Origin: Chelatococcus sp. YT9
Lineage (GTDB): Bacteria; Pseudomonadota; Alphaproteobacteria; Rhizobiales; Beijerinckiaceae
Length of the DNA stretch: 64,000 nucleotides
Assembly (NCBI RefSeq): GCF_018398315.1
Contig: NZ_JAHBRW010000001.1
Location: 2,550,501 to 2,614,500 of the forward strand
Reading direction: 5' to 3'
This document shows positions 1 through 64,000 of this stretch, one piece after another. The notes beneath the pieces were generated by a model. The model worked only from the letters and a program-made list of their open reading frames with translations, searched no databases and was not told the DNA's origin. The position numbers and the translations under genes were made by a program. Position 1 is the stretch's first letter, and each line of letters opens with the position of its first letter.

Positions 1-633
1 GAAGGAACTCGTCTTTTCCGCAATGGGGATCAACCTGTCGTCGATCTCGCCGGGCACGGCTCCTTGCGCGGCCAGCACAATGCGCAGAACGCGGCGGCGG
101 CTTTCGCCGTGACACTCGCGCTTGGCCTCGACGCACCAACGATAGCCGGCGCCATCGCCAGCTTTGTCGGGCTGGCCCATCGGATGGAAGAGGTTGGGCG
201 CATCGGTGCGACGCTCTTCATCAATGATTCCAAAGCCACCAACGCCGATTCCACCGAGAAGGCCCTGGCGGCTTTCCCCGGCGGCATTCATTGGATCGTG
301 GGCGGCAAGCCCAAGGAGGGCGGCATCGAGCCCTTGACCGCGTATTTTCCACGCATCGCCCACGCCTATCTCATCGGCGTATCGAGCGACGATTTCGCCG
401 CGACGCTCGATGGCCGGGTGCCGTTCACGCGTTGCGAGACGCTGGAGAATGCGCTCGCCGTTGCCGCCGCGAATGCCGGGCAATCCGCGGACGTGCAGCC
501 CGTGGTGCTTCTCTCCCCGGCCTGCGCCTCCTACGACCAGTTTCCGAATTTTGAGGCGCGCGGCAATCGCTTCCGCGACCTGGTTCTCTCCCTGCCCGGT
601 CTCATCCCGGCCAGCAGCAACAAGGGACATTGA
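1..633 (+). CDS. murD: UDP-N-acetylmuramoyl-L-alanine--D-glutamate ligase, C-terminal part (MurD)
   Basis: This is the 3' part of murD; the frame is open from base 1, so the start lies upstream of the window. MurD is the cytoplasmic ATP-dependent ligase that adds D-Glu to UDP-MurNAc-L-Ala. The 210 visible residues cover the end of the central domain and the C-terminal domain. Recognisable Mur-ligase motifs are LRGQHNAQN, the NDSKATN block, a [11 protein letters not shown] segment and the near-terminal [11 protein letters not shown] followed by FEARG, all typical of MurD rather than MurC, MurE or MurF. The TGA is followed at once by ftsW. Identification is firm; only the N-terminal ATP-binding part is missing. 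Confidence 0.95.
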
Positions 634-635
634 GC

Positions 636-1817
636 ATGACCTCACGCGCTGAACGCACCCTTGTCGGCGAATGGTGGTGGACCGTCGATCGCTCGATCCT
701 GGTCGCGATCGCGGTATTGATGGTGGCCGGTCTCGTGTTCCTCATGGGGGGCGGCCCCCCGGTGGCCGAGCGCCTTGGCCTATCGACGTTCCATTTCGTC
801 AGCCGGCAAATCGTCTATCTGGCGCCTGCCATCGCGCTGATGATCGCGGTCTCGTTTCTGTCGCCGCGCTATGTCAGGCGGGCGGCGCTCCTCGTCTATC
901 TCGGCGGCATCGTCATGGTGATCGCCGCGCTCTATCTCGGGCCGGAAGTGAAGGGCTCGCGTCGCTGGCTCAACCTGGCCGGCATGACCATCCAGCCGTC
1001 GGAGTTTGTGAAGCCGGCGTTTGTTGTTCTTACCGCCTGGCTATTCGCAGAGGGTAGCCGGCGTCGCGATGTGCCCGGCACGCTTCTCGCCATGCTCATC
1101 CTGCCGGTGACGATCGTCCCGCTGATCCTGCAGCCGGATATCGGCCAGACCATGCTGGTCTCCATCGTCTGGGGCTGCCTTTTCTTCACCGCGGGCCTGC
1201 ACATCTTCTGGGTCGCGGGCATCGGCGGCATCGGCCTCTTCGGCTTGTTCGTCGCCTATGAGCTTATCCCCCACGTGCGCGATCGCATCTCGCGCTTTAT
1301 GGACAAGGAAGCCGGCGACACCTTCCAGGTCGATACGGCGCTGGAGGCTTTCGCCCAAGGTGGCTGGCTCGGCAAGGGGCCGGGCGAGGGCACGGTCAAG
1401 CGCATCCTGCCGGACGCCCATACCGACTTCATCTTCGCGGTGACCGCCGAGGAATTCGGCATTCTGATCTGCATTGCGCTGGTTTGCCTGTTCGGCTTCA
1501 TTGTCCTGCGTGGCCTCTATCTCGCGCAACGGAACGAGGAGCCATTCTGCCGCCTTGCCGTCACCGGCCTCGTCACCCTGTTCGGCATCCAGGCCTGCAT
1601 CAACATGATGGTGAATGTGCATCTCATTCCCGCCAAGGGCATGACGCTGCCGTTCATCTCCTACGGCGGGTCCTCGCTGCTGTCGCTCGCCATCGGCATG
1701 GGGTTTCTCATCGCCCTGACCCGGAAGCGCCCCCGCGCTGAGATCCTCGACCGCATCACTCCGAGCCACAGGCCCGCCAATCGGTCCTATGGCAGCAGGA
1801 CGGCCCAGGATGTCTGA
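636..1817 (+). CDS. ftsW: Peptidoglycan glycosyltransferase / division protein FtsW
   Basis: SEDS-family polytopic membrane protein of 393 residues that polymerises septal peptidoglycan from lipid II together with its cognate class B PBP. About ten hydrophobic segments are visible. The family block GKGPGEGTVKRILPDAHTDF, followed by FAVTAEEFG, lies around residues 245-280, and LIPAKGMTLPFISYGGSS near residue 335 is the classic FtsW/RodA signature. I chose ATG 636 because AGGGA sits about 8 bases upstream; a TTG at 630 overlapping the murD stop is the alternative. The position between murD and murG favours FtsW over RodA. The 3' end overlaps murG by 8 bases. Confidence 0.95.
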   Translation: MTSRAERTLVGEWWWTVDRSILVAIAVLMVAGLVFLMGGGPPVAERLGLSTFHFVSRQIVYLAPAIALMIAVSFLSPRYVRRAALLVYLGGIVMVIAALYLGPEVKGSRRWLNLAGMTIQPSEFVKPAFVVLTAWLFAEGSRRRDVPGTLLAMLILPVTIVPLILQPDIGQTMLVSIVWGCLFFTAGLHIFWVAGIGGIGLFGLFVAYELIPHVRDRISRFMDKEAGDTFQVDTALEAFAQGGWLGKGPGEGTVKRILPDAHTDFIFAVTAEEFGILICIALVCLFGFIVLRGLYLAQRNEEPFCRLAVTGLVTLFGIQACINMMVNVHLIPAKGMTLPFISYGGSSLLSLAIGMGFLIALTRKRPRAEILDRITPSHRPANRSYGSRTAQDV

Positions 1818-2958
1818 AACGTCTGTGACGCCACGGCGCGACGCGTCCCTCGTCCTGCTGGCGGCCGGCGGGACGGGCGGGCATCTTTTTCCAGCGCAGG
1901 CGCTTGCGGGGGTTCTGGCGTCACGCGGCATCCGGGTGGAACTCGCGACCGATGAGCGGGCCGCCACTTACGCCGGCGACTTTCCGGCAGAGAAAGTCCA
2001 TGTCATTCCGTCGGCGACGCCCTCGCGGCGATCCGTTCCAGTTGCGCTCAAGGCAGCGCTCACGCTTGCCCGCGGCATCTGGAAGGCGAGGGCGCTCGTG
2101 CGCGAGATCCGGCCTGCCGTCGTGGTAGGCTTCGGTGGCTACCCGTCCGTACCTCCCTTGCTTGGCGCATCCTTCGCCGGCACCCCGACGATCATCCACG
2201 AGCAGAACGCCGTGCTGGGCCGTGCCAACCGCTTTCTGGCACCCCGTGCGACGGCTATCGCCACAGGCTTCACCACGGTGGGCGGGTTGACGGATGGCCT
2301 GAAGGGCAAGGCGACGCAGACCGGTAATCCCATCCGGCCGGCGGTGCTCGAGGCAGCCAAGACGCCTTTCCCACCCCTCGCCGAAGACGGCGTGCTGCAT
2401 TTGCTCGTCACCGGCGGCAGCCAGGGCGCGCGCGTGATGAGCGACATCGTGCCGGCGGCGATCGCAAGGCTGTCGGAAGCGGATCGTAGCCGGCTATCCA
2501 TTGTCCAGCAGGCGCGCGCCGAGGATGCCGTCCGGGTGGAGGAGGCCTATCGCGCGTTGGGCGTCCGGGCTGAGATTGCGCCCTTCTTCAAGGATCTGCC
2601 GGCGCGCATCGCTGACGCCCATCTCGTGATCGGCCGGGCCGGAGCGTCCACGGTGGCCGAACTCGCGATCATCGGACGCCCGTCGATCCTGGTGCCTTTG
2701 CCGGGGGCGCTTGATCAGGACCAGGCGGCGAATGCCGCGACGCTTGGCAAACTGGGCGCTGCAACGGTTATCCTCCAGGAGGCTTTCACCCCCGAGCGCC
2801 TCGCTGCGGAGATTTCGGAGCGCCTTGTTGCGCCCGGACTCTTGACCCAAGCCGCCGAAGCGGCGAAGAGCGCCGGTATCCCTGATTCGGCCGACCGACT
2901 CGCCGACCTCGTCGTCCGCGTTGGCCATATCGATTCCGCATTGGAGACCCGCCCATGA
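1810..2958 (+). CDS. murG: UDP-GlcNAc:lipid I N-acetylglucosaminyltransferase MurG
   Basis: GT28-family glycosyltransferase of 382 residues that converts lipid I to lipid II at the inner face of the membrane. The N-terminal glycine loop [15 protein letters not shown] (about residues 18-32) and the C-terminal donor-site segments TGGSQGARV and [12 protein letters not shown] followed by [12 protein letters not shown] are diagnostic. ATG 1810 has AGGAC nine bases upstream and gives a short overlap with the ftsW stop; an in-frame ATG at 1789 is less likely. The 3' end overlaps murC by ATGA, so the two are probably translationally coupled. Confidence 0.95.
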
Positions 2959-4364
2959 AGTTGCCTCGTGAGCTTGGCCCGATCCATTTCATAGGCATTG
3001 GCGGGATCGGCATGTCCGGGATCGCGGAGGTGCTCCTCAACCTCGGCTACACCGTTCAAGGATCGGACGCTGGCGACAACGCCAATGTGAAGCGGCTGCG
3101 TGACAAGGGCGCGAAGACCTTTCTCGGCCATGCCGCCGACAACCTCGGCGACGCTGAGGTGGTCGTGGTGTCCACCGCCATCCAGCGAGATAATCCCGAG
3201 CTCGCGGCGGCCCGCGAGAAACGGCTGCCGGTCGTGCGGCGGGCGGAGATGCTCGCTGAGCTGATGCGGCTGAAGACCTGCGTGGCGATCGCCGGCACCC
3301 ACGGCAAGACGACGACGACCTCCATCGTCGCAACGCTCCTCGATGCGGGCAATTTCGACCCGACGGTGATCAACGGCGGCATCATCAACGCCTACGGCAC
3401 CAATGCCCGGCTCGGCGCCGGCGATTGGATGGTCGTGGAGGCGGACGAGTCGGACGGCACCTTTCTCAAGCTGCCGGCGGATGTCGCCATCGTCACCAAT
3501 ATCGACGCCGAGCATCTCGATCATTTCAAGACGTTCGACGCGGTGAAGGCGGCTTTCCGCTCCTTCGTCGAGAATATCCCCTTCTACGGCTTTGCCGTGA
3601 TGTGCATTGACCATCCCGTGGTGCAGGATCTTGTCGGTCATATCCAGGATCGCCGCGTCATTACCTATGGCGAGAACCCGCAAGCCGACGTGCGCCTCGT
3701 CATCGACGACCTGACCGGCGGCAAGAGCCAGTTCATCGTGATCATCCGCGATCGCAAGACGGGCGCGAAGGTGGTCATCGACGATCTCGTCATGCCGATG
3801 CCCGGCCATCACAACGCACTCAACGCCACGGCAGCCATCGCGGTGGCCTATGAGCTCGGCATGCCGCCGGAGGCAATCCGCAAGGCGTTGGCTTCGTTCG
3901 GCGGGGTGAAGCGACGCTTCACGCGCACGGGCGAATGGAACGGGGTCACCGTCTTCGACGACTACGGCCATCACCCGGTGGAGATCGCCGCAGTGCTCAA
4001 GGCGGCGCGCGCCTCGACCAAGGGGCAGGTCATCGCCGTCATGCAGCCGCATCGCTATAGCCGGCTTTCGTCGCTCTTCGACGGCTTCTGCACCTGTTTC
4101 AACGACGCGGATGCGGTCATCGTCGCGCCGGTCTATGCCGCCGGCGAGCAGCCAATACCGGGGGCCGATCGAGACAGTCTGGTGGCGGGCATGAAGGCGC
4201 GCGGACACCGCAATGTGCTGGCGCTCCCAGAGCCCGCCGCGCTCGCCGGCATGGTGCGCGAACTCGCCAAGCCCGGTGATTACGTCGTCTGCCTCGGCGC
4301 CGGCACCATCACGGGTTGGGCCTATGCTCTGCCTGACGAACTCGCGGCGGGGGATGCTGCGTGA
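2955..4364 (+). CDS. murC: UDP-N-acetylmuramate--L-alanine ligase MurC
   Basis: Cytoplasmic Mur ligase of 469 residues that adds L-Ala to UDP-MurNAc, the first step of stem peptide assembly. The Rossmann motif [10 protein letters not shown] is near residues 13-22, the ATP-binding GTHGKTTTT is at about 114-122, and the central [11 protein letters not shown] and NIDAEHLDH blocks and the C-terminal VMQPHRYSR are typical MurC. The start ATG overlaps the murG stop as ATGA. It is followed by roughly 300 bases of repeats before murB, the only sizeable break in this otherwise compact cluster. Confidence 0.96.
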
Positions 4365-4383
4365 CGACTGGCCTTCACCCGTC

Positions 4384-4612
4384 ATTCCCCGGCCCGATCC
4401 CTCCCCTCAAGGGGAGGGTGGATCCGAGCGCGGCTCGGAGCCGGGTGGGGGTGGTCCCGACCTTGCTGAAACGCTCCTGCTCCGTAGCCCCGAGCGTCCA
4501 CCTCTCTCCGGCGGGGGCAGGTCGCTCGCGTAGCGAGCGGGGGAGGGGAATCGCGCTCCAACATCTCGGTCCGATGCCCTCACCCTGTTCCTCTCCCCGC
4601 CGGGGAGAGGGA
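4384..4612 (+). repeat. Intergenic palindromic (REP-like) repeat cluster between murC and murB
   Basis: The murC-murB gap is built from short GC-rich palindromes rather than a gene. CCCTCCCCT at 4399-4407 pairs with AGGGGAGGG at 4410-4418 and is followed by a GGTGG...CCGGGTGGGGG module. A GCTCGC/GCGAGC hairpin follows near 4527-4541, and CCTCTCCCC (4590-4598) pairs with GGGGAGAGG (4602-4610). The first module recurs at 58497-58560 and, inverted, at 58712-58775. It looks like a mobile or amplified intergenic repeat, not a terminator, because no T-tract follows any stem. The reading frames across it show no recognisable protein. Confidence 0.7.
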
Positions 4613-4671
4613 ACGAAACCGTCATGGGGCCCTGCCTTGTCGTGGAAGGCTGGAATGAGAGGGGGCACGCC

Positions 4672-5607
4672 ATGACATCCCCTCTCGGTGCACCTTTTCC
4701 TGACATTACCGGCGATCTGAGGGCTATCCAGGGCTTGCGGGGCAAGCTGGAGGCCAATGCGCCGATGGCGCCCTTGTCCTGGTTTCGCACGGGCGGGCCT
4801 GCACAGGTTCTGTTCACGCCAGTCGACGAGGATGATCTGTCGCTGTTTCTGGCGCAGGCCCCGCGCGAATTGCCCCTCGTCGTCATCGGTCTCGGATCCA
4901 ATCTTCTCGTCCGTGACGGCGGGGTGCCGGGCATTGTTATTCGCCTCGGCAAAGGCTTCGGCGAGATCGCGGTGGAGGATGATCACCATGTGCGTGCCGG
5001 CGCGGCTGCGCCTGACGTCAAGGTGGCGCGGGTCGCGGCTGAGGCTGGCATCGACGGGCTCGCTTTCCTCCGCGGTATTCCGGGCGCGATCGGTGGTGCT
5101 CTGCGCATGAACGGCGGCGCCTATGGCGGCGAGACGTCGGATGCGCTGGTCAAGGCGCGTGCGCTCGACCGGACGGGGGCTCGCCACGAATTGACCGCTG
5201 CTGAGATGGGATTTTCCTACCGGCACTGCGATGCGCCAGAGGACTTCATCTTCGTCGAAGGAGTATTCGCCGGCCGTCCCGGCGACCCCGCCGAGATTCT
5301 GGCGCGGATGAATGCGATCACGGAGGCGAGGGCTTCCTCGCAGCCGGTGAATACACGCACTGGCGGATCGACCTTCAAAAATCCTGCTGGCGCCAAGGCC
5401 TGGGAACTCGTCGACCGGGTTGGCGGACGCGGCCTCAAGCAGGGCATGGCGCAGGTTTCAGAGATGCATTGCAACTTCCTCGTCAATCTCGGCGGCGCGA
5501 CGGCGGCCGATATCGAGGGACTGGGCGAGGAACTGCGGCGGCGTGTGCGTGAAACGGCGGGCGTCGAGCTCGAATGGGAAATCAGGCGCATCGGACTGGC
5601 GGTTTAA
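4672..5607 (+). CDS. murB: UDP-N-acetylenolpyruvoylglucosamine reductase MurB
   Basis: FAD-dependent reductase of 311 residues that forms UDP-MurNAc from the enolpyruvyl intermediate using NADPH. The FAD-binding signatures [14 protein letters not shown] and [11 protein letters not shown] lie in the first 85 residues. The [19 protein letters not shown] block is mid-protein, and [10 protein letters not shown] and the [12 protein letters not shown] segment are C-terminal, as in type II MurB enzymes. I chose ATG 4672 because GAGAGGGGG lies about 7 bases upstream; an in-frame ATG at 4624 would add 16 unconserved residues from the repeat region. ddl follows after 26 bases. Confidence 0.95.
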
Positions 5608-5633
5608 GCCTGGCCGGCCAGCGGAGGACAATC

Positions 5634-6557
5634 ATGACGCAGCATGTCGCGGTTTTGATGGGCGGATGGTCGGCCGAGCGGGACGTTTCGCTGTCGTCGG
5701 GCAATGCCTGTGCCGATGCATTGGAAGGCGAGGGCTACCGTGTCACGCGGGTCGATGTCGATCGCGATATCGCGGCAGTCCTGACCAGGCTCAAGCCGGA
5801 CGTGGCCTTCAATGCCCTGCACGGCAAGGTCGGCGAGGACGGCACGATCCAGGGCATTCTGGAGGTCTTGCGCCTTCCCTACACCCATTCCGGCGTGCTT
5901 GCGTCGGCTCTTGCCATGCAGAAGGACAAGGCCAAGCTCATCCTCGCGGCGGCCGGCGTTCCCGTCGCTCAAGGCATCGTGGTTCACCGCCGTGAGGCGG
6001 CGCAGAGACACGTTCTGCCGCCGCCCTATGTGCTGAAACCGGTTAACGAGGGCTCCTCCTTCGGAGTCATCATCGTGCGGGAGGATCGCACCCATCCCCC
6101 ACAGGAATTGTTAAGAGATGATTGGCCCTACAGCGACTATCTCCTGGCCGAGACCTTTGTCGCCGGACGGGAGCTGACCTGCGCCGTGATGGGCGACAAG
6201 GCCTTGGATATCATCGATATCCGGCCTGCCACCGGCGAGTTCTATGACTTCGACGCGAAATATACGAAGGGTGGATCAATTCACGTCCTTCCGGCACAAA
6301 TTAAACCGAATATTTACCAACAGGTTCAACATTTGGCGTTAACGGCGCATCAAGCTCTCGGCTGTCGAGGCGTCAGTCGTGCCGACTTTCGCTATGACGA
6401 CCGCCCCGAGGGGAGGGGAGAACTGGTGTGCCTGGAAGTGAATACCCAACCGGGAATGACGGCGACAAGCCTGGTGCCGGAAGCAGCAGCCTATGCCGGT
6501 TATTCCTTTGGTGAGCTTGTTTCATGGATGGTGAAGGACGCTTCCTGCGATCGTTAG
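5634..6557 (+). CDS. ddl: D-alanine--D-alanine ligase
   Basis: ATP-grasp enzyme of 307 residues that makes the D-Ala-D-Ala dipeptide for the peptidoglycan stem. The N-terminal VLMGGWSAERDVSLSSG, the FNALHGKVGEDGTIQG block, PYTHSGVLASALAMQKD, the ATP-grasp KPVNEGSSFGV and the C-terminal ADFRYDD and LEVNTQPGMT segments are all textbook DdlB features. ATG 5634 has a GGAGGACA ribosome binding site. The 3' end overlaps the chosen ftsQ start by 34 bases. Codons around 6280-6350 are much more AT-rich than the rest of the gene. Confidence 0.95.
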   Translation: MTQHVAVLMGGWSAERDVSLSSGNACADALEGEGYRVTRVDVDRDIAAVLTRLKPDVAFNALHGKVGEDGTIQGILEVLRLPYTHSGVLASALAMQKDKAKLILAAAGVPVAQGIVVHRREAAQRHVLPPPYVLKPVNEGSSFGVIIVREDRTHPPQELLRDDWPYSDYLLAETFVAGRELTCAVMGDKALDIIDIRPATGEFYDFDAKYTKGGSIHVLPAQIKPNIYQQVQHLALTAHQALGCRGVSRADFRYDDRPEGRGELVCLEVNTQPGMTATSLVPEAAAYAGYSFGELVSWMVKDASCDR

Positions 6558-7498
6558 CGATCGCTGCGGAAAAAGGCGTCGCAGCAGGAAGTGTGGCCGG
6601 GAGTAGCAACGTGTCCGCGTCCATCTTTGGTGTGATGAGAGGTAGACGTCGCAGGTCGCGCGCGCGGGATGCTGCCGGGACCTCGCTCGAACAATGCCTG
6701 CCCCGTGGAACGGGCAGCGCGTTGACGCTCGGCTTCCTGGCCGCTGTCAGCATTTATGGCATCGTGCTCGGGGGCCACATGGAAGACTTCCGCCAAGCCT
6801 ACGGCGAGCCGCAGCATGCCGTGGCGCGCGCCCTTGGCTTCGGCATCAACCAGATCAATATCTCCGGCCTGGTCGAACTCTCCCCGACGGAGGTTCTCGG
6901 CGCGGCCGGCATTTCCCCGAAGATCTCGCTAGCGCTGCTCGATGCGGCCGAGGTGCGTCGCCGCCTCGAACTCGTGCCGCTCATCAAGGAAGCTTCGGTC
7001 CGCAAGCTTTATCCCAACGAGTTGTCGATCAGCATCACCGAGCGCCAGCCGCACGCCATTTGGCAGCAGAACGGTGAGCTGTTCGTCATCGCGACGGACG
7101 GCACCGTCATCGACATGCTGAATGATGCGCGGTTCGCGAAGCTCCCGCTCGTCGTCGGTGATCAGGCCAATGTGCAGTCGAAGGACTATCTGAAGCTGCG
7201 CGAGGAAGCCGGGACGCTGAAGTCGCGGATTCGGGCAGGCATTCTGGTCGCCGGGCGGCGCTGGGACCTGAAGCTCGATAACGGGGTCGATATCCGTCTT
7301 CCCGAGGAGGGAGCAGGGGCGGCGCTCACCCGCCTCGCGGCGATGGAGCGCGACCAGCACATCCTGGACAAGGACATTCTGTCTGTCGACATGCGCATGG
7401 GCGACCGGCTGGTGGTGCGCCTGAGCGAAGAGGCGGCACAGACCCGAGCCGACCGGCTCAATAAGAAACCAAACAAGCAGAAGGGGCCGGAGATATGA
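6524..7498 (+). CDS. ftsQ: Cell division protein FtsQ
   Basis: Bitopic inner-membrane divisome protein of 324 residues that links early and late division proteins. There is a basic cytoplasmic tail (RGRRRRSRAR near residue 39), one membrane segment at about 65-84, then a POTRA-like region beginning INQINISGLVELSPTEVLGAAG and a SVRKLYPNELSISITERQPHAIWQ block typical of FtsQ. The start is uncertain: ATG 6524 lies inside ddl with GGTGAG eight bases upstream, while ATG 6635 would give a shorter tail. The 3' end overlaps ftsA by ATGA. Confidence 0.9.
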   Translation: MDGEGRFLRSLAIAAEKGVAAGSVAGSSNVSASIFGVMRGRRRRSRARDAAGTSLEQCLPRGTGSALTLGFLAAVSIYGIVLGGHMEDFRQAYGEPQHAVARALGFGINQINISGLVELSPTEVLGAAGISPKISLALLDAAEVRRRLELVPLIKEASVRKLYPNELSISITERQPHAIWQQNGELFVIATDGTVIDMLNDARFAKLPLVVGDQANVQSKDYLKLREEAGTLKSRIRAGILVAGRRWDLKLDNGVDIRLPEEGAGAALTRLAAMERDQHILDKDILSVDMRMGDRLVVRLSEEAAQTRADRLNKKPNKQKGPEI

Positions 7499-8832
7499 GC
7501 TTCAGCAACGGTCTCACACCTCGGCTGAAGCCGCTGTCGGCTCGCAAAAGCGCCATCCTGTCCGTGCTCGACGTGGGTACGAGCAAGGTGGTTTGCCTCA
7601 TCGCGCAGCTCAACCCGGTCTCGGAAGGTGAAGCACTTCGGGGCCGCACGCATCTCGCGCGCGTTCTCGGCATCGGACACCAGCGTTCACTCGGCCTGAA
7701 GGGCGGCATCATTGTCGACCTCGAGGCCGCGGAACGTTCGATCCGTCAGGCGGTGGACGCCGCCGAACGGATGGCGAAGGTCGAGGTGCGTTCCGTTCTC
7801 GTCAATTTGACCGGCGGCCGGACGGGCTCCCAGAGCTACGCCGCGAATGTCGGCGTGCGATCCGGCTCCGTTTCGAACGGCGACATTCACCGGGTGCTCG
7901 ATGCCGCGAGCGCCTACAGCGTTCGTCCCGGCCGTGCCGTGCTGCATGCTTTGCCGACCGGCTTTTCCCTCGATGGCCAGACCGGCATTCTCGATCCCGC
8001 CGGGATGATCGGCCAGAATCTCGGCGTCGACATGCATGTCGTGACCGCGGACAGCGCTGCGGCCCGCAATCTGATGCTTGCCGTCGAGCGGTGCCATCTT
8101 GATGTCGAGGCCATCATCTCGACGCCTTACGCCGCTGGCCTTTCGGCTCTCGTGGACGACGAGGCGGAGATCGGCGCGACGCTGATCGACATGGGCGGCG
8201 GCACGACCTCTGTCGGCGTCTTCGCCGGCGGGCATCTCGTGCATGTGGATGCCCTGGCTGTCGGCGGCCACCACGTGACCATGGATATCGCGCGCGGACT
8301 GTCTACGCGCGTCGCCGTCGCTGAGCGTCTGAAGACGCTCTACGGCGCGGCCATCTCCTCACCTTCGGATGAGCGGGAAATTATTTCTGTCCCGCAGGTA
8401 GACGAAGAAGAGCGCGATGTTGCTAATCATATGCCAAAGTCTAGTCTAGTGCGAATCATCAAGCCACGCGTCGAGGAAATACTTGAGCTGGTGCGTGATC
8501 GATTGCGGCGTGCAGGCTTTGCGGCGGGGGCGGGCCGTCGCGTGGTTCTCACGGGCGGGGCGAGCCAGCTCACCGGCATGCCGGAGATGGCGCGCCGTAT
8601 CCTCGGCAGTGACAAAGGAGCGGCCCAGGTGCGTATCGGCCGGCCGCTCGGAGTGAAGGGGTTGCCCGAAGCGGCGAAGGGGCCGGCCTTCTCCGTGGGG
8701 ATTGGCCTTCTGGTCTACCCGCAGGTGGCCCATGTGGAACATTTCGAGCCGAACACCGGGGGGGTGTACCTCGGCACAGGCACGGATGGGTATTTGGCGC
8801 GTATGGGGCGGTGGATCAAAGATAGTTTCTGA
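7495..8832 (+). CDS. ftsA: Cell division protein FtsA
   Basis: Actin-fold ATPase of 445 residues that tethers FtsZ to the membrane. The phosphate-1 loop [13 protein letters not shown] is near residues 24-37, SHS2/1C-domain sequence follows, and the second phosphate region [16 protein letters not shown] and the adenosine-site [13 protein letters not shown] are clear. The C-terminal GRWIKDSF is an amphipathic membrane-targeting tail. The start overlaps the ftsQ stop as ATGA. A patch at about 8380-8460 uses AT-rich, locally rare codons. ftsZ follows after 107 bases. Confidence 0.96.
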
Positions 8833-8939
8833 CCGCCAACAGTTTTGACCGAAGGCGGTGCGGCGGCCGCCAAGAGGTCCGGGACAGGCACGGAGAGGCG
8901 CACAGCCGAGCGCCGTTCAGTACAAGAAGAGGCCACGAC

Positions 8940-10643
8940 ATGGCGATCAATCTGCAAGCCCCGGACATCCGGGAACTCAAGCCGCATATCACGGTGCTCG
9001 GCGTCGGCGGCGCGGGTGGCAACGCGGTCAACAACATGATCGATTCCGGATTGATGGGAGTCGAGTTCTGTGTTGCGAACACCGACGCCCAGGCGTTGTC
9101 GAGCTCGCATTGCGAACGCATCATCCAGATGGGCCTTGAAGTCACGCAGGGCCTCGGCGCCGGCTCACAGCCGGAAATCGGCCGCGCAGCAGCCGAGGAG
9201 GTGATCGACGAGATCCGCGATCAGTTGTCCGGCGCGCACATGGTGTTCATTACCGCCGGCATGGGCGGCGGCACCGGCACCGGCGCGGCCCCCGTCATCG
9301 CCCGGGCTGCCCGCGACATGGGCATTCTGACGGTCGGCGTCGTCACCAAGCCTTTCCAGTTCGAAGGCATGCGCCGCATGAAAGTGGCGGAAGCCGGCAT
9401 CGTCGAGCTGCAGCAGGCCGTCGATACCCTGATCGTCATCCCGAACCAGAACCTCTTCCGGGTCGCCAACGAGCGCACCACTTTCGCCGACGCCTTCGCG
9501 ATGGCCGATCAGGTGCTCTACTCGGGTGTCGCCTGCATCACCGACCTGATGGTCAAGGAAGGGCTCATCAACCTCGACTTCGCCGACGTGCGCGCCATCA
9601 TGCGCGGCATGGGCAAAGCGATGATGGGCACGGGCGAGGCTTCCGGCGAGCGCCGCGCCATCACGGCCGCCGAGGCCGCGATCGCCAACCCGCTTCTCGA
9701 CGATGTCTCGATGCGCGGGGCCCGCGGCCTCCTCATCTCGATCACCGGCGGCAACGACCTCACGCTCTATGAGGTTGATGAAGCCGCGACCCGCATCCGC
9801 GAGGAAGTGGACCACGAGGCCAACATCATCCTCGGTGCCACCTTCGACGGCAGCCTCGATGGCGTGATTCGCGTGTCCGTGGTCGCCACGGGCATCGACC
9901 ATGCGCTGCTCGAAGGCGCGCAGGATCCGTCCATCACCGAGCAGCGCATCGCCGAAGTCGCGGAGCGCCTGCGCACGGAAGCGCGCCAGCGTGTGACCCC
10001 GGCGATTCCGGCGGCGCCCCAGGCGGCTGCCCCGCTGCCAGAGCCGGCCTTCGTGCCCCCGGTGGCTGTGGAACCCGCGCCGCAGGCCCCTGCCGCGGTG
10101 GTGCATCGCGATGTAACGATCGAGCCGGCCCAGCCGCGCCCAGCCATGGTGGCCCAGCCGGCCGCCGCGCCGGCTCCGGTGGAAGCCGCGCCGCATCCGC
10201 AGCACTTCATTCCGCCGCAGGCCGAGCGGGCGACGATTCGCCCGACCCGCATGCCGCGCGTCGATGAGCTGCCGCTGCCGGCCCAGAACCAGATCCGCGC
10301 CACGCGTGGTGAACCGGACAACCGCGCGGCCGCCGCCGACACGAAGCGCATGACGCTGTTGCAGCGTCTCGCCTCGGTGGGCCTTGGCCGCAAGGAAGAG
10401 CCGCAGCCTGAGCCGCGTCAGCAACGCCAGGCGCCGCCGGCGGGCTACCAGCAGCAGGCTCCGGCGCAGCCGTCGGCGACCCACGCCGAATACGGGCGGC
10501 GCCCGGCGCCGACCCAGGCTCCTCAGGGATACCGCCCGGCCCAGGGCAATCTCGATCAGCACGGCCGCGCCCCTGCGCAGCCGCGCCCGATGGAAGATGA
10601 TCAGCTGGAGATTCCCGCTTTCCTGCGGCGCCAAGCCAATTGA
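8940..10643 (+). CDS. ftsZ: Cell division protein FtsZ
   Basis: Tubulin-like GTPase of 567 residues that forms the Z ring. [13 protein letters not shown] (about 21-33), the tubulin signature GGGTGTG (109-115) and the T7-loop region [11 protein letters not shown] are intact. The globular domain ends near residue 330. It is followed by a linker of about 220 residues very rich in Pro, Ala and Gln, and by the C-terminal peptide [10 protein letters not shown] that binds FtsA and other partners. The long linker is usual for alphaproteobacteria. The protein ends just before a hairpin at 10650-10696. Confidence 0.98.
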
Positions 10644-10649
10644 TCGCTG

Positions 10650-10696
10650 CGTTCCTCAAGTCGTGCTGATCGCCTCAGCGATCAGCGCAAGGAACG
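10650..10696 (+). terminator. Stem-loop after ftsZ, possible terminator
   Basis: GCTGATCGC (10665-10673) pairs perfectly with GCGATCAGC (10678-10686) around a CTCA loop. An outer CGTTCCT/AGGAACG pairing at 10650-10656 and 10690-10696 extends the structure. There is no clear T-tract, so it could be a Rho-dependent end or an mRNA-stabilising hairpin rather than an intrinsic terminator. It lies immediately after the ftsZ stop and separates it from lpxC. Confidence 0.5.
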
Positions 10697-10969
10697 ATTC
10701 GTAAATGCATTGCGCCGCGGCCTGTCAAAGCTGTTGACGGGGCGCGGCGCAAATCATTTGGCGGCTGGATTGCGCCGGTCTGTTCGTAATTTGTAAACCA
10801 TTGATTAATAGATTGAATTTGGAGAGCCTTATCACCAGTGCGTTGTTACAGAACGTAAGGAAGCGTGATTTGGCCTGCACTGGGGTGACGCGTATGGTGC
10901 GCCGGACATTGAAGATCGACGGGTGATTTTCTATCAGTTTGCCAGCGATCCATATGTCATTAGTTGCTC
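10697..10969 (+). promoter_or_regulatory. Intergenic region upstream of lpxC
   Basis: About 270 bases without a credible gene. It is clearly more AT-rich than the flanking genes, notably 10780-10860 with TTGATTAATAGATTGAATTT, which fits a promoter region for lpxC separate from the dcw transcript. I could not assign convincing -35 and -10 boxes. Confidence 0.35.
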
Positions 10970-11995
10970 ATGAAACGAACCCTCGCGCTGCGGGGGCGCA
11001 GCCGGACACAAATGATGCCATCAAGCAAGCAGACGACCCTCGCAGCTGTAGTGACGCTTGATGGGATCGGCGTTCATTCCGGCAAGCCGGTCAGTCTGGT
11101 GCTTCACCCCGCCGACATCGGCCATGGCGTCGTGTTCCTGCGTACGGGTCTGCAGGGCAAGGCCGACCGACTGATCGAGGCGAATCACCAGCATGTTTCA
11201 GCCACGGAGCTCTGCACGGTTGTCGGCGACGAGGCCGGCGGCGCGGTAGCGACGATCGAGCATTTGATGTCCGCCCTCTACGGATTGGGTGTTGATAACG
11301 TGCTCGTCGAGATCGACGGTCCGGAAGTTCCGATCCTCGACGGCAGCGCGGCCCGCTTCGTAGAGGCGATCCTCCAGGTCGGCACCGTCTCCCAGAAGGC
11401 CCAGCGCCGCTTCGTGAAGGTGCTTCGCCCGGTTCGAATCGATCAGGGGCGGGCGTTCGCCGAACTGCGCCCCTATGATGATGGCTTCCAGCTCGATGTT
11501 GAGATCAATTTCGATCATCCCGTGATCGGTCGCCAGCGCAAGATCGTGGATCTCGACGAAGGCGTTTTTCGGCGGGAGATCGCGAGCGCGCGCACATTCG
11601 GTTTCATGCGCGATGTCGAGCGGTATTGGAAAGCCGGCTTCGCGCTGGGATCGTCGCTGGAGAACACCGTCGCCATCGGCGATGATGCCGTGGTGAATGC
11701 CGAGGGGCTCCGGTTTCCCGACGAGTTCGTGCGCCACAAGCTCCTTGACGCGGTGGGTGATCTCGCGCTTGCGGGCTATCCTATTCTGGGTGCCTATCGC
11801 TCCTACTGCGGCGGACACCGCATGAATTTCGGCATCCTTCGGGAGCTTTTCAGCGATCGTGCCAACTATGCCCTGGTTGAGGGGACAAAGGTGGAGCGCG
11901 TCAAGGCCGAGGCGGTCAAGGTACGTCGCGAAGGTGGCCATGCGGAAGTGCCGGCAGGCATGGCCGCCGCGGCTTTTGCACCTGAGGTAAACTGA
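10970..11995 (+). CDS. lpxC: UDP-3-O-acyl-N-acetylglucosamine deacetylase LpxC
   Basis: Zinc deacetylase catalysing the committed step of lipid A synthesis. The family opening QTTLAAVVTLDGIGVHSGKPV, the zinc-ligand segment IEHLMSALYGLGVDN, the DGSAARF turn and the second ligand region HKLLDAVGDLALAG are present, as is the GGHRMN segment near the C terminus. Annotated from ATG 10970 it has 341 residues. ATG 11012 or 11015 would give a length nearer the family norm, and none of the candidates has a strong ribosome binding site, so the first 15 codons are doubtful. Placement after ftsZ is usual. Confidence 0.93.
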   Translation: MKRTLALRGRSRTQMMPSSKQTTLAAVVTLDGIGVHSGKPVSLVLHPADIGHGVVFLRTGLQGKADRLIEANHQHVSATELCTVVGDEAGGAVATIEHLMSALYGLGVDNVLVEIDGPEVPILDGSAARFVEAILQVGTVSQKAQRRFVKVLRPVRIDQGRAFAELRPYDDGFQLDVEINFDHPVIGRQRKIVDLDEGVFRREIASARTFGFMRDVERYWKAGFALGSSLENTVAIGDDAVVNAEGLRFPDEFVRHKLLDAVGDLALAGYPILGAYRSYCGGHRMNFGILRELFSDRANYALVEGTKVERVKAEAVKVRREGGHAEVPAGMAAAAFAPEVN

Positions 11996-12183
11996 TCCGC
12001 GTGGGCGAAGAATCCGTGTCGCCTGTGTGCCTTGGAAAGGTCGTTTTCCTCCTGAAGTTTCCACAGCGTCACTATCCCAGTGATCCGTCGCGTCGCTTGG
12101 CGTATGCCCTTCGTTAGGGTAAACAGCCGAGGGGCGCGATTGATTGTGCTTTTGGATGCACCGACTTGGAGGGCCTTCCAGGG

Positions 12184-13077
12184 ATGTATTTCTCATATCT
12201 GTCGAAGATCGGGCGGTCTGGCTGCCGCGCCGCTCTCCTGAGGGGAACGGTGCTCGTCGTTGCCAGCTTTCCGCTGGCGGGCTGCGATTCGCTGTCTTCG
12301 CTCAACCCGTTCGACAAGACCGAAAAGTACAAGCCCGAGATTATTCCGGAAGTTCCGGCGGACCAGATCTACAACGAGGGTCTGGCGCATCTCGACAAGC
12401 GCAATTACAGCGACGCAGCGAAGAAGTTCGATGCGCTCGACAAGCAGTATCCTTATTCGCAGTGGTCGCAAAAAGCGCTCATCATGAACACCTACGCCAA
12501 TTATGAGGGCGGGGCTTATGATGATGCCGCCAATTCGGCGCGGCGCTATCTTGCATTGCACCCGGCGAGCCAGGATGCAGCTTATGCGCAATATCTCCTG
12601 GCCATGTCCTACTACAAGGAAGTCCCGGACGTATCGCGTGATCAGGAACGGGCGGAGAAGGCACTCGTTGCCCTGCAGGAGCTCGTCGATCGCTATCCGA
12701 AGTCGGAATATGTCGCTGACGCCAAGTTCAAGATCCAAGTGCTGCGCGACCAGCTCGCCGGCAAGGAGATGGAAGTCGGGCGCTACTACCTGAAGCAACG
12801 TAACTACACCGCTGCCATCAACCGCTTCCGCATCGTGGTCAGCAAATATCAGACGACCCGCCATGTCGAAGAGGCGCTGGAGCGTCTCGTGGAGGCCTAT
12901 ATGGCACTCGGGATCGTCGCCGAAGCGCAGACGGCGGCCGCCGTGCTCGGCCACAACTTCCCGGACAGCCAGTGGTATAAAGATGCCTATGCGCTTCTCG
13001 CCAAGGACGGGATCCAGCCGCGTGAAGACACCGGCTCCTGGATCAGCAAGCTCTTCAGCGGTGGCCGGACGGGCTAA
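12184..13077 (+). CDS. bamD: Outer membrane protein assembly factor BamD (lipoprotein)
   Basis: Essential TPR lipoprotein of the BAM complex, 297 residues. A basic N-terminus and hydrophobic stretch lead to the lipobox LAGC with the lipidated cysteine at residue 34. TPR-like repeats follow, such as IYNEGLAHLDKRNYSDAAKKFDALDKQYP and RYYLKQRNYTAAINRFRIVVSKYQTT, with the spacing typical of BamD/YfiO. I chose ATG 12184, with GGAGGG about 10 bases upstream; a TTG at 12166 is an alternative. The lpxC-bamD-recN-ligA order is common in Hyphomicrobiales. Confidence 0.93.
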   Translation: MYFSYLSKIGRSGCRAALLRGTVLVVASFPLAGCDSLSSLNPFDKTEKYKPEIIPEVPADQIYNEGLAHLDKRNYSDAAKKFDALDKQYPYSQWSQKALIMNTYANYEGGAYDDAANSARRYLALHPASQDAAYAQYLLAMSYYKEVPDVSRDQERAEKALVALQELVDRYPKSEYVADAKFKIQVLRDQLAGKEMEVGRYYLKQRNYTAAINRFRIVVSKYQTTRHVEEALERLVEAYMALGIVAEAQTAAAVLGHNFPDSQWYKDAYALLAKDGIQPREDTGSWISKLFSGGRTG

Positions 13078-13179
13078 CTCGCCTCTCGGACTGGCGGCCC
13101 TTGCGAAGCGGGCCGTCAGCCTCACATACGTGCGTTATTTCGGTTGCATTGATCGCTCCTGTTGCGTTGAGACTGGCTG

Positions 13180-14853
13180 ATGCTGACCCAGCTCACGATT
13201 CGCGACATCGTCCTCATAGACCGCCTCGATCTCACGTTCGACGGCGGTCTCAGTGTTTTGACGGGCGAAACCGGTGCCGGAAAGTCGATCCTGCTCGATG
13301 CTTTCGCCCTGGCGCTCGGTGGCCGCGGCGATGGCTCGCTGGCCCGGCATGGTCAACCACAGGGTCAGGTCACGGCTGTCTTTGATCTCGCGAGCGATCA
13401 TCCGGTGCGCCGGTCGTTGGCCAGCTACGATATCGAATCGGACGGCGATCTCATCTTGCGCCGGGTTCAATATGCCGACGGCCGGACGCGCGCCTTTGTC
13501 AATGACCAGCCCGTCAGCGTCCAGGTGTTGAAGGCCATCGGCGGCGAGCTCGTCGAGATCCACGGCCAGCATGACGACCGCGCCCTCGTTGACCCCGCGC
13601 AGCACCGCTCCCTTCTCGACGCTTTCGGCGGTCTCAATGCTGATGCGGCGGCTCTGCGCGAGGCGCATGCCAGGCTGGCGGACACCCGGGGCAACTTGAA
13701 GCGCCATACCGACAGGATGGAAGCGGCCCGCAAGGAAGTCGATTTCCTGCGTCACGCGGTGGAGGAGCTTTCGCGGCTGGCACCGGAGGCCGGTGAGGAA
13801 GAACGGCTCGCCGAGCGCCGCCAGACGATGATGCAGGCCGAGAAAGTGGCAAAGGATATCGCTGAAGCATTCGATGCTGTCAGCGGTCCCGCTTCTCCGG
13901 TTCCGGTGCTGTCGGCGGCGGTACGGCGTCTCGAGCGGCGGGCTACGCAGGCGCCGCAGCTAGTTGAGCCCAGCGTGAAAGCGCTCGATGCGGCTCTCGT
14001 CGCCCTTGACGATGCGCGCGCGGTTATCGAGACGGCCTTGCGTGATGCTGAATTCGATCCGCGGGACCTTGAGATGGTCGAGGAGCGGCTGTTTGCCCTG
14101 CGCGCGGCTGCCCGCAAATATGACGTGCCGGCCGACGACCTTGCCGCATTGTGCGAGCGCTACACGTCTGATGTCGCCAGCATCGATGCCGGCGAGGCCG
14201 AGCTTGCGACGCTGGAGCAGGCCGTCGTTGCCGCGGAAGCGCTTTACGTCAGGAGGGCAGAGGCCCTCAGCAAGGCACGCCGCAAAGTGGCAGCGAAGCT
14301 CGATGCGGCTGTCAATGCCGAGCTACCGCCGCTTAAGCTGGAGCGGGCGCGTTTCATCACGCGGGTCGACGTGGACGAGACGGCGCGCCTCGCTGAGGGC
14401 TTCGACCGGGTCGAGTTCTGGGTGGAGACAAATCCGGGAACCCGGCCGGGACCGCTGATGAAGGTTGCCTCGGGCGGCGAGCTCTCCCGCTTCATGCTCG
14501 CGCTGAAGGTCGTGCTCGCGGATCGCGGCTCCGCTCCGACACTGGTTTTTGACGAGATTGACACCGGCGTCGGCGGGGCGGTGGCTGATGCCATTGGTGC
14601 GCGGCTCGGACGGATGGCGGATCAGGTTCAGGTCATCGCTGTCACCCACGCGCCGCAGGTGGCCGCGCGCGCCGACAGCCACTTCCTCATCGCCAAGGAG
14701 GCTGTGTCAGCCAAGGACAAGCGCGTGGCCACGCGGGTGCTGCCGCTCGAGGCTGATACGCGGCGCGAGGAGATCGCTCGCATGCTCGCCGGGGCCACGA
14801 TCACCGAGGAGGCCCGCGCCGCCGCTGCCCGCCTTCTGGAAGCGGCGGGGTGA
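13180..14853 (+). CDS. recN: DNA repair protein RecN
   Basis: SMC-like ATPase of 557 residues acting in double-strand break repair. Walker A GETGAGKS is at residues 29-36. The long middle part is a coiled-coil arm rich in Glu, Ala and Arg. The C-terminal half carries the ABC signature region SGGELSRFMLALK, Walker B LVFDEIDTGVGG and the D/H-loop region VIAVTHAPQVAARAD. Length matches the family. It begins about 100 bases after bamD and ends 86 bases before ligA. Confidence 0.95.
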   Translation: MLTQLTIRDIVLIDRLDLTFDGGLSVLTGETGAGKSILLDAFALALGGRGDGSLARHGQPQGQVTAVFDLASDHPVRRSLASYDIESDGDLILRRVQYADGRTRAFVNDQPVSVQVLKAIGGELVEIHGQHDDRALVDPAQHRSLLDAFGGLNADAAALREAHARLADTRGNLKRHTDRMEAARKEVDFLRHAVEELSRLAPEAGEEERLAERRQTMMQAEKVAKDIAEAFDAVSGPASPVPVLSAAVRRLERRATQAPQLVEPSVKALDAALVALDDARAVIETALRDAEFDPRDLEMVEERLFALRAAARKYDVPADDLAALCERYTSDVASIDAGEAELATLEQAVVAAEALYVRRAEALSKARRKVAAKLDAAVNAELPPLKLERARFITRVDVDETARLAEGFDRVEFWVETNPGTRPGPLMKVASGGELSRFMLALKVVLADRGSAPTLVFDEIDTGVGGAVADAIGARLGRMADQVQVIAVTHAPQVAARADSHFLIAKEAVSAKDKRVATRVLPLEADTRREEIARMLAGATITEEARAAAARLLEAAG

Positions 14854-14864
14854 AGGCTTTATAA

Positions 14865-17063
<2,199 letters not shown>

Positions 17064-17186
17064 GCCCCGGTTCGCCACCGCTCCGTACGTCCGCGAAACT
17101 TGATGTCGAGACGTGACAATGCCGCTCCGCTGTGATCATTGCATTGCAACGCCGCGCGCGGTCGATGTTCTTTGTGATTGGTACCC

Positions 17187-18164
17187 ATGCTCGAAGGTCT
17201 TCCTCCCCACACTCCCACCCATGTGCTGCGCATCGAGACCGATGAGGCGTCGGCCCGGCGGCTGACGGATTTGCTCGGGGAGGTCTTCGATCCTGCGGAG
17301 ACCGCCGTCGCTGCCTTCGAAATTGAGCCCGCAGATCCCAAGGAGGGGAACGCCGCGGCGCAGCCCTGGCTGCTGGAAGCCTATTTCTCGCGCGAGCCCG
17401 ATGAGACGGCTATCCGCGATCTTCTGCGCCTCATCGTCGGGGAAAGGGCCGATACGGCTGTGTTTGATGCGGTTGCCGCCAAGGATTGGGTGAAGGCGAG
17501 CCTCGATGGCCTCAAGCCGGTGCGGGCAGGGCGTTTTCTCGTCCACGGCGGCCATGACCGTGACGTGGTGAAGACCAACGACATTGCGCTTGAAATCGAA
17601 GCAGCGCTGGCCTTCGGTACAGGCCACCACGGAACGACCCTCGGTTGCCTCATGGCACTCAAGGACGTGCTGAAGCAACGGCGGCCGCGTCATGTTCTCG
17701 ATGTCGGCACCGGCACGGGCATCCTGGGAATCGCTGCCGCCAAGGCTCTCAAGACGCGGGTTATCGCCGGCGACATTGATCCCATCGCGGTCGAGGTAGC
17801 GCGGCGCAATGCGCAGCTCAACGCGGCGGCCGGCCATCTCCGTCTCTATGTCGCGCCTGGCGTGCGCCACGCCCTCGCGGGGCGGCCGGGGCGGTTCGAC
17901 CTTGTCTTCGCCAATATCTTGGCACGGCCGCTCAGGCGCTTGGCGCCCTCCATCGCGGCGGTGCTGGCGCCCAACGGCTTGCTCGTGCTTTCCGGATTGT
18001 TGCCGGGCGATGTCCCCGGTGTGCTTTCGGCCTATGCAGCCCAGGGACTGCGCCTCATGCAGCAAAGCCAGCGCGACGGCTGGGCAACCCTGCGTCTGCG
18101 CAAGGGCGGTGCAGCCGCTCGCAAGCCGAGGCGCCCGACAGCAAAAGCCCGCCCCTGGCTTTGA
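17187..18164 (+). CDS. prmA: Ribosomal protein L11 methyltransferase PrmA
   Basis: Class I SAM-dependent methyltransferase of 325 residues. The SAM motif I is DVGTGTGILGIAAAKAL, preceded by the substrate-binding FGTGHHGTTLGCL. The post-motif ANILARPLRRLAPSIA, matching NPPF-like segments of PrmA, identifies the family that trimethylates ribosomal protein L11. The start ATG 17187 is preferred over a TTG at 17178. The stop codon lies inside the loop of a GC-rich hairpin (18146-18175). Assignment to L11 rests on family similarity. Confidence 0.88.
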   Translation: MLEGLPPHTPTHVLRIETDEASARRLTDLLGEVFDPAETAVAAFEIEPADPKEGNAAAQPWLLEAYFSREPDETAIRDLLRLIVGERADTAVFDAVAAKDWVKASLDGLKPVRAGRFLVHGGHDRDVVKTNDIALEIEAALAFGTGHHGTTLGCLMALKDVLKQRRPRHVLDVGTGTGILGIAAAKALKTRVIAGDIDPIAVEVARRNAQLNAAAGHLRLYVAPGVRHALAGRPGRFDLVFANILARPLRRLAPSIAAVLAPNGLLVLSGLLPGDVPGVLSAYAAQGLRLMQQSQRDGWATLRLRKGGAAARKPRRPTAKARPWL

Positions 18165-18175
18165 CCGGGCGGGCT
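18146..18175 (-). terminator. Hairpin terminator between prmA and the converging small genes
   Basis: AGCCCGCCC (18146-18154) pairs over nine bases with GGGCGGGCT (18167-18175), with the prmA stop codon in the loop. Read on the minus strand the stem is followed by TTTTGC, so it fits best as an intrinsic terminator for the small minus-strand genes. It may also serve prmA. Confidence 0.6.
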
Positions 18176-18241
18176 CGCGAACAACCGTTCCGCTGCCTCG
18201 AAAGCTTCGAGGCTTTGGCAGGGACCGTTGGCTGATAGTCT

Positions 18242-18358
18242 TTAGATATTCGGATAGCGCTTTGCCATCTCGGCGCGCAGTTCCATCGCTTCATGAACGA
18301 CGTCGTGCACTGCGGCGATGAAGCGTGCCACGCTGTTGAAGAGGGTCACCAGGATCAT
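18242..18358 (-). CDS. Very small hypothetical protein (38 aa)
   Basis: I do not recognise this protein. It is 38 residues long: a hydrophobic amphipathic start (MILVTLFNSVARFIAAVHDV) followed by a charged helix ending MAKRYPNI. The case for it being real is AAGGAA seven bases before the ATG, a terminator downstream on the same strand and a second small gene upstream. A longer frame back to 18442 adds 28 residues with no ribosome binding site. A membrane-associated small helical protein is the likely form; function is unknown. Confidence 0.5.
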   Translation of the reverse strand: MILVTLFNSVARFIAAVHDVVHEAMELRAEMAKRYPNI

Positions 18359-18445
18359 CTCAATGTTCCTTGCTGTGCTTCCCCTGCGGAATACCGTCAT
18401 CGTGGAAGCGTCGACAACGGATCGAGGCCTTAGCCTCACCAAACA

Positions 18446-18640
18446 TCAGTTCGCGGATTTTTCCGCCTTGTGCATCGCGACCAACTCGCGTGCCAATGAG
18501 GGATAGTGCTGTTCGAAATAGCGCTGGGCCTTCGCCATCTGCGCCGCCTCGATCTTCGCCCAAAGCCGCTCAATAAAACCGACAGCCTTCCGCGGCTTCT
18601 TCGCCGCTACGGCATAGCCGGACATTGCTACTTCTGCCAT
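18446..18640 (-). CDS. Small hypothetical basic protein (64 aa)
   Basis: I do not assign a function. The 64-residue protein is basic and probably helical, with a VGFIERLWAKIEAAQMAKAQ segment and a C-terminal RYFEQHYPSLARELVAMHKAE. Similar short sequences ending in an aromatic QRYFEQHYP-like stretch are familiar from Hyphomicrobiales hypotheticals. A GGAGG lies six bases upstream of the ATG, which makes translation likely. It sits about 90 bases upstream of the 38-residue gene on the same strand, so the two may share a transcript. Confidence 0.6.
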   Translation of the reverse strand: MAEVAMSGYAVAAKKPRKAVGFIERLWAKIEAAQMAKAQRYFEQHYPSLARELVAMHKAEKSAN

Positions 18641-18919
18641 TGCCGCCTCCGGATCTGGACGGACATCGCCGTCCCTTCATGCATCGCAATATAGGGAATG
18701 CTGCATCTGCGAAGAAGATGGGTCAGCGCATATGACCTAACTTAGATATGCAATAAATGCAGGTCTCGTGCGGATCTTGCCTCTCGATGCACGCGAAATG
18801 CGCCCAGGGTGCATGTTTCCGTGTCAAAACGGGCAAAAACTGGCCTGTCGCGTTGCGGCGGCGTTAACCCGTCATTAGTCTTGATCGACACGTTCGCGGA
18901 TGAATACGGTGGGATCTCA

Positions 18920-20746
18920 ATGGCATCTTCTGTTTTCCAGAGCTTCGACAAGCCCACCTCGGCGTCAACCGGTGCTCCCCGTCTCGCAGCCCTGCGCGAG
19001 GAACTCGTCAGACGTGGTGTCGACGGCTTTGTGGTGCCACGGGCTGACCAGCATCAGGGGGAATATGTGCCCCCGAGCGATGACCGTCTTGCATGGCTGA
19101 CCAGTTTCTCAGGCTCGGCGGGATATGCCGTGGTGCTGGTGAATGCGGCTGCGGTGCTTGTGGATGGCCGCTATACGCTGCAGGTGCGAGATGAAGTCGA
19201 CTTAGACGTCTTCACACCGGTTGCGCTAGCGGAAACAAGCGTCGAAAGCTGGATCGAGGCCAATCTGCCGGCCGGGGGCCGGCTGGGCTACGATCCCTGG
19301 CTGCACACGGTGCCGCAGGCCGAGCGTCTGGCTGCCGCCGTGGATGCAGCTGGCGGGGAACTGGTGGCGCTGTCCCCGAATCCGTTAGACTTGGTGTGGA
19401 GCGATCGTCCGGCTGCACCCGCGTCACCGGTCGTCGTTCATCCGTCGGAGTTCGCGGGCGAGGCTGCGGATGCGAAAGTAGCCGCCGTGCAGGAGGCGCT
19501 CTCCAAGGCGCGTGTCGGCGCCCTTGTCATCAGTGATCCGCATAACCTTGCCTGGCTCTTCAACATCCGTGGCGGCGACGTCAGTCACACGCCCCTCGTT
19601 TTGGCCTACGCGCTCCTGCCGGCGCAGGGACGCGCGACTTTGTTCATCGAGCCTGGGCGTGTCGATCAAGAGGTTCGCGCCCATCTCGCTGGTGTCGCCG
19701 ATATCGTCTCGCCGGCGGCCTTTAACGAAGCTCTCGCGGCGGTCGCGGCCAAGGGAGCGCCAGTACGCCTCGACGCTGCGACAGGTGCGATGGCGCTGAA
19801 ACAGGCGATCGAGCAGGGTGGCGGCAGGGTGGATGTCGGCGCGGATCCCATCACGCGATTGAAAGCTGTTAAGAATGCCGTGGAGCAGCAAGGCAGCCGC
19901 AGCGCCCACCGCCGCGACGGCGTGGCCATGGCGCGGTTCCTCGCCTGGTTTGCCCGGGAGGCGCCCGGCGGCGCTCTCACAGAGATCGCCGCGGTCGAGG
20001 CGCTCGAGGAGTTCCGCCGCCAGACCAACGCTTTGATGGACATCTCTTTTCCCACGATCGCAGGGGCCGGACCGAACGCGGCGATGCCGCATTATCGGGT
20101 CACGAGGGCGTCTGACCGAAAGATCGAGCCGGGGATCTTCCTGGTCGATTCCGGCGGCCAGTACCGCGATGGCACCACTGACATCACCCGTACCGTGAGC
20201 GTCGGTGCGGTCACGGATGAGATGCGCGATCGGTTCACGCGCGTGCTCAAGGGACATATCGCGGTCGCAACCGCGATCTTTCCGAAGGGCACGTCAGGCG
20301 CGCAGCTCGACGCTCTGGCGCGCCTCTCCCTCTGGCAGGCGGGAACGGATTTCGACCATGGCACGGGCCATGGCGTCGGCTCCTACCTCTCGGTGCACGA
20401 AGGGCCGCAGCGCCTGTCGAAGCTGGGGACCGTGCCGCTGGAGCCCGGCATGATCCTGTCCAATGAGCCCGGTTACTACAAGGAGGGGGCCTACGGCATA
20501 CGCATCGAGAATCTGATCCTTGTGGAGCCCCGTGAGGTGCCCGGCGGCGAGCGGCCGATGCTGGGATTCGAAACTCTCAGCTTCACGCCGATCGACCGCG
20601 CATTGATCGATCCGTCGCTCATGACGGACGATGAGATCGCGTGGCTTGATGCCTATCACGCGGATGTACTCGCCCATATCGGGCCGCTCGTGGATGGCGA
20701 GGCACTGCAGTGGCTGCAGGAGGCGACGCGGCCGCTCCAGTCCTGA
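18920..20746 (+). CDS. pepP: M24-family Xaa-Pro aminopeptidase
   Basis: Metal-dependent aminopeptidase of 608 residues that removes an N-terminal residue preceding proline. Two creatinase-like N-terminal domains precede a pita-bread M24 catalytic domain. The metal ligands are visible in FLVDSGGQYRDGTTDITRT (two Asp), GTGHGVGSYLSVHEGP (His), ILSNEPGYYKEG and YGIRIENL (Glu). The length and three-domain layout match the long APP1-like aminopeptidase P family rather than short PepP or PepQ. ATG 18920 follows a GGTGGGA; a longer frame starts at 18809 without support. Gene symbol by family only. Confidence 0.85.
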   Translation: MASSVFQSFDKPTSASTGAPRLAALREELVRRGVDGFVVPRADQHQGEYVPPSDDRLAWLTSFSGSAGYAVVLVNAAAVLVDGRYTLQVRDEVDLDVFTPVALAETSVESWIEANLPAGGRLGYDPWLHTVPQAERLAAAVDAAGGELVALSPNPLDLVWSDRPAAPASPVVVHPSEFAGEAADAKVAAVQEALSKARVGALVISDPHNLAWLFNIRGGDVSHTPLVLAYALLPAQGRATLFIEPGRVDQEVRAHLAGVADIVSPAAFNEALAAVAAKGAPVRLDAATGAMALKQAIEQGGGRVDVGADPITRLKAVKNAVEQQGSRSAHRRDGVAMARFLAWFAREAPGGALTEIAAVEALEEFRRQTNALMDISFPTIAGAGPNAAMPHYRVTRASDRKIEPGIFLVDSGGQYRDGTTDITRTVSVGAVTDEMRDRFTRVLKGHIAVATAIFPKGTSGAQLDALARLSLWQAGTDFDHGTGHGVGSYLSVHEGPQRLSKLGTVPLEPGMILSNEPGYYKEGAYGIRIENLILVEPREVPGGERPMLGFETLSFTPIDRALIDPSLMTDDEIAWLDAYHADVLAHIGPLVDGEALQWLQEATRPLQS

Positions 20747-20768
20747 GCGAGGCAAACAGAGGCTGCAT

Positions 20769-20799
20769 CACGCGCAAAACTGCGGAGGTTTTGCGCGTG
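20769..20799. terminator. Bidirectional hairpin between converging pepP and azlD
   Basis: CACGCGCAAAA (20769-20779) and TTTTGCGCGTG (20789-20799) form an 11-bp perfect stem around a nine-base loop. The A/T ends of the stem can supply a U-tract in either direction. It lies between the converging aminopeptidase and azlD genes and probably ends both transcripts. Confidence 0.65.
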
Positions 20800-20812
20800 G
20801 GACGACGGGCGT

Positions 20813-21133
20813 TCAGCCGGCAATGGCCCGGAGGCCGACGACGGCGAGAACCCCGATGGCGACAGTGGCGAGGAGGGGAAGTCGCGTCGCGGACAGGGCG
20901 GCGATCGCCGCCGCAATGGTCTCCGGCCAGCCGGTCGCCAGCGCGCTGGGCGCGATCACCGCGACGAGCACCGCCGGCGGAATGGCGTCAAAAGCCGCTT
21001 TCGCTCGTCCCGAGAGCGTGAGCCGCCCCGCAAGCGCGATGCCGGCGATGCGCGTGAGATAGGTTACCCCCGCCATCGCGAGAATCGCCATGAGGGCGGA
21101 GCTGTCGATACTCATGGAACTGGCAATACTCAT
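20813..21133 (-). CDS. azlD: AzlD-family branched-chain amino acid exporter, small subunit
   Basis: Small integral membrane protein of 106 residues with about four hydrophobic segments. The AVTYLTRIAG-like opening (GVTYLTRIAGIAL) and the FDAIPPAVLVAVIAPSAL core are characteristic of AzlD, which works with the larger AzlC permease to export branched-chain amino acids in characterised systems. It follows the first azlC with a 10-base gap; a 14-bp tandem duplication covers exactly this junction. ATG 21133 or 21115 could be the start. Substrate is inferred from the family. Confidence 0.85.
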   Translation of the reverse strand: MSIASSMSIDSSALMAILAMAGVTYLTRIAGIALAGRLTLSGRAKAAFDAIPPAVLVAVIAPSALATGWPETIAAAIAALSATRLPLLATVAIGVLAVVGLRAIAG

Positions 21134-21143
21134 GGGCGGCTAC

Positions 21144-21965
21144 TCATGGGCGGCTTCCTGACGGGCAGTCGAGCGGGGCGCCGGGATCGAGGTTGGACAA
21201 GGCGTCGGCGATGAGGCTGCGCTCGGCGGGATCCGCGACAAGATCTCTCGGCGCAGTGAGATAGGCCACCGTCAGCCCCACCATCGCTCCGATGACGATG
21301 TGCCAGGGGGCACCCAAGGCCACGTAGCTCAAGGTTGCCGTGACGCAGCTCGCAAGAACGGCCGAGAGCGCCGTGCGGCTTGTCGTGAACCCGGCGATGA
21401 GGCTTATCAGGAGCGCCGTGAAGGTGAAGTCCGCTCCGATCGCGCAGGGGTCGCCCAGGCAGTGGCCGAAGCGGGCGCCGATATAGGTGCCTGTACTCCA
21501 GACGATCGGGATGACGACAGCCAGTGAGAACCAGAAAGCCGGTGTTAGCGGGTGGCTCAGAACGCGCCTTTCCGAGAGCGCCCAGGCCTCGTCCGTCAGG
21601 AAGAAGAAGGCGATGAACCGCTGACGGGGGCTGAAGGCGTGGGTTTTCGGCGCGAGGGATAGACCCATCAGGACGTGCCGCGCGTTGATCAGGAAGGTGG
21701 AGAGCGCGATTGCCGCGACCGGCATCGGGTCCAGCCATAGGTCCATCGCCGCGATCTGGGCTCCGCCTGCGAACACCAGGATGGACATCAGGCCCGCCTC
21801 CAGCAGCGTCAAGCCTTTCGCGCTGGAAAGGGCGCCGAAGAGCAGGCCGACGGGCATGACAACGGCGGCAACGGGCGCCACAGCTTTGAGGCCGTCGCAC
21901 CATTCACATCTGACCGCTCGATGCGCGAGGCGGTTGGCCGCAGGCCGGGTCGGGGCCCCCGTCAT
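21144..21965 (-). CDS. azlC: AzlC-family branched-chain amino acid permease (first copy)
   Basis: Membrane protein of 273 residues with the AzlC core: MPVGLLFGALSSAKGLT, the LVFAGGAQIAAMDLW helix and STFLINARHVLMGLSL. It pairs with AzlD, encoded directly downstream, to form an amino acid exporter. ATG 21965 with GGCGGAA upstream is preferred to a GTG at 22028. It is strikingly similar to the second AzlC at 22257-23042, with most residues of the core segments shared, which indicates tandem duplication. A 178-base or longer AT-rich spacer separates them. Confidence 0.85.
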   Translation of the reverse strand: MTGAPTRPAANRLAHRAVRCEWCDGLKAVAPVAAVVMPVGLLFGALSSAKGLTLLEAGLMSILVFAGGAQIAAMDLWLDPMPVAAIALSTFLINARHVLMGLSLAPKTHAFSPRQRFIAFFFLTDEAWALSERRVLSHPLTPAFWFSLAVVIPIVWSTGTYIGARFGHCLGDPCAIGADFTFTALLISLIAGFTTSRTALSAVLASCVTATLSYVALGAPWHIVIGAMVGLTVAYLTAPRDLVADPAERSLIADALSNLDPGAPLDCPSGSRP

Positions 21966-22028
21966 GGGCGTTCCGCCGGGTCGAGTATGCTGGCTAGACG
22001 CAAAATGTTGCAGGTATTCACGGTCCAC

Positions 22029-22256
22029 GTTTTATTTTTATCTGAATAACGCATCAATTTTCTCCTCACTTCCATCCTGTTGCGAGAAAAAATTGCCCCT
22101 CCGGGGGGTGCGCGAAAGATAGTGAAATGCCCGTTCGGAACGATTAAAAAAATATTGGTGGTTGTGCTTAGAAGGCGTCAATTTGCGTATATGCGTGAGA
22201 GCCGAGATCTTTAGTCTAAGCGCTTTATTATTTATAATCATGTGAATATGGTTCTG
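22029..22256 (-). other. AT-rich spacer between the two azlC genes
   Basis: About 230 bases with far lower GC content than the surroundings, including runs such as TTTTATTTTTATC and GATTAAAAAAATATT. No gene is credible here. It could carry a separate promoter for the downstream azlC-azlD pair or be a remnant of the duplication or insertion that placed two azlC copies side by side. Confidence 0.45.
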
Positions 22257-23042
22257 TTATTGCTTTGAGCCTGCGTTGCAGGTCATCGAATTCGGCGTGG
22301 TCTCCTTGACATCCTCGGTCTCGGTCTCGGTCTCGGGCGCGGTCGCATAGGCTGCGGCAATGCCCGCCATCGCGCCCGCCGCCACGTGCCAGGGTGGACC
22401 GAGCGCGAGATAGGTGAGGGCGGCTGCGCCTCCGCTTGCGGCGATGGTGATCGCCGTCGTGCGCCCCCTCCAAAACCCCGCGATCAACCCGATGAAGAGC
22501 GCGGTGAATGCGAAATCGGCGCCGATGCTTCTGGGATCGCCGAGCAGTGAGCCGACTGCCGCGCCGACGAGCGTCGAGCCGACCCAGGCCGTGGGAAGCA
22601 GCGTTGCCAGGGCAAACCAATAGGCCGGGGTCAGGGGAGCGGCGACGGCGCGTCGCTCGGCGAGCGCCCACGTTTCGTCTGTGAGGAAATGGAACCCGAG
22701 GTACCGCTGGAGGGGCGAGAACAGCTGCGTCTTGGGTGTGAGCGAGGCGCCCATGAGCACATGCCGGGCATTGATCAGCAGGGTTGAGAAAACGAGGGCT
22801 GCTATAGGGACCGGCGCAGCCCAGAGTTCTATCGCGGCGAACTGGGAGCCGCCCGCAAAGACGAGCGCGGACATCAGCCCTGCCTCGGCGACGGTCAAAC
22901 CCTTGGCGCTGCAAAGCGCGCCGAACAGAAGCCCGATCGGCACCGCGGCGATCGCCACCGGTATGATCGCGGCAAACCCCGCGCGCCATTCACGGTTGCG
23001 GGCATGGTGGTGTAACGGCGTGTGCTGTCCGCGGTCCAGCAT
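22257..23042 (-). CDS. AzlC-family branched-chain amino acid permease (second copy)
   Basis: Membrane protein of 261 residues, paralogous to the AzlC at 21144-21965. Shared blocks include PIGLLFGALCSAKGLTVAEAGL, LVFAGGSQFAAIELW and STLLINARHVLMGASL. The C-terminus ends in an acidic ET-repeat tail (APETETETED) encoded by a short CTCGGT tandem repeat. ATG 23042 with GAGG six bases upstream is chosen over a TTG at 23048. It has no adjacent azlD of its own and follows the AraC regulator after about 46 bases, so it is probably the first structural gene of that transcript. Confidence 0.85.
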   Translation of the reverse strand: MLDRGQHTPLHHHARNREWRAGFAAIIPVAIAAVPIGLLFGALCSAKGLTVAEAGLMSALVFAGGSQFAAIELWAAPVPIAALVFSTLLINARHVLMGASLTPKTQLFSPLQRYLGFHFLTDETWALAERRAVAAPLTPAYWFALATLLPTAWVGSTLVGAAVGSLLGDPRSIGADFAFTALFIGLIAGFWRGRTTAITIAASGGAAALTYLALGPPWHVAAGAMAGIAAAYATAPETETETEDVKETTPNSMTCNAGSKQ

Positions 23043-23088
23043 GGGCAACCTCGAAGGTGCGAGGGAAGAACGTCAGAACATGTCGTGC

Positions 23089-23946
23089 TCAGGATACCGC
23101 TGCCCGGTAGGCGCCCGGGGTGATGCCAATGCGGGCCTTGAAGGCCCGGGTAAGATGGGCCTGGTCGCAGAAGCCCGTGGCTGCCGCCGCTTCGGCTGGC
23201 GTAGCGCCGCGCCGCAGGGCCTCTTGGGCGGCGATGACTCGCCGGTCGACAAGGAAGGCATGCGGTGTCATCCCGGTCTCCTGGCGAAAAGCGCTGATCA
23301 GACGATGGCGCGGCAACCCCGCTGCAGTCGCCAGATGGCTGAGCGAGAGATCATCAGCGTAGTGGTCCGCGATCAGGCGCCCGATCTGCGCGACCCGATC
23401 CGCCTCCCGTCCCCTCGTGGCCGGCGGCCTGATCTGCGCATGTCGCGCCAGGCAATGGGCATAGGCGCGATAGAGCAACTCCTCGCCGGCTTGGACGTCT
23501 GACTGCGCATCCATTGCGACATGGGCGGCCACAAAGAGCGCGACGCCAGCCGGATCGTGGACCACCGGTTCCGGAAAATAAGGCGTCGCTGTCACCTCTT
23601 TCTCGCTGATCTCGGCGGCGATCTGGCGCAACAGCTCGATGGACGGATAGCTCATCCGGTAGCAGTAGCCGTCCCCATGGGGGGCGCCGTCATGGACCTC
23701 GTTGGGGTTGACGAAGACGAAGTCTCCCGGTCCGGCATAGCCGCGCATGCCGCGGACGGTCCATGTCTCGCAGCCGGCGATGACGGAGCCTATAACGAAA
23801 GTGTCATGCGTGTGGGGTACGTAGCGATAGGTGCGGAACGTCGCAGTCAGGCAATCGAGCGCCGCGAAATTCGGACAGGCAAAGAAGCGTGTGCGCTCCC
23901 CCTGACTCAGGGCGAAGATGCCCATGGCTTCGTTGGTGGCTGACAT
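23089..23946 (-). CDS. AraC-family transcriptional regulator
   Basis: Regulator of 285 residues. The N-terminal half is an AraC-type sensing cupin: RYVPHTHDTFVIGSVIAG is the usual opening, and GDFVFVNPNEVHDGAPHG carries the conserved NPxEVHDG turn. The C-terminal half (about 185-285) has two helix-turn-helix motifs, LSLSHLATAAGLPRHRLISAF and the AAAATGFCDQAHLTRAFK / GITPGAYR signature. This subclass is often encoded next to amino acid exporters, and here the next gene is an AzlC permease, so it likely controls that export operon in response to an amino acid. The start could also be GTG 23976. Confidence 0.88.
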   Translation of the reverse strand: MSATNEAMGIFALSQGERTRFFACPNFAALDCLTATFRTYRYVPHTHDTFVIGSVIAGCETWTVRGMRGYAGPGDFVFVNPNEVHDGAPHGDGYCYRMSYPSIELLRQIAAEISEKEVTATPYFPEPVVHDPAGVALFVAAHVAMDAQSDVQAGEELLYRAYAHCLARHAQIRPPATRGREADRVAQIGRLIADHYADDLSLSHLATAAGLPRHRLISAFRQETGMTPHAFLVDRRVIAAQEALRRGATPAEAAAATGFCDQAHLTRAFKARIGITPGAYRAAVS

Positions 23947-24091
23947 GGGCCCGTGCTGCGTTGCGTTTCCTTCCACGCGCGAATTTTAACGCCGCAGATT
24001 TCTCTGTCTTGAAAAAAAGTTATGGCCGGCTCAGGCCCTGCCCGAACCGACCGCTGTTGCGCCGTTTCGCCGCCAACCTGGCGGCATCAGC

Positions 24092-24274
24092 TTATTTCCG
24101 GGTCTGTTGATCGCGGTCCTTGCCAGCGCCGGGCGCAGACTGCGGGTTGTGCTGGCCAGAGGAGCCAGACGCGCTCTGCGTGCCGCTGCTCTGCGTGTGA
24201 CCCTTTGAAGGATGCATGTTCTTCTGCATGTCCTTCTGGCCCTGCTTGCCTTCATGTCCACCTTGGTTCGGCAT
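24092..24274 (-). CDS. Small hydrophilic Gly/Gln/Lys-rich protein (60 aa)
   Basis: I do not recognise a named family. The 60-residue product (starting MPNQGGHEGKQGQKDMQKN) is wholly hydrophilic, low in complexity and rich in Gly, Gln, Ser, Lys and His, with no hydrophobic core, so it is probably disordered. It resembles in style the small KGG-type stress proteins, but the motif itself is not evident. AAGGAG lies six bases before ATG 24274 and decides the start over an ATG six bases upstream. It is flanked by AT-rich DNA. Confidence 0.6.
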   Translation of the reverse strand: MPNQGGHEGKQGQKDMQKNMHPSKGHTQSSGTQSASGSSGQHNPQSAPGAGKDRDQQTRK

Positions 24275-24637
24275 GATCATCTCCTTATGATCCTATGCGT
24301 GACCCGATGTGCCGGCGAAACGTCGAGGGGATCTTTACCGTGTACTCCGCCCATCACCGGCGCCATTAAAATAGCTGGGGCGGAACTTTGTTCCGTGATT
24401 TATTTTAAGACTTGGAGTAGAAACACGCGAAAATGTAATGCGCCGGAAATATGTTTTAATGTTGGATTTTATGTGCTTGCGAATTTTCAAGCATAAAGCC
24501 TAGATTAAGTTTCCGCCGATCTGTAAAGATCAAGTTTCCCACCGCGCTATATTTTCCTTCGCTTCGTATGCCGGGTACCTGCGGGCCGCGATGGAGCGGC
24601 CCGTTGAAGGTCATCGCCGATGATGAAGCGTGGCGGC
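24275..24637. other. AT-rich intergenic region with a CGGAAC palindrome
   Basis: About 360 bases without a credible gene, lying upstream of the small minus-strand gene and downstream of the helicase gene. It contains CGGAAC-TTT-GTTCCG (24381-24395), a perfect hexamer inverted repeat that could be an operator or a general-stress GGAAC element. I could not find a matching -10 element at the expected spacing. Confidence 0.4.
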
Positions 24638-27061
24638 TCAGCCTTGTCTCTGGACGAAGCTGTCCAGCACCATCTTGCGACCGGCCTTGTCGAAATCGAC
24701 GGTCAGCTTGTTGCCATCGACGGCCGCCACGGAGCCGGGCCCGAACTTGATGTGGAATACGCGGTCCGAGGGCGCGAATTCGGAAGCCGGTCCCGATGAC
24801 TTGGCGACGAGCTCGCCCTCGATAAGCAGGCCGCCACGCCCGGGACCTGACGAGCTCCCGTAGCCGCCCCTCCCTTGCGCGAAGCCTCCGCGGCTGCCGC
24901 CACCTCCAAGTCCGCCCTTGTTCTGGGCGCGCTGCCAGCCCGGCGTGGCGTAGGACGATGAGAACGATTCCACGTCATCGAAGCGGCTTTTGCCGTAACC
25001 GCCGTAGGAGAAGGCGGCAGGGGCCTCGGTGACCTCCACATTGGCTTCAGGTAGCTCGTCAATGAAGCGGCTGGGGATCGTCGCGTTCCACAGGCCGTGG
25101 ATTCGGCGGTTGGAGGCGAAATAGATCTTGGCGCGGCGCCGGGCACGCGTGATGCCGACATGGGCAAGGCGGCGCTCCTCTTCCAGCCCTGCGCGCCCGC
25201 TCTCGTCGAGGGCGCGCTGATTGGGAAACAACCCTTCTTCCCAGCCGGGCAGGAACACCGTGTCGAACTCAAGTCCTTTTGCCGCGTGGAGGGTCATCAG
25301 GCTGACGCGGTCTTCCGTGTCATTCTCGACGGCATCCATGACCAGCGAGACGTGTTCCAGAAAGCTCCGGAGGTCGGGAAATTCCTCAAGGCTGCGGACG
25401 AGCTCCTTGAGGTTCTCCAGCCGTCCAGCCGCTTCCGCGGACCGGTCCTTCTGCCACATCTCCGTATAACCGGACTCCTCCAGGATCATCTCGGCGAGTT
25501 CCGTCTGCGGCGTACTGTCGATCAGCGAACTCCAGCGCGAGAAAGCTGCCAGCAGCTCGCGCAGGGAGCTGCGCGGCTTCGGCTTCAGCTCCTCTGTCTC
25601 CACGATGAAGCGTGCCGCTTCCATCAGCGGGATCCGCGCTGCCCGGGCATGGGCATGGAGCACCTGCACGGTCGCATCGCCGAGGCCGCGCTTCGGCGTG
25701 TTCAGGATGCGTTCGAAGGCGAGATCGTCAGCAGGCTGGGCGACGCAGCGGAAATAGGCCAGCGCGTCGCGGATCTCCATGCGCTCATAAAAGCGCGGAC
25801 CGCCGATCACGCGGTAGGGTAGCCCGAGTTGCACCAAGCGATCTTCAAGCTCGCGCATCTGTGCCGAAATGCGCACGAGGATGGCGATCTCCGAGAGATT
25901 GTGACCCTTTGCCTGCAAGGCCTCGATTTCCTCGCCGACAAGGCGCGCTTCCTCCTCCGAATCCCAGGCGCCGGTGATCGTCACCTTCTCGCCTGGCTCG
26001 TCGTCGGTGCGCAGCGTCTTGCCAAGCCGCCCTTCATTGTGGGCGATGAGATGCGAGGCCGCGGCAAGGATATGGGCGTGCGAGCGGTAGTTCCGCTCCA
26101 GTCGCACCACCACGGCTCCCGGAAAATCGTGCTCGAAGCGCAGGATGTTGTCGACCTCCGCGCCACGCCAGCCATAGATCGACTGGTCATCGTCACCGAC
26201 ACACGCGAGGTTGCGCTGGCCAGGCTCGCGCCCCTGGGCGAGCAGCCGGAGCCAGAGATATTGCGCGACGTTGGTGTCCTGATATTCGTCCACCAGCATG
26301 TAGCGGAAGCGCTTCTGATACTGGGCGAGGACGTCCGGATGCTCGCGGAACAGCCGGATGGTCTCGGTCAGGAGATCCCCGAAATCCGCGGCGTTCAGGA
26401 TCTTCAGACGTTCCTGATAGTGACGGTAGAGGTCAGTGCCGCGGCCATTCGCGAAGGCGGCGCCCTCGCCGTGTGGCACCTGGTCAGGGCCGAGCGCGCG
26501 GTTCTTCCAGCCATCGATGAGACTCGCAAGCTGGCGCGCCGGCCAGCGCTTCTCATCGAGATTGGCGGCTTGGATCACCTGCTTCAGGAGGCGGATCTGG
26601 TCATCCACGTCGAGAATGGTGAAATCGCTGCGAAGGCCGACGAGTTCGGCATGGCGGCGCAGGATCTTGGTGGAGATGGCGTGGAAGGTGCCGAGCCAGG
26701 GCATTCCCTCGGCGGCCGGGCCGACCAGCAGGCCGACACGCGCCTTCATCTCCCGCGCCGCCTTGTTGGTGAAGGTGACGGCGAGGATGTCGGAAGGCCG
26801 CGCCCGGCCCGTCGCGATGAGATGGGCGATCCGCGTGGTCAGCACCCTCGTTTTGCCCGTGCCGGCGCCGGCGAGCACCAGCACCGGCCCCTCCGTGGTC
26901 TCCACCGCGAGGCGCTGCTCCTGGTTGAGGCCAGCAAGATAGGCGGCGGGTGCGGCCTGCGCCCGGGCGCGCTCGCTGAGGCTCCCGCCGCGCGGCGCGA
27001 GACGTGTGTCGTCCGGCCTGCCGTCAAGCTGAGGATGGGTTCTATTGATGCCTTGATTCAT
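24638..27061 (-). CDS. uvrD: UvrD/PcrA-type ATP-dependent 3'-5' DNA helicase
   Basis: Superfamily 1A helicase of 807 residues. Motif I GAGTGKTR is near residue 65, motif II LVDEYQDTN, motif III VGDDDQSIYGWRGA, motif V LMTLHAAKGLEFD and motif VI VGITRARRRAKIYFA are all intact. After the core comes a Gly/Ser-rich linker of about 60 residues, then a C-terminal domain (VFHIKFGPGSVAAVDGNKLTVDFD) that in PcrA/UvrD binds RNA polymerase. ATG 27061 with AAGGTCG upstream is preferred to the ATG at 27079. Roles in excision repair and displacing RNA polymerase follow from the family. Confidence 0.93.
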   Translation of the reverse strand: MNQGINRTHPQLDGRPDDTRLAPRGGSLSERARAQAAPAAYLAGLNQEQRLAVETTEGPVLVLAGAGTGKTRVLTTRIAHLIATGRARPSDILAVTFTNKAAREMKARVGLLVGPAAEGMPWLGTFHAISTKILRRHAELVGLRSDFTILDVDDQIRLLKQVIQAANLDEKRWPARQLASLIDGWKNRALGPDQVPHGEGAAFANGRGTDLYRHYQERLKILNAADFGDLLTETIRLFREHPDVLAQYQKRFRYMLVDEYQDTNVAQYLWLRLLAQGREPGQRNLACVGDDDQSIYGWRGAEVDNILRFEHDFPGAVVVRLERNYRSHAHILAAASHLIAHNEGRLGKTLRTDDEPGEKVTITGAWDSEEEARLVGEEIEALQAKGHNLSEIAILVRISAQMRELEDRLVQLGLPYRVIGGPRFYERMEIRDALAYFRCVAQPADDLAFERILNTPKRGLGDATVQVLHAHARAARIPLMEAARFIVETEELKPKPRSSLRELLAAFSRWSSLIDSTPQTELAEMILEESGYTEMWQKDRSAEAAGRLENLKELVRSLEEFPDLRSFLEHVSLVMDAVENDTEDRVSLMTLHAAKGLEFDTVFLPGWEEGLFPNQRALDESGRAGLEEERRLAHVGITRARRRAKIYFASNRRIHGLWNATIPSRFIDELPEANVEVTEAPAAFSYGGYGKSRFDDVESFSSSYATPGWQRAQNKGGLGGGGSRGGFAQGRGGYGSSSGPGRGGLLIEGELVAKSSGPASEFAPSDRVFHIKFGPGSVAAVDGNKLTVDFDKAGRKMVLDSFVQRQG

Positions 27062-27243
27062 ATGGCGACCTTGGACCAAAACGCGAACGGCGTCGAGAGC
27101 GCCATTGAGCTCGTATCCGGCAGCGGAACTTCGATCGCCAGAACGAGCGCGCTAGCGGCCAAGCTCTGAAGTCATCGCGACAATAACAAGAAACGAAGGT
27201 CGCCACGCTGCGGGCTCAGACACTCGATCTGTGTAGTCAAGTC

Positions 27244-27552
27244 ATGAACGACAATTTTCGCGCGAGATCCAGCCGTAAAGCACGATACATGGATATATGT
27301 TCGAGCCTCGTCAACCTGGCGAGGCTCATAGGCCTTTGTGGAGCCGTCGCAATCTGGTGCCACACAGTTCATTTCAACGCTGCACAGGCGGAAGATGCGG
27401 ATCGGAGCGAGTTCGAACGCGATTTCCGGAGGCAGAATGAAATCATTATGAAGCATATGCAGAACGCGCTCGACCGGCAGAAGCAGCAACAGAGCGGGCA
27501 CCGCCAGATCGAGCGGGAGTTCAGACGATCGCTCGACCGGGGCATGCACTGA
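27244..27552 (+). CDS. Small secreted hypothetical protein (102 aa), Arg/Gln-rich
   Basis: Unrecognised protein of 102 residues. A basic N-terminus and hydrophobic stretch (about 24-45) end in a plausible signal peptidase site AQA|ED near residue 49. The mature part is highly charged: FERDFRRQNEIIMKHMQNAL, then a KQQQ run and REFRRSLDR, predicted helical or coiled coil. The gene at 27701-28000 has the same architecture and shares the F-x-R-(D/E)-(F/Y)-x-RQN motif, so the two look like diverged paralogues. No clear ribosome binding site; ATG 27289 is an alternative start. Periplasmic location is inferred. Confidence 0.6.
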   Translation: MNDNFRARSSRKARYMDICSSLVNLARLIGLCGAVAIWCHTVHFNAAQAEDADRSEFERDFRRQNEIIMKHMQNALDRQKQQQSGHRQIEREFRRSLDRGMH

Positions 27553-27700
27553 CGCCTGTGCGGCCGATCTTGACGCCAGACGGGAAGCGCTCCCCACAGC
27601 CTTCAACCAATCAACATGCCCTTGGTGGCGGTGGCGTCGGCCACCATATGTAATAACGTCCGCCCCGTGTGGGGTAGAGGATAGATGGAGGCGGGGCAAG

Positions 27701-28000
27701 ATGTGGCAGAGATCGGTTGAAGAGGTGGCGGTCACACCCGGTCAGCGGCTTCTCAGACTTACTGCAGGGGCGTTCCTGACGCTGGTGGCAACGCTCTCGT
27801 TTGCTTATGCCCAAAACGATGCGCAATTCCAGCGCGAGTACCAGCGACAGAACCGCGCCATCGAGCGTCAGTTGCAGGACAACAGTCAGCAACAGCTCCA
27901 GCAGCAGCAGATGAACCAGATTCGCAACCAGCAGATGCGGCAGCAGCTGACACCTCCGCCCTATGTACCGCCGCCGCCGGTTCAGAATTTCCGCAGATAG
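27701..28000 (+). CDS. Small secreted Gln-rich hypothetical protein (99 aa)
   Basis: Unrecognised protein of 99 residues. A hydrophobic segment (about 18-37) ends in a good cleavage site AYA|QN. The mature chain begins with FQREYQRQNRAIERQLQ, continues as a Gln-rich stretch and finishes with a Pro-rich tail (TPPPYVPPPPVQ). GGAGG is nine bases upstream of ATG 27701. It shares the signal-peptide layout and the FxR(E/D)(Y/F)xRQN motif with the product at 27244-27552. Secreted to the periplasm by inference; function unknown. Confidence 0.65.
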   Translation: MWQRSVEEVAVTPGQRLLRLTAGAFLTLVATLSFAYAQNDAQFQREYQRQNRAIERQLQDNSQQQLQQQQMNQIRNQQMRQQLTPPPYVPPPPVQNFRR

Positions 28001-28146
28001 GCCGCTCTGCCCTTCAGCCGCGAGAACAACGAAAGGCTGTTTCGGGAGCCGATACCTTGTTTTCGTTTCGACACCGTCCGCAAGCGCAGCTAAAAGGGCC
28101 CTTGACCATGCCGCGGCTGCGCCTCGAATGTCGCGGGTGAGGCAAG

Positions 28147-29577
28147 ATGAAGGGGTCGATCGAGATGTTGCAAGCCGCGCCAACCGCCACTCGTCCTTCT
28201 CCGGATGCGGTCGCAGCCGTGATCAAGGTGCTGGCCGCCGACTTCGGGTCGCGGCTGGTGACGAGCCATGCGGTCCGCGAGCAGCACAGCAACACGTTGA
28301 CCTGGGTACAGAGCCAGCCCCCGGATGCCGTCGTGTTCCCCGAGACGACTGAGGACGTGGTGGCGATCGTGAAGCTCTGCGCCGAGCATCGGGTACCGGT
28401 CATTCCCTTCGGGACGGGCACGTCGTTCGAGGGGCATGTGAACGCGCCGCTTGGCGGGATCTCGGTCGATACCAGTCTGATGAAGAAGGTCATCGCGGTC
28501 CACGCGGAGGATCTCAGCTGCGTGGTCGAACCCGGTGTCACGCGCAAGGAGCTCAACGACTTCCTCCGCGATCAGGGCCTGTTCTTCCCGATCGACCCCG
28601 GTGCGGACGCCTCCATCGGCGGTATGACCGCGACGCGTGCCTCCGGCACCAATGCCGTGCGCTACGGCACGATGAAGGACAATGTTCTGTCCTTGACTGT
28701 GGTCACGCCCGAGGGGGAGGTCGTCAAGACTGCGAGCCGGGCGAAGAAATCCTCCGCCGGCTATGACCTGACGCGCCTCTTCGTCGGGTCAGAGGGCACC
28801 CTCGGCATCATCACATCCATCACCCTCAAGCTGCATGGCATTCCTGAGGCTGTATCCGCCGGCATCTGCCCGTTTCCCTCGGTCCACGCGGCCTGCGATG
28901 CCACTATCCTCACCATCCAGACGGGTTTGCCGGTCGCTCGGATCGAGCTTCTGGACCAGACCATGGTGCGGGCGGTGAACCTGCACTCGAAGCTTGGCTT
29001 GCCGGAGAGTCCGTTGCTGTTGCTGGAGTTTCACGGCACGGAGGCGAGCGTGCGCGAGCAAGCGGAGCGCTTTGGCGAAATCGCCGAGGACCTCGGGGGC
29101 GGGCCCTTCATCTGGGAGACCAAGGCGGAAGATCGCTCCCGGCTCTGGCAGGCGCGCCATGACGCCTACTGGGCGACCCTCGCCCTCCGGCCGGGCGCGC
29201 GGCCAGTGCCCACCGACGTTTGCGTGCCGATCTCGCAGCTTGCCGATTGTGTCGAAGAGACTCGGGCTGATATTGCTGAGATCGGGCTGATCGCGCCGAT
29301 CGTTGGCCATGTTGGCGACGGTAACTTCCATGTCCAGCCGCTTGTGAACACCGATGATCCGGCCGAGATCGAAGTGTTGGAGGCATTTCTGAAGCGCCTC
29401 GTGATGCGCGCGCTGGCCATGGGCGGCACCTGTACCGGCGAGCACGGGGTCGGTCAGAAGAAGATGCACTATCTCGAGGCGGAGCATGGCGCGCCGGCGC
29501 TTGATCTGATGGCGCGAATCAAGCGGGCGATCGATCCGCTCAACATCATGAATCCCGGCAAGATCGTCGACGTTTAA
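28147..29577 (+). CDS. FAD-linked D-lactate/glycolate-type dehydrogenase
   Basis: FAD-binding oxidoreductase of 476 residues. The PCMH FAD domain occupies about residues 55-230, with VIPFGTGTSFEGHV, the DPGADASIGGM turn and LFVGSEGTLGIITSITLKL. The C-terminal FAD-oxidase domain has the VGHVGDGNFHVQP metal/substrate motif and the terminal TCTGEHGVGQKK with NPGKIVDV. This is the layout of D-lactate dehydrogenase (cytochrome) and GlcD. With no glcE or glcF partner nearby, a D-lactate-type enzyme is more likely than a glycolate oxidase subunit. Start could be ATG 28147 or 28165. Electron acceptor cannot be told from sequence. Confidence 0.88.
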   Translation: MKGSIEMLQAAPTATRPSPDAVAAVIKVLAADFGSRLVTSHAVREQHSNTLTWVQSQPPDAVVFPETTEDVVAIVKLCAEHRVPVIPFGTGTSFEGHVNAPLGGISVDTSLMKKVIAVHAEDLSCVVEPGVTRKELNDFLRDQGLFFPIDPGADASIGGMTATRASGTNAVRYGTMKDNVLSLTVVTPEGEVVKTASRAKKSSAGYDLTRLFVGSEGTLGIITSITLKLHGIPEAVSAGICPFPSVHAACDATILTIQTGLPVARIELLDQTMVRAVNLHSKLGLPESPLLLLEFHGTEASVREQAERFGEIAEDLGGGPFIWETKAEDRSRLWQARHDAYWATLALRPGARPVPTDVCVPISQLADCVEETRADIAEIGLIAPIVGHVGDGNFHVQPLVNTDDPAEIEVLEAFLKRLVMRALAMGGTCTGEHGVGQKKMHYLEAEHGAPALDLMARIKRAIDPLNIMNPGKIVDV

Positions 29578-29835
29578 TGCGCAGATGCCCTCGAAATGCC
29601 AATCGGGGGCGCTATGGTGTGGCAAGTTGTGCCGCAAGATGTGTTCGCTGCACGGTGTGTGGGTACCGGCGCGGCGACTCACGGCGCAGCTCATACCGTT
29701 TTGGCCAAAATACTTGGTGTCCCTCGCCATTTTTTGACGGGAACCCGTTACTATAGGTCTGACCGTGGTGGCCGCCTGGCCGCGTTCTCTCGCAACCGAC
29801 TGCCCATGACCGACTGATCCCATGAGTCTAGAAGC

Positions 29836-32800
29836 GTGCGCGATATCCTAACGATCATCGCTGGCCTGATTGTCCTCGTGCTCTGCGCGGCTCTCGCGGT
29901 TCCCTATTTCATCGATTGGGACGCGCGACGCGGGGACGTCGAGTTGGCGCTGTCGCGCGCGCTTGGGCTCCCGGTCATAACGCAAGGGGACATAAACCTG
30001 AGGCTCTTGCCTTCGCCGCGGGTGGTGTTGGGCCGGGTCACCATTGGTGCGCCGGCGGCGGGGCGGCCGGGTATCACGGCCAACGCGCTGTCGGTGGAGT
30101 TGGAAACGGCCGCATTGCTGTCGGGCGCGGTCCGGGTTGTCGAAGCACGGCTCGAGCGACCGGTGGTCACCGCCGTGGTGGGCGACGACGGACGTATCAT
30201 GCTCCCCGAGCTCAACAACTCGATCCCAATGCCGATCACCGCTTTCGGGATCGAGAAGCTCGTCGTGGAAGCGGGGCAGCTGCGTCTGATCGAGGCCGAG
30301 GGCGGCGTCCGCGATATCGGACCGATCAGCGGCGAGATTCAGGCTACGGCGCTAGCCGGTCCATGGCGGATCGCCGGGCGCGTAGGGAACGTGCCGCTGC
30401 GCCTTTCCACCGGCACGATCGACGCCGAGGGGCGCCTGCGTGTCAAAGGCGCCATTGGCGAGCTGACCTCGCCGCATCTCGACATTGATGGCGATCTCCT
30501 CCTCGCCGCAAGCACAACCGCAAAAGGCGGTTCACGCGTATTCGCGCCCGGATTCAATGGCCGGCTTGGCGCGGTGATACCCTTACCGCCGGCCGAGATG
30601 GTGCGTGCCGATAGCGCGCAGGACGCAGCCCAACAGCCGCCCGCACTGATGGTCACAGCGACAGTGACGACGGTGGGGCGCCGTCTGAAAGCGGAAACCG
30701 TCGAAGTCACCAACGCAGCCGGTGGCTCCGGCCTGGCGCTGGGAGGTGCCGGGGAGCTCGATTTCGGGCGGAGCGGCCCGTCATTGTCAATGGCTCTGAC
30801 GTCACGCCGCCTGGAGATCGCGCAAGGCACCGATCTCGCGGTACGCACCGGCGAGATCGGGGAGCGTCTTGTCTCGATCCTGCCTTCGCTGAAGGCGTCC
30901 ATCGGTGTCCAGGCCGCGAGCTTCGCCATTGCGGGTGAGGAAATTGGGCCGCTCGATCTCGTCGTCGGCCGCGAGGGCGGCAAGGCTACGATCGAGCGCT
31001 TGCATCTCGCCGGGGCGGGGGACGCGCGGCTGGAGGCGTCCGGCACCGTCGACTTTGGTGCGGAGACGGCCTTTTTGGGGCGTGTGCAGTTCGGCATCAA
31101 GGAGCCGGCGCGCCTCGCCCTGTCTCTTGGCCGCATTGGTTTTCCCAGGCCGCTGATGGAGGCAATCGCTGCGCTGCCGGCATCGCGCGGCGTCGCCGAT
31201 CTCTCCCTGTCCTCGGCGGTACTCGCCGCGCGCAACATCCGCTTCACCGCGGGCGATGCGACGTTGTCCGGGTTGTTCCGCTATACGCCACCGACGGGAG
31301 CGGAGCGCGCCCGGTTTGACGCGCAACTCGCCGGCAAAGGGCTTAATCTCGCGAATATGCCCCTGCTGGACGCCGGCATGGGTGGGTTGACAGATGCGGA
31401 CCTCGGCCTGTCGATCGATCTTGAGGCACCTCGCTTCGGGACGATTGCTTCCCCGAGCGGACGACTGAAAGCCAGAATCACGCGTGATGCCGAAGCCTTG
31501 ACGATCGCCAGCGCCGAGATGACGAACGTCGACGGCGCGAATATGAAGCTCGCGGGCCGCATCGGCCGCGATGGCGGGCAAATCGATGGAAGCTTGTCGG
31601 CTCCGCGGCCGGCCGTCATCGCGGCGCTTGCTTCGCGTTTCCTACCGCCGTCCTTCAACGAAACATTGCAGCGGATCGCGCCACTGGCCGCCCCGCTGAC
31701 GCTTGCCCTGAGAGCCGAGAGGCGGGATGCGCAAGGGCCTGTGGTCGCGACCCTTGAAGGGCAGGGCGGCGGTACGGCGTTCCGGACGGCTCTCAGTCTG
31801 CCTGCGCCTGGAGCGGATCAGGCTGCGCAAGCTGGCGAAGCTAGCATCCGCATGGATCTTACGGCTCGCGATGGTGTCGATCTGCTGCGGCAGCTTGGCG
31901 TCGATGTCGTACCCCTTCCCGGCACGGGCGAAGGGCGACTCGTCTTGGACGCCAAGGGTCGGACCCTCGCCGATCTCGCCGGCACGGCGGAGCTGCGGGT
32001 GGCAGGCGCGACGCTCTCGGTTGCCGGAGGCCTCGGTGGACCTGTTCAGCCCGGTGGACCTGTTCAGCCCGGTGGGATGCCACCGCTTGCGCAGGGCAAA
32101 GTGAAGCTCGCGACGAGCGACCTCGCAGCTTTGGCGCAGGTGCTTGCGCGATCATTTCCGGGCCTTCAGCCAGGGACGGCCGCGCATCTCGAGGCGGACG
32201 GCCGCCTGTCCCAGGAGGGTGTGGTCTTTACCGGCCTTAAGGGCGACGTCGGGGGCGCCGCCGTTGAGGGTCGCCTCGCCATCAACGAGGCTGGCCAGAT
32301 CGACGGCGCGCTGAAGGTGCCGCAATTAAGGTTCGCGGATCTCGCCGCGCTGGCATTGGGGCCGGTACCTCCACCTGGGAAGGGGCAGATCTGGCCGTCA
32401 CAGCGCTTCGTTCAGGCGATGCCGCCGGTGTTCGGCAAGTTGGAACTCGGCTTTGGCCGGCTAGACGTCGTTGACGGCGTTGCGCTGGCGGAGGGCAAGC
32501 TTGTTCTTGATCTCACGTCCGATGCCATCGCCCTCCGTGATCTTAGCGGGCGTTTCGGCAATGGTTCCGTGCTCGCCAATGTGAAGCTCCAGCGGCAGGG
32601 CAGCCTTGCTGCGCTGACCGGCAATGTGGCGCTCAAGGATGTGGAGGCGGCCGCGATCCTGGGCAAGGGCGTTGGAGGGCGGCTTTCCGGCCGCATGGAA
32701 GCGGGAAGCTCGGGGGAGAGCGTCGCGGCCCTGGTCGCCAACATGTCCGGTGGGGGCGAGCTGCGTAGCGTCGGCTCGTCTATAGCGCGGCTCGATCCTG

Positions 32801-33687
32801 CCGGGATGGGGCGGGGTATCGGCAAGCTCATGGCGCAGGATCCGATCCGCGCGGAAGCGACCGTGGTCCGCGACACCGTCGCGCGCGAGCTCGATGCATC
32901 GAACTGGCCGCTCTCCGAAGCGGTGATGCCTCTCACGCTGGCGGGCGGAACATTGCGCTTCGGGCCGGTCACGATCGAGGATCGAAACGTGCAGTTGCGG
33001 CTCGCGGGCTCCGTGGAACTTGGACCGCTCACCTTGGACGCGCGCGGTTTGATGGTATCGAGACAGCTGCCGGCCGGCTGGAGCGGTGCCGCTCCCGAAA
33101 TCGCCGTGTCATGGCGGGGGCCCCTGACCGCTCCCAGCCGCAGCGTTGAGGCTGCCGCGCTCGCCAATGGACTTGCCGTCATCGCGCTCGCGCGCGAGCT
33201 CGACCGGATCGACAAGCTGGAAGCGGACGCAAAGGAGCGGGCCGAGCGGATCCGCCAGCTTCGTCTGGAACGAGAGCGCTTGGCGGCGGAGAAGCGGGCG
33301 GCCGAGCAGCAAGACGGCCAGGAACGCAATAGCCCGGATGGTGGCGGCTCGGACCCGGCGACAACCGGGGGCACAAACAACCTCCCGTTGCAGGCGCCGC
33401 TGCCGCCCGCCGTGCCGCCCGTGCCGGTCTCACCGCGTTCGGAGCTTCCGACGATCGTGCCTTCCTTCGTGGGTGACGAGGACACGGCAATCGGTCGGGG
33501 AGAAGGAGAGGCACAGGAACGCGCCTCGCTGAGCAGCCATGGTGTTCGACCAGTCCAGCCTGTCCGTGTTCCAACAAACCCCGCTGCGGTAGGCATGTCC
33601 ATGACAACGGGCACGCAACCCCTGGCGCGGCCCCGGACAACCGCGCCGCTCGACCTTACCCCGCCGGGTTCTGCTCCCTTGCGGTAA
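29836..33687 (+). CDS. Giant AsmA-family protein
   Basis: AsmA/YhjG-like protein of 1283 residues. An N-terminal membrane anchor (ILTIIAGLIVLVLCAALAVPYF) is followed by the AsmA opening FIDWDARRGDVELALSRALG and LRLLPSPRVVLGRVTIG. A very long beta-rich repetitive body comes next, and the C-terminal AsmA_2-like region holds the ARGLMVSRQLPAG segment. After about residue 1115 there is a charged coiled-coil stretch (RELDRIDKLEADAKERAERIRQ), then a Pro-rich tail. AsmA-like proteins bridge inner and outer membranes and move phospholipid; that role is inferred. The start is GTG 29836. An 18-bp tandem duplication at 32041-32076 repeats six residues. Confidence 0.85.
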   Translation: MRDILTIIAGLIVLVLCAALAVPYFIDWDARRGDVELALSRALGLPVITQGDINLRLLPSPRVVLGRVTIGAPAAGRPGITANALSVELETAALLSGAVRVVEARLERPVVTAVVGDDGRIMLPELNNSIPMPITAFGIEKLVVEAGQLRLIEAEGGVRDIGPISGEIQATALAGPWRIAGRVGNVPLRLSTGTIDAEGRLRVKGAIGELTSPHLDIDGDLLLAASTTAKGGSRVFAPGFNGRLGAVIPLPPAEMVRADSAQDAAQQPPALMVTATVTTVGRRLKAETVEVTNAAGGSGLALGGAGELDFGRSGPSLSMALTSRRLEIAQGTDLAVRTGEIGERLVSILPSLKASIGVQAASFAIAGEEIGPLDLVVGREGGKATIERLHLAGAGDARLEASGTVDFGAETAFLGRVQFGIKEPARLALSLGRIGFPRPLMEAIAALPASRGVADLSLSSAVLAARNIRFTAGDATLSGLFRYTPPTGAERARFDAQLAGKGLNLANMPLLDAGMGGLTDADLGLSIDLEAPRFGTIASPSGRLKARITRDAEALTIASAEMTNVDGANMKLAGRIGRDGGQIDGSLSAPRPAVIAALASRFLPPSFNETLQRIAPLAAPLTLALRAERRDAQGPVVATLEGQGGGTAFRTALSLPAPGADQAAQAGEASIRMDLTARDGVDLLRQLGVDVVPLPGTGEGRLVLDAKGRTLADLAGTAELRVAGATLSVAGGLGGPVQPGGPVQPGGMPPLAQGKVKLATSDLAALAQVLARSFPGLQPGTAAHLEADGRLSQEGVVFTGLKGDVGGAAVEGRLAINEAGQIDGALKVPQLRFADLAALALGPVPPPGKGQIWPSQRFVQAMPPVFGKLELGFGRLDVVDGVALAEGKLVLDLTSDAIALRDLSGRFGNGSVLANVKLQRQGSLAALTGNVALKDVEAAAILGKGVGGRLSGRMEAGSSGESVAALVANMSGGGELRSVGSSIARLDPAGMGRGIGKLMAQDPIRAEATVVRDTVARELDASNWPLSEAVMPLTLAGGTLRFGPVTIEDRNVQLRLAGSVELGPLTLDARGLMVSRQLPAGWSGAAPEIAVSWRGPLTAPSRSVEAAALANGLAVIALARELDRIDKLEADAKERAERIRQLRLERERLAAEKRAAEQQDGQERNSPDGGGSDPATTGGTNNLPLQAPLPPAVPPVPVSPRSELPTIVPSFVGDEDTAIGRGEGEAQERASLSSHGVRPVQPVRVPTNPAAVGMSMTTGTQPLARPRTTAPLDLTPPGSAPLR
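32041..32076 (+). repeat. 18-bp tandem duplication inside the AsmA-family gene
   Basis: CCTGTTCAGCCCGGTGGA (32041-32058) is repeated directly at 32059-32076 with one final-base difference. It encodes two copies of PVQPGG in a loop between strands. The copies are nearly identical, so the duplication is recent and in frame. Confidence 0.9.
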
Positions 33688-33695
33688 GGGAGTTC

Positions 33696-33950
33696 TCAGT
33701 TCACGGAGCGCTTGCGATAGTGCTCCAGGATCGTGACCCGAATGGCCGAGGACAAATTATTACCGGCGCGGCCCGCATCGATCGCCGCGATGAATTCCGC
33801 GATAGGCTGCTTGTTTTCTGCGGCAATTTCCTTCAGCGCTTCCCAGAATGGCTCTTCGAGCGAAACGCTGGTGCGATGGCCTGCGATGACGACTGATCGC
33901 TTCGCGACCAGGTTAGGCCCCGCGGCGGATTTCTGATTGGTAGCCATCAT
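33696..33950 (-). CDS. Ribbon-helix-helix domain protein
   Basis: Protein of 84 residues with one ribbon-helix-helix fold: KRSVVIAGHRTSVSLEEPFWEALKEIAAENKQPIAEFIAAID. The RSV(V/T)IAGHRTS(V/I)SLE strand-turn matches the RHH_4 group common in alphaproteobacteria. RHH proteins dimerise and bind DNA with the beta ribbon; a target cannot be read from sequence. The ATG overlaps the TGA of the DUF4169 gene (ATGA), so the two are probably cotranslated. Confidence 0.85.
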   Translation of the reverse strand: MMATNQKSAAGPNLVAKRSVVIAGHRTSVSLEEPFWEALKEIAAENKQPIAEFIAAIDAGRAGNNLSSAIRVTILEHYRKRSVN

Positions 33951-34165
33951 GATGTGGGTTCGCCATCGGCGCTCCCTTCAACGCGGGGCGGCCGCTCCAG
34001 GCGATGGCCGTCGAGCTGGCGCTTGTCGCGTTCGTCCTGAACGTCCCGAGCCCGGCGCAGAGCTGTTGGCTCTCCGAACCGGGCGCGGTTAGTGTTTGCT
34101 TCTGCCTCGCGCTCAGCGCGAAGCTTAGCTTTGCGCGCCTGCCTGAGATTGACGATCTCCGCCAT
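33947..34165 (-). CDS. DUF4169 family protein
   Basis: Small basic protein of 72 residues. The opening MAEIVNLRQARKAKLRAERE and the later RQLDGHRLE motif are characteristic of the DUF4169 family, which is largely restricted to alphaproteobacteria and has no known function. Sequence is almost entirely charged and predicted helical. It is the upstream partner of the RHH gene with an ATGA overlap, and this pairing is recurrent, suggesting a shared process. Confidence 0.85.
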   Translation of the reverse strand: MAEIVNLRQARKAKLRAEREAEANTNRARFGEPTALRRARDVQDERDKRQLDGHRLERPPRVEGSADGEPTS

Positions 34166-34283
34166 AGTAGCCCCGTCACGCGGTGGTCGGCATTCGTAGC
34201 CGGCTCACACTCTTCTCCGGGCGGCATCATATCGCAACTTGCGGCTTTCTGGAGGCAGCGTCGTAAGTGGTAAATCCCTTATC

Positions 34284-35675
34284 CTAATGAGGACTCAACA
34301 TGTCCTGCGGCCGGACGATGGCGTCGAATTCCTCGGCGGTCACAGCGCCCGATTTAAGGGCTTCCTCGCGCAGGGTGGTACCATTGTGATGAGCTGCCTT
34401 GGCGATGGACGCCGCCTTGTCGTAGCCCACTTTCGGCGCCAGCGCCGTCACCAGCATCAGCGAGCGCTGCATGAGTTCATCGATGCGGGTGGTATTCGCC
34501 TCAATCCCAACCACACAGTTGTCGGCGAAGCTCACGGCTGCGTCCGCCAATAGCCGGACCGACTGCAGGAACGCGTAGCCGATCACGGGCTTGAACACGT
34601 TGAGCTCAAGATGGCCCTGGGAACCCGCGACAGAAATCGTGGTTTCATTGCCCAGCACCTGGGCGGCGACCATGGTGATGGCCTCGCATTGGGTGGGATT
34701 GACCTTCCCCGGCATGATCGAGGAGCCGGGCTCGTTTTCCGGCAGTGACAATTCGCCGAGACCGGAACGTGGCCCGGAACCGAGCAGCCGAATGTCGTTC
34801 GCGATCTTGTTAAGCCCCGCAGCAACGCTCGTCAGGGCGCCATGGGCGAAGACCATCGCGTCGTGCGTCGCGAGCGCCTCGAACTTGTTCGGCGCCGTGA
34901 CGAAAGGTAGGCCGGTCAGTTCCGCGACCTTGGCGGCGAACCCTTCGGCGAATTGGGGATGGGCGTTGAGGCCCGTGCCCACCGCCGTTCCGCCCTGCGC
35001 CAGACGATAGAGATCCTCCAGCGTCTTGTTCACGCGGGCGATGCCGTATTCGACCTGCGTGGCGTATCCTGAGAATTCCTGCCCGAGCGTGACCGGCGTC
35101 GCGTCCTGCAGATGCGTGCGACCGATCTTGACGATGTCCTTGAAGGCTTCGGCCTTGTCGTTGAGCGCCTTATGGAGATGGGCGAGGGCCGGAAGGAGAT
35201 GCGCGGTGATAGAGCGAGCCGCGGCGATGTGCATCGCGGTGGGGAATGAATCGTTCGATGACTGGCCGCGGTTCACATGATCATTGGGGTGCACCGGCTT
35301 CTTCGAGCCGAGCTCACCGCCGAGGATCTCGCTGGCGCGGTTGCCGATCACCTCGTTGGCATTCATGTTCGACTGCGTGCCGGACCCGGTCTGCCATACG
35401 ACGAGCGGGAAATGGTCGTCGAACTTGCCGTCCATCACCTCTGTGGCGGCTGTGGCAATGGCATCCGCAAGCTTGGGGTCTAGAGCACCGAGGTCCTTAT
35501 TCACCAGCGCCGCGGCACGCTTCACCAGCGCGAGGGCATGAACGAGTGGAAGGGGCAGGCGTTCGCCGCCGATGCGGAAATTCTGCAGAGAGCGCTGGGT
35601 CTGCGCACCCCAATAGCGGTCCGCGTCAACATCGATCGGGCCAAAGGAATCAGTTTCGCTGCGGGTCTTGGACAT
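34284..35675 (-). CDS. fumC: Class II fumarate hydratase FumC
   Basis: Iron-independent fumarase of 463 residues interconverting fumarate and malate in the TCA cycle. The superfamily signature [15 protein letters not shown] is intact, with [15 protein letters not shown], the [14 protein letters not shown] region and [20 protein letters not shown] as the other active-site blocks, all as in FumC. ATG 35675 with GGGAG six bases upstream is chosen over a TTG at 35678. Length is normal for the family. Confidence 0.96.
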
Positions 35676-35851
35676 CAAGCGCTCCCTGTCACGGTTCCGC
35701 GCAGGCCATATAAGCCTTGAGCCGAGGAGTCGAGAGGCAGGCGCAGGAGAAATGCCAATCGGGAGGGCTTTTCACGCCGATACGCGCCTTCCCGCACGAG
35801 GATGAAGGACGCGCAACTCGCGGGTCCACAAAACCGATCACCTGTTACTGA

Positions 35852-36460
35852 TCAGGTCTTCTTGCGGAACGCGTCGAGACTCACCACTTCCGCGCCTGCC
35901 TCCGCGCCGGCCTCAGCCGGCTCCGAGGGGGGTGGCGCCTTGGCGGCCGGCTTCACCTTCGCAGGTGGATCGCGAACTTCCTCGGTCGCACCCGTCGGAA
36001 CAGGGCGCCGCGCCGGAGCAAGGCTCGCGGTTCTCGGCTTGTCAGCGTCCGCCTTGGGTGTGGCGGCGGAGCCGGTGTCCTTGGCGTCCTCTCCCGTCGC
36101 TTCACTGTCCGTCTCGAACTTCAGTCCGAAATCCACCGAAGGATCGAAGAAGCCCGTGACAGCCTCAAACGGCACAAGCAGGCGCTCGGACACGCCGGAG
36201 AACGAGAGGGAAACCTCGAAGGCATAGTCCGTGACCGCAAGATCCCAGAACTGGTGCTGCAGCACGATCGTCATGTCATCCGGATAGCGCTCGCGCATCC
36301 GCGCCGACAGCCGGACGCCCGGGAAGCGCGTTCGGAAGGAGATGAAGAAATGATGGTCCCCAGGCAGGCCATCACGTGCGACTTCTGAAAGAATCTTGCG
36401 CACGGCACCGCGCAAGGCTTCCTGAACATGGAGATCGTAGCGAATTTGATCCTGGGCCAT
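35852..36460 (-). CDS. sspB: ClpXP protease specificity-enhancing factor SspB (alpha type)
   Basis: Adaptor of 202 residues that binds ssrA-tagged proteins and delivers them to ClpXP. The N-terminal 120 residues (IRYDLHVQEALRGAVRKIL, FFISFRTRFPGVRLSARM, IVLQHQFWDLAV, PFEAVTGFFDPSVDFGLKF) form the tag-binding domain of alphaproteobacterial SspB. A low-complexity Pro/Ala linker then leads to the C-terminal ClpX-docking peptide VVSLDAFRKKT. It lies immediately downstream of the tmRNA gene on the same strand, which makes functional sense. Confidence 0.95.
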   Translation of the reverse strand: MAQDQIRYDLHVQEALRGAVRKILSEVARDGLPGDHHFFISFRTRFPGVRLSARMRERYPDDMTIVLQHQFWDLAVTDYAFEVSLSFSGVSERLLVPFEAVTGFFDPSVDFGLKFETDSEATGEDAKDTGSAATPKADADKPRTASLAPARRPVPTGATEEVRDPPAKVKPAAKAPPPSEPAEAGAEAGAEVVSLDAFRKKT

Positions 36461-36494
36461 CAGCTCGGAACGCTTGGGACAAACAACGGACGAC

Positions 36495-36531
36495 GAAAAG
36501 AAAGTGGAGGCTTCTGTTGCCAGGTGCCTCC
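36495..36531 (-). terminator. Rho-independent terminator of ssrA
   Basis: On the minus strand GGAGGC (36531-36526) pairs with GCCTCC (36511-36506), followed by ACTTTCTTTT. The stem may also be part of the tmRNA 3' region. It separates ssrA from sspB. Confidence 0.6.
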
Positions 36532-36834
36532 GAACCCCGCCCGACGGGGCTAACCGCCGGGACTTTAAATCGGGTACCTAAACTGCGTTACGCAGCCTGG
36601 GCAACCGGAGCATAGTTGTCGTTGGCAACTATAAGTTCGGCCCGATAACGGCGGAACCATGCCGAGCAAAAGTCCACCCTTTACACCCTCGTCGATCCTA
36701 TTTCGCCCCCGCCGAAAGGCAGCCGCGCCCCGAATGGAAAGCCGCTGCCCTTTGGTGGAGGCGCCGGGTACCGCCCCCGGGTCCGAAAGGTTTATTGCGA
36801 TGGCCGTTTATCGCCATAGCCGTCTCGCGACGGC
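36496..36834 (-). ncRNA. ssrA: Circularly permuted two-piece tmRNA (ssrA)
   Basis: Permuted tmRNA gene on the minus strand. The acceptor piece comes first and ends GCGCCTCCACCA at 36753, with a CCGGG/CCCGG T-stem just before. After a 42-base spacer the coding piece starts GGGGGCGAAATAGGATCGAC at 36710. Its first seven bases pair with the acceptor strand CGCCTCC, giving a G-U at the third pair, the alanine identity element. The tag frame, 36626-36588, encodes ANDNYAPVAQAA then TAA. A terminator ends the gene. Exact 5' and 3' ends are estimated, not seen. It releases stalled ribosomes and tags products for ClpXP; sspB follows. Confidence 0.95.
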
Positions 36835-36840
36835 ACGAAT

Positions 36841-36869
36841 AATATAGGGACCTTGGAGGCCGCTGGGAA
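36841..36869 (-). promoter_or_regulatory. Putative ssrA promoter
   Basis: On the minus strand a good -10 box TATATT (36846-36841) is preceded at 17 bases by TTCCCA (36869-36864), a weak match to TTGACA. The spacing and the position just before the acceptor piece suggest the housekeeping sigma factor promoter of ssrA. Confidence 0.5.
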
Positions 36870-37245
36870 GATCGTCTTGCCCTCCGATGCACAATCAGGG
36901 CGTCGCTCCCTGCATTTTTTTGACGCAGGCCACGCCTGCGGCCCCTATCCCATCAGAACGGCAACGACATTCTCGATCATTCAGCAGCGGGATACGAGGG
37001 GGCCGTCGGGACTGTCATGCCCCGCGCTACCGTGGCGTGAACGGCAAGGTCGAAGCTCTCGCTCGGCGCGGACATCTCGAGTATTGCGGTACCCGCCGAA
37101 TTGGCACCGGATGCACCGTAATGTACGGAAATGCAAAGTATTTTTCGCATACACGCTCGTTATGCGTGCATCGTGAAACCAAATGCACCCTAGAAATATT
37201 GCTTATTCGATCAGCATTTTCTGATCTCGTTTGTGAGGTAGTGAC
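36870..37245. other. Intergenic region between ssrA and the secreted Val/Arg-rich protein gene
   Basis: About 375 bases with no credible gene. The last 120 bases before 37246 are AT-rich and would hold the promoter and leader of the downstream secreted-protein gene. A GAGGTAGTGAC ribosome binding site ends the region. Nothing else is recognisable. Confidence 0.35.
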
Positions 37246-37656
37246 ATGTTGAAACGTGCATTGCTTGTAGCAGCGGCCGCAATTGCTGGCGGCATGATGA
37301 TCTCAGCTCCGGCCTCCGCTCAGGTTATCTTTACCGGCGGCTACATCTCGGGCGGGCCCGTCTATTTCGGCGGTCCGGTCGCAGGTCCTTTTGTGTCGGG
37401 CTACACGCTGGCTTCCGGCGTGTTCGGTGAGCGTGTCTATGTGCGCACAGCCCCGGTCGTCACTCATGTCGTTGCCGCTCCCGTGGTGCGGACCCGCGTC
37501 ATAACCACCCGTGTCGTCTCGACCCCGGTGGTGACAACCCGGATTGTACGCCGGCACTACGTTGTCGCCACGCACCGTCACGTGGTCCGCCGTGTGATCC
37601 ACCGCGCCGCCTACACGACGGTATCACCCTGGACGCATGCGGCTTATTACTATTAA
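37246..37656 (+). CDS. Secreted Val/Arg/Thr-rich hypothetical protein (136 aa)
   Basis: Unrecognised protein of 136 residues. A clear signal peptide (MLKRALLVAAAAIAGGMMIS, cleavage after ASA near residue 25) is followed by a Gly/aromatic section (FTGGYISGGPVYFGGP) and then alternating Val-Thr-Arg repeats such as VVRTRVITTRVVSTPVVTTR. It ends in HAAYYY. The alternating pattern suggests beta strands and a basic surface, perhaps an envelope-associated protein. GAGG lies a few bases before the ATG. It has its own leader region and is not obviously in an operon with thyA. Confidence 0.7.
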   Translation: MLKRALLVAAAAIAGGMMISAPASAQVIFTGGYISGGPVYFGGPVAGPFVSGYTLASGVFGERVYVRTAPVVTHVVAAPVVRTRVITTRVVSTPVVTTRIVRRHYVVATHRHVVRRVIHRAAYTTVSPWTHAAYYY

Positions 37657-37974
37657 TATGTTGATTTGTTTATATTTTTTAACGACCTCTCACAGTGTTA
37701 GCTAGCGCCACGTGGCGTTTCGGACCGCGCGCAAAACCGGGATCCCAGGTCCGAACGCATCCGGTTGGGTGACGATCCATCCGGAGGATTGCATGGCGCC
37801 GGGGTATATGGCGGGGCAGCCGGCTAGCGAAGCTGCCCCCCACATCCGTTATGCACAAGAAATGCCGCAAGAGGGCTGCTGAAGATCCGCCGCTTCGTTA
37901 CCATATGGAGGGCTTGACGGGTTTCTAATCGTTCAAGCCGCTTTTTCGCGCTTCGCCCCATGCGGCAGGTGACC
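37657..37974 (+). other. Intergenic region before thyA with two palindromes
   Basis: About 320 bases with no credible gene. It contains the perfect palindrome CGCCACGTGGCG (37706-37717) and a hairpin GGGGCAGC (37813-37820) with GCTGCCCC (37832-37839). The hairpin has no T-tract but may end the upstream gene. No promoter for thyA could be assigned with confidence. Confidence 0.4.
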
Positions 37975-38769
37975 ATGCAGGCCTATCACGATCTTCTGCG
38001 CCACATCCTTGACGAGGGACGCTCTAAATCCGACCGCACCGGCACGGGTACCCTGTCGTTGTTCGGTTACCAGATGCGCTTTGATCTGACGGAAGGCTTC
38101 CCGCTGGTCACGACTAAGCGCGTGCATCTGAAATCAGTGGTTCACGAGCTGCTCTGGTTCCTTAAGGGCGATACGAACATCCGCTATCTCAAAGACCATG
38201 GTGTCTCGATCTGGGATGAATGGGCTGACGAGAACGGTGATCTCGGTCCCGTGTATGGCCGTCAGTGGCGTTCCTGGGCCGCGCCGGATGGCAAGGTCGT
38301 CGATCAGATCGCCTGGGTCATCGACGAGATCAAGCGCAACCCCGATTCGCGACGCCTTGTCGTGAGCGCCTGGAATCCAGCCGATCTGGACAAGATGGCG
38401 CTTGCCCCCTGCCACTGCCTCTTCCAGTTCTACGTGGCTGATGGGCGTCTCTCGTGCCAGCTTTACCAACGCTCGGCTGACGTATTTCTCGGCGTGCCGT
38501 TCAATATCGCAAGCTACGCTCTGCTCACCCATCTCGTGGCTCACGAATGCGGCCTCGGTGTTGGCGATTTCGTGCACAGCTTCGGGGATGTGCATCTCTA
38601 CATCAATCACCTTGAACAGGCGCGCCTGCAGCTCTCCCGCGATATCAGGCCGATGCCCCACCTCAGGCTGAACCCTGCCGTCCGTTCGCTGTTCGAGATC
38701 GGCTTCGATGACATCGTCTTCGAAGGCTACGATCCACATCCCGCCATCAAGGCGCCGGTTGCCGTCTGA
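37975..38769 (+). CDS. thyA: Thymidylate synthase ThyA
   Basis: Enzyme of 264 residues that methylates dUMP to dTMP using methylene-tetrahydrofolate. The sequence is textbook throughout: [18 protein letters not shown], the [12 protein letters not shown] region, [17 protein letters not shown], the catalytic cysteine in [14 protein letters not shown], and [23 protein letters not shown] 37975 gives the same length as E. coli ThyA and follows GCAGGTGA; an ATG at 37960 is not supported. folA follows 141 bases later, and the two act in the same cycle. Confidence 0.97.
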
Positions 38770-38910
38770 TAGCCCGTGCCGACCTCGTTTTGCCGCGCCG
38801 AATCACGCAGATTCATCGTGGCTGGCAATTCTGCGCGGGTGAGGCAGATCCTGTGAAGCGAGTGTGATGATGCTTTTCTCCCTGTCCGAGCGTGCCGTTT
38901 GCGTGCCGCG

Positions 38911-39438
38911 ATGACGAAGCCGCTCGCTCTGATCGCGGCGGTGGCCGATAACGGCGTTATCGGCGGAGGTAACCGCCTGCTGTGGCACCTGCGCACCGAC
39001 CTCCAGCGATTTCGGCGCTTGACCCAGGGGCGCCCTCTGCTCATGGGGCGCAACACCTACGATTCCATCGGCCGGCCGCTGCCCGGACGGGCCGTCGTCG
39101 TGCTAACGCGCGATCCTGCCTTTGCACCCGATGGCGTCGTGGTGGCGCACGATCTGATGGCGGCGCGGCTGCGGGCGGAGGAGGCTGCGGACCACCTGGG
39201 CGCCGACACTGTGATGGTGGCGGGCGGCGGAGAAATTTACGCGCTGACACTGCCGTATGCTCAGCGGCTCTACCTTACGCGCGTGCATGTTGCTCCGGCG
39301 GGAGACACGGTCTTTCCGGCCTTCGACACCGCAGATTTTCGTGAGACCCTGCGTGAGGAGCATGCGCCGGGGCCTCATGACGATCATGCATTCACCTTCA
39401 TCGATTATGAGCGGGGACAGGGTGAGAGCGCCCGCTGA
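38911..39438 (+). CDS. folA: Dihydrofolate reductase
   Basis: NADPH-dependent reductase of 175 residues that regenerates tetrahydrofolate, including the dihydrofolate produced by ThyA. The N-terminal LALIAAVADNGVIGGGNRLLWHL, the DLQRFRRLTQGRPLLMGRNTYDSIGRPLPGR region and the VMVAGGGEIYAL NADPH site are diagnostic. A TTG at 38899 is a less likely start. The thyA-folA order is conserved. Confidence 0.93.
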   Translation: MTKPLALIAAVADNGVIGGGNRLLWHLRTDLQRFRRLTQGRPLLMGRNTYDSIGRPLPGRAVVVLTRDPAFAPDGVVVAHDLMAARLRAEEAADHLGADTVMVAGGGEIYALTLPYAQRLYLTRVHVAPAGDTVFPAFDTADFRETLREEHAPGPHDDHAFTFIDYERGQGESAR

Positions 39439-39729
39439 TCCTCGGCATGGCGCGATTTCGGCGGGGTCCCGCCATCCCTGATAACCTCGTGAGTTGACGA
39501 ACTATGGTTTTAACCCCACTTGCGCTTGACATGGGGGCCTTCGGCAACCCATCAACCTTGAGCAAACCCTTCGCGGGCGCGCCATGCGGATAGGCCGCTG
39601 ACCTGTTGTACGAAAACGGGCGCGGCCGCTGGATGGTGCGAAACTTGATGGTTTGGGATCGGGTTTGGCCGGCCTGAGTGCTGGGCGGAGCTGGACCCCA
39701 AACACGGCGGCAGTGAGGAACGGCTGAGC

Positions 39730-40875
39730 ATGTCTTGGAGCAACCACAGCGGCGGTCCGTGGGGCCAAAAGCCCGGCGGTCCTTGGGGATCGGGCCCTTC
39801 GGGAGGCGGCGGCGGCGGTAACCCGCCGGATCTCGAGGACTTTATCCGGCGTGGCCAGGACAAGCTGCGCAACATCATTCCTGGCGGCGGCGGTGGTGCC
39901 AGCGGCCGGGGTATAGCCCTGATCGGCCTCGGCGCTGTACTGCTGTGGCTGGCCACCGGCTTCTATACGGTGCGTCCCGACGAGGTCGGCATCAACATGA
40001 TTTTCGGCCGCTATGTCGGCACGACCGGTGAAGGCCTGCGTTACAACTTCCCTTATCCCATCGGATCGGTGATCAAGCCGCAGGTGACGACGGTCAACAC
40101 GATCGAAGTGGGCCAGCGCACGGGGGACACCACGCGTCGTGTATCGACGGCGCGCGAGGTGCCGGAGGAGAGCCTGATGCTCACCGGCGACGAGAACATC
40201 GTCGACATCAATTTCACGGTGCAGTGGCAGGTCAGCCCCTCGCGTCCGCAGGACTATGTCTTCAATCTCCAGAATCCGGATGCGGCGATCAAGGCCGCGG
40301 CCGAGAGCACCATGCGTGAGATCGTCGGCCGACGTAACATTCAGTCGGTGCTGACGACCGACCGTGGTGCGATCGAGGCGGAGGTGCGCCAGTCGATGCA
40401 GAAGCTGCTCGACGAATACGGAGCGGGTGTCGAGATCCGCCAGGTACAGCTCCAGAAGGTGGACCCGCCCCAGCAGGTCATCGACGCCTTCCGCGACGTG
40501 CAGGCTGCCCGTCAGGATCAGGACCGCATCAGGAACGAGGCTGAGACCTACGCGAGCCGCGTTGTCCCCGAAGCGCGTGGTGAGGCTTCGCGCATCATCC
40601 AGGCCGCCGAGGGCTACCGCGAACGTGCTGTCGCCGAGGCGCGCGGTGCAGCCTCGCGCTTCACCCAAGTTTATGAGGCCTATGCGGCCGCGCCCGACGT
40701 GACGCGCGAGCGCATGTTCATCGAGACTATGGAGCGCGTTTTGTCGGGTTCGGACAAGGTGCTTATCGATTCCAAGGAGAACCAGGGGGTCGTGCCGTAT
40801 CTGCCATTGGGTGAGTTGCAGCGGTCGGCACCGTCGGTGCAGGGCTCCACCGTGCGTCAGGGAGCCACGCGATGA
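39730..40875 (+). CDS. hflK: FtsH protease modulator HflK
   Basis: SPFH/stomatin-family membrane protein of 381 residues that forms a complex with HflC around the FtsH protease. The Gly/Pro-rich N-terminus (SGGGGGGNPPDLEDFIRRGQDKL) is followed by one membrane segment (about 59-77) and the SPFH domain starting FYTVRPDEVGINMIFGRYV, then an Ala/Glu-rich helix (YRERAVAEARGAASRF). GAGGAACGG precedes the ATG. It overlaps hflC by ATGA, so the two are coupled. Confidence 0.95.
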   Translation: MSWSNHSGGPWGQKPGGPWGSGPSGGGGGGNPPDLEDFIRRGQDKLRNIIPGGGGGASGRGIALIGLGAVLLWLATGFYTVRPDEVGINMIFGRYVGTTGEGLRYNFPYPIGSVIKPQVTTVNTIEVGQRTGDTTRRVSTAREVPEESLMLTGDENIVDINFTVQWQVSPSRPQDYVFNLQNPDAAIKAAAESTMREIVGRRNIQSVLTTDRGAIEAEVRQSMQKLLDEYGAGVEIRQVQLQKVDPPQQVIDAFRDVQAARQDQDRIRNEAETYASRVVPEARGEASRIIQAAEGYRERAVAEARGAASRFTQVYEAYAAAPDVTRERMFIETMERVLSGSDKVLIDSKENQGVVPYLPLGELQRSAPSVQGSTVRQGATR

Positions 40876-41807
40876 GCAGCGCCCTCAAGACCGGCGGCAT
40901 TATTGTCGTTCTCATCCTTCTGATTGTCCTCTACAGCGCGACCTTCGTCGTCAGCCAGACCCAGCAGGCACTCGTGCTTCGCTTCGGCGGCGTGCGCGAG
41001 GTCATCTCGAACCCGGGCCTCTATTTCAAGTTGCCGTTGGTCGAGAACGTGGTCTATCTCGACAAGCGCGTGCTCGACCTCAACCTGCCCGAGCAGGAGG
41101 TGATCGCTTCTGATCAGAAGCGTCTCGTGGTCGATGCCTTCACGCGTTATCGCATCTCAGATCCCGTTCGCTTCTACCAGACGGTGAGCAATGTGGCAGG
41201 CGCCAACCTGCGCCTCGCCAACATCATCAACTCAACCGTGCGCCAGTACGTGGCTGACGCGAGCTTCACCGACGTGGTGCGTACGCGCCGCGAGGAATTG
41301 ATGCAGCGCATCCGCCAGGAAGTGAACAAGCAGGCCAATGGGCTCGGCATTTCGGTGGTCGATGTGCGCCTTCGCCGGGTGGACTTGCCGCAGCAGAACA
41401 GCCAGGCCGTCTTCCAGCGCATGCAGACCGAACGCCAACGCGAGGCGGCCGACATCCGCGCCCAAGGTTCCGAGCTTGCCCAAGGTATCCGGGCTCGCGC
41501 CGATCGCGAGGTGACGGTCATCAAGGCCGATGCGAACCAGAAAGCTGAGACTCTGCGCGGTGAGGGTGATGCGGAAAGCAACCGCGTCTACGCCGAAGCT
41601 TATGGCAGGGATCCGGGGTTCTTCGCCTTCTTCCGCTCGATGCAGGCTTACGAATCGAGCCTTGGGGCGCAGGCGTCTGGCGGCACGCGTCTCGTGCTTT
41701 CACCGAATTCGGACTTTTTCCGTTACTTCATTGATCCTGCAGGGAAATTGCCCAGCGCGACCACGCCGCCTGCCGCCGTCCAGGGCGCACCGGCTACCAA
41801 TCCCTGA
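40872..41807 (+). CDS. hflC: FtsH protease modulator HflC
   Basis: Partner of HflK, 311 residues. An N-terminal membrane segment (IIVVLILLIVLYSATFVVS) leads into the SPFH domain TQQALVLRFGGVREVISNPGLYFKLPLVENVVYLDKR, followed by a helix (MQTERQREAADIRAQG) and the C-terminal RLVLSPNSDFFRYF typical of HflC. It begins in overlap with hflK and is followed by a hairpin (41809-41868). Confidence 0.95.
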   Translation: MSSALKTGGIIVVLILLIVLYSATFVVSQTQQALVLRFGGVREVISNPGLYFKLPLVENVVYLDKRVLDLNLPEQEVIASDQKRLVVDAFTRYRISDPVRFYQTVSNVAGANLRLANIINSTVRQYVADASFTDVVRTRREELMQRIRQEVNKQANGLGISVVDVRLRRVDLPQQNSQAVFQRMQTERQREAADIRAQGSELAQGIRARADREVTVIKADANQKAETLRGEGDAESNRVYAEAYGRDPGFFAFFRSMQAYESSLGAQASGGTRLVLSPNSDFFRYFIDPAGKLPSATTPPAAVQGAPATNP

Positions 41808-41808
41808 T

Positions 41809-41868
41809 CGAGCATGCGGCCGGATGCGGACGGTGATGGCCGTTTTTCCTCTTGCATCCGCATGCTCG
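41809..41868 (+). terminator. Long hairpin after hflC
   Basis: CGAGCATGCGG (41809-41819) pairs perfectly with CCGCATGCTCG (41858-41868). An inner short stem followed by TTTTT sits in the 38-base loop. It could be a terminator or attenuation point between hflC and the DUF2065 gene. Confidence 0.5.
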
Positions 41869-41947
41869 CGTACAAGACAAAAAAGAGTGCACGTGAAGGA
41901 GGGCGCCCCTCCTTCACCCATGTTGTGATGGCGTGCGGGGGCCTGGC

Positions 41948-42142
41948 ATGACCGATTTCTTGGCTGCGTTGGGCCTGTTGCTCGCCATTGAAGGGATCGT
42001 GTTCGCGGCTTTTCCGGCCGCCACGCGCAAGGCGCTCGCAGAAGCCGCGGAGGCCCCGATTGAACGGATGCGCATGGTGGGCGTTATCTCGGCGGTAGCG
42101 GGCGTCTTCATCGTCTGGATTGTGCGAAGCGGCATCGTCTAG
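41948..42142 (+). CDS. DUF2065 family small membrane protein
   Basis: Protein of 64 residues with two hydrophobic segments (about 4-20 and 44-61) and the family look MTDFLAALGLLLAIEGIVFAAFP with a C-terminal RMVGVISAVAGVFIVW. DUF2065 (YjeT in E. coli) also lies next to hflC in E. coli, so the neighbourhood supports the call. A role linked to HflKC or FtsH is only inferred. Confidence 0.85.
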   Translation: MTDFLAALGLLLAIEGIVFAAFPAATRKALAEAAEAPIERMRMVGVISAVAGVFIVWIVRSGIV

Positions 42143-42322
42143 GACTTGTAAGTGCAGGATTTGAACACGATTTTCTTGGCCGGTGATCTCCGTGCCGGAT
42201 GATGTTGCCGCAAGCGCGCGTTGACGGGGAAGTGACAGAGGAGCCGTCGCGGGGTTGCCTTATTCGTGCTTCAATAAGAGCTGCCCAGAGGCGGCGTTGA
42301 TTTCAAAGAGATAGAGGGCTCC

Positions 42323-43810
42323 ATGGCCGGTTTTTCGACGTTATCGATGTCCGTGGTGGCGACGCAGACGAGGCGGGTCGCATCTGCGATAGCGATCGTG
42401 TCGGCCATCACGCTGGCGGCTCCTTTACCAGCCGTGGCGCGGGGGCCTGAAACCTTCGCCGACCTCGCCGAGCAGGTGACGGATGCCGTGGTGAACATCT
42501 CGGCGGCCACGACGGGCGGTTCCGCGCGCGAACGCGCCATGCCGCAGTTGCCGCCAGGCACGCCGTTCGAGGATCTGTTCGAGGAATTCTTCAAGCGCCG
42601 CGGGCAGGGAGGCGATGCGCCTCAGCCGCCGCGCCGTGCCAGTTCGCTGGGCTCCGGCTTCGTGGTCGATTCGTCGGGCATCATCGTGACGAACAACCAC
42701 GTTATCGGAGAGGCCAACGAGATCACGGCCATCTTCAATGACGGCACGAAGCTGAAAGCCGAGCTTCTCGGCAAGGACTCCAAGCTTGATCTCGCCGTGC
42801 TGAAAGTGAAACCCGACAAGCCCCTGAAGGCCGTGAAATTCGGTGATTCCGACAAACTGCGGATCGGCGATTGGGTGATCGCGATCGGCAACCCGTTCGG
42901 GCTGGGCGGCTCTGTCTCGGCCGGTATCGTGTCGGCTCACAACCGCAATATCGACCAAGGCCCTTACGACAACTACATTCAGACGGACGCGGCGATCAAT
43001 CGCGGCAATTCGGGCGGCCCGCTGTTCAACATGGCCGGCGAAGTGGTCGGCATCAACACGGCCATCCTGTCTCCCACGGGCGGATCCGTCGGCATCGGTT
43101 TCGCCGTGCCTTCGTCGATGGCTTCCACTGTCGTCGACCAGTTGCGTGAGTTCGGCGAGACGCGCCGCGGCTGGTTGGGTGTTCGCATCCAGGGTGTCGA
43201 TGATCAAACCGCGGAGGCTCTGGGGCTGGAAAAGGCCCGGGGCGCGCTCGTCGCGGGCGTCGATGAAAAGGGTCCCGCCAAGCCCATCGGCATGGAAATT
43301 GGCGACGTGATCACCAAGTTCGATGGCAAGGAAGTGAAGAGCGCGCGGGACCTGCCACGGATGGTGGCTGCGACGCCGGTCGGCAAGGATGTGGAAGTGG
43401 TCTTTGTCCGCAAGGGCAAGGAGACCACCGCGACCGTCAAGCTGGGCCGTCTCGAGGACGGGGAGAAGCAGGCGAATGTGTCGAGGGATAACGGTGCCGA
43501 GAAACCGGTGGCGCGCAAGGCACTCGGTCTCGACCTGTCCAGCATCACCGACGACCTGCGCCGCCGCTACTCGATCAAGGACGAGCTGAAGGGCGTAGTC
43601 GTCACGCGCGTCGATCCGAATTCCTCAGCTGCCGACAAGCGCATCCAGAGTGGCGATATCATCATGGAAGTCGGCCAGGAGTCGGTCTCGTCGCCGGCCG
43701 ACGTCACCAAGCGTGTCGAGGCCTTGAAGAAGGATGGCAAAAAGTCAGCGCTCCTTCTCGTCGCCAATGCTCAGGGTGAAGTGCGCTTCGTCGCCGTCAC
43801 CATCGAGTAG
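42323..43810 (+). CDS. degP: Do-family (DegP/HtrA) periplasmic serine protease
   Basis: Protein of 495 residues with an N-terminal signal sequence (about 15-39), a trypsin-like protease domain with the triad His126 (TNNHVIG), Asp156 (KLDLAVLK) and Ser230 (GNSGGPLF), and two PDZ domains, the second around residues 395-490 (VDPNSSAADKRIQSGDIIMEVGQ). This is a DegP/DegQ-type envelope quality-control protease and chaperone. GAGGGCTCC precedes ATG 42323. I use the generic symbol; which Do paralogue it is cannot be told here. A terminator follows. Confidence 0.95.
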   Translation: MAGFSTLSMSVVATQTRRVASAIAIVSAITLAAPLPAVARGPETFADLAEQVTDAVVNISAATTGGSARERAMPQLPPGTPFEDLFEEFFKRRGQGGDAPQPPRRASSLGSGFVVDSSGIIVTNNHVIGEANEITAIFNDGTKLKAELLGKDSKLDLAVLKVKPDKPLKAVKFGDSDKLRIGDWVIAIGNPFGLGGSVSAGIVSAHNRNIDQGPYDNYIQTDAAINRGNSGGPLFNMAGEVVGINTAILSPTGGSVGIGFAVPSSMASTVVDQLREFGETRRGWLGVRIQGVDDQTAEALGLEKARGALVAGVDEKGPAKPIGMEIGDVITKFDGKEVKSARDLPRMVAATPVGKDVEVVFVRKGKETTATVKLGRLEDGEKQANVSRDNGAEKPVARKALGLDLSSITDDLRRRYSIKDELKGVVVTRVDPNSSAADKRIQSGDIIMEVGQESVSSPADVTKRVEALKKDGKKSALLLVANAQGEVRFVAVTIE

Positions 43811-43863
43811 ACAGGGCGGAGCGGCGGCTTTCCGCAACAGCGACACCAGGCAGAACTCGTCAT

Positions 43864-43898
43864 AATGGCCGTCCCCGGAGTTCGGGGCGGCCATTTTC
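43864..43898 (+). terminator. Terminator between the Do protease and the converging lipid kinase
   Basis: AATGGCCG (43864-43871) pairs with CGGCCATT (43888-43895), and inside it CCCCG/CGGGG extends the stem around GAGTT. On the + strand TTCTT follows. It closes the protease transcript; the kinase stop codon on the other strand lies directly beyond. Confidence 0.7.
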
Positions 43899-44807
43899 TT
43901 AGGCCAGCGGACGCGTGTACACCTCGACGGCTCCCGGGATGACATGGAAGCTCGCCGGGGTCTTGCCCGTGAGCTCTCCATCGGTGTTGATGCTGCGAGG
44001 CCGGCGTGTCTCGACTGTGCAGGCCGTCGTGGTGAAGGTGTAGACGTCGCGCCATCGTCCGTGAGTGCCCTGCTTCAAGGCGGGGAGCAGCGCCAGCAAT
44101 TGCCACCAGTGCTCGACGCCAAGACTGTAGACGTGCAGCAAGCCGTCATCCGGTCGCGCGTCGAGGTCCACGGTAAGGCCCCCACCATAATGCCGGCCGT
44201 TCCCAACCGACACCTGGACCGTACGGATGACCTCGCGTTTGCCGTCATGCTCGATCGTCACCGTGAAGGGTCGCATCCGGGCCAGGATGCGCAGGCCTGC
44301 CAGCGCGTAGCCCAGGGTGCCATAGCGCTTCTTGGCGTCGGCCGTCAGTTCGTGCGCGAGGTCGGCGCTGAAGCCGATACTGGCGACATTGAAGAAAGGA
44401 ACGCCGTTCACCTCACCGAGATCGATCGGACGGTGATGCCCTTCGACGATAATTCCGGCCGCGTCGATCGGCGAGGCGGGTATGGCAAGGCTTCTGGCAA
44501 GATCATTGGCGGTGCCGAGCGGAAGGATCCCGAGCGGCAGATCGGTCCGCGAGAGGGCGGGGGCCGCCCTGTTCAGGGTGCCATCGCCGCCGCCGATGAT
44601 GACACAGTTGCACCCTGAAGCGCGTGCGTTGTCGATAGACACCGCGACGTCAAGCGGATCAGCCTCCATGAGCTCGATGCCGCCGGCGCGAAGGCGATCG
44701 AGTGCTGCCTCCGGAAGGGGATACCCGTTGCGTGCATGGCGATTTATAACGAGCAGGGCCTTGCGTGCGGCTTCTGGCAAGATGATCTCCACGTGGAGCT
44801 GCGCCAT
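43899..44807 (-). CDS. Diacylglycerol-kinase-catalytic-domain lipid kinase (first)
   Basis: Protein of 302 residues of the DAGK/YegS family. The LLVINRHARNG opening, the nucleotide-binding VIIGGGDGTLNRAAPAL, the LGILPLGTANDLARSL loop, VASIGFSADLAHEL and the later VSVGNGRHYGGG are the conserved blocks. It is expected to phosphorylate a lipid such as diacylglycerol or a sphingoid-type base; the substrate is not readable. A second kinase of the same fold lies at 45755-46720 with a PAP2 phosphatase gene between them. Confidence 0.85.
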   Translation of the reverse strand: MAQLHVEIILPEAARKALLVINRHARNGYPLPEAALDRLRAGGIELMEADPLDVAVSIDNARASGCNCVIIGGGDGTLNRAAPALSRTDLPLGILPLGTANDLARSLAIPASPIDAAGIIVEGHHRPIDLGEVNGVPFFNVASIGFSADLAHELTADAKKRYGTLGYALAGLRILARMRPFTVTIEHDGKREVIRTVQVSVGNGRHYGGGLTVDLDARPDDGLLHVYSLGVEHWWQLLALLPALKQGTHGRWRDVYTFTTTACTVETRRPRSINTDGELTGKTPASFHVIPGAVEVYTRPLA

Positions 44808-45080
44808 GTCAGTGGATGCCTCACGGCATGGGCGCTGTTTGACGCTCTGTTGAAGGGATTAAAATTGTCCTGAAGACGGGAAGTGCGGGACAGCCGCTTC
44901 ACTGCGGAATGCGGGCCTCGCTCTGGTAGAAAGCTGCATCCCTTGAACCGGCTCGAACCCTGCGGGGTGACGACATTGCTTTTGTGGCCTCAGAAGGGGT
45001 GCTCCGAACCAAGTCTACCTCTATCTAGAGATAGATCGTGGAGCGTCCATGGCGTCGCAAGGGCATAAGGAGGACAAAGC

Positions 45081-45836
45081 TTGGGCTTCGATTTCACGGC
45101 CATATCGAAAGGGGCGCTGCGCGAAGTCGGCCTAGTGATTGCTCTCCTGGTGGTGGCGGGCGGGATCCTCGGCTTCCTTGCGGTTGCCGAGGAAATGCGC
45201 GCGGGCGAGCTGGAGGCGTTCGACACGGGGATTCTCCTCGCCTTGCGCAATCCTGCTGATATTGCTGATCCCATTGGTCCGCGGTGGCTGGAAATCGTCA
45301 TGCGCGACATCACCAGCCTTGGCGGCATTCCGGTGCTGGTGCTGATCGTTATAGTGGTGATCGGTTATCTCATACTCGTGCACAAGCGCGCCATTGCCTT
45401 ATTGATCACTGTATCCATGGGGGGCGGACTTCTTCTCGGACATCTTCTCAAGCTGCGTTTCGACAGGCCGAGGCCCGACCTTGTGGCCCATCTCGTCGAT
45501 ATCCATTCGCTCAGTTTCCCGAGCAGCCATGCGATGCTCTCTGCCATTACCTATCTCACGATTGGCGTGCTCCTGGCGCGGGTTGAGAAGCGGCGCGTCG
45601 TTCGTATGTATATCCTCGCGGTTGCAATCGGGCTGACGCTCCTGGTCGGCTTGAGCCGGCTCTATCTGGGCGTGCACTGGCCGAGCGACGTGCTGGCGGG
45701 CTGGTGCGCCGGGGCGGCTTGGGCCATGACGTGCTGGCTGGTGCTGGTTTTCGCTCAAGGACGGTGGTCCGCTCGCAGCGACGTTGCGCCCTTGGCGCCC
45801 GAGCCTGGCCCGAGAAGTGCTGTCGAGCCGAGGTGA
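45081..45836 (+). CDS. PAP2-family membrane phosphatase
   Basis: Integral membrane protein of 251 residues with about six hydrophobic segments. All three phosphatase motifs are present: KLRFDRPRP (124-132), PSSHA (147-151) and SRLYLGVHWPSD (192-203). These define type 2 phosphatidic acid phosphatases and undecaprenyl-PP phosphatases. The start is TTG 45081, decided by a full AAGGAGG seven bases upstream. Its last 82 bases overlap the 3' end of the convergent lipid kinase gene. Substrate could be phosphatidic acid or undecaprenyl pyrophosphate. Confidence 0.88.
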   Translation: MGFDFTAISKGALREVGLVIALLVVAGGILGFLAVAEEMRAGELEAFDTGILLALRNPADIADPIGPRWLEIVMRDITSLGGIPVLVLIVIVVIGYLILVHKRAIALLITVSMGGGLLLGHLLKLRFDRPRPDLVAHLVDIHSLSFPSSHAMLSAITYLTIGVLLARVEKRRVVRMYILAVAIGLTLLVGLSRLYLGVHWPSDVLAGWCAGAAWAMTCWLVLVFAQGRWSARSDVAPLAPEPGPRSAVEPR

Positions 45837-46720
45837 ACAGCCAGCGCACGGCGCTGGCAGACCGCGCGGAACAGCGTCGTGTGCATCGGCTCACCGTCGA
45901 GATTGACGTGCAGGACCTCATCCGATGTGAACTCGATCCAAGGGCTTCTAACGCGCACCAGCAATTCTTCGATACCAGCCGCGCCCTGGCTGAGCAGGCG
46001 GCTGAGCGCGTCCAGACGCTCCTCCGCGCCGAGTTCCGGCAGGATCATCAGATCGAGCAGGCCGTCGTCGATCAGCGCATCGGGGCAGAGCGGGATGCCC
46101 CCGCCTGCCTGGCGCCCGTTGCCGATCGCAAGGGCAAGGAAGCGTCCCTCCCATTCAAAGTCCTCAGCGATGAAACGCCCACTGTTCGACGAGAGCTCCC
46201 GAAACCGGCTAAGCCCTGTCAGCAGATAGGCGAAGCCGCCGAGACGGCGCTTCAGTTCGGGATCGGTTTCCACCGTCACGCGGGATCCAAAGCCGCCGGT
46301 CATCACATTGATGAAGTTCCGCTCGTTGATGCGCCCGACATCAATGATGCACGCTCGCCTTTCCACCGCGATCCGCAGGGCGGCGGTCATATCGGCGACG
46401 GGTATGTCGGCTGAGCGGGCGAAATCATTGGCCGTGCCGAGCGGCAGAATACCAAATGAGCAACGATCCGGCGGACGTGCCGTCAAACCAGCTGAAAACA
46501 CCTCATTGACGGTGCCGTCGCCACCGCCCGCCACAATGACATCGACGTCGCCCTGGCGCGCGGCCTCCACGGCCTCCTGCGCCATCCGCGCCGCATCGCC
46601 TGGTTCATAGGTCACCCGGACGCTGACGCCGTGGCCGTCCCGCCGCAAGGCGCGGACCGCGTGGCGCACCTCCGCGTTACCAGCCGCCTTTCCGTGAAGG
46701 ATGACGCGGATGTTGGTCAT
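45755..46720 (-). CDS. Diacylglycerol-kinase-catalytic-domain lipid kinase (second, YegS-like)
   Basis: Protein of 321 residues with a DAGK domain: VIVAGGGDGTVNEVFSAGL, FGILPLGTANDFARSADIP, NVMTGGFGSRV and LAIGNGRQAGGG. A C-terminal beta domain (LHVNLDGEPM) completes the YegS/LpxK-independent lipid kinase fold. It starts six bases after the DUF4105 stop and so is probably the last gene of a serB-DUF4105-kinase transcript. It is only distantly similar to the kinase at 43899-44807. The 3' end overlaps the PAP2 gene. Confidence 0.85.
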   Translation of the reverse strand: MTNIRVILHGKAAGNAEVRHAVRALRRDGHGVSVRVTYEPGDAARMAQEAVEAARQGDVDVIVAGGGDGTVNEVFSAGLTARPPDRCSFGILPLGTANDFARSADIPVADMTAALRIAVERRACIIDVGRINERNFINVMTGGFGSRVTVETDPELKRRLGGFAYLLTGLSRFRELSSNSGRFIAEDFEWEGRFLALAIGNGRQAGGGIPLCPDALIDDGLLDLMILPELGAEERLDALSRLLSQGAAGIEELLVRVRSPWIEFTSDEVLHVNLDGEPMHTTLFRAVCQRRALAVHLGSTALLGPGSGAKGATSLRADHRP

Positions 46721-46726
46721 GATCCA

Positions 46727-47827
46727 TCACCTGTTGCCGTGTGTGATCGCGGTCATGGGTTCAGGGATGCCGGGCACGTTGGCACGGATGGCCTGGGAAA
46801 AGTCCGGGTTTGCGTCAGCCGCGATAGCGCGTTCCGTGATCCGGCCTCGTGCTCTGAGTTCGGCCACGCTGTAGTTGGTCTCGAGGCCGCCAACATCGTG
46901 GATATATTCCGGCAAGTAGCCTGAAAGTACGAGCCGGTAATCCATCGGCAGGCCCGGCACGATGCGGTTCACCATTTCATAGACGATGGTGGTGCAATTG
47001 GCCGTGATGGTGTTGTAGAAGCGCGGTCGCTGCCTAAGGGCATTCGCCGCCTCGGCATAGGCGAGAAACAGAGATCTCGCGGCCTCCTTGGGCATGCGAA
47101 TCCGGTAGATATAGGTGTCCTCACCGCGCACATTCGGTCGCAGCCGGATAATGTCGCGCTCGTCGGCGGCGACGATGCTTGTCTCGAATTCCTTGAAGAA
47201 GCCGCCGATCTCCGAGAAGCTCTCGTTCTTCTCCTTCCGGATCTCGACCGAGAAGACGACGTACTGGCCGTCGGCAAAGCCGAAGGACACCAGGGTGTGG
47301 GCGATGCCTGGCCGGCCCCAGTAGGACAGCACCATGTCGACCGAAGTCAGGGTGTCGAGATCATACCTGCGTGTTTCCCAGCGAGGCGTATAGTCCGTCT
47401 CCGTGCGCCATTCAAAATCGCGAACGTTATGCAGCGTGACGCTATTCCCGTTGATCTCGGCTGAAAGCATCTCGCCGACGTCATCGGCCCATTCCCGGTT
47501 GTTTGAGGGCTTGATGGTGCTCCACCACAGGCCAAGCCCGACGAGCACGACGGCGTAGGGAAGGAGCGGTCGCCAGTCTCCCCGAAGAACCATGACGATG
47601 GTGCCCAGCGAGAGCACGCACCAAGCTGCGATCGCGGCGTATCGCCCATATGGGCCGACAGGCAGGCGGAACCATAATGCCCCGGACCACCAGATCCCGC
47701 AGAGAATGATCGCGACCGTGAGCAGGGCGACCGCGATCATGCGCAAACCCCACAGATACCGAGAGCGGCCGCGCGCGGCGGCGGCGGTGTCGTTTTGCAG
47801 CTCAGTCGGTCGGCCTGACGAATTCAT
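46727..47827 (-). CDS. DUF4105 family membrane protein
   Basis: Protein of 366 residues. Three hydrophobic segments (about 29-51, 62-81 and 88-104) precede a large soluble domain with DDVGEMLSAEINGNSVTLHNVRDF, HTLVSFGFADGQYVVFSVEIRKEK and YNTITANCTTIVYEMVNRI. This is the DUF4105 family, whose conserved Asn-Cys-Thr-Thr turn suggests a papain-like or NlpC-type catalytic cysteine, although activity is unproven. ATG 47827 overlaps the serB 3' end by 26 bases; starts at 47917 and 47740 are possible. It precedes the lipid kinase by 6 bases. Confidence 0.8.
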   Translation of the reverse strand: MNSSGRPTELQNDTAAAARGRSRYLWGLRMIAVALLTVAIILCGIWWSGALWFRLPVGPYGRYAAIAAWCVLSLGTIVMVLRGDWRPLLPYAVVLVGLGLWWSTIKPSNNREWADDVGEMLSAEINGNSVTLHNVRDFEWRTETDYTPRWETRRYDLDTLTSVDMVLSYWGRPGIAHTLVSFGFADGQYVVFSVEIRKEKNESFSEIGGFFKEFETSIVAADERDIIRLRPNVRGEDTYIYRIRMPKEAARSLFLAYAEAANALRQRPRFYNTITANCTTIVYEMVNRIVPGLPMDYRLVLSGYLPEYIHDVGGLETNYSVAELRARGRITERAIAADANPDFSQAIRANVPGIPEPMTAITHGNR

Positions 47828-48734
47828 CGCTGCGATAGCCCTGAGCAAAGAGGAGGGCGGTGAGATCGGCATGGTCGAGGCGCGCGTGAGCGGCAGCGGC
47901 CACGGCTGGTTTGGCACGGAATGCTACACCAAGGCCAGCTTCTCCGAGCATCGCGAGATCATTGGCGCCGTCGCCGATAGCCACCACCTCATGCGCGGCG
48001 AGCCCGAATTTTTCACGCAGCTCCTGCAAGGTGGCGAGTTTCGCTTCCCGTCCGAGGATCGGTTCCTGGACCTTTCCGGAGAGTTTGCTGCCCTCGGTCA
48101 GGAGCTCGTTGGCGCGGTTCTCCTGGAAGCCGATGGCCGCGGCGATCTTGGTGGTGAACAGCGTGAAGCCGCCCGAGACGAGGCAGGTATAAGCCCCCCG
48201 CGCCCGCAGTGTCGCAATGAGCGTCAGACCGCCTGGGGTCAGGGTGATGCGCTCGGCGATGATACGATCAACCACGCCCACATCGAGACCGGCGAGGAGG
48301 GCGACGCGTTCGCGCAACGCCGGCTCGAAGGCGATCTCGCCGCGCATGGCGCGCTCGGTGATGGTCGCGACCTTGTCCTTCAGCCCCACGAAGTCGGCGA
48401 GTTCGTCGATGCACTCCTGACCGATCATGGTTGAATCCATGTCGGCGAGGAACAGCCGCTTGCGCCGCTCCGCCTGCCGCTGGACGATGACATCGATCGG
48501 CAATCCATCGAGCGCAACATGGGCACGCTTCGCCATGACGCGCGGATCCGGGTCCGCGCCGGTCTCGACCGCCGGGTGGAAGGGTATGTCAACCGCGATC
48601 GCCGGATCGAGCCGAGCGGGCAGCCCGGCTTCAGGGAGGGCTTGCGCCACGCGTGCGATAAGGGCATCGCTGAGGAGATCGCTTCCCGGGGCCGCGACCA
48701 ACGTCGCGACATGCGTCTGGGTGGTGTCGGTCAT
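47802..48734 (-). CDS. serB: Phosphoserine phosphatase SerB
   Basis: HAD-superfamily enzyme of 310 residues catalysing the last step of serine synthesis. An N-terminal ACT-like region is followed by the catalytic FLADMDSTMIGQE (nucleophile Asp98, acid Asp100), the ELADFVGLKDKVATIT cap helix, LVSGGFTLFT and the C-terminal AIGDGANDLAMLGEAGLGVAF. Divergent from miaA with a 30-base gap. ATG 48734 gives a family-typical start; 48755 is another option. Confidence 0.94.
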   Translation of the reverse strand: MTDTTQTHVATLVAAPGSDLLSDALIARVAQALPEAGLPARLDPAIAVDIPFHPAVETGADPDPRVMAKRAHVALDGLPIDVIVQRQAERRKRLFLADMDSTMIGQECIDELADFVGLKDKVATITERAMRGEIAFEPALRERVALLAGLDVGVVDRIIAERITLTPGGLTLIATLRARGAYTCLVSGGFTLFTTKIAAAIGFQENRANELLTEGSKLSGKVQEPILGREAKLATLQELREKFGLAAHEVVAIGDGANDLAMLGEAGLGVAFRAKPAVAAAAHARLDHADLTALLFAQGYRSDEFVRPTD

Positions 48735-48764
48735 GCGGATAGGGTGGCCATGCAAACGGGGTGA

Positions 48765-49736
48765 ATGGGAAAGGACGTTGACGTGACGGAAAGACTGCGA
48801 ACCATTCTCATCGCAGGGCCAACCGCGTCAGGCAAGTCCGCGTTGGCCATAAGCCTTGCGCGCCGCTGTGGCGGCATCGTCATCAATGCGGATTCGATGC
48901 AGGTTTACCGCGACCTCCGGATCATTACGGCGCGGCCGAGCGTCGAGGATGAGGCGGTCGTGCCGCACGCGCTCTACGGCCATGTCGACGGCGCTGAAAA
49001 TTATTCCGTCGGCCGCTATCTCGCAGATATCGAATCGCTGCTGGCCTCGGCGAGGGAGAACCGCACGCCGGTCATCATCACTGGCGGCACGGGCCTCTAT
49101 TTCAAGACGTTGATCGAAGGCTTGTCCGACATTCCGCCCGTTCCCGAGGACGTGCGGAGCAACGTGCGGGCGCGGGCCGAGGGACGTGATACGCCGTTGC
49201 TCTACGCGGATCTGGCGGTGCGAGATCCGCAAAGCGCGGCGCGGATCGGGCCGACGGATCGTCAGCGCATTCTGCGAGCGCTGGAGGTGCTGGCGGCGAC
49301 TGGCCGCTCGCTCACCTTCTTCCGCAGCCATAAGCGGCCGGGCCTCCTGTCCCGCGCTGACCGCTTGGGGTTGTTCCTCATGCCGGACCGCACGGAGCTC
49401 GCCCGCCGCATCGATGGGCGCTTTCTCGCCATGATGGAGGCCGGCGCGCTTGAGGAGGTCAGGACGCTCGCCGCGCGGGGGCTTCACCCGGATCTTCCGG
49501 TCATGCGGGCTCATGGCGTTCCCTGGCTCATCCGCCATCTCGGAGGAGAGATCAGCCTCGACGAGGCAATCCGCGAGGCGCAAAGCGACACGCGTCGGTA
49601 CGCCAAGCGGCAGTTCACCTTTTTTCGGCACCAGCTCGGCGGTTTTCAATGGGTCACGCCGGAGGAGGCCGAGAGGGCTGTAGCCGCTCAGGGCTGGCTC
49701 GAGTGGCCAATGGTGCTCGGCACGGACGACGGTTGA
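48765..49736 (+). CDS. miaA: tRNA dimethylallyltransferase MiaA
   Basis: Enzyme of 323 residues that prenylates A37 of tRNAs reading UNN codons. The P-loop [11 protein letters not shown] is at 18-28, [12 protein letters not shown] binds the tRNA/prenyl substrate and [22 protein letters not shown] is the family block; [15 protein letters not shown] is near the end. GTG 48783 with an AAAGGACG site is a plausible alternative start. It is divergent from serB with very little room for promoters. Confidence 0.95.
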
Positions 49737-49807
49737 TCGTCTTTGCTGTCACACCAGTGCCATCAAGCCTGAGCTAGACGGGGCGATCTCCACTGAGGGA
49801 GCCCCTT

Positions 49808-50743
49808 ATGATCACGCGTCGCGAGAGTTTGAAAATCGGCGGCATGGCCGCCCTTATGGCCCCCTTCGCGGGCTTCGGCGCCGCGAGCGCAAGCGCGCAG
49901 GCGAGCCCGGACTTCCGCTTCGGCATCATCGCCGATCCGCAATATGCGCCCGTTCCGCCGAACCCGCAGGGCACCCGCTTCTACGCCAACAGCCTGTGGA
50001 AGCTGTCCGAGGCCATCAAGACCCTCAACAAGGAAGACCTGCAGTTTGTCGCGACCCTTGGCGACATCATCGATCGCCACTGGCAGAGCTTCGGCGATAT
50101 CATGCCGCTCTATGATGCTCTGAGGCATGAGAAGTTCTTCCTGCTCGGCAATCATGATTACGAGGTCGCGGCCGACTATCTCAACTCGGTCGTCCGAACG
50201 GCGGGCATGCCAAGCGCGTATTACGATTTCAAGGGCGGTGATTATCGCTTCATCGTGCTCGATGGCAATGATGTCAGCCTGTTCTCGACCGGTCCCAAGG
50301 ACCCGAAGCAGGAGATAGCCCGCGAGCGTTTGAAGAAGCTGCAGGAAGCCAAGGCCATCAACGCGATGACCTGGAACGGCTCGCTGAGCGACCAGCAGTT
50401 CGCCTGGCTGCAGGCATCCTTGGACAAGGCCAAGCAGGCGGGCGAAAAGGTTATCGTGCTCTGCCACTATCCCGTCTTTCCTGCAAATATCCACAATCTG
50501 TGGGACAGTGAGCGGATCGTGGATCTGCTGACGAGCTACGATAATTTCGTGGCCTTTTTCAACGGCCACAACCATGCAGGCAACTACGGCGAAGTATCGG
50601 GCAAGTATTTCGTCAATTTCAAGGGCATGGTCGACACGCCCGATACATCGGCCTTTGCGGTGGTCGAGGTCTACGGCGACAAGATCGCGATCCGTGGTTT
50701 CGGTCGCGAGACGAGCCGCACCCTCAGCATCCGCGCCGTCTGA
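49808..50743 (+). CDS. Tat-exported calcineurin-like phosphoesterase
   Basis: Protein of 311 residues. The N-terminus is a Tat signal (TRRESLKIGG, with the arginine pair at 4-5, cleavage near ASA30|QA). The metallophosphoesterase motifs are FGIIADPQYA (Asp43, Gln45), LGDIIDR, GNHDYE, CHYPVFPANIHN and NGHNHAGNYG. The D-x-Q form of the first motif resembles the Mn-dependent ADP-ribose/CDP-alcohol diphosphatases. Export in folded form and a periplasmic phosphodiester substrate are inferred. It has its own short upstream region after miaA. Confidence 0.85.
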   Translation: MITRRESLKIGGMAALMAPFAGFGAASASAQASPDFRFGIIADPQYAPVPPNPQGTRFYANSLWKLSEAIKTLNKEDLQFVATLGDIIDRHWQSFGDIMPLYDALRHEKFFLLGNHDYEVAADYLNSVVRTAGMPSAYYDFKGGDYRFIVLDGNDVSLFSTGPKDPKQEIARERLKKLQEAKAINAMTWNGSLSDQQFAWLQASLDKAKQAGEKVIVLCHYPVFPANIHNLWDSERIVDLLTSYDNFVAFFNGHNHAGNYGEVSGKYFVNFKGMVDTPDTSAFAVVEVYGDKIAIRGFGRETSRTLSIRAV

Positions 50744-50753
50744 CGCCAAAGGC

Positions 50754-51560
50754 TTACGTCACCTCGTCCGTCATCACCGAGAACTGGACGAGGCTGCTGC
50801 GGCCGAAGCTGGTCGAGATGGCGACGTCCGTCGCGTCCCGGCCAGTTGCCATGAGGATTCGGCCGATGCGCGGCGTATTATGCCGCGCATCGAAGGTATA
50901 CCAGCGACCGCCGAGCCAGACTTCAAACCAGGCACTAAAATCCATCGGCAGATCAACGGGCGGGATGCCGATGTCGCCGAGATAGCCGGTGCAATAGCGC
51001 GCCGGGATATTCATGCAGCGGCAGAATGTGATGGCGAGATGCGCATAGTCACGGCAGACGCCGATCCGTTCCGCGAAGCCGTCCGAGGCCGTCCGCGCGG
51101 TCGAGGCATGTTCATAGCCGAAGGCGATATGATCGTGCACGAAGTCACAGATCGCCTGCACACGTGCCCACCCGGGCTGGATCTCGCCGAAAAGCGCCCA
51201 GGCCCTGTCCGCCAACTTGTCGGTGTCGCAATAGCGACTGCCGAGAAGATAAACCAGCACGTCGTCTGGCAAATCCTCGATGGCATGCTGCGGGGCGTCG
51301 GGGACGACGGGGTCTGGAAGTCCACTGTCCCTGATGACGAAATTCGCCGCGAGGGTGAGCCGCCCCTCCGGCGCGGTCAGCCGGCCGCAGTGGTTGCCCA
51401 TGCTGTCGATGTAAGAGGTGATGGGTATCGGCGGGTCGGGCGTAATGGCTTGCGGTGTGATGAGATCCTGCTCGCGTGAGGGATGCACGCTCAAGAGGAT
51501 GAGCATCGGCGTGCGCTGCGGGCAGTCGTACGTGATCTCGTAGCCCGCACGAATTTTCAT
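50754..51560 (-). CDS. Transglutaminase-like protein (268 aa)
   Basis: Cytoplasmic protein of 268 residues with a transglutaminase-like core. A beta-rich N-terminal half (GYEITYDCPQRTPMLILLSV) precedes the catalytic segment RIGVCRDYAHLAITFCRCMNIPARY with the nucleophilic cysteine. A histidine is not in the usual HAW form, but WFEVWLGGRWYTFDARHNTPR supplies the third motif. Such proteins are often annotated as bacterial transglutaminase-like cysteine peptidases. A second gene of the same superfamily lies just downstream of the intergenic gap at 51689-52642. Confidence 0.85.
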   Translation of the reverse strand: MKIRAGYEITYDCPQRTPMLILLSVHPSREQDLITPQAITPDPPIPITSYIDSMGNHCGRLTAPEGRLTLAANFVIRDSGLPDPVVPDAPQHAIEDLPDDVLVYLLGSRYCDTDKLADRAWALFGEIQPGWARVQAICDFVHDHIAFGYEHASTARTASDGFAERIGVCRDYAHLAITFCRCMNIPARYCTGYLGDIGIPPVDLPMDFSAWFEVWLGGRWYTFDARHNTPRIGRILMATGRDATDVAISTSFGRSSLVQFSVMTDEVT

Positions 51561-51688
51561 CGCTGCTCATCTCCACCTCAAGCTGATCTGCTTCGAGCCA
51601 AGCCACAACACCTCCAACCCCCGCGAACGGCTGTTACGAGGGTGCAAGCAAACCCCTGCGAAGGCCTTATAGTCTGGCTGATCTCGCG

Positions 51689-52642
51689 CTAGTTGCGCTG
51701 ATCGACAACGCGCCGTGGGCCGTCGCGTTCCACAGGCGCTCCATCCGTGCCGGCACGGTTGGTGTTGGCGGCTTCCGACGAGACCTGCACCTCGACGACC
51801 ATGTCGAGGGAATCGCCGGGCAAACCTATCCAGGTCCCGGACAACGGAACGGCCTGACTCGGGTCCCGCGCCACTGCGACGCGGATGAGATCCCGGTTGC
51901 CGATGATCCCGTTGGTCGGGTCGAACTCCACCCAGCCGGCGCCGGGCAGATAGACCTGACACCAGGCATGGGTGGCGCCGCCGCCAAGCCGCGTGGGGCC
52001 GTCGCGATCGGGAACATAGAGGTAGCCCGTGACGAAGCGCGCCGCGAAACCGAGCGAACGTACGGCCTCCATCATCAGCAGCGCGAAGTCGCGGCAGGTC
52101 CCCTGACGCAGCCCGAGCGTCATGGCCGGTGGCTGGATGCCCGCCTCCGTCCTCCTGGAATAGCGGAAGCTCTCCTGGATGGCGCATGTCATCGTCATCA
52201 GCAGGGTGCCGGTGTCGGTGGGATGGCCGACGCGCAGAAACTGCCGCGCCCAGTTGCGTACAACGTCACCCGGGTCGGGATAATGCGGCTCCATGCACCG
52301 CGCAAGATCCGGCAGTTCCTCCGCGCTATAGGCAAAGGGGTAAGTCTTCGCGTCGGCATCCATCTGGAAATCCGGCGCGTTGAACGGCGAGTGCTCAAGC
52401 TTGATCTGGCTGTCGAAGGTCAGCTCACTGGCGCGGCCCGAGAAGCGGACGAGCGCGACGCAATTGCCAAATACGTCGTGGATCCAGCGGGTCGACGCCG
52501 GGGGCGGCGTGATCGTCAGGCGGCTGTCGAGGAAGCCCTGGTCATAGCTGTCGCGCGGACGGAACATCAACCGATGCTCGCCGAAGGCGACCGGCTGCCT
52601 GTAGCGATAGGTCGTGACATGCCTGACAGTCAGAATGCTCAT
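51689..52642 (-). CDS. Transglutaminase family protein with N-terminal BTLCP-type domain (317 aa)
   Basis: Protein of 317 residues. The N-terminal domain (VRHVTTYRYRQPVAFGEHRLMFRPRD) is the bacterial transglutaminase-like N domain. The catalytic domain carries the Cys in LRQGTCRDFALLMMEAVRSLGFAARFVTGY, His in THAWCQVYLPGAGW and Asp in FDPTNG, a complete triad. ATG 52642 (MSILTV) is the likely start; the upstream ATG at 52726 has no support. It is encoded in tandem with, but not the same as, the protein at 50754-51560. Substrate is unknown. Confidence 0.87.
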   Translation of the reverse strand: MSILTVRHVTTYRYRQPVAFGEHRLMFRPRDSYDQGFLDSRLTITPPPASTRWIHDVFGNCVALVRFSGRASELTFDSQIKLEHSPFNAPDFQMDADAKTYPFAYSAEELPDLARCMEPHYPDPGDVVRNWARQFLRVGHPTDTGTLLMTMTCAIQESFRYSRRTEAGIQPPAMTLGLRQGTCRDFALLMMEAVRSLGFAARFVTGYLYVPDRDGPTRLGGGATHAWCQVYLPGAGWVEFDPTNGIIGNRDLIRVAVARDPSQAVPLSGTWIGLPGDSLDMVVEVQVSSEAANTNRAGTDGAPVERDGPRRVVDQRN

Positions 52643-53059
52643 CGCCGCGTCGTCACACGGAAAACTGTCCAGCTGTCGGGCTGGGCCGAGCTCATGATAC
52701 ACGCGTCCAGGTCTTGGCATGGCCAATGGCCCGTCACCTTCTTCATCATCTGGTCCCGTCGCAGCGTTTCACGATTCGCAGATCCGGGATCTGCGAAAAT
52801 CGTACCAGCCACAACATTCGCTGGCGGCGAGCATTTTGCGGCCCATCATCTGCGGGGCCGGTCACCGCGAGCGGGCTTCTGGCGGCAGACTGTGGCGGTT
52901 TCGCGGAAGGACCGAACTTGCCATCTTGGGCGCATGATCGGCCTGACGCTCGGGCGCATGGCCGCGCAAGAGGCGCTCTCTGCCCATCAAATGGGCAAGG
53001 TGGCCATTTGGCCAGGCAATATAATTGCGCTGCTGCTGCATTTTTGGCGTAATTCTGTC
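52643..53059. other. Intergenic region between the transglutaminase gene and the ilvB leader
   Basis: About 415 bases with no credible gene. It must hold the upstream control region of the divergent pair (transglutaminase on -, ilvB leader on +). I see no further element I can name apart from the promoter-like boxes annotated at 53060-53088. Confidence 0.35.
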
Positions 53060-53088
53060 TTGACCGGTTCAGGCCTCTCAACTAACGT
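53060..53088 (+). promoter_or_regulatory. Putative ilvB promoter
   Basis: TTGACC (53060-53065) and TAACGT (53083-53088) are separated by 17 bases. They are 5/6 and moderate matches to the sigma-70 consensus. Transcription from here would begin about 25 bases before the leader peptide start. Inferred from sequence only. Confidence 0.5.
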
Positions 53089-53119
53089 CACGCCAATTCA
53101 GGCTAAGGATGACGGGCGC

Positions 53120-53170
53120 ATGCGCGCGAAGCTTATTGTATCGGGGGCGCCATCGACGGAGCGGGACTGA
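53120..53170 (+). CDS. ilvB leader peptide (16 aa, Leu-Ile-Val control codons)
   Basis: A 16-codon frame encodes MRAKLIVSGAPSTERD. Codons 5 to 7 are CTT ATT GTA, that is Leu-Ile-Val in a row using codons that are uncommon in this GC-rich genome. AAGGA lies about 10 bases upstream. It is followed by a GCGGG/CCCGC hairpin overlapping the stop codon and then by a strong terminator. This is the arrangement of a transcription-attenuation leader, in which ribosome stalling at scarce branched-chain aminoacyl-tRNAs lets RNA polymerase read through. Attenuators of ilv operons are established in proteobacteria; this instance is inferred. Confidence 0.75.
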   Translation: MRAKLIVSGAPSTERD

Positions 53171-53197
53171 CCCGCAGGTCCGTTTGGTGGCGCATGC

Positions 53198-53221
53198 AAG
53201 GCTCCTTCGGGGGCCTTTTTT
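53198..53221 (+). terminator. Attenuator terminator upstream of ilvB
   Basis: AAGGCTCC (53198-53205) pairs with GGGGCCTT (53210-53217) around a TTCG tetraloop and is followed by a run of T. It lies between the leader peptide and the ilvB start, so it would stop transcription unless relieved. GCATGCGC at 53118-53125 is complementary to GCGCATGC just before the terminator and is one candidate for an alternative pairing. Confidence 0.85.
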
Positions 53222-53292
53222 GTTGCCCGATGCGGATCCGGACCCCTCCAGCGCGACGCACTACGGAGCGATTTCCACTCGGAGCGAATTCC

Positions 53293-55089
53293 ATGAGCAA
53301 GACCAAGAGCGAAACGGTGAGCGAAACAGCAGACGAGATCATGAGCGGCGCCGAGATGGTCGTGCGGGCGCTTCAGGACCAGGGCGTCGAGCATCTTTTC
53401 GGCTATCCCGGCGGCGCCGTGCTGCCGATCTATGACGCGCTGTTCCATCAGGAGACCATTCGCCACATTCTCGTTCGGCATGAGCAGGCGGCGGTGCATG
53501 CCGCCGAAGGCTACGCCCGGTCGTCAGGCAAGGTCGGCTGTGTGCTCGTGACGTCAGGCCCTGGCGCGACGAACGCCGTCACCGGCTTGACCGATGCGCT
53601 CATGGACTCGATTCCGGTCGTCTGTATCACCGGTCAGGTGGCCACGCATCTGATCGGCTCCGACGCCTTTCAGGAGGCGGACACCGTCGGCATCACCCGC
53701 CATTGCACCAAGCACAACTACCTCGTTAAGCGCATCGAGGATCTGCCGCGCATCCTGCACGAGGCCTTCTACGTGGCGTCGCACGGCCGCCCCGGACCGG
53801 TCGTCATTGACATCCCAAAGGATATCCAGTTCGCCAAGGGGGCGTATGCCCGGCCAACGGACAACCAGCACAAGACCTACCGTCCGGTGGTGTCCGGCGA
53901 CATGGAGAAGATCCGCGCCGCGGTCGCACTGATGGCCTCAGCCAAGCGCCCGATCTTCTACACTGGCGGCGGCGTCATCAACTCCGGTCCGGAAGCGGCC
54001 TCTCTGCTGCGCGAACTCGTGCGCCTGACGGGTTTCCCGATCACCTCGACCCTGATGGGGCTCGGCGCCTATCCGGCGTCCGACAGCCAGTTCCTCGGAA
54101 TGCTGGGCATGCATGGCACCTATGAGGCCAATCATGCCATGCATGACTGCGACGTCATGATCAATATCGGCGCGCGCTTCGACGACCGCATCACCGGCCG
54201 CATCGATGCGTTCTCGCCCGGCTCACGAAAGATCCACATCGATATCGATCCCTCGTCAATCAACAAGAATGTCAAGGCTGATATCGGCATCGTGGGCGAT
54301 TGCGCCCATGTGCTCGAGGACATGCTGCGCGTCTGGAAGGGCTTGCCAAAGGACGTCGAGAAGCCGAGCCTGAAGAACTGGTGGGGCAAGATCGCGGGAT
54401 GGCGCGCCCGCAACTGTCTCGCCTATCGTCCCTCGGACACGGTCATCAAGCCGCAGTACGCGTTGGAGCGTCTACAGGCCCTGACGGAAGGGCGCGAAAC
54501 CTACATCACGACGGAAGTCGGCCAGCACCAGATGTGGGCGGCGCAGTTCCTGAAGTTCGACAAGCCGAACCGATGGATGACCTCCGGCGGCCTCGGGACC
54601 ATGGGTTACGGCCTGCCGGCAGCCATTGGCGCGCAGATCGCCCATCCTGAGGCGCTTGTCATCGACGTGGCGGGCGAGGCCTCCATCCTCATGAACATGC
54701 AGGAAATGTCGACTGCATTGCAGCACCGTCTGCCGATCAAGGTCTTCATCCTGAACAATGAGTACATGGGTATGGTGCGCCAGTGGCAGGAGCTGCTGCA
54801 CGGCGGCCGCTATTCGGAAAGCTATTCGCATTCGCTTCCGGATTTCGTGAAGCTGGCTGAGGCTTACGGCGGCGTCGGCATTCGCTGCGAGAACCCCGCA
54901 GATCTCGACGAGGCGATCCTCGAAATGATCAACTCGCCGCGCCCGGTGATCTTCGACTGCATCGTCGACAAGATGGAGAACTGCTTCCCGATGATCCCGT
55001 CGGGCAAGGCCCACAACGAGATGATCCTCGGCGATGCCGTCGAGGACATCGGCGCCATCATTGATGAAAAGGGCAAGATGCTGGTGTGA
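53293..55089 (+). CDS. ilvB: Acetolactate synthase large subunit
   Basis: Thiamine-diphosphate enzyme of 598 residues catalysing the first common step of valine, leucine and isoleucine synthesis. The N-terminal domain has GYPGGAVLPIYDAL and the catalytic-Glu region HEQAAVHAAEGYARSSGKVG. The FAD/middle domain has FLGMLGMHGTYEAN, and the C-terminal ThDP domain starts GGLGTMGYGLPAAIGA with LNNEYMGMVRQWQ. The metal-binding motif reads GEAS where many enzymes have GDGS. ATG 53293 with GGAGCGA upstream is the start; an upstream frame through the terminator is not credible. Probably controlled by the leader at 53120. Confidence 0.96.
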   Translation: MSKTKSETVSETADEIMSGAEMVVRALQDQGVEHLFGYPGGAVLPIYDALFHQETIRHILVRHEQAAVHAAEGYARSSGKVGCVLVTSGPGATNAVTGLTDALMDSIPVVCITGQVATHLIGSDAFQEADTVGITRHCTKHNYLVKRIEDLPRILHEAFYVASHGRPGPVVIDIPKDIQFAKGAYARPTDNQHKTYRPVVSGDMEKIRAAVALMASAKRPIFYTGGGVINSGPEAASLLRELVRLTGFPITSTLMGLGAYPASDSQFLGMLGMHGTYEANHAMHDCDVMINIGARFDDRITGRIDAFSPGSRKIHIDIDPSSINKNVKADIGIVGDCAHVLEDMLRVWKGLPKDVEKPSLKNWWGKIAGWRARNCLAYRPSDTVIKPQYALERLQALTEGRETYITTEVGQHQMWAAQFLKFDKPNRWMTSGGLGTMGYGLPAAIGAQIAHPEALVIDVAGEASILMNMQEMSTALQHRLPIKVFILNNEYMGMVRQWQELLHGGRYSESYSHSLPDFVKLAEAYGGVGIRCENPADLDEAILEMINSPRPVIFDCIVDKMENCFPMIPSGKAHNEMILGDAVEDIGAIIDEKGKMLV

Positions 55090-55180
55090 GATGAGGGGGC
55101 CGAGTCCCGGCGAAATGAGGTGCCTCGCCTTGAACCGTTATCCCGGTCCAGGGTCTTGGTAGAGGCAGAGATGTAGGGCT

Positions 55181-55285
55181 TGCCTTCTCCCCTGTGGGGA
55201 GAGGGGGGTTAGGGACAGCTCCCAGTTCGGATTATTCCCTCACCCGGCCCTGCGGGGCGACCTCTTCCAGCCAGGGAGAGGTGAA
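55181..55285 (+). repeat. Palindromic intergenic repeat between ilvB and the GST gene
   Basis: TTCTCCCC (55185-55192) pairs with GGGGAGAG (55196-55203) and is followed by a second CCCTCACCCGGCCCTGCGGGG module. This resembles the third module of the murC-murB repeat cluster. No T-run follows, and no gene is present. Confidence 0.6.
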
Positions 55286-55378
55286 GCGCGGTGATCGTTG
55301 CCCTCACAATTTTTCATTGGAACGGATGAACGTCCAGCGTCACGGTCAATGACCACCACATCCAGCACGGAACGTCCC

Positions 55379-56074
55379 ATGCCGACCCTCGTCATCGCCA
55401 ACAAGCTCTATTCCTCATGGTCTATGCGGCCATGGCTTCTCCTGCGTCAGCTCGGCATTCCTTTCGAGGAGGTGCTCATTCCGCTCGCGCAGCCCGACAC
55501 CAAGGAACGCATCCTTGCGCTGTCGCCCGGCGGCACGGTGCCGATCCTGATCGACGACGGTGCCACCGTCTGGGAATCGTCGGCTATCATGGACTATGCG
55601 CACGAGCGTTGGCCCGAGGCCGGCGTATGGCCTGCGGACCGGATCGCACGCGCGGTAGCGCGCTCCATTTCCGGAGAGATGCACGCAGGGTTCCGTGGCT
55701 TGCGATCCGCCTGCCCGATGAATCTCGGCAAGATCTATGAGCCTCGCGATCGCGGCCCGGACGTGCAGCGCGACGTCGATCGTATCACGACGATCTGGCG
55801 CGATGCCCGCAAGCGCTTCGGGGCGGGCGGCGCCTTCCTGTTCGGGGCGTTCTCCGCCGCGGATGCAATGTTCGCCCCTGTGGTGACGCGCTTCATCTCG
55901 TATTCGATCCCTGTCGAGCCGGATATCCGCGAATACATGGATGCCGTCACTGGCACGGCCGCTTTCCAGGAATGGAAGGACGCGGCCTTGAAGGAAACAT
56001 GGGTCGTCGCCCATGACGAGCCGGATGAGCCCGTCCTGACCGACCTCAGGCCCAATCTTTCTCGAAAGCCCTGA
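55379..56074 (+). CDS. Glutathione S-transferase family protein
   Basis: Protein of 231 residues. The N-terminal thioredoxin-like domain has the opening LVIANKLYSSWSMRPWLLLRQLGIPFEEVLIPL and the VPILIDDGATVWESSAIMDYAHE cis-Pro and Glu-Ser glutathione-binding motif. The helical C-terminal domain includes FLFGAFSAADAMFAPVVTR. ATG 55379 is preferred because the upstream frame crosses the intergenic repeat. A GST between ilvB and ilvN is common in Hyphomicrobiales; a role in branched-chain amino acid metabolism is not implied. Confidence 0.9.
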   Translation: MPTLVIANKLYSSWSMRPWLLLRQLGIPFEEVLIPLAQPDTKERILALSPGGTVPILIDDGATVWESSAIMDYAHERWPEAGVWPADRIARAVARSISGEMHAGFRGLRSACPMNLGKIYEPRDRGPDVQRDVDRITTIWRDARKRFGAGGAFLFGAFSAADAMFAPVVTRFISYSIPVEPDIREYMDAVTGTAAFQEWKDAALKETWVVAHDEPDEPVLTDLRPNLSRKP

Positions 56075-56114
56075 TAACATGCGTCATTTTCCACCACCTT
56101 CACGAGGGAACCCC

Positions 56115-56648
56115 ATGTCGTCCGTCTATTCGGATCCGCCGCCCGCCGCTCCCGTGTCGCGCCACACCCTCGCGGTCATCGTCGACAACGAGCCAGGGGT
56201 TCTCGCCCGCATCGCGGGTCTGTTCTCGGGGCGCGGCTACAATATCGAGAGCCTGACGGTCTCGGAGACGGAACACGAGAAGCACCTTTCGCGCATCACC
56301 ATCGTCACGACGGGAACAGAGGCCGAGATCGAGCAGATCAAGGCCCAGCTCGCGCGGCTTGTGCCCGTGCATCGGGTGCGCGATCTTTCTGACGAAGGGC
56401 CGACGATCGAGCGCGAGCTCGTGCTTCTGAAGGTGGTGGGGCAGGGGGATCAGCGTGTCGAGGCCTTGCGGCTGGCGCAGGCCTTCGGCGCGCGCACGCT
56501 CGACGCGACGTTGTCGTCCTTCGTGTTCGAATTCACGGGTGCCCTCGACGACGTCGAGCGCTTCATCGGCATCATGGCGGATTGCGGCCTCGTCGAGGTC
56601 TCCCGCACCGGCGTCGCGGCCATGAGCCGCGGCGCGGAGGCGATGTGA
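56115..56648 (+). CDS. ilvN: Acetolactate synthase small (regulatory) subunit
   Basis: Regulatory subunit of 177 residues that confers valine feedback inhibition. The ACT domain starts RHTLAVIVDNEPGVLARIAGLFSGRGYNIESLTV and is followed by ITIVTTGTEAEIEQIKAQL. The C-terminal part ERELVLLKVV and FEFTGALDDVERFI matches the IlvH/IlvN family. GAGGGAACCCC precedes ATG 56115. It is 40 bases after the GST gene; DUF924 follows on the opposite strand. Confidence 0.94.
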   Translation: MSSVYSDPPPAAPVSRHTLAVIVDNEPGVLARIAGLFSGRGYNIESLTVSETEHEKHLSRITIVTTGTEAEIEQIKAQLARLVPVHRVRDLSDEGPTIERELVLLKVVGQGDQRVEALRLAQAFGARTLDATLSSFVFEFTGALDDVERFIGIMADCGLVEVSRTGVAAMSRGAEAM

Positions 56649-56681
56649 CAATCCGCGATGGTTATGCTGGCGAGTTTTTAC

Positions 56682-57227
56682 TCAGCCTGCGAAGCCGCCC
56701 TCGTCGAGAAACCGCTGCTCTTCCTCCGTGGTGTCACGGCCGAGCAGCGGATTGCGATGGGGGAAGCGTCCGAAGCGGACGATGATAGCGCGATGTTCCT
56801 CAGCGAAAGGCAGCCCCTCAGCTGGACCGTTGGCCTTGTACAAGGCAAGGCAATGGTCCTGGTCGGCGAGGTCCTCGGAGTGCATGAGCGGCAGATAGAA
56901 GAACTGGCGTTCTATGGGAGCCACCTCGCGGTCGAAGCCGCGCAGGATCGCACGTCCAGCCACTTCCCGGGCGAGGGGATCCGTGGCGAAGCTGCGGGCG
57001 GTGCCGCGGAACATGTTACGTGGGAACTGGTCGAGCAGGATGACAAGCGCAAGGGCCGCCTTGGGGACGCTCTCCCACGCAGCAAGCGCGCCTTCGGCGG
57101 CCTGCTCGTGCAGCGCGAGGAAGCGGTCGCGGACGTCTTGGTCGAAGTTCAGGTCCTTGACGTACCAACGCTCCGGCCCCGCTTCGAACCAGAATGTCAG
57201 AACATCCCTTATGCCGGCGTGCGTCAT
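56682..57227 (-). CDS. DUF924 family protein
   Basis: Soluble helical protein of 181 residues. DVLTFWFEAGPERWY, the LDQFPRNMFRGTARSFATDPLAREVA block and FFYLPLMHSEDLADQD are the DUF924 signature. These proteins have a TPR-like alpha fold; function is unknown. It lies antiparallel between ilvN and ilvC, converging on ilvN. GGAGAAGGCTC precedes ATG 57227, and the longer frame to 57392 is unsupported. Confidence 0.87.
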   Translation of the reverse strand: MTHAGIRDVLTFWFEAGPERWYVKDLNFDQDVRDRFLALHEQAAEGALAAWESVPKAALALVILLDQFPRNMFRGTARSFATDPLAREVAGRAILRGFDREVAPIERQFFYLPLMHSEDLADQDHCLALYKANGPAEGLPFAEEHRAIIVRFGRFPHRNPLLGRDTTEEEQRFLDEGGFAG

Positions 57228-57352
57228 GGTGAGCCTTCTCCAATCGACTGAAACGCGAGTGTGGCGTGTCGTGCAGACCTCAAATTCACGAATGCCACTT
57301 GACCGAACGCGCCGCTCACGCTTTACCGCCGCCAACGCGAGTGGCGGAATGA

Positions 57353-58426
<1,074 letters not shown>

Positions 58427-58450
58427 TTGGTTCCAAGACGAGCAGAGACG

Positions 58451-58479
58451 AAAAGGGCGGCTTCGGCCGCCCTTTTTTG
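58451..58479 (+). terminator. Rho-independent terminator of ilvC
   Basis: AAAAGGGCGGC (58451-58461) pairs perfectly with GCCGCCCTTTT (58466-58476) around TTCG and runs into TTTTTT. Textbook intrinsic terminator. Confidence 0.92.
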
Positions 58480-58496
58480 TTGGCGACGCGGCCGGG

Positions 58497-58775
58497 CTGC
58501 GCCGATCCCTCCCCTCAGGGGAGGGTGGCGCCGCAGGCGCCGGGTGGGGGCTACCGGAGGCTGACCCAACGGCAATATTGGCCGGTCTGGTATCGTCTAG
58601 AGCATTTCCGGTGAACCGGAGTTCACCGGAAATGCTCTAAATATTTGTTTCCGCGCATTTTCTTCACGCGAACCGGTTTCCACTTCGCTCGAAAATGCTC
58701 TAGTGCGGCGTGCTCCCCACCCGACCTCGCTGTCGCGAGGCCACCCTCCCCTGAGGGGAGGGATCAGCGCGGGCT
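58497..58775. repeat. Nested inverted repeat: outer CCCTCCCCT arms around a TAGAGCATTT palindrome
   Basis: The left arm (58497-58560) starts GATCCCTCCCCTCAGGGG and ends GGGTGGGGG. The right arm (58712-58775) is the same sequence in inverse orientation. Between them lies a second palindromic element. The arms belong to the same family as the first module at 4384-4450, so this repeat type occurs at three places in the window. Confidence 0.8.
58598..58703. repeat. TAGAGCATTT palindromic intergenic element
   Basis: TAGAGCATTTCCGGTGAAC (58598-58616) is followed after CGGA by its exact inverse (58621-58639), a 19-bp perfect stem. A third end AAAATGCTCTAG closes the element at 58692-58703 after an inner ACGCGAACCGGTTTCC segment. 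Elements with this TAGAGCATTTTC border are frequent between genes in Hyphomicrobiales chromosomes (from general knowledge of these genomes). Confidence 0.85.
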
Positions 58776-58827
58776 GCACCCCTTTTCATCCCCCTCGCGC
58801 GAGGACCTGAATGACCCAGCGCCTGCC

Positions 58828-59526
58828 TTAGGCCGGCTTCTCCCATTCCATGACATGGCAATAAGGGATGCTGCGATAGCGGGCGCGCCTGTCAGCAGGG
58901 CCGCCGGTCGTATCGGGCTCGTCGAAATGACGCAGGACAAGGCCTGCCTGGATGAGAGGCTTCATATAGCTCGACAGGGGCCGGTGCCAGTTCCGGATGC
59001 GGATGCCGCGCCATTCCACCCATTCCGCGCGCTCGTCGAGATAGTCGCGGATCACGAAGCGGCTTTTCAGAGGCGGATCCTCCCAGGTGCCGGCGGTCGC
59101 GAAGCTGTTTAGGTTGACGATGATGAGGCTGCCACCGGGGCGGAGCACCCTTGCCATCTCGTGGATAGCTGCTGTCGCATCCGTGATGTCGATCAGCGAG
59201 AGATAGCTGACGACAAGATCGAACATCTCGTCCTGAAACGGGAGCGCCTCGGCCTGTCCAAGCCGATAGTCGCCGCCGGGATCGCGGCGCCTTGCCTCAG
59301 CAAGCATCCCCTCGGTCGGGTCAAGGCCGATGGCATCGATGCCGCGCTCGCGCAGCATGCGGCAGAAACGTCCCTCGCCGCAGCCGACATCGAGGGCGTT
59401 GCGATAGCCTCGCCCGTCGATCAACTGGAGAACCGGCTGGTCGGTCACAAACTCGCGGGTGAAATCGCCACGCTCTCCCATATCGGCGATCCAGGCAGCC
59501 GCAGATTCACTCCATCCGTTGGACAT
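58828..59526 (-). CDS. Class I SAM-dependent methyltransferase
   Basis: Protein of 232 residues of the methyltransferase type 11 group. Motif I is ALDVGCGEGRFCRMLRERGIDAIGLDPTEGML, the acidic residue after it binds the SAM ribose, QAEALPFQDEMFDLVVSYLSL is motif II/III and EMARVLRPGGSLIIVNL motif IV. Substrate is not determinable. It is divergent from the DUF3095 gene with about 150 bases between them. Confidence 0.88.
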   Translation of the reverse strand: MSNGWSESAAAWIADMGERGDFTREFVTDQPVLQLIDGRGYRNALDVGCGEGRFCRMLRERGIDAIGLDPTEGMLAEARRRDPGGDYRLGQAEALPFQDEMFDLVVSYLSLIDITDATAAIHEMARVLRPGGSLIIVNLNSFATAGTWEDPPLKSRFVIRDYLDERAEWVEWRGIRIRNWHRPLSSYMKPLIQAGLVLRHFDEPDTTGGPADRRARYRSIPYCHVMEWEKPA

Positions 59527-59680
59527 GGGAATACCTCACGCGTGGGAAGGGGGCGCCGTCCCTCGCATGAACCATCCGAGGCGTCAACCATTCGGCATGT
59601 CATCGTGCCTTTCCGACATGGAAAGACGACTGCCAACCCCATATGTTTCGCACGCATACGTATCGGTTGAGGCAAGCACG

Positions 59681-60817
59681 ATGAACGCAGACGATTTTTA
59701 TGACGGCGTGCCAATCTTCACCCGGTTCGCGGATCTGCTCGACGAAGCCCTTTATCGCCCGTTGCCGGATGACTGGGTGATCGGGCTTTCGGATGTCGTA
59801 TCGTCAACGGCGGCGATCACCGCAGGCCGGTACAAGGCGGTCAATATTGCGGGCGCAGCCGTGATCGCCGCGGTGAAGAACGCTCTCGGCAACATGGATT
59901 TTCCCTATGTCTTCGGGGGCGACGGAGCGAGTTTTGCGGTGCCGTCGGCACAGGCGGACGTTGCGCGCGCGGCGTTGGCGAGGACGGCGGGGTGGGTCGG
60001 CGCCGATTTGCAGCTCGACCTTCGTGTCGCGCTGGTTCCCGTCGCAACCGTCCGCGCGGCCGGCTTCGATCTGCGTGTGGCGCGATTTGCGGCATCGCCG
60101 CATGTCAACTATGCGATGTTCTCCGGCGGGGGGCTGGCCTGGGCTGTCGCCGCGATGAAGGCGGGCGAGTTCGCCATCGCGCCCCGCAGCGACGAGCCAC
60201 CGGATTTGACGGGTCTCTCCTGCCGGTGGGCGGAGATCCCGGCGGAGCGCGGGACTATTCTCTCCGTGATCGTCACACCAGCCGGCGAGCGCCCGACCGA
60301 CGCCTTTCGCAAGGTCGTCGAGGATGTGCTGCGGCTTGCAAGCTCCGCTGGACGGCCTACCCCGGTGCCCGCCCGCGGATGGTCACGCTCCGGCGCCGAG
60401 CTCGAGGCTCTCGCCATGAGACACGACGGCAGGCCGCTTGTTCTCAGGCGCGTGCTCGCGAGGCTGAAAGCCATGGGCAGCGCGGTCGCGTTGAGCCGCC
60501 AGCGTATCGGCAGCTTCGATGCTGCACGCTACCTTCATGAACTCGGCGAGAACACGGACTTCCGTAAATATGACGACGGGCTGCGGATGACCATCGACTG
60601 CACCCTCGCCGAGGCGGAGGCCATCGAGAGTTACCTCGCCGATGCGGCCGCTCGTGGCATTGCCCTCGTCGGTACGCACCGGCAGGATGCGGCCCTCATG
60701 ACCTGCCTCGTGCCCTCGGCGATGAGCAACAATCACGTTCACTTCGTGGATGGGGCCGATGGCGGTTATGCGACGGCCGCCATCCAGTTGAAGAAGGCCT
60801 GGGCAACGGCGAGCTAG
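59681..60817 (+). CDS. DUF3095 family protein
   Basis: Protein of 378 residues, largely soluble. GLSDVVSSTAAITAGRYKAV and, about 40 residues later, FPYVFGGDGASFAVPS are the conserved blocks of DUF3095. The D-x(3)-ST...G-x(n)-GGDG spacing is reminiscent of class III nucleotide cyclases, where two aspartates bind metal; this likeness is my inference. A second half (DFRKYDDGLRMTIDCT and HVHFVDGADGGYATAA) completes the protein. GAGGCAAG precedes ATG 59681. Function is not established. Confidence 0.8.
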   Translation: MNADDFYDGVPIFTRFADLLDEALYRPLPDDWVIGLSDVVSSTAAITAGRYKAVNIAGAAVIAAVKNALGNMDFPYVFGGDGASFAVPSAQADVARAALARTAGWVGADLQLDLRVALVPVATVRAAGFDLRVARFAASPHVNYAMFSGGGLAWAVAAMKAGEFAIAPRSDEPPDLTGLSCRWAEIPAERGTILSVIVTPAGERPTDAFRKVVEDVLRLASSAGRPTPVPARGWSRSGAELEALAMRHDGRPLVLRRVLARLKAMGSAVALSRQRIGSFDAARYLHELGENTDFRKYDDGLRMTIDCTLAEAEAIESYLADAAARGIALVGTHRQDAALMTCLVPSAMSNNHVHFVDGADGGYATAAIQLKKAWATAS

Positions 60818-60999
60818 GAGCGATCACTCTCTGGATCGGTGCGGACAGGCGGCTTGAGGCTCCTAACGTCGGGGCCTTGCGTCGATGCCGCCGCCTTTGC
60901 TCGCTTGCCGAGCGATTTCAGGCACCAGTCCGGCTGGTTTCCTCGTCCCCTCGGCGTCTTCATCCTGGGAACGACATGCGGGTGTCCGCCGCTGCGGCG

Positions 61000-61524
61000 T
61001 CACGCCGGCAGAAAGGCTCTCAGCGTGGCTGCCGCCGGCGCCAGAACCAGGAAAGCCCAGACCATGGCCGAGGCCACATTGGCCATATGAAACAGCAGCG
61101 CGGGCGTGCCGAACATGCCTGCGACGAGTGCCCCGACGCCGTGCAGAGGCCCTGAGAAGCGGGTCAGAAATACCGTCCATGACCCCCATCGTTCGAAGAA
61201 GCGCTGACCTGCCGCCATGGTCTCGGGGTAGCGATTGAACGGCCACATCGTCAGAGCCTGCTCGCCGTAGTGACGGCCAAGCCAGAACGAGATGAGATTG
61301 CCGAGCGTGCCGCCGGCGACTGCCGCGAGCCACGAGGGCCAGAGTTCGATACCGCCCGCGCCGATGAGGGCACCGATGGCGAGCAGCACCACGGAGCCCG
61401 GAACGAACAGGGAGAGAATGACGACGGATTCGCCGAAAGCGAGGCCGAAAGCGAGTGCAGGCGCCCAGCTGGAATGGGCCTGAACAAAGCTGGTGATGTC
61501 GGCGACGAAATTGGCGAAGGTCAT
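61000..61524 (-). CDS. DedA/SNARE-associated membrane protein
   Basis: Integral membrane protein of 174 residues with about four hydrophobic segments. The DedA features ALAFGLAFGESVVILSLFVPGSVVLLAIG, AAVAGGTLGNLISFWLGRHYG and the FFERWGSWTVFLTRFSGPLHG motif are present. DedA proteins are linked to lipid flipping and proton-motive-force homeostasis. ATG 61524 or TTG 61560 could be the start. It converges on the DUF3095 gene. Confidence 0.9.
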   Translation of the reverse strand: MTFANFVADITSFVQAHSSWAPALAFGLAFGESVVILSLFVPGSVVLLAIGALIGAGGIELWPSWLAAVAGGTLGNLISFWLGRHYGEQALTMWPFNRYPETMAAGQRFFERWGSWTVFLTRFSGPLHGVGALVAGMFGTPALLFHMANVASAMVWAFLVLAPAAATLRAFLPA

Positions 61525-61655
61525 CCCCCAGCTATGGCGGCAGGCTGGCACGACGGTCAAGTGTTCCGCCGCAGAGCGCGTGGAAGCAATTTCGCAATGG
61601 ATGTGTGTTAGGCGGCGCTGTCCGCCCTGGAGGGCGTTTACGCGGAAGGTGCTCT

Positions 61656-62054
61656 ATGCGTCCAGTTGTGTTGACCGGCCTGGTGCTGGGATCTCTCGTG
61701 CTCGTCGGCTGCGTTTCGACCACGTCCAATCCAGAAGCGCTCAAGGAGCGGCACCGCCAGCAATGCACCGAGTTCGGTTTCGAGCCCGAAACCGACGGCT
61801 TCGCCAACTGTATGATGGAGCAGTGGGGGCGTGCTGAGGACCGCGAGGCGGAGGAGCGGCGCCGGACGAATGAAATCATCCGCGAGAACAATCGGCGTGC
61901 GGCCCAGACCGAAGCCCTCAAGGCCCAGAACAGGCAGATGAGCTTCATGCGGGCCGGGAACACGAGCTTCCCCGTCTGCAACGCGGCGAGCCCGGGCGCG
62001 GGGCTCGATGTCACATCAGGCAAGTGGTATGGCAATTCGTGTCGCGCCTACTGA
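61656..62054 (+). CDS. Small lipoprotein with a CxxFGF-type motif (132 aa)
   Basis: Protein of 132 residues. A signal peptide leads to the lipobox LVGC with the cysteine near residue 19. The mature part has QQCTEFGFEPETDGFANCMMEQW, a short two-cysteine motif common in small secreted proteins of Hyphomicrobiales, then a charged helix and two more cysteines near the end. GGAAGGTG lies just upstream of the ATG. No function known. Confidence 0.75.
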   Translation: MRPVVLTGLVLGSLVLVGCVSTTSNPEALKERHRQQCTEFGFEPETDGFANCMMEQWGRAEDREAEERRRTNEIIRENNRRAAQTEALKAQNRQMSFMRAGNTSFPVCNAASPGAGLDVTSGKWYGNSCRAY

Positions 62055-62178
62055 GCTCCGCGCGAGGGACTGCGGTGGTGCCGATGAGCGCCCGAGCGCT
62101 TAAGCCGCGCTCTCGCTTTCGGGTTTCCGAAAAGGCATGATTGGAGTACACCGATCACCCGATCGGATGGACGTCCCC

Positions 62179-63027
62179 ATGAATATTCTCTCGATCCAAT
62201 CTCACGTCGCCTATGGCCATGTCGGGAATGCCGCCGCCGTCTTCCCCATGCAGCGGCTCGGCGTCGAGGTATGGCCGATCCATACGGTGCAGTTTTCCAA
62301 TCACACGGGCTACGGCGCCTGGAAAGGACGTGTGTTTGACGGGCCGGCGATCGAGGAACTGGTCGAGGGTATCGCGGAGCGCGACGTGCTGTCGCGCTGC
62401 GACGGCGTGCTCTCTGGCTATATGGGCGCCGTCGATATCGGCAATGCCATCCTGTCGACGGTGGCCAAGGTGCGCGCGGCCAACAGCCGCGCCCTCTATT
62501 GTTGTGATCCGGTCATCGGCGATGTTGGACGCGGCATTTTCGTGCGGCCGGGTATTGCTGAATTCATGCGCGACCAAGCTGTTCCCGCCGCCGACGTGGT
62601 GACGCCAAACCAGTTCGAGCTCGCGCTTCTGGCAGGCCATGAAATCGGCGACCTCTCCGATGCGAGGCGTGCCATCGCGGCCGTCCATGCGCTGGGGCCC
62701 CGCATCATCATGGTGACATCCCTCGAGATCTCGGACATGCCCGATGATGCGCTCGATCTCCTCGCGTCCGACGGCACGGCGTTATGGCGCGTGCGCACGC
62801 CCCGTCTTGATCTGAAGATCAACGGGGCTGGCGATGCCATCGCCGCCCTGTTCTTCGTTCACTACCTCCGGACGGGTAGCGCCGCGGAAGCATTGACGGA
62901 GGCCGCCTCGTCGATCCACGGATTACTGAAGCGCACGGCCGAGGCGGGCGCGAGGGAGATCTTGCTCGTCGCAGCTCAGGACGAATTCGTCAGTCCGAGC
63001 CGGCGCTTCGCCGCGGAGCTGGTGTGA
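62179..63027 (+). CDS. pdxY: Pyridoxal kinase PdxY
   Basis: Ribokinase-like kinase of 282 residues that phosphorylates pyridoxal in the B6 salvage path. The opening [26 protein letters not shown] with [12 protein letters not shown], the [13 protein letters not shown] block and the catalytic [17 protein letters not shown] (GAGD anion hole) are characteristic of PdxY. ATG 62179 fits family starts better than 62137. Its stop overlaps the start of the PhzF-like gene (TGATG), suggesting coupling. Confidence 0.93.
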
Positions 63028-63944
63028 TGGCGGTGCTTTCGACTCGCTCCGGACGTCGTTTCCATACGCTCGACGTATTCACCGACAGCACCCTCGCGGG
63101 CAATCCGCTTGCCGTCGTGCTCGACGCCCACGAGCTGGATGACGTGACGATGCAGAAGATCGCCGCCGAGTTCAACCTCTCGGAGACGGTCTTTGTCCTG
63201 CCGCCGGAGGACATCGCGCATCGCGCGCGGCTGCGCATTTTCACGCCGACGCAGGAGCTGCCCTTCGCCGGGCATCCGACAGTCGGTACGGCCGTGCTTC
63301 TCGCGCTGCTCGATGGGGCGCCCATGGGCAGCTTCACGGTCGAGGAGCGCGTCGGGATCGTGCCTTGTGAAGTCTCTATCGCGGGCGATGGTGTGGGGGA
63401 GGCAACCTTCACCCTGCCGCGGCTTCCGGAGCGCGTGGGCGCACTGCCCGACGCCTCGGCCATCGCCGCAGCGCTCGGGTTGATGGAGAGCGACATCGGT
63501 TTCGGGCGTCACGTGCCCGCACAGTATTCTGCCGGGTCCCCCTTTGCGCTGGTTCCGGTCACGAGCCGCGCCGCTGTCGACCGTGCCGCCAGCGTCAGAA
63601 CGGCCTGGGACGCTGCCTTCGGGCAGGTCAAGCGCGGCAGCGCCTTCATCTATTGCAGCGAGCCCGTCGATCCCGAGCACCGCTTCTATGCGCGCATGTT
63701 CGCCCCGAGCCTCGGCATTGGAGAGGACCCGGCGACGGGTTCGGCCGTGGCGGCCTTTGCCGGCGCCGTGATGGACCATGAAGCGCTTGGTGACGGCGAA
63801 CACAGGATCGTCGTGGAGCAGGGCTATGCGATGGGACGACCGTCACAGATCATCCTGACGCTGAACATTCTGGACGGGGCCCTCGTGAAGGCGACAATCG
63901 GCGGCAAGGCAGTGCTCGTCAGCGAAGGCAGGCTGTTTGCGTGA
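63027..63944 (+). CDS. PhzF-family isomerase-like protein
   Basis: Protein of 305 residues of the PhzF / diaminopimelate-epimerase-like superfamily. [23 protein letters not shown], the ETVFVLPPE segment with its catalytic Glu, [20 protein letters not shown] and the C-terminal [17 protein letters not shown] are the conserved motifs. Members isomerise small acids; the substrate here is unknown and there is no phenazine cluster. It overlaps pdxY at its start and the next gene (GTGA) at its stop, so it is likely cotranscribed with both. Confidence 0.88.
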
Positions 63945-64000
63945 CACGTTCCGCGCCCCGCCCGGACGGCAGGATCGTCCAGCTCGACGAGGTCGAGATG
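63941..64000 (+). CDS. Start of an unidentified gene (truncated by window end)
   Basis: GTG 63941 overlaps the PhzF-like stop as GTGA and opens a frame of 20 codons that runs off the window (beginning [20 protein letters not shown]). The overlap and the continuing frame suggest a real coupled gene, but 20 residues are too few to name it. Confidence 0.5.
   Translation, partial: MTRSAPRPDGRIVQLDEVEM

Follow-up and report, generated by a model that had tools for sequence, protein, structure and literature searches.

What lies directly upstream of the acetolactate synthase gene ilvB in Chelatococcus sp. YT9, and does it control that gene? In the 64,000-nt stretch of DNA analysed here (hereafter the window), an earlier note had described a 16-codon reading frame with consecutive CTT ATT GTA codons, a hairpin over its stop codon and a UUCG-loop terminator 5' of ilvB, and had read them together as a leader-mediated attenuator. 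All of these parts are present in the sequence (Table 1). The leader-attenuation reading of the region, as first proposed, is partly supported: the leader is real and conserved, and it very probably switches ilvB on when leucine, isoleucine or valine (L/I/V) runs short.

Table 1. Features of the ilvB leader locus and neighbouring genes, in window coordinates
Feature	Position	Strand	Evidence or remark
-35-like TTGACC	53060-53065	+	TTGAC position conserved in leaders
-10-like TAACGT	53083-53088	+	Predicted start near 53095; identical in L017, L018 and L024 of the genus
AAGGA, probable leader ribosome binding site	53105-53109	+	Sequence; ends 10 bases 5' of the start
Leader peptide ORF MRAKLIVSGAPSTERD	53120-53170	+	16 codons plus TGA; same place in relatives
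Codons of the leader ORF	53120-53170		ATG CGC GCG AAG CTT ATT GTA TCG GGG GCG CCA TCG ACG GAG CGG GAC TGA
Control codons CTT ATT GTA (Leu-Ile-Val)	53132-53140	+	One codon per amino acid
Hairpin A (1:2), leader TGA in its top	53147-53193	+	Coevolution and fold score
Intrinsic terminator (3:4), UUCG loop and T tract	53198-53221	+	Hairpin itself 53198-53217
GTTGCC directly 3' of the T tract	53222-53227	+	[AG]TTGCC in 78/116 unique leaders
ilvB/ilvI, acetolactate synthase large subunit, presumed regulated gene	53293-55089	+	NCBIfam NF006581, 1126.9 bits, cut-off 974
ilvN/ilvH, acetolactate synthase small subunit	56079-56648, start uncertain	+	NF008864, 207.8 bits, cut-off 119, for 56115-56645

The terminator is built from the arms AAGGCTCC-TTCG-GGGGCCTT with a T tract reaching 53221, and 4 bases separate it from hairpin A. 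The sequence also contains an exact 8-base complement of GCATGCGC (53118-53125) with GCGCATGC (53190-53197). The segment comprising both hairpins (53141-53221) folds better than 200/200 shuffles (z -4.21); the fold of the wider stretch 53100-53260 is unremarkable (z -1.29), with 20/200 shuffles being equally good. The hexamer that follows the T tract sits past the expected transcription end, both in the window and in the 78 of 116 unique leaders that carry [AG]TTGCC. The combined motif T6-RTTGCC is found at two sites in the whole genome, the other one lying 3' of a repeat that resembles a terminator and is itself downstream of a small ORF (L145).

The genes ilvB and ilvN are usually adjacent; in the window, an ORF on the same strand (55298-56074, +) that appears glutathione S-transferase-like by eye lies between them, and ilvC follows 3' of ilvN at about 57386. 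Among the matches listed, which may omit the window's own records, the best named relative of ilvB is that of Chelatococcus asaccharovorans (96%).

The promoter-like pair upstream of the leader recurs in relatives. In 73 of the 116 unique leaders, TTGAC is located 75 to 66 nt 5' of the first control codon, and the 140 nt before the run contain 125 occurrences across these 116 leaders, versus 12 expected by shuffling. A -35/-10-like pair is present in 76/116 leaders, and in 58 of them the predicted start falls 40 to 31 bases 5' of the run. A generic promoter scan did not report the window's pair, because TAACGT fits the -10 consensus at 3/6 positions. Based on the position-conserved pair, transcription is predicted to start upstream of the leader, near 53095, and not 3' of 53221, as the attenuation proposal would require.

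Conservation upstream of ilvB and the RF02502 family

Our sample comprised 60 genomes, namely the window's own and 59 relatives picked by kinship, and ilvB was found in 60/60. A leader with an L/I/V run followed by a terminator is present 5' of ilvB in 51 of the 60, the window's own genome included, and the expectation that both features would be kept in relatives was thus borne out. These include 36/36 genomes within the window's family and 15/24 in other families of the order, and the nine genomes in which the detector used found no leader element are all outside the window's family. A search with the Rfam family RF02502 (Atu_C8) matched 34/60 genomes, five of them above the family's cut-off. 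In the 30 loci fetched as RF02502 matches, ilvB adjoins in 30/30, and at least three consecutive L/I/V codons are present in 30/30. When the stretch 5' of ilvB was read in the remaining 30 genomes, leader and terminator were present in 21 and missing in 9.

Counted by locus, the combination of ORF and terminator precedes ilvB in 107/110, a set that joins the 30 RF02502-matched loci to 80 more retrieved through ilvB alone. In the latter group, some members of which come from genomes of the 60-genome sample, 77/80 have leader and terminator; the three loci without them are L057 and, each with a split run (NIITLV), L094 and L103. On the reverse strand, used as a control, 0/110 loci have an ORF with a terminator, and five shuffles gave 0 each. 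The occurrence of this combination before ilvB is not chance. Control runs of 2, 3, 4, 5 and 6 codons are found in 2, 28, 66, 17 and 3 of the 116 unique leaders, respectively. The three control codons of the window, which had been described as a compact form, do lie at the short end of this range, but they are not unusual, as three-codon runs account for 28/116.

Outside the order, a class-wide draw provided 76 upstream stretches, two of which were too short. The detector was positive in 4 of the 74 usable stretches versus 1 on the reverse-strand control, and an enclosed stop codon is seen in just two of the positives, L242 and L256. In the same draw, L266 carries MTTQLVLIRQPLSGRD without the T tract that the detector requires, and the detector therefore misses some leaders.

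RF02502 is also the Rfam family that the stretch itself matches best, aligned end to end (model 1-122) at 37 bits (E 4.7e-05). The curated gathering score of the family is 50 bits, and the window's leader, being below it, is not filed as a member; three other genomes of the genus score 33 to 36.9 bits. In G034, G032 and G028, additional weak hits to RF02502 (L141-L143; E 7.7e-4 to 5.7e-3) turned out to be terminators without an L/I/V leader and were rejected as false positives.

A second family, that of genome G058, was represented by 101 genomes. RF02502 is found at E 0.001 in 96/101 of these, above the cut-off in 92, and ilvB is matched at E 1e-180 in 96/101; both are present in the same 96 genomes, and the same five genomes (1.2-2.0 Mb) have neither. 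Almost all of the RF02502 matches (97/99) are located 26 to 493 bases 5' of an ilvB match, the same place as in the window. One of the two exceptions lies 5' of a diverged ilvB copy (L221) and the other 5' of an ORF that is transporter-like by eye (L220). In a second set of fetched RF02502 loci, ilvB adjoins in 29/29, and together with the first set 59/59 loci have at least three consecutive L/I/V codons. The 'Rhizobiales sRNA' RF02502 and the window's leader are evidently elements of one kind, which gives a named Rfam sRNA family, across the families searched, a specific cis location ahead of the acetolactate synthase gene. A literature search that covered few subscription papers found no paper linking RF02502 to ilvB, and RF02502 is counted among sRNA families in the available excerpt of a 2018 benchmark (PMC5913331).

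Several further occurrences were seen in these genomes. Diverged second copies of ilvB have a leader of their own, as in L144 (G058) and L221/L174 (G122), and the ilvB match in G122 is split in two (residues 11-189 and 382-556). The copy in L220 (1403-1522; genome G088) is a second RF02502 copy that scores 107.9 bits and has an L/I/V leader before an ORF resembling a multidrug transporter by eye. Two small genomes of the second family, G065 (1.1 Mb) and G131 (1.9 Mb), have kept ilvB and the leader, with scores of 44.9 and 70.9 bits.

If the element were a stand-alone small RNA, as the name Atu_C8 says, its place before ilvB would be incidental. The typing of its best Rfam match as 'Gene; sRNA' would fit such an RNA, as would a promoter-like pair and a terminator that bound the element. 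However, ilvB adjoins in every fetched locus of both sets (30/30 and 29/29), 97/99 matches in the second family lie before ilvB, and a run of at least three L/I/V codons occurs in all 59 fetched loci, whereas a bare sRNA needs no in-frame L/I/V codons. We consider a stand-alone sRNA extremely unlikely.

Codon choice in the control run

Within the control runs of the 116 unique leaders, valine is encoded by GTA in 130/170 cases, versus 44/4128 in the ilvB genes of the same loci, a codon background that is present for 98/116 leaders. The preference is also seen in 50 divergent leaders (GTA 58/77). Of 132 leucine control codons, 92 are CTT and 34 are CTC, with CTT making up 225/4234 in ilvB, and of 153 isoleucine control codons, 74 are ATT and 77 are ATC, with ATT making up 336/3599 in ilvB. 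CTA, TTA and ATA occur in the control runs 0, 1 and 2 times, respectively, and all three are rarer than GTA in ilvB. Leaving out L101, L104, L094 and L103 (split run) gives GTA 128/164 and CTT 90/130. The contrast is less marked when 47 long ORFs from the window serve as the background (GTA 5.7%, CTT 15.7%, ATT 15.8%, ATA 8.4%).

The GTA preference is not universal, as the valine codons in 30 leaders of the second family are GTG in 46 and GTA in 15 of 69 cases, the corresponding shares in ilvB there being 19.7% and 1.5%. In addition, the bias extends beyond the run, since GTA makes up 13/55 of the valine codons 3' of it; most of these are GTG and GTC (39/55), and GTA accounts for 0/25 valine codons 5' of the run. 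The window's genome has 45 tRNA matches, including one Val tRNA each with UAC, GAC and CAC and one Leu tRNA each with UAA, CAA, UAG, CAG and GAG; no Ile tRNA is named among these 45. A strong codon bias in attenuators, explained by selective charging, has been published, as stated in the available part of PMC1183508. The leader collection forms a clean control-codon data set that bears on the selective-charging theory as given in that part, with CTA, TTA and ATA nearly missing and GTA and CTT enriched.

Codons 3' of the run vary alike at their three positions (mean entropy 1.28, 1.32 and 1.41 bits in 40 divergent leaders), and this equal variation gives no sign of selection on the peptide itself. 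The same figures bear on the possibility of an attenuator whose terminated RNA or peptide would also act in trans. Since RF02502 was named as an sRNA, its terminated product has presumably been detected, which would be a point for a trans-acting product. A precedent reported within the same order is rnTrpL/peTrpL of S. meliloti (PMC10117765, PMC7298713). With no sign of a conserved peptide among the 40 divergent leaders, however, we regard an additional function in trans as unlikely.

Pairing of the arms and the proposed switch

Hairpin A encloses the stop codon in 115/116 unique leaders. In an alignment-free swap test across 50 divergent leaders, each arm was paired with its own partner and with the partners of other leaders; this test cannot judge pairing between invariant segments. 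The arms of hairpin A pair at -19.2 kcal/mol with their own partners versus -11.8 kcal/mol with swapped ones (z -23.8), and those of the terminator at -13.7 versus -12.0 kcal/mol (z -8.1). RNAalifold predicted 11 pairs in a 48-row alignment, 7 of them with changes on both sides; the number of pairs is small because MAFFT leaves the upper hairpin unaligned. Both hairpins thus coevolve, and some compensatory change in the stems, for which the earlier note had suggested looking, is present. It is worth noting that three leaders with the wrong frame or arm by eye (L101, L104 and L094) were dropped from the 50 divergent leaders in the folding, the occupancy controls and the 607-pair scan, and were retained in the swap test, the GCATGCGC/GCGCATGC pairing count and the codon counts.

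No antiterminator pairing with clear coevolution was found among 22 fixed segment pairs (both hairpins included), by masked folding, with swap and shuffle controls or among 607 pairs of sequence windows; run on 47 leaders, this last scan showed a clear gain only for hairpin A and the terminator. Between the left arm of the terminator and the 3' arm of hairpin A, complementarity is if anything below that of swapped pairs (z +3.5), and the control codons also pair with this left arm worse than swapped (z +3.5). The segment 5' of the leader pairs with the 3' arm of hairpin A slightly better than swapped (z -2.0). Occupancy of the terminator left arm by upstream RNA is 0.49 as observed, 0.53 when swapped and 0.56 with shuffled sequence.

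The alternative pairing of GCATGCGC with GCGCATGC had been put forward as part of the attenuator, and it does not hold as a general structure: it is unconserved and does not coevolve (z -1.0), and at least 7 bp are formed in 0/50 divergent leaders (swapped expectation 2.3). An 8-bp match is seen in three leaders from the genus, among them the window's. On the start side, TGCGC weakly co-occurs with GCGCA in the 3' arm (39/52 leaders with versus 36/63 without TGCGC; one-sided p 0.035; 115 leaders). This co-occurrence vanishes in the 50 divergent leaders (p 0.35) and is read here as kinship. The best non-hairpin pair, between the 5' arm of hairpin A and the linker plus the start of the left arm, was 0.76 kcal/mol better than swapped (z -3.8 on 12 permutations); as the top value among several hundred pairs, it was not counted as evidence.

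We also folded transcripts ending after the terminator left arm in 47 leaders, assuming that the front edge of the ribosome lies 13 nt past the A-site codon. In this model, when the ribosome occupies the first control codon, hairpin A is formed at 0.92 and the left arm is paired at 0.12; when it occupies the last control codon, the values are 0.11 for hairpin A and 0.50 for the left arm, whose main pairing partner is then the 3' arm of hairpin A. The modelled shift from 0.12 to 0.50 is in the direction expected for starvation, and hairpin A is placed for disruption by a translating ribosome, a disruption that the folding predicts. With the ribosome on the stop codon, the modelled occupancy of the left arm is 0.51, and without a ribosome it is 0.54, mostly by RNA 5' of the control codons and with hairpin A formed at 0.90. 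Because the left arm is half occupied in both of these states, the model alone fails to distinguish amino acid sufficiency from starvation, and termination under sufficiency must therefore depend on speed, a following ribosome or some factor outside the model. The full terminator, once transcribed, prevails in all modelled ribosome states (0.84-0.88).

A terminator that forms regardless of ribosome state under simple thermodynamic folding, together with a 607-pair scan in which no clear antiterminator was seen, would suit a plain terminator preceded by a chance ORF, with constitutive partial termination before ilvB. By contrast, the L/I/V run, the codon bias and the enclosed stop are conserved (51/60 genomes; 115/116 leaders), versus 0/110 on the reverse strand, and a chance ORF appears highly improbable.

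We consider it very likely that the element functions here as a ribosome-mediated transcription attenuator for ilvB. Transcription would start near the predicted 53095, and a ribosome would translate the 16-codon leader. When leucine, isoleucine and valine are ample, the ribosome would pass CTT ATT GTA, reach the stop codon in hairpin A and leave, after which the terminator would form and transcription would end around 53221. If too little charged Leu-, Ile- or Val-tRNA is available, the ribosome would stall on the control codons with its front edge covering the base of hairpin A; the freed 3' arm of hairpin A would then hinder the terminator, and RNA polymerase would continue into ilvB. The steps that we infer are translation of the leader, ribosome stalling, which way the response runs and, most of all, the means by which the terminator is blocked or spared. 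The direction of the switch is taken by analogy from the known kind of system, and our confidence in the attenuator explanation is for this reason held slightly lower than it would otherwise be.

We give a small but real chance to a variant that has two hairpins and no dedicated antiterminator. In such an attenuator, hairpin A would shield the left arm from the surrounding GC-rich RNA, and ribosome stalling at the last control codon would break the shield, with sensitivity being set by tRNA isoacceptors (GUA Val, CUU/CUC Leu) and not merely by the rarest codons. In the folding model, however, the left arm is half occupied without a ribosome even though hairpin A is formed, so that hairpin A alone is an insufficient shield there.

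Comparison with known systems

Attenuation of alphaproteobacterial ilv operons is already published, and the window's leader adds a very probable further case. A 2004 study by Vitreschak reportedly predicted that the ilvIH operon of alphaproteobacteria is governed by branched-chain-dependent attenuators. Among papers available as excerpts, one describes attenuation of Caulobacter ilvBN via an upstream leader, citing Tarleton 1994 (PMC4117421), one lists an 'ilvIH cis regulatory' element for S. meliloti, citing Vitreschak 2004 (PMC2573895), and one calls the alphaproteobacterial 'ilvB leader peptide' previously described (PMC1273637). The window's leader resembles these ilvIH/ilvBN attenuators, with a short branched-chain-codon leader, a terminator and the acetolactate synthase gene in the same order, and it comes from the same bacterial class. 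It is unlike them in that its control region is just Leu-Ile-Val, one codon each, a comparison in which their details come from excerpts of the citing papers; these excerpts mention neither this host nor its genus.

Higher-scoring members of RF02502 likewise have leaders such as MKNSAVILVVGRRMGRMV and are located before ilvB; by contrast, the family is entered in Rfam as an sRNA gene and not as a leader, and the window's 37 bits are below the curated 50. The ilvBN and ilvGMEDA leaders of E. coli share the ribosome-mediated logic, with control codons ahead of a terminator, but they have 32 residues, of which 11 and 15 are branched-chain (PMC6123439, available excerpt), whereas the window's leader has 16 residues with 3. 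Also comparable is the trp attenuator rnTrpL/peTrpL of S. meliloti, a compact leader attenuator from the same order with 14 residues, as given in the available part of PMC10117765, although it serves another amino acid and another operon than the window's leader.
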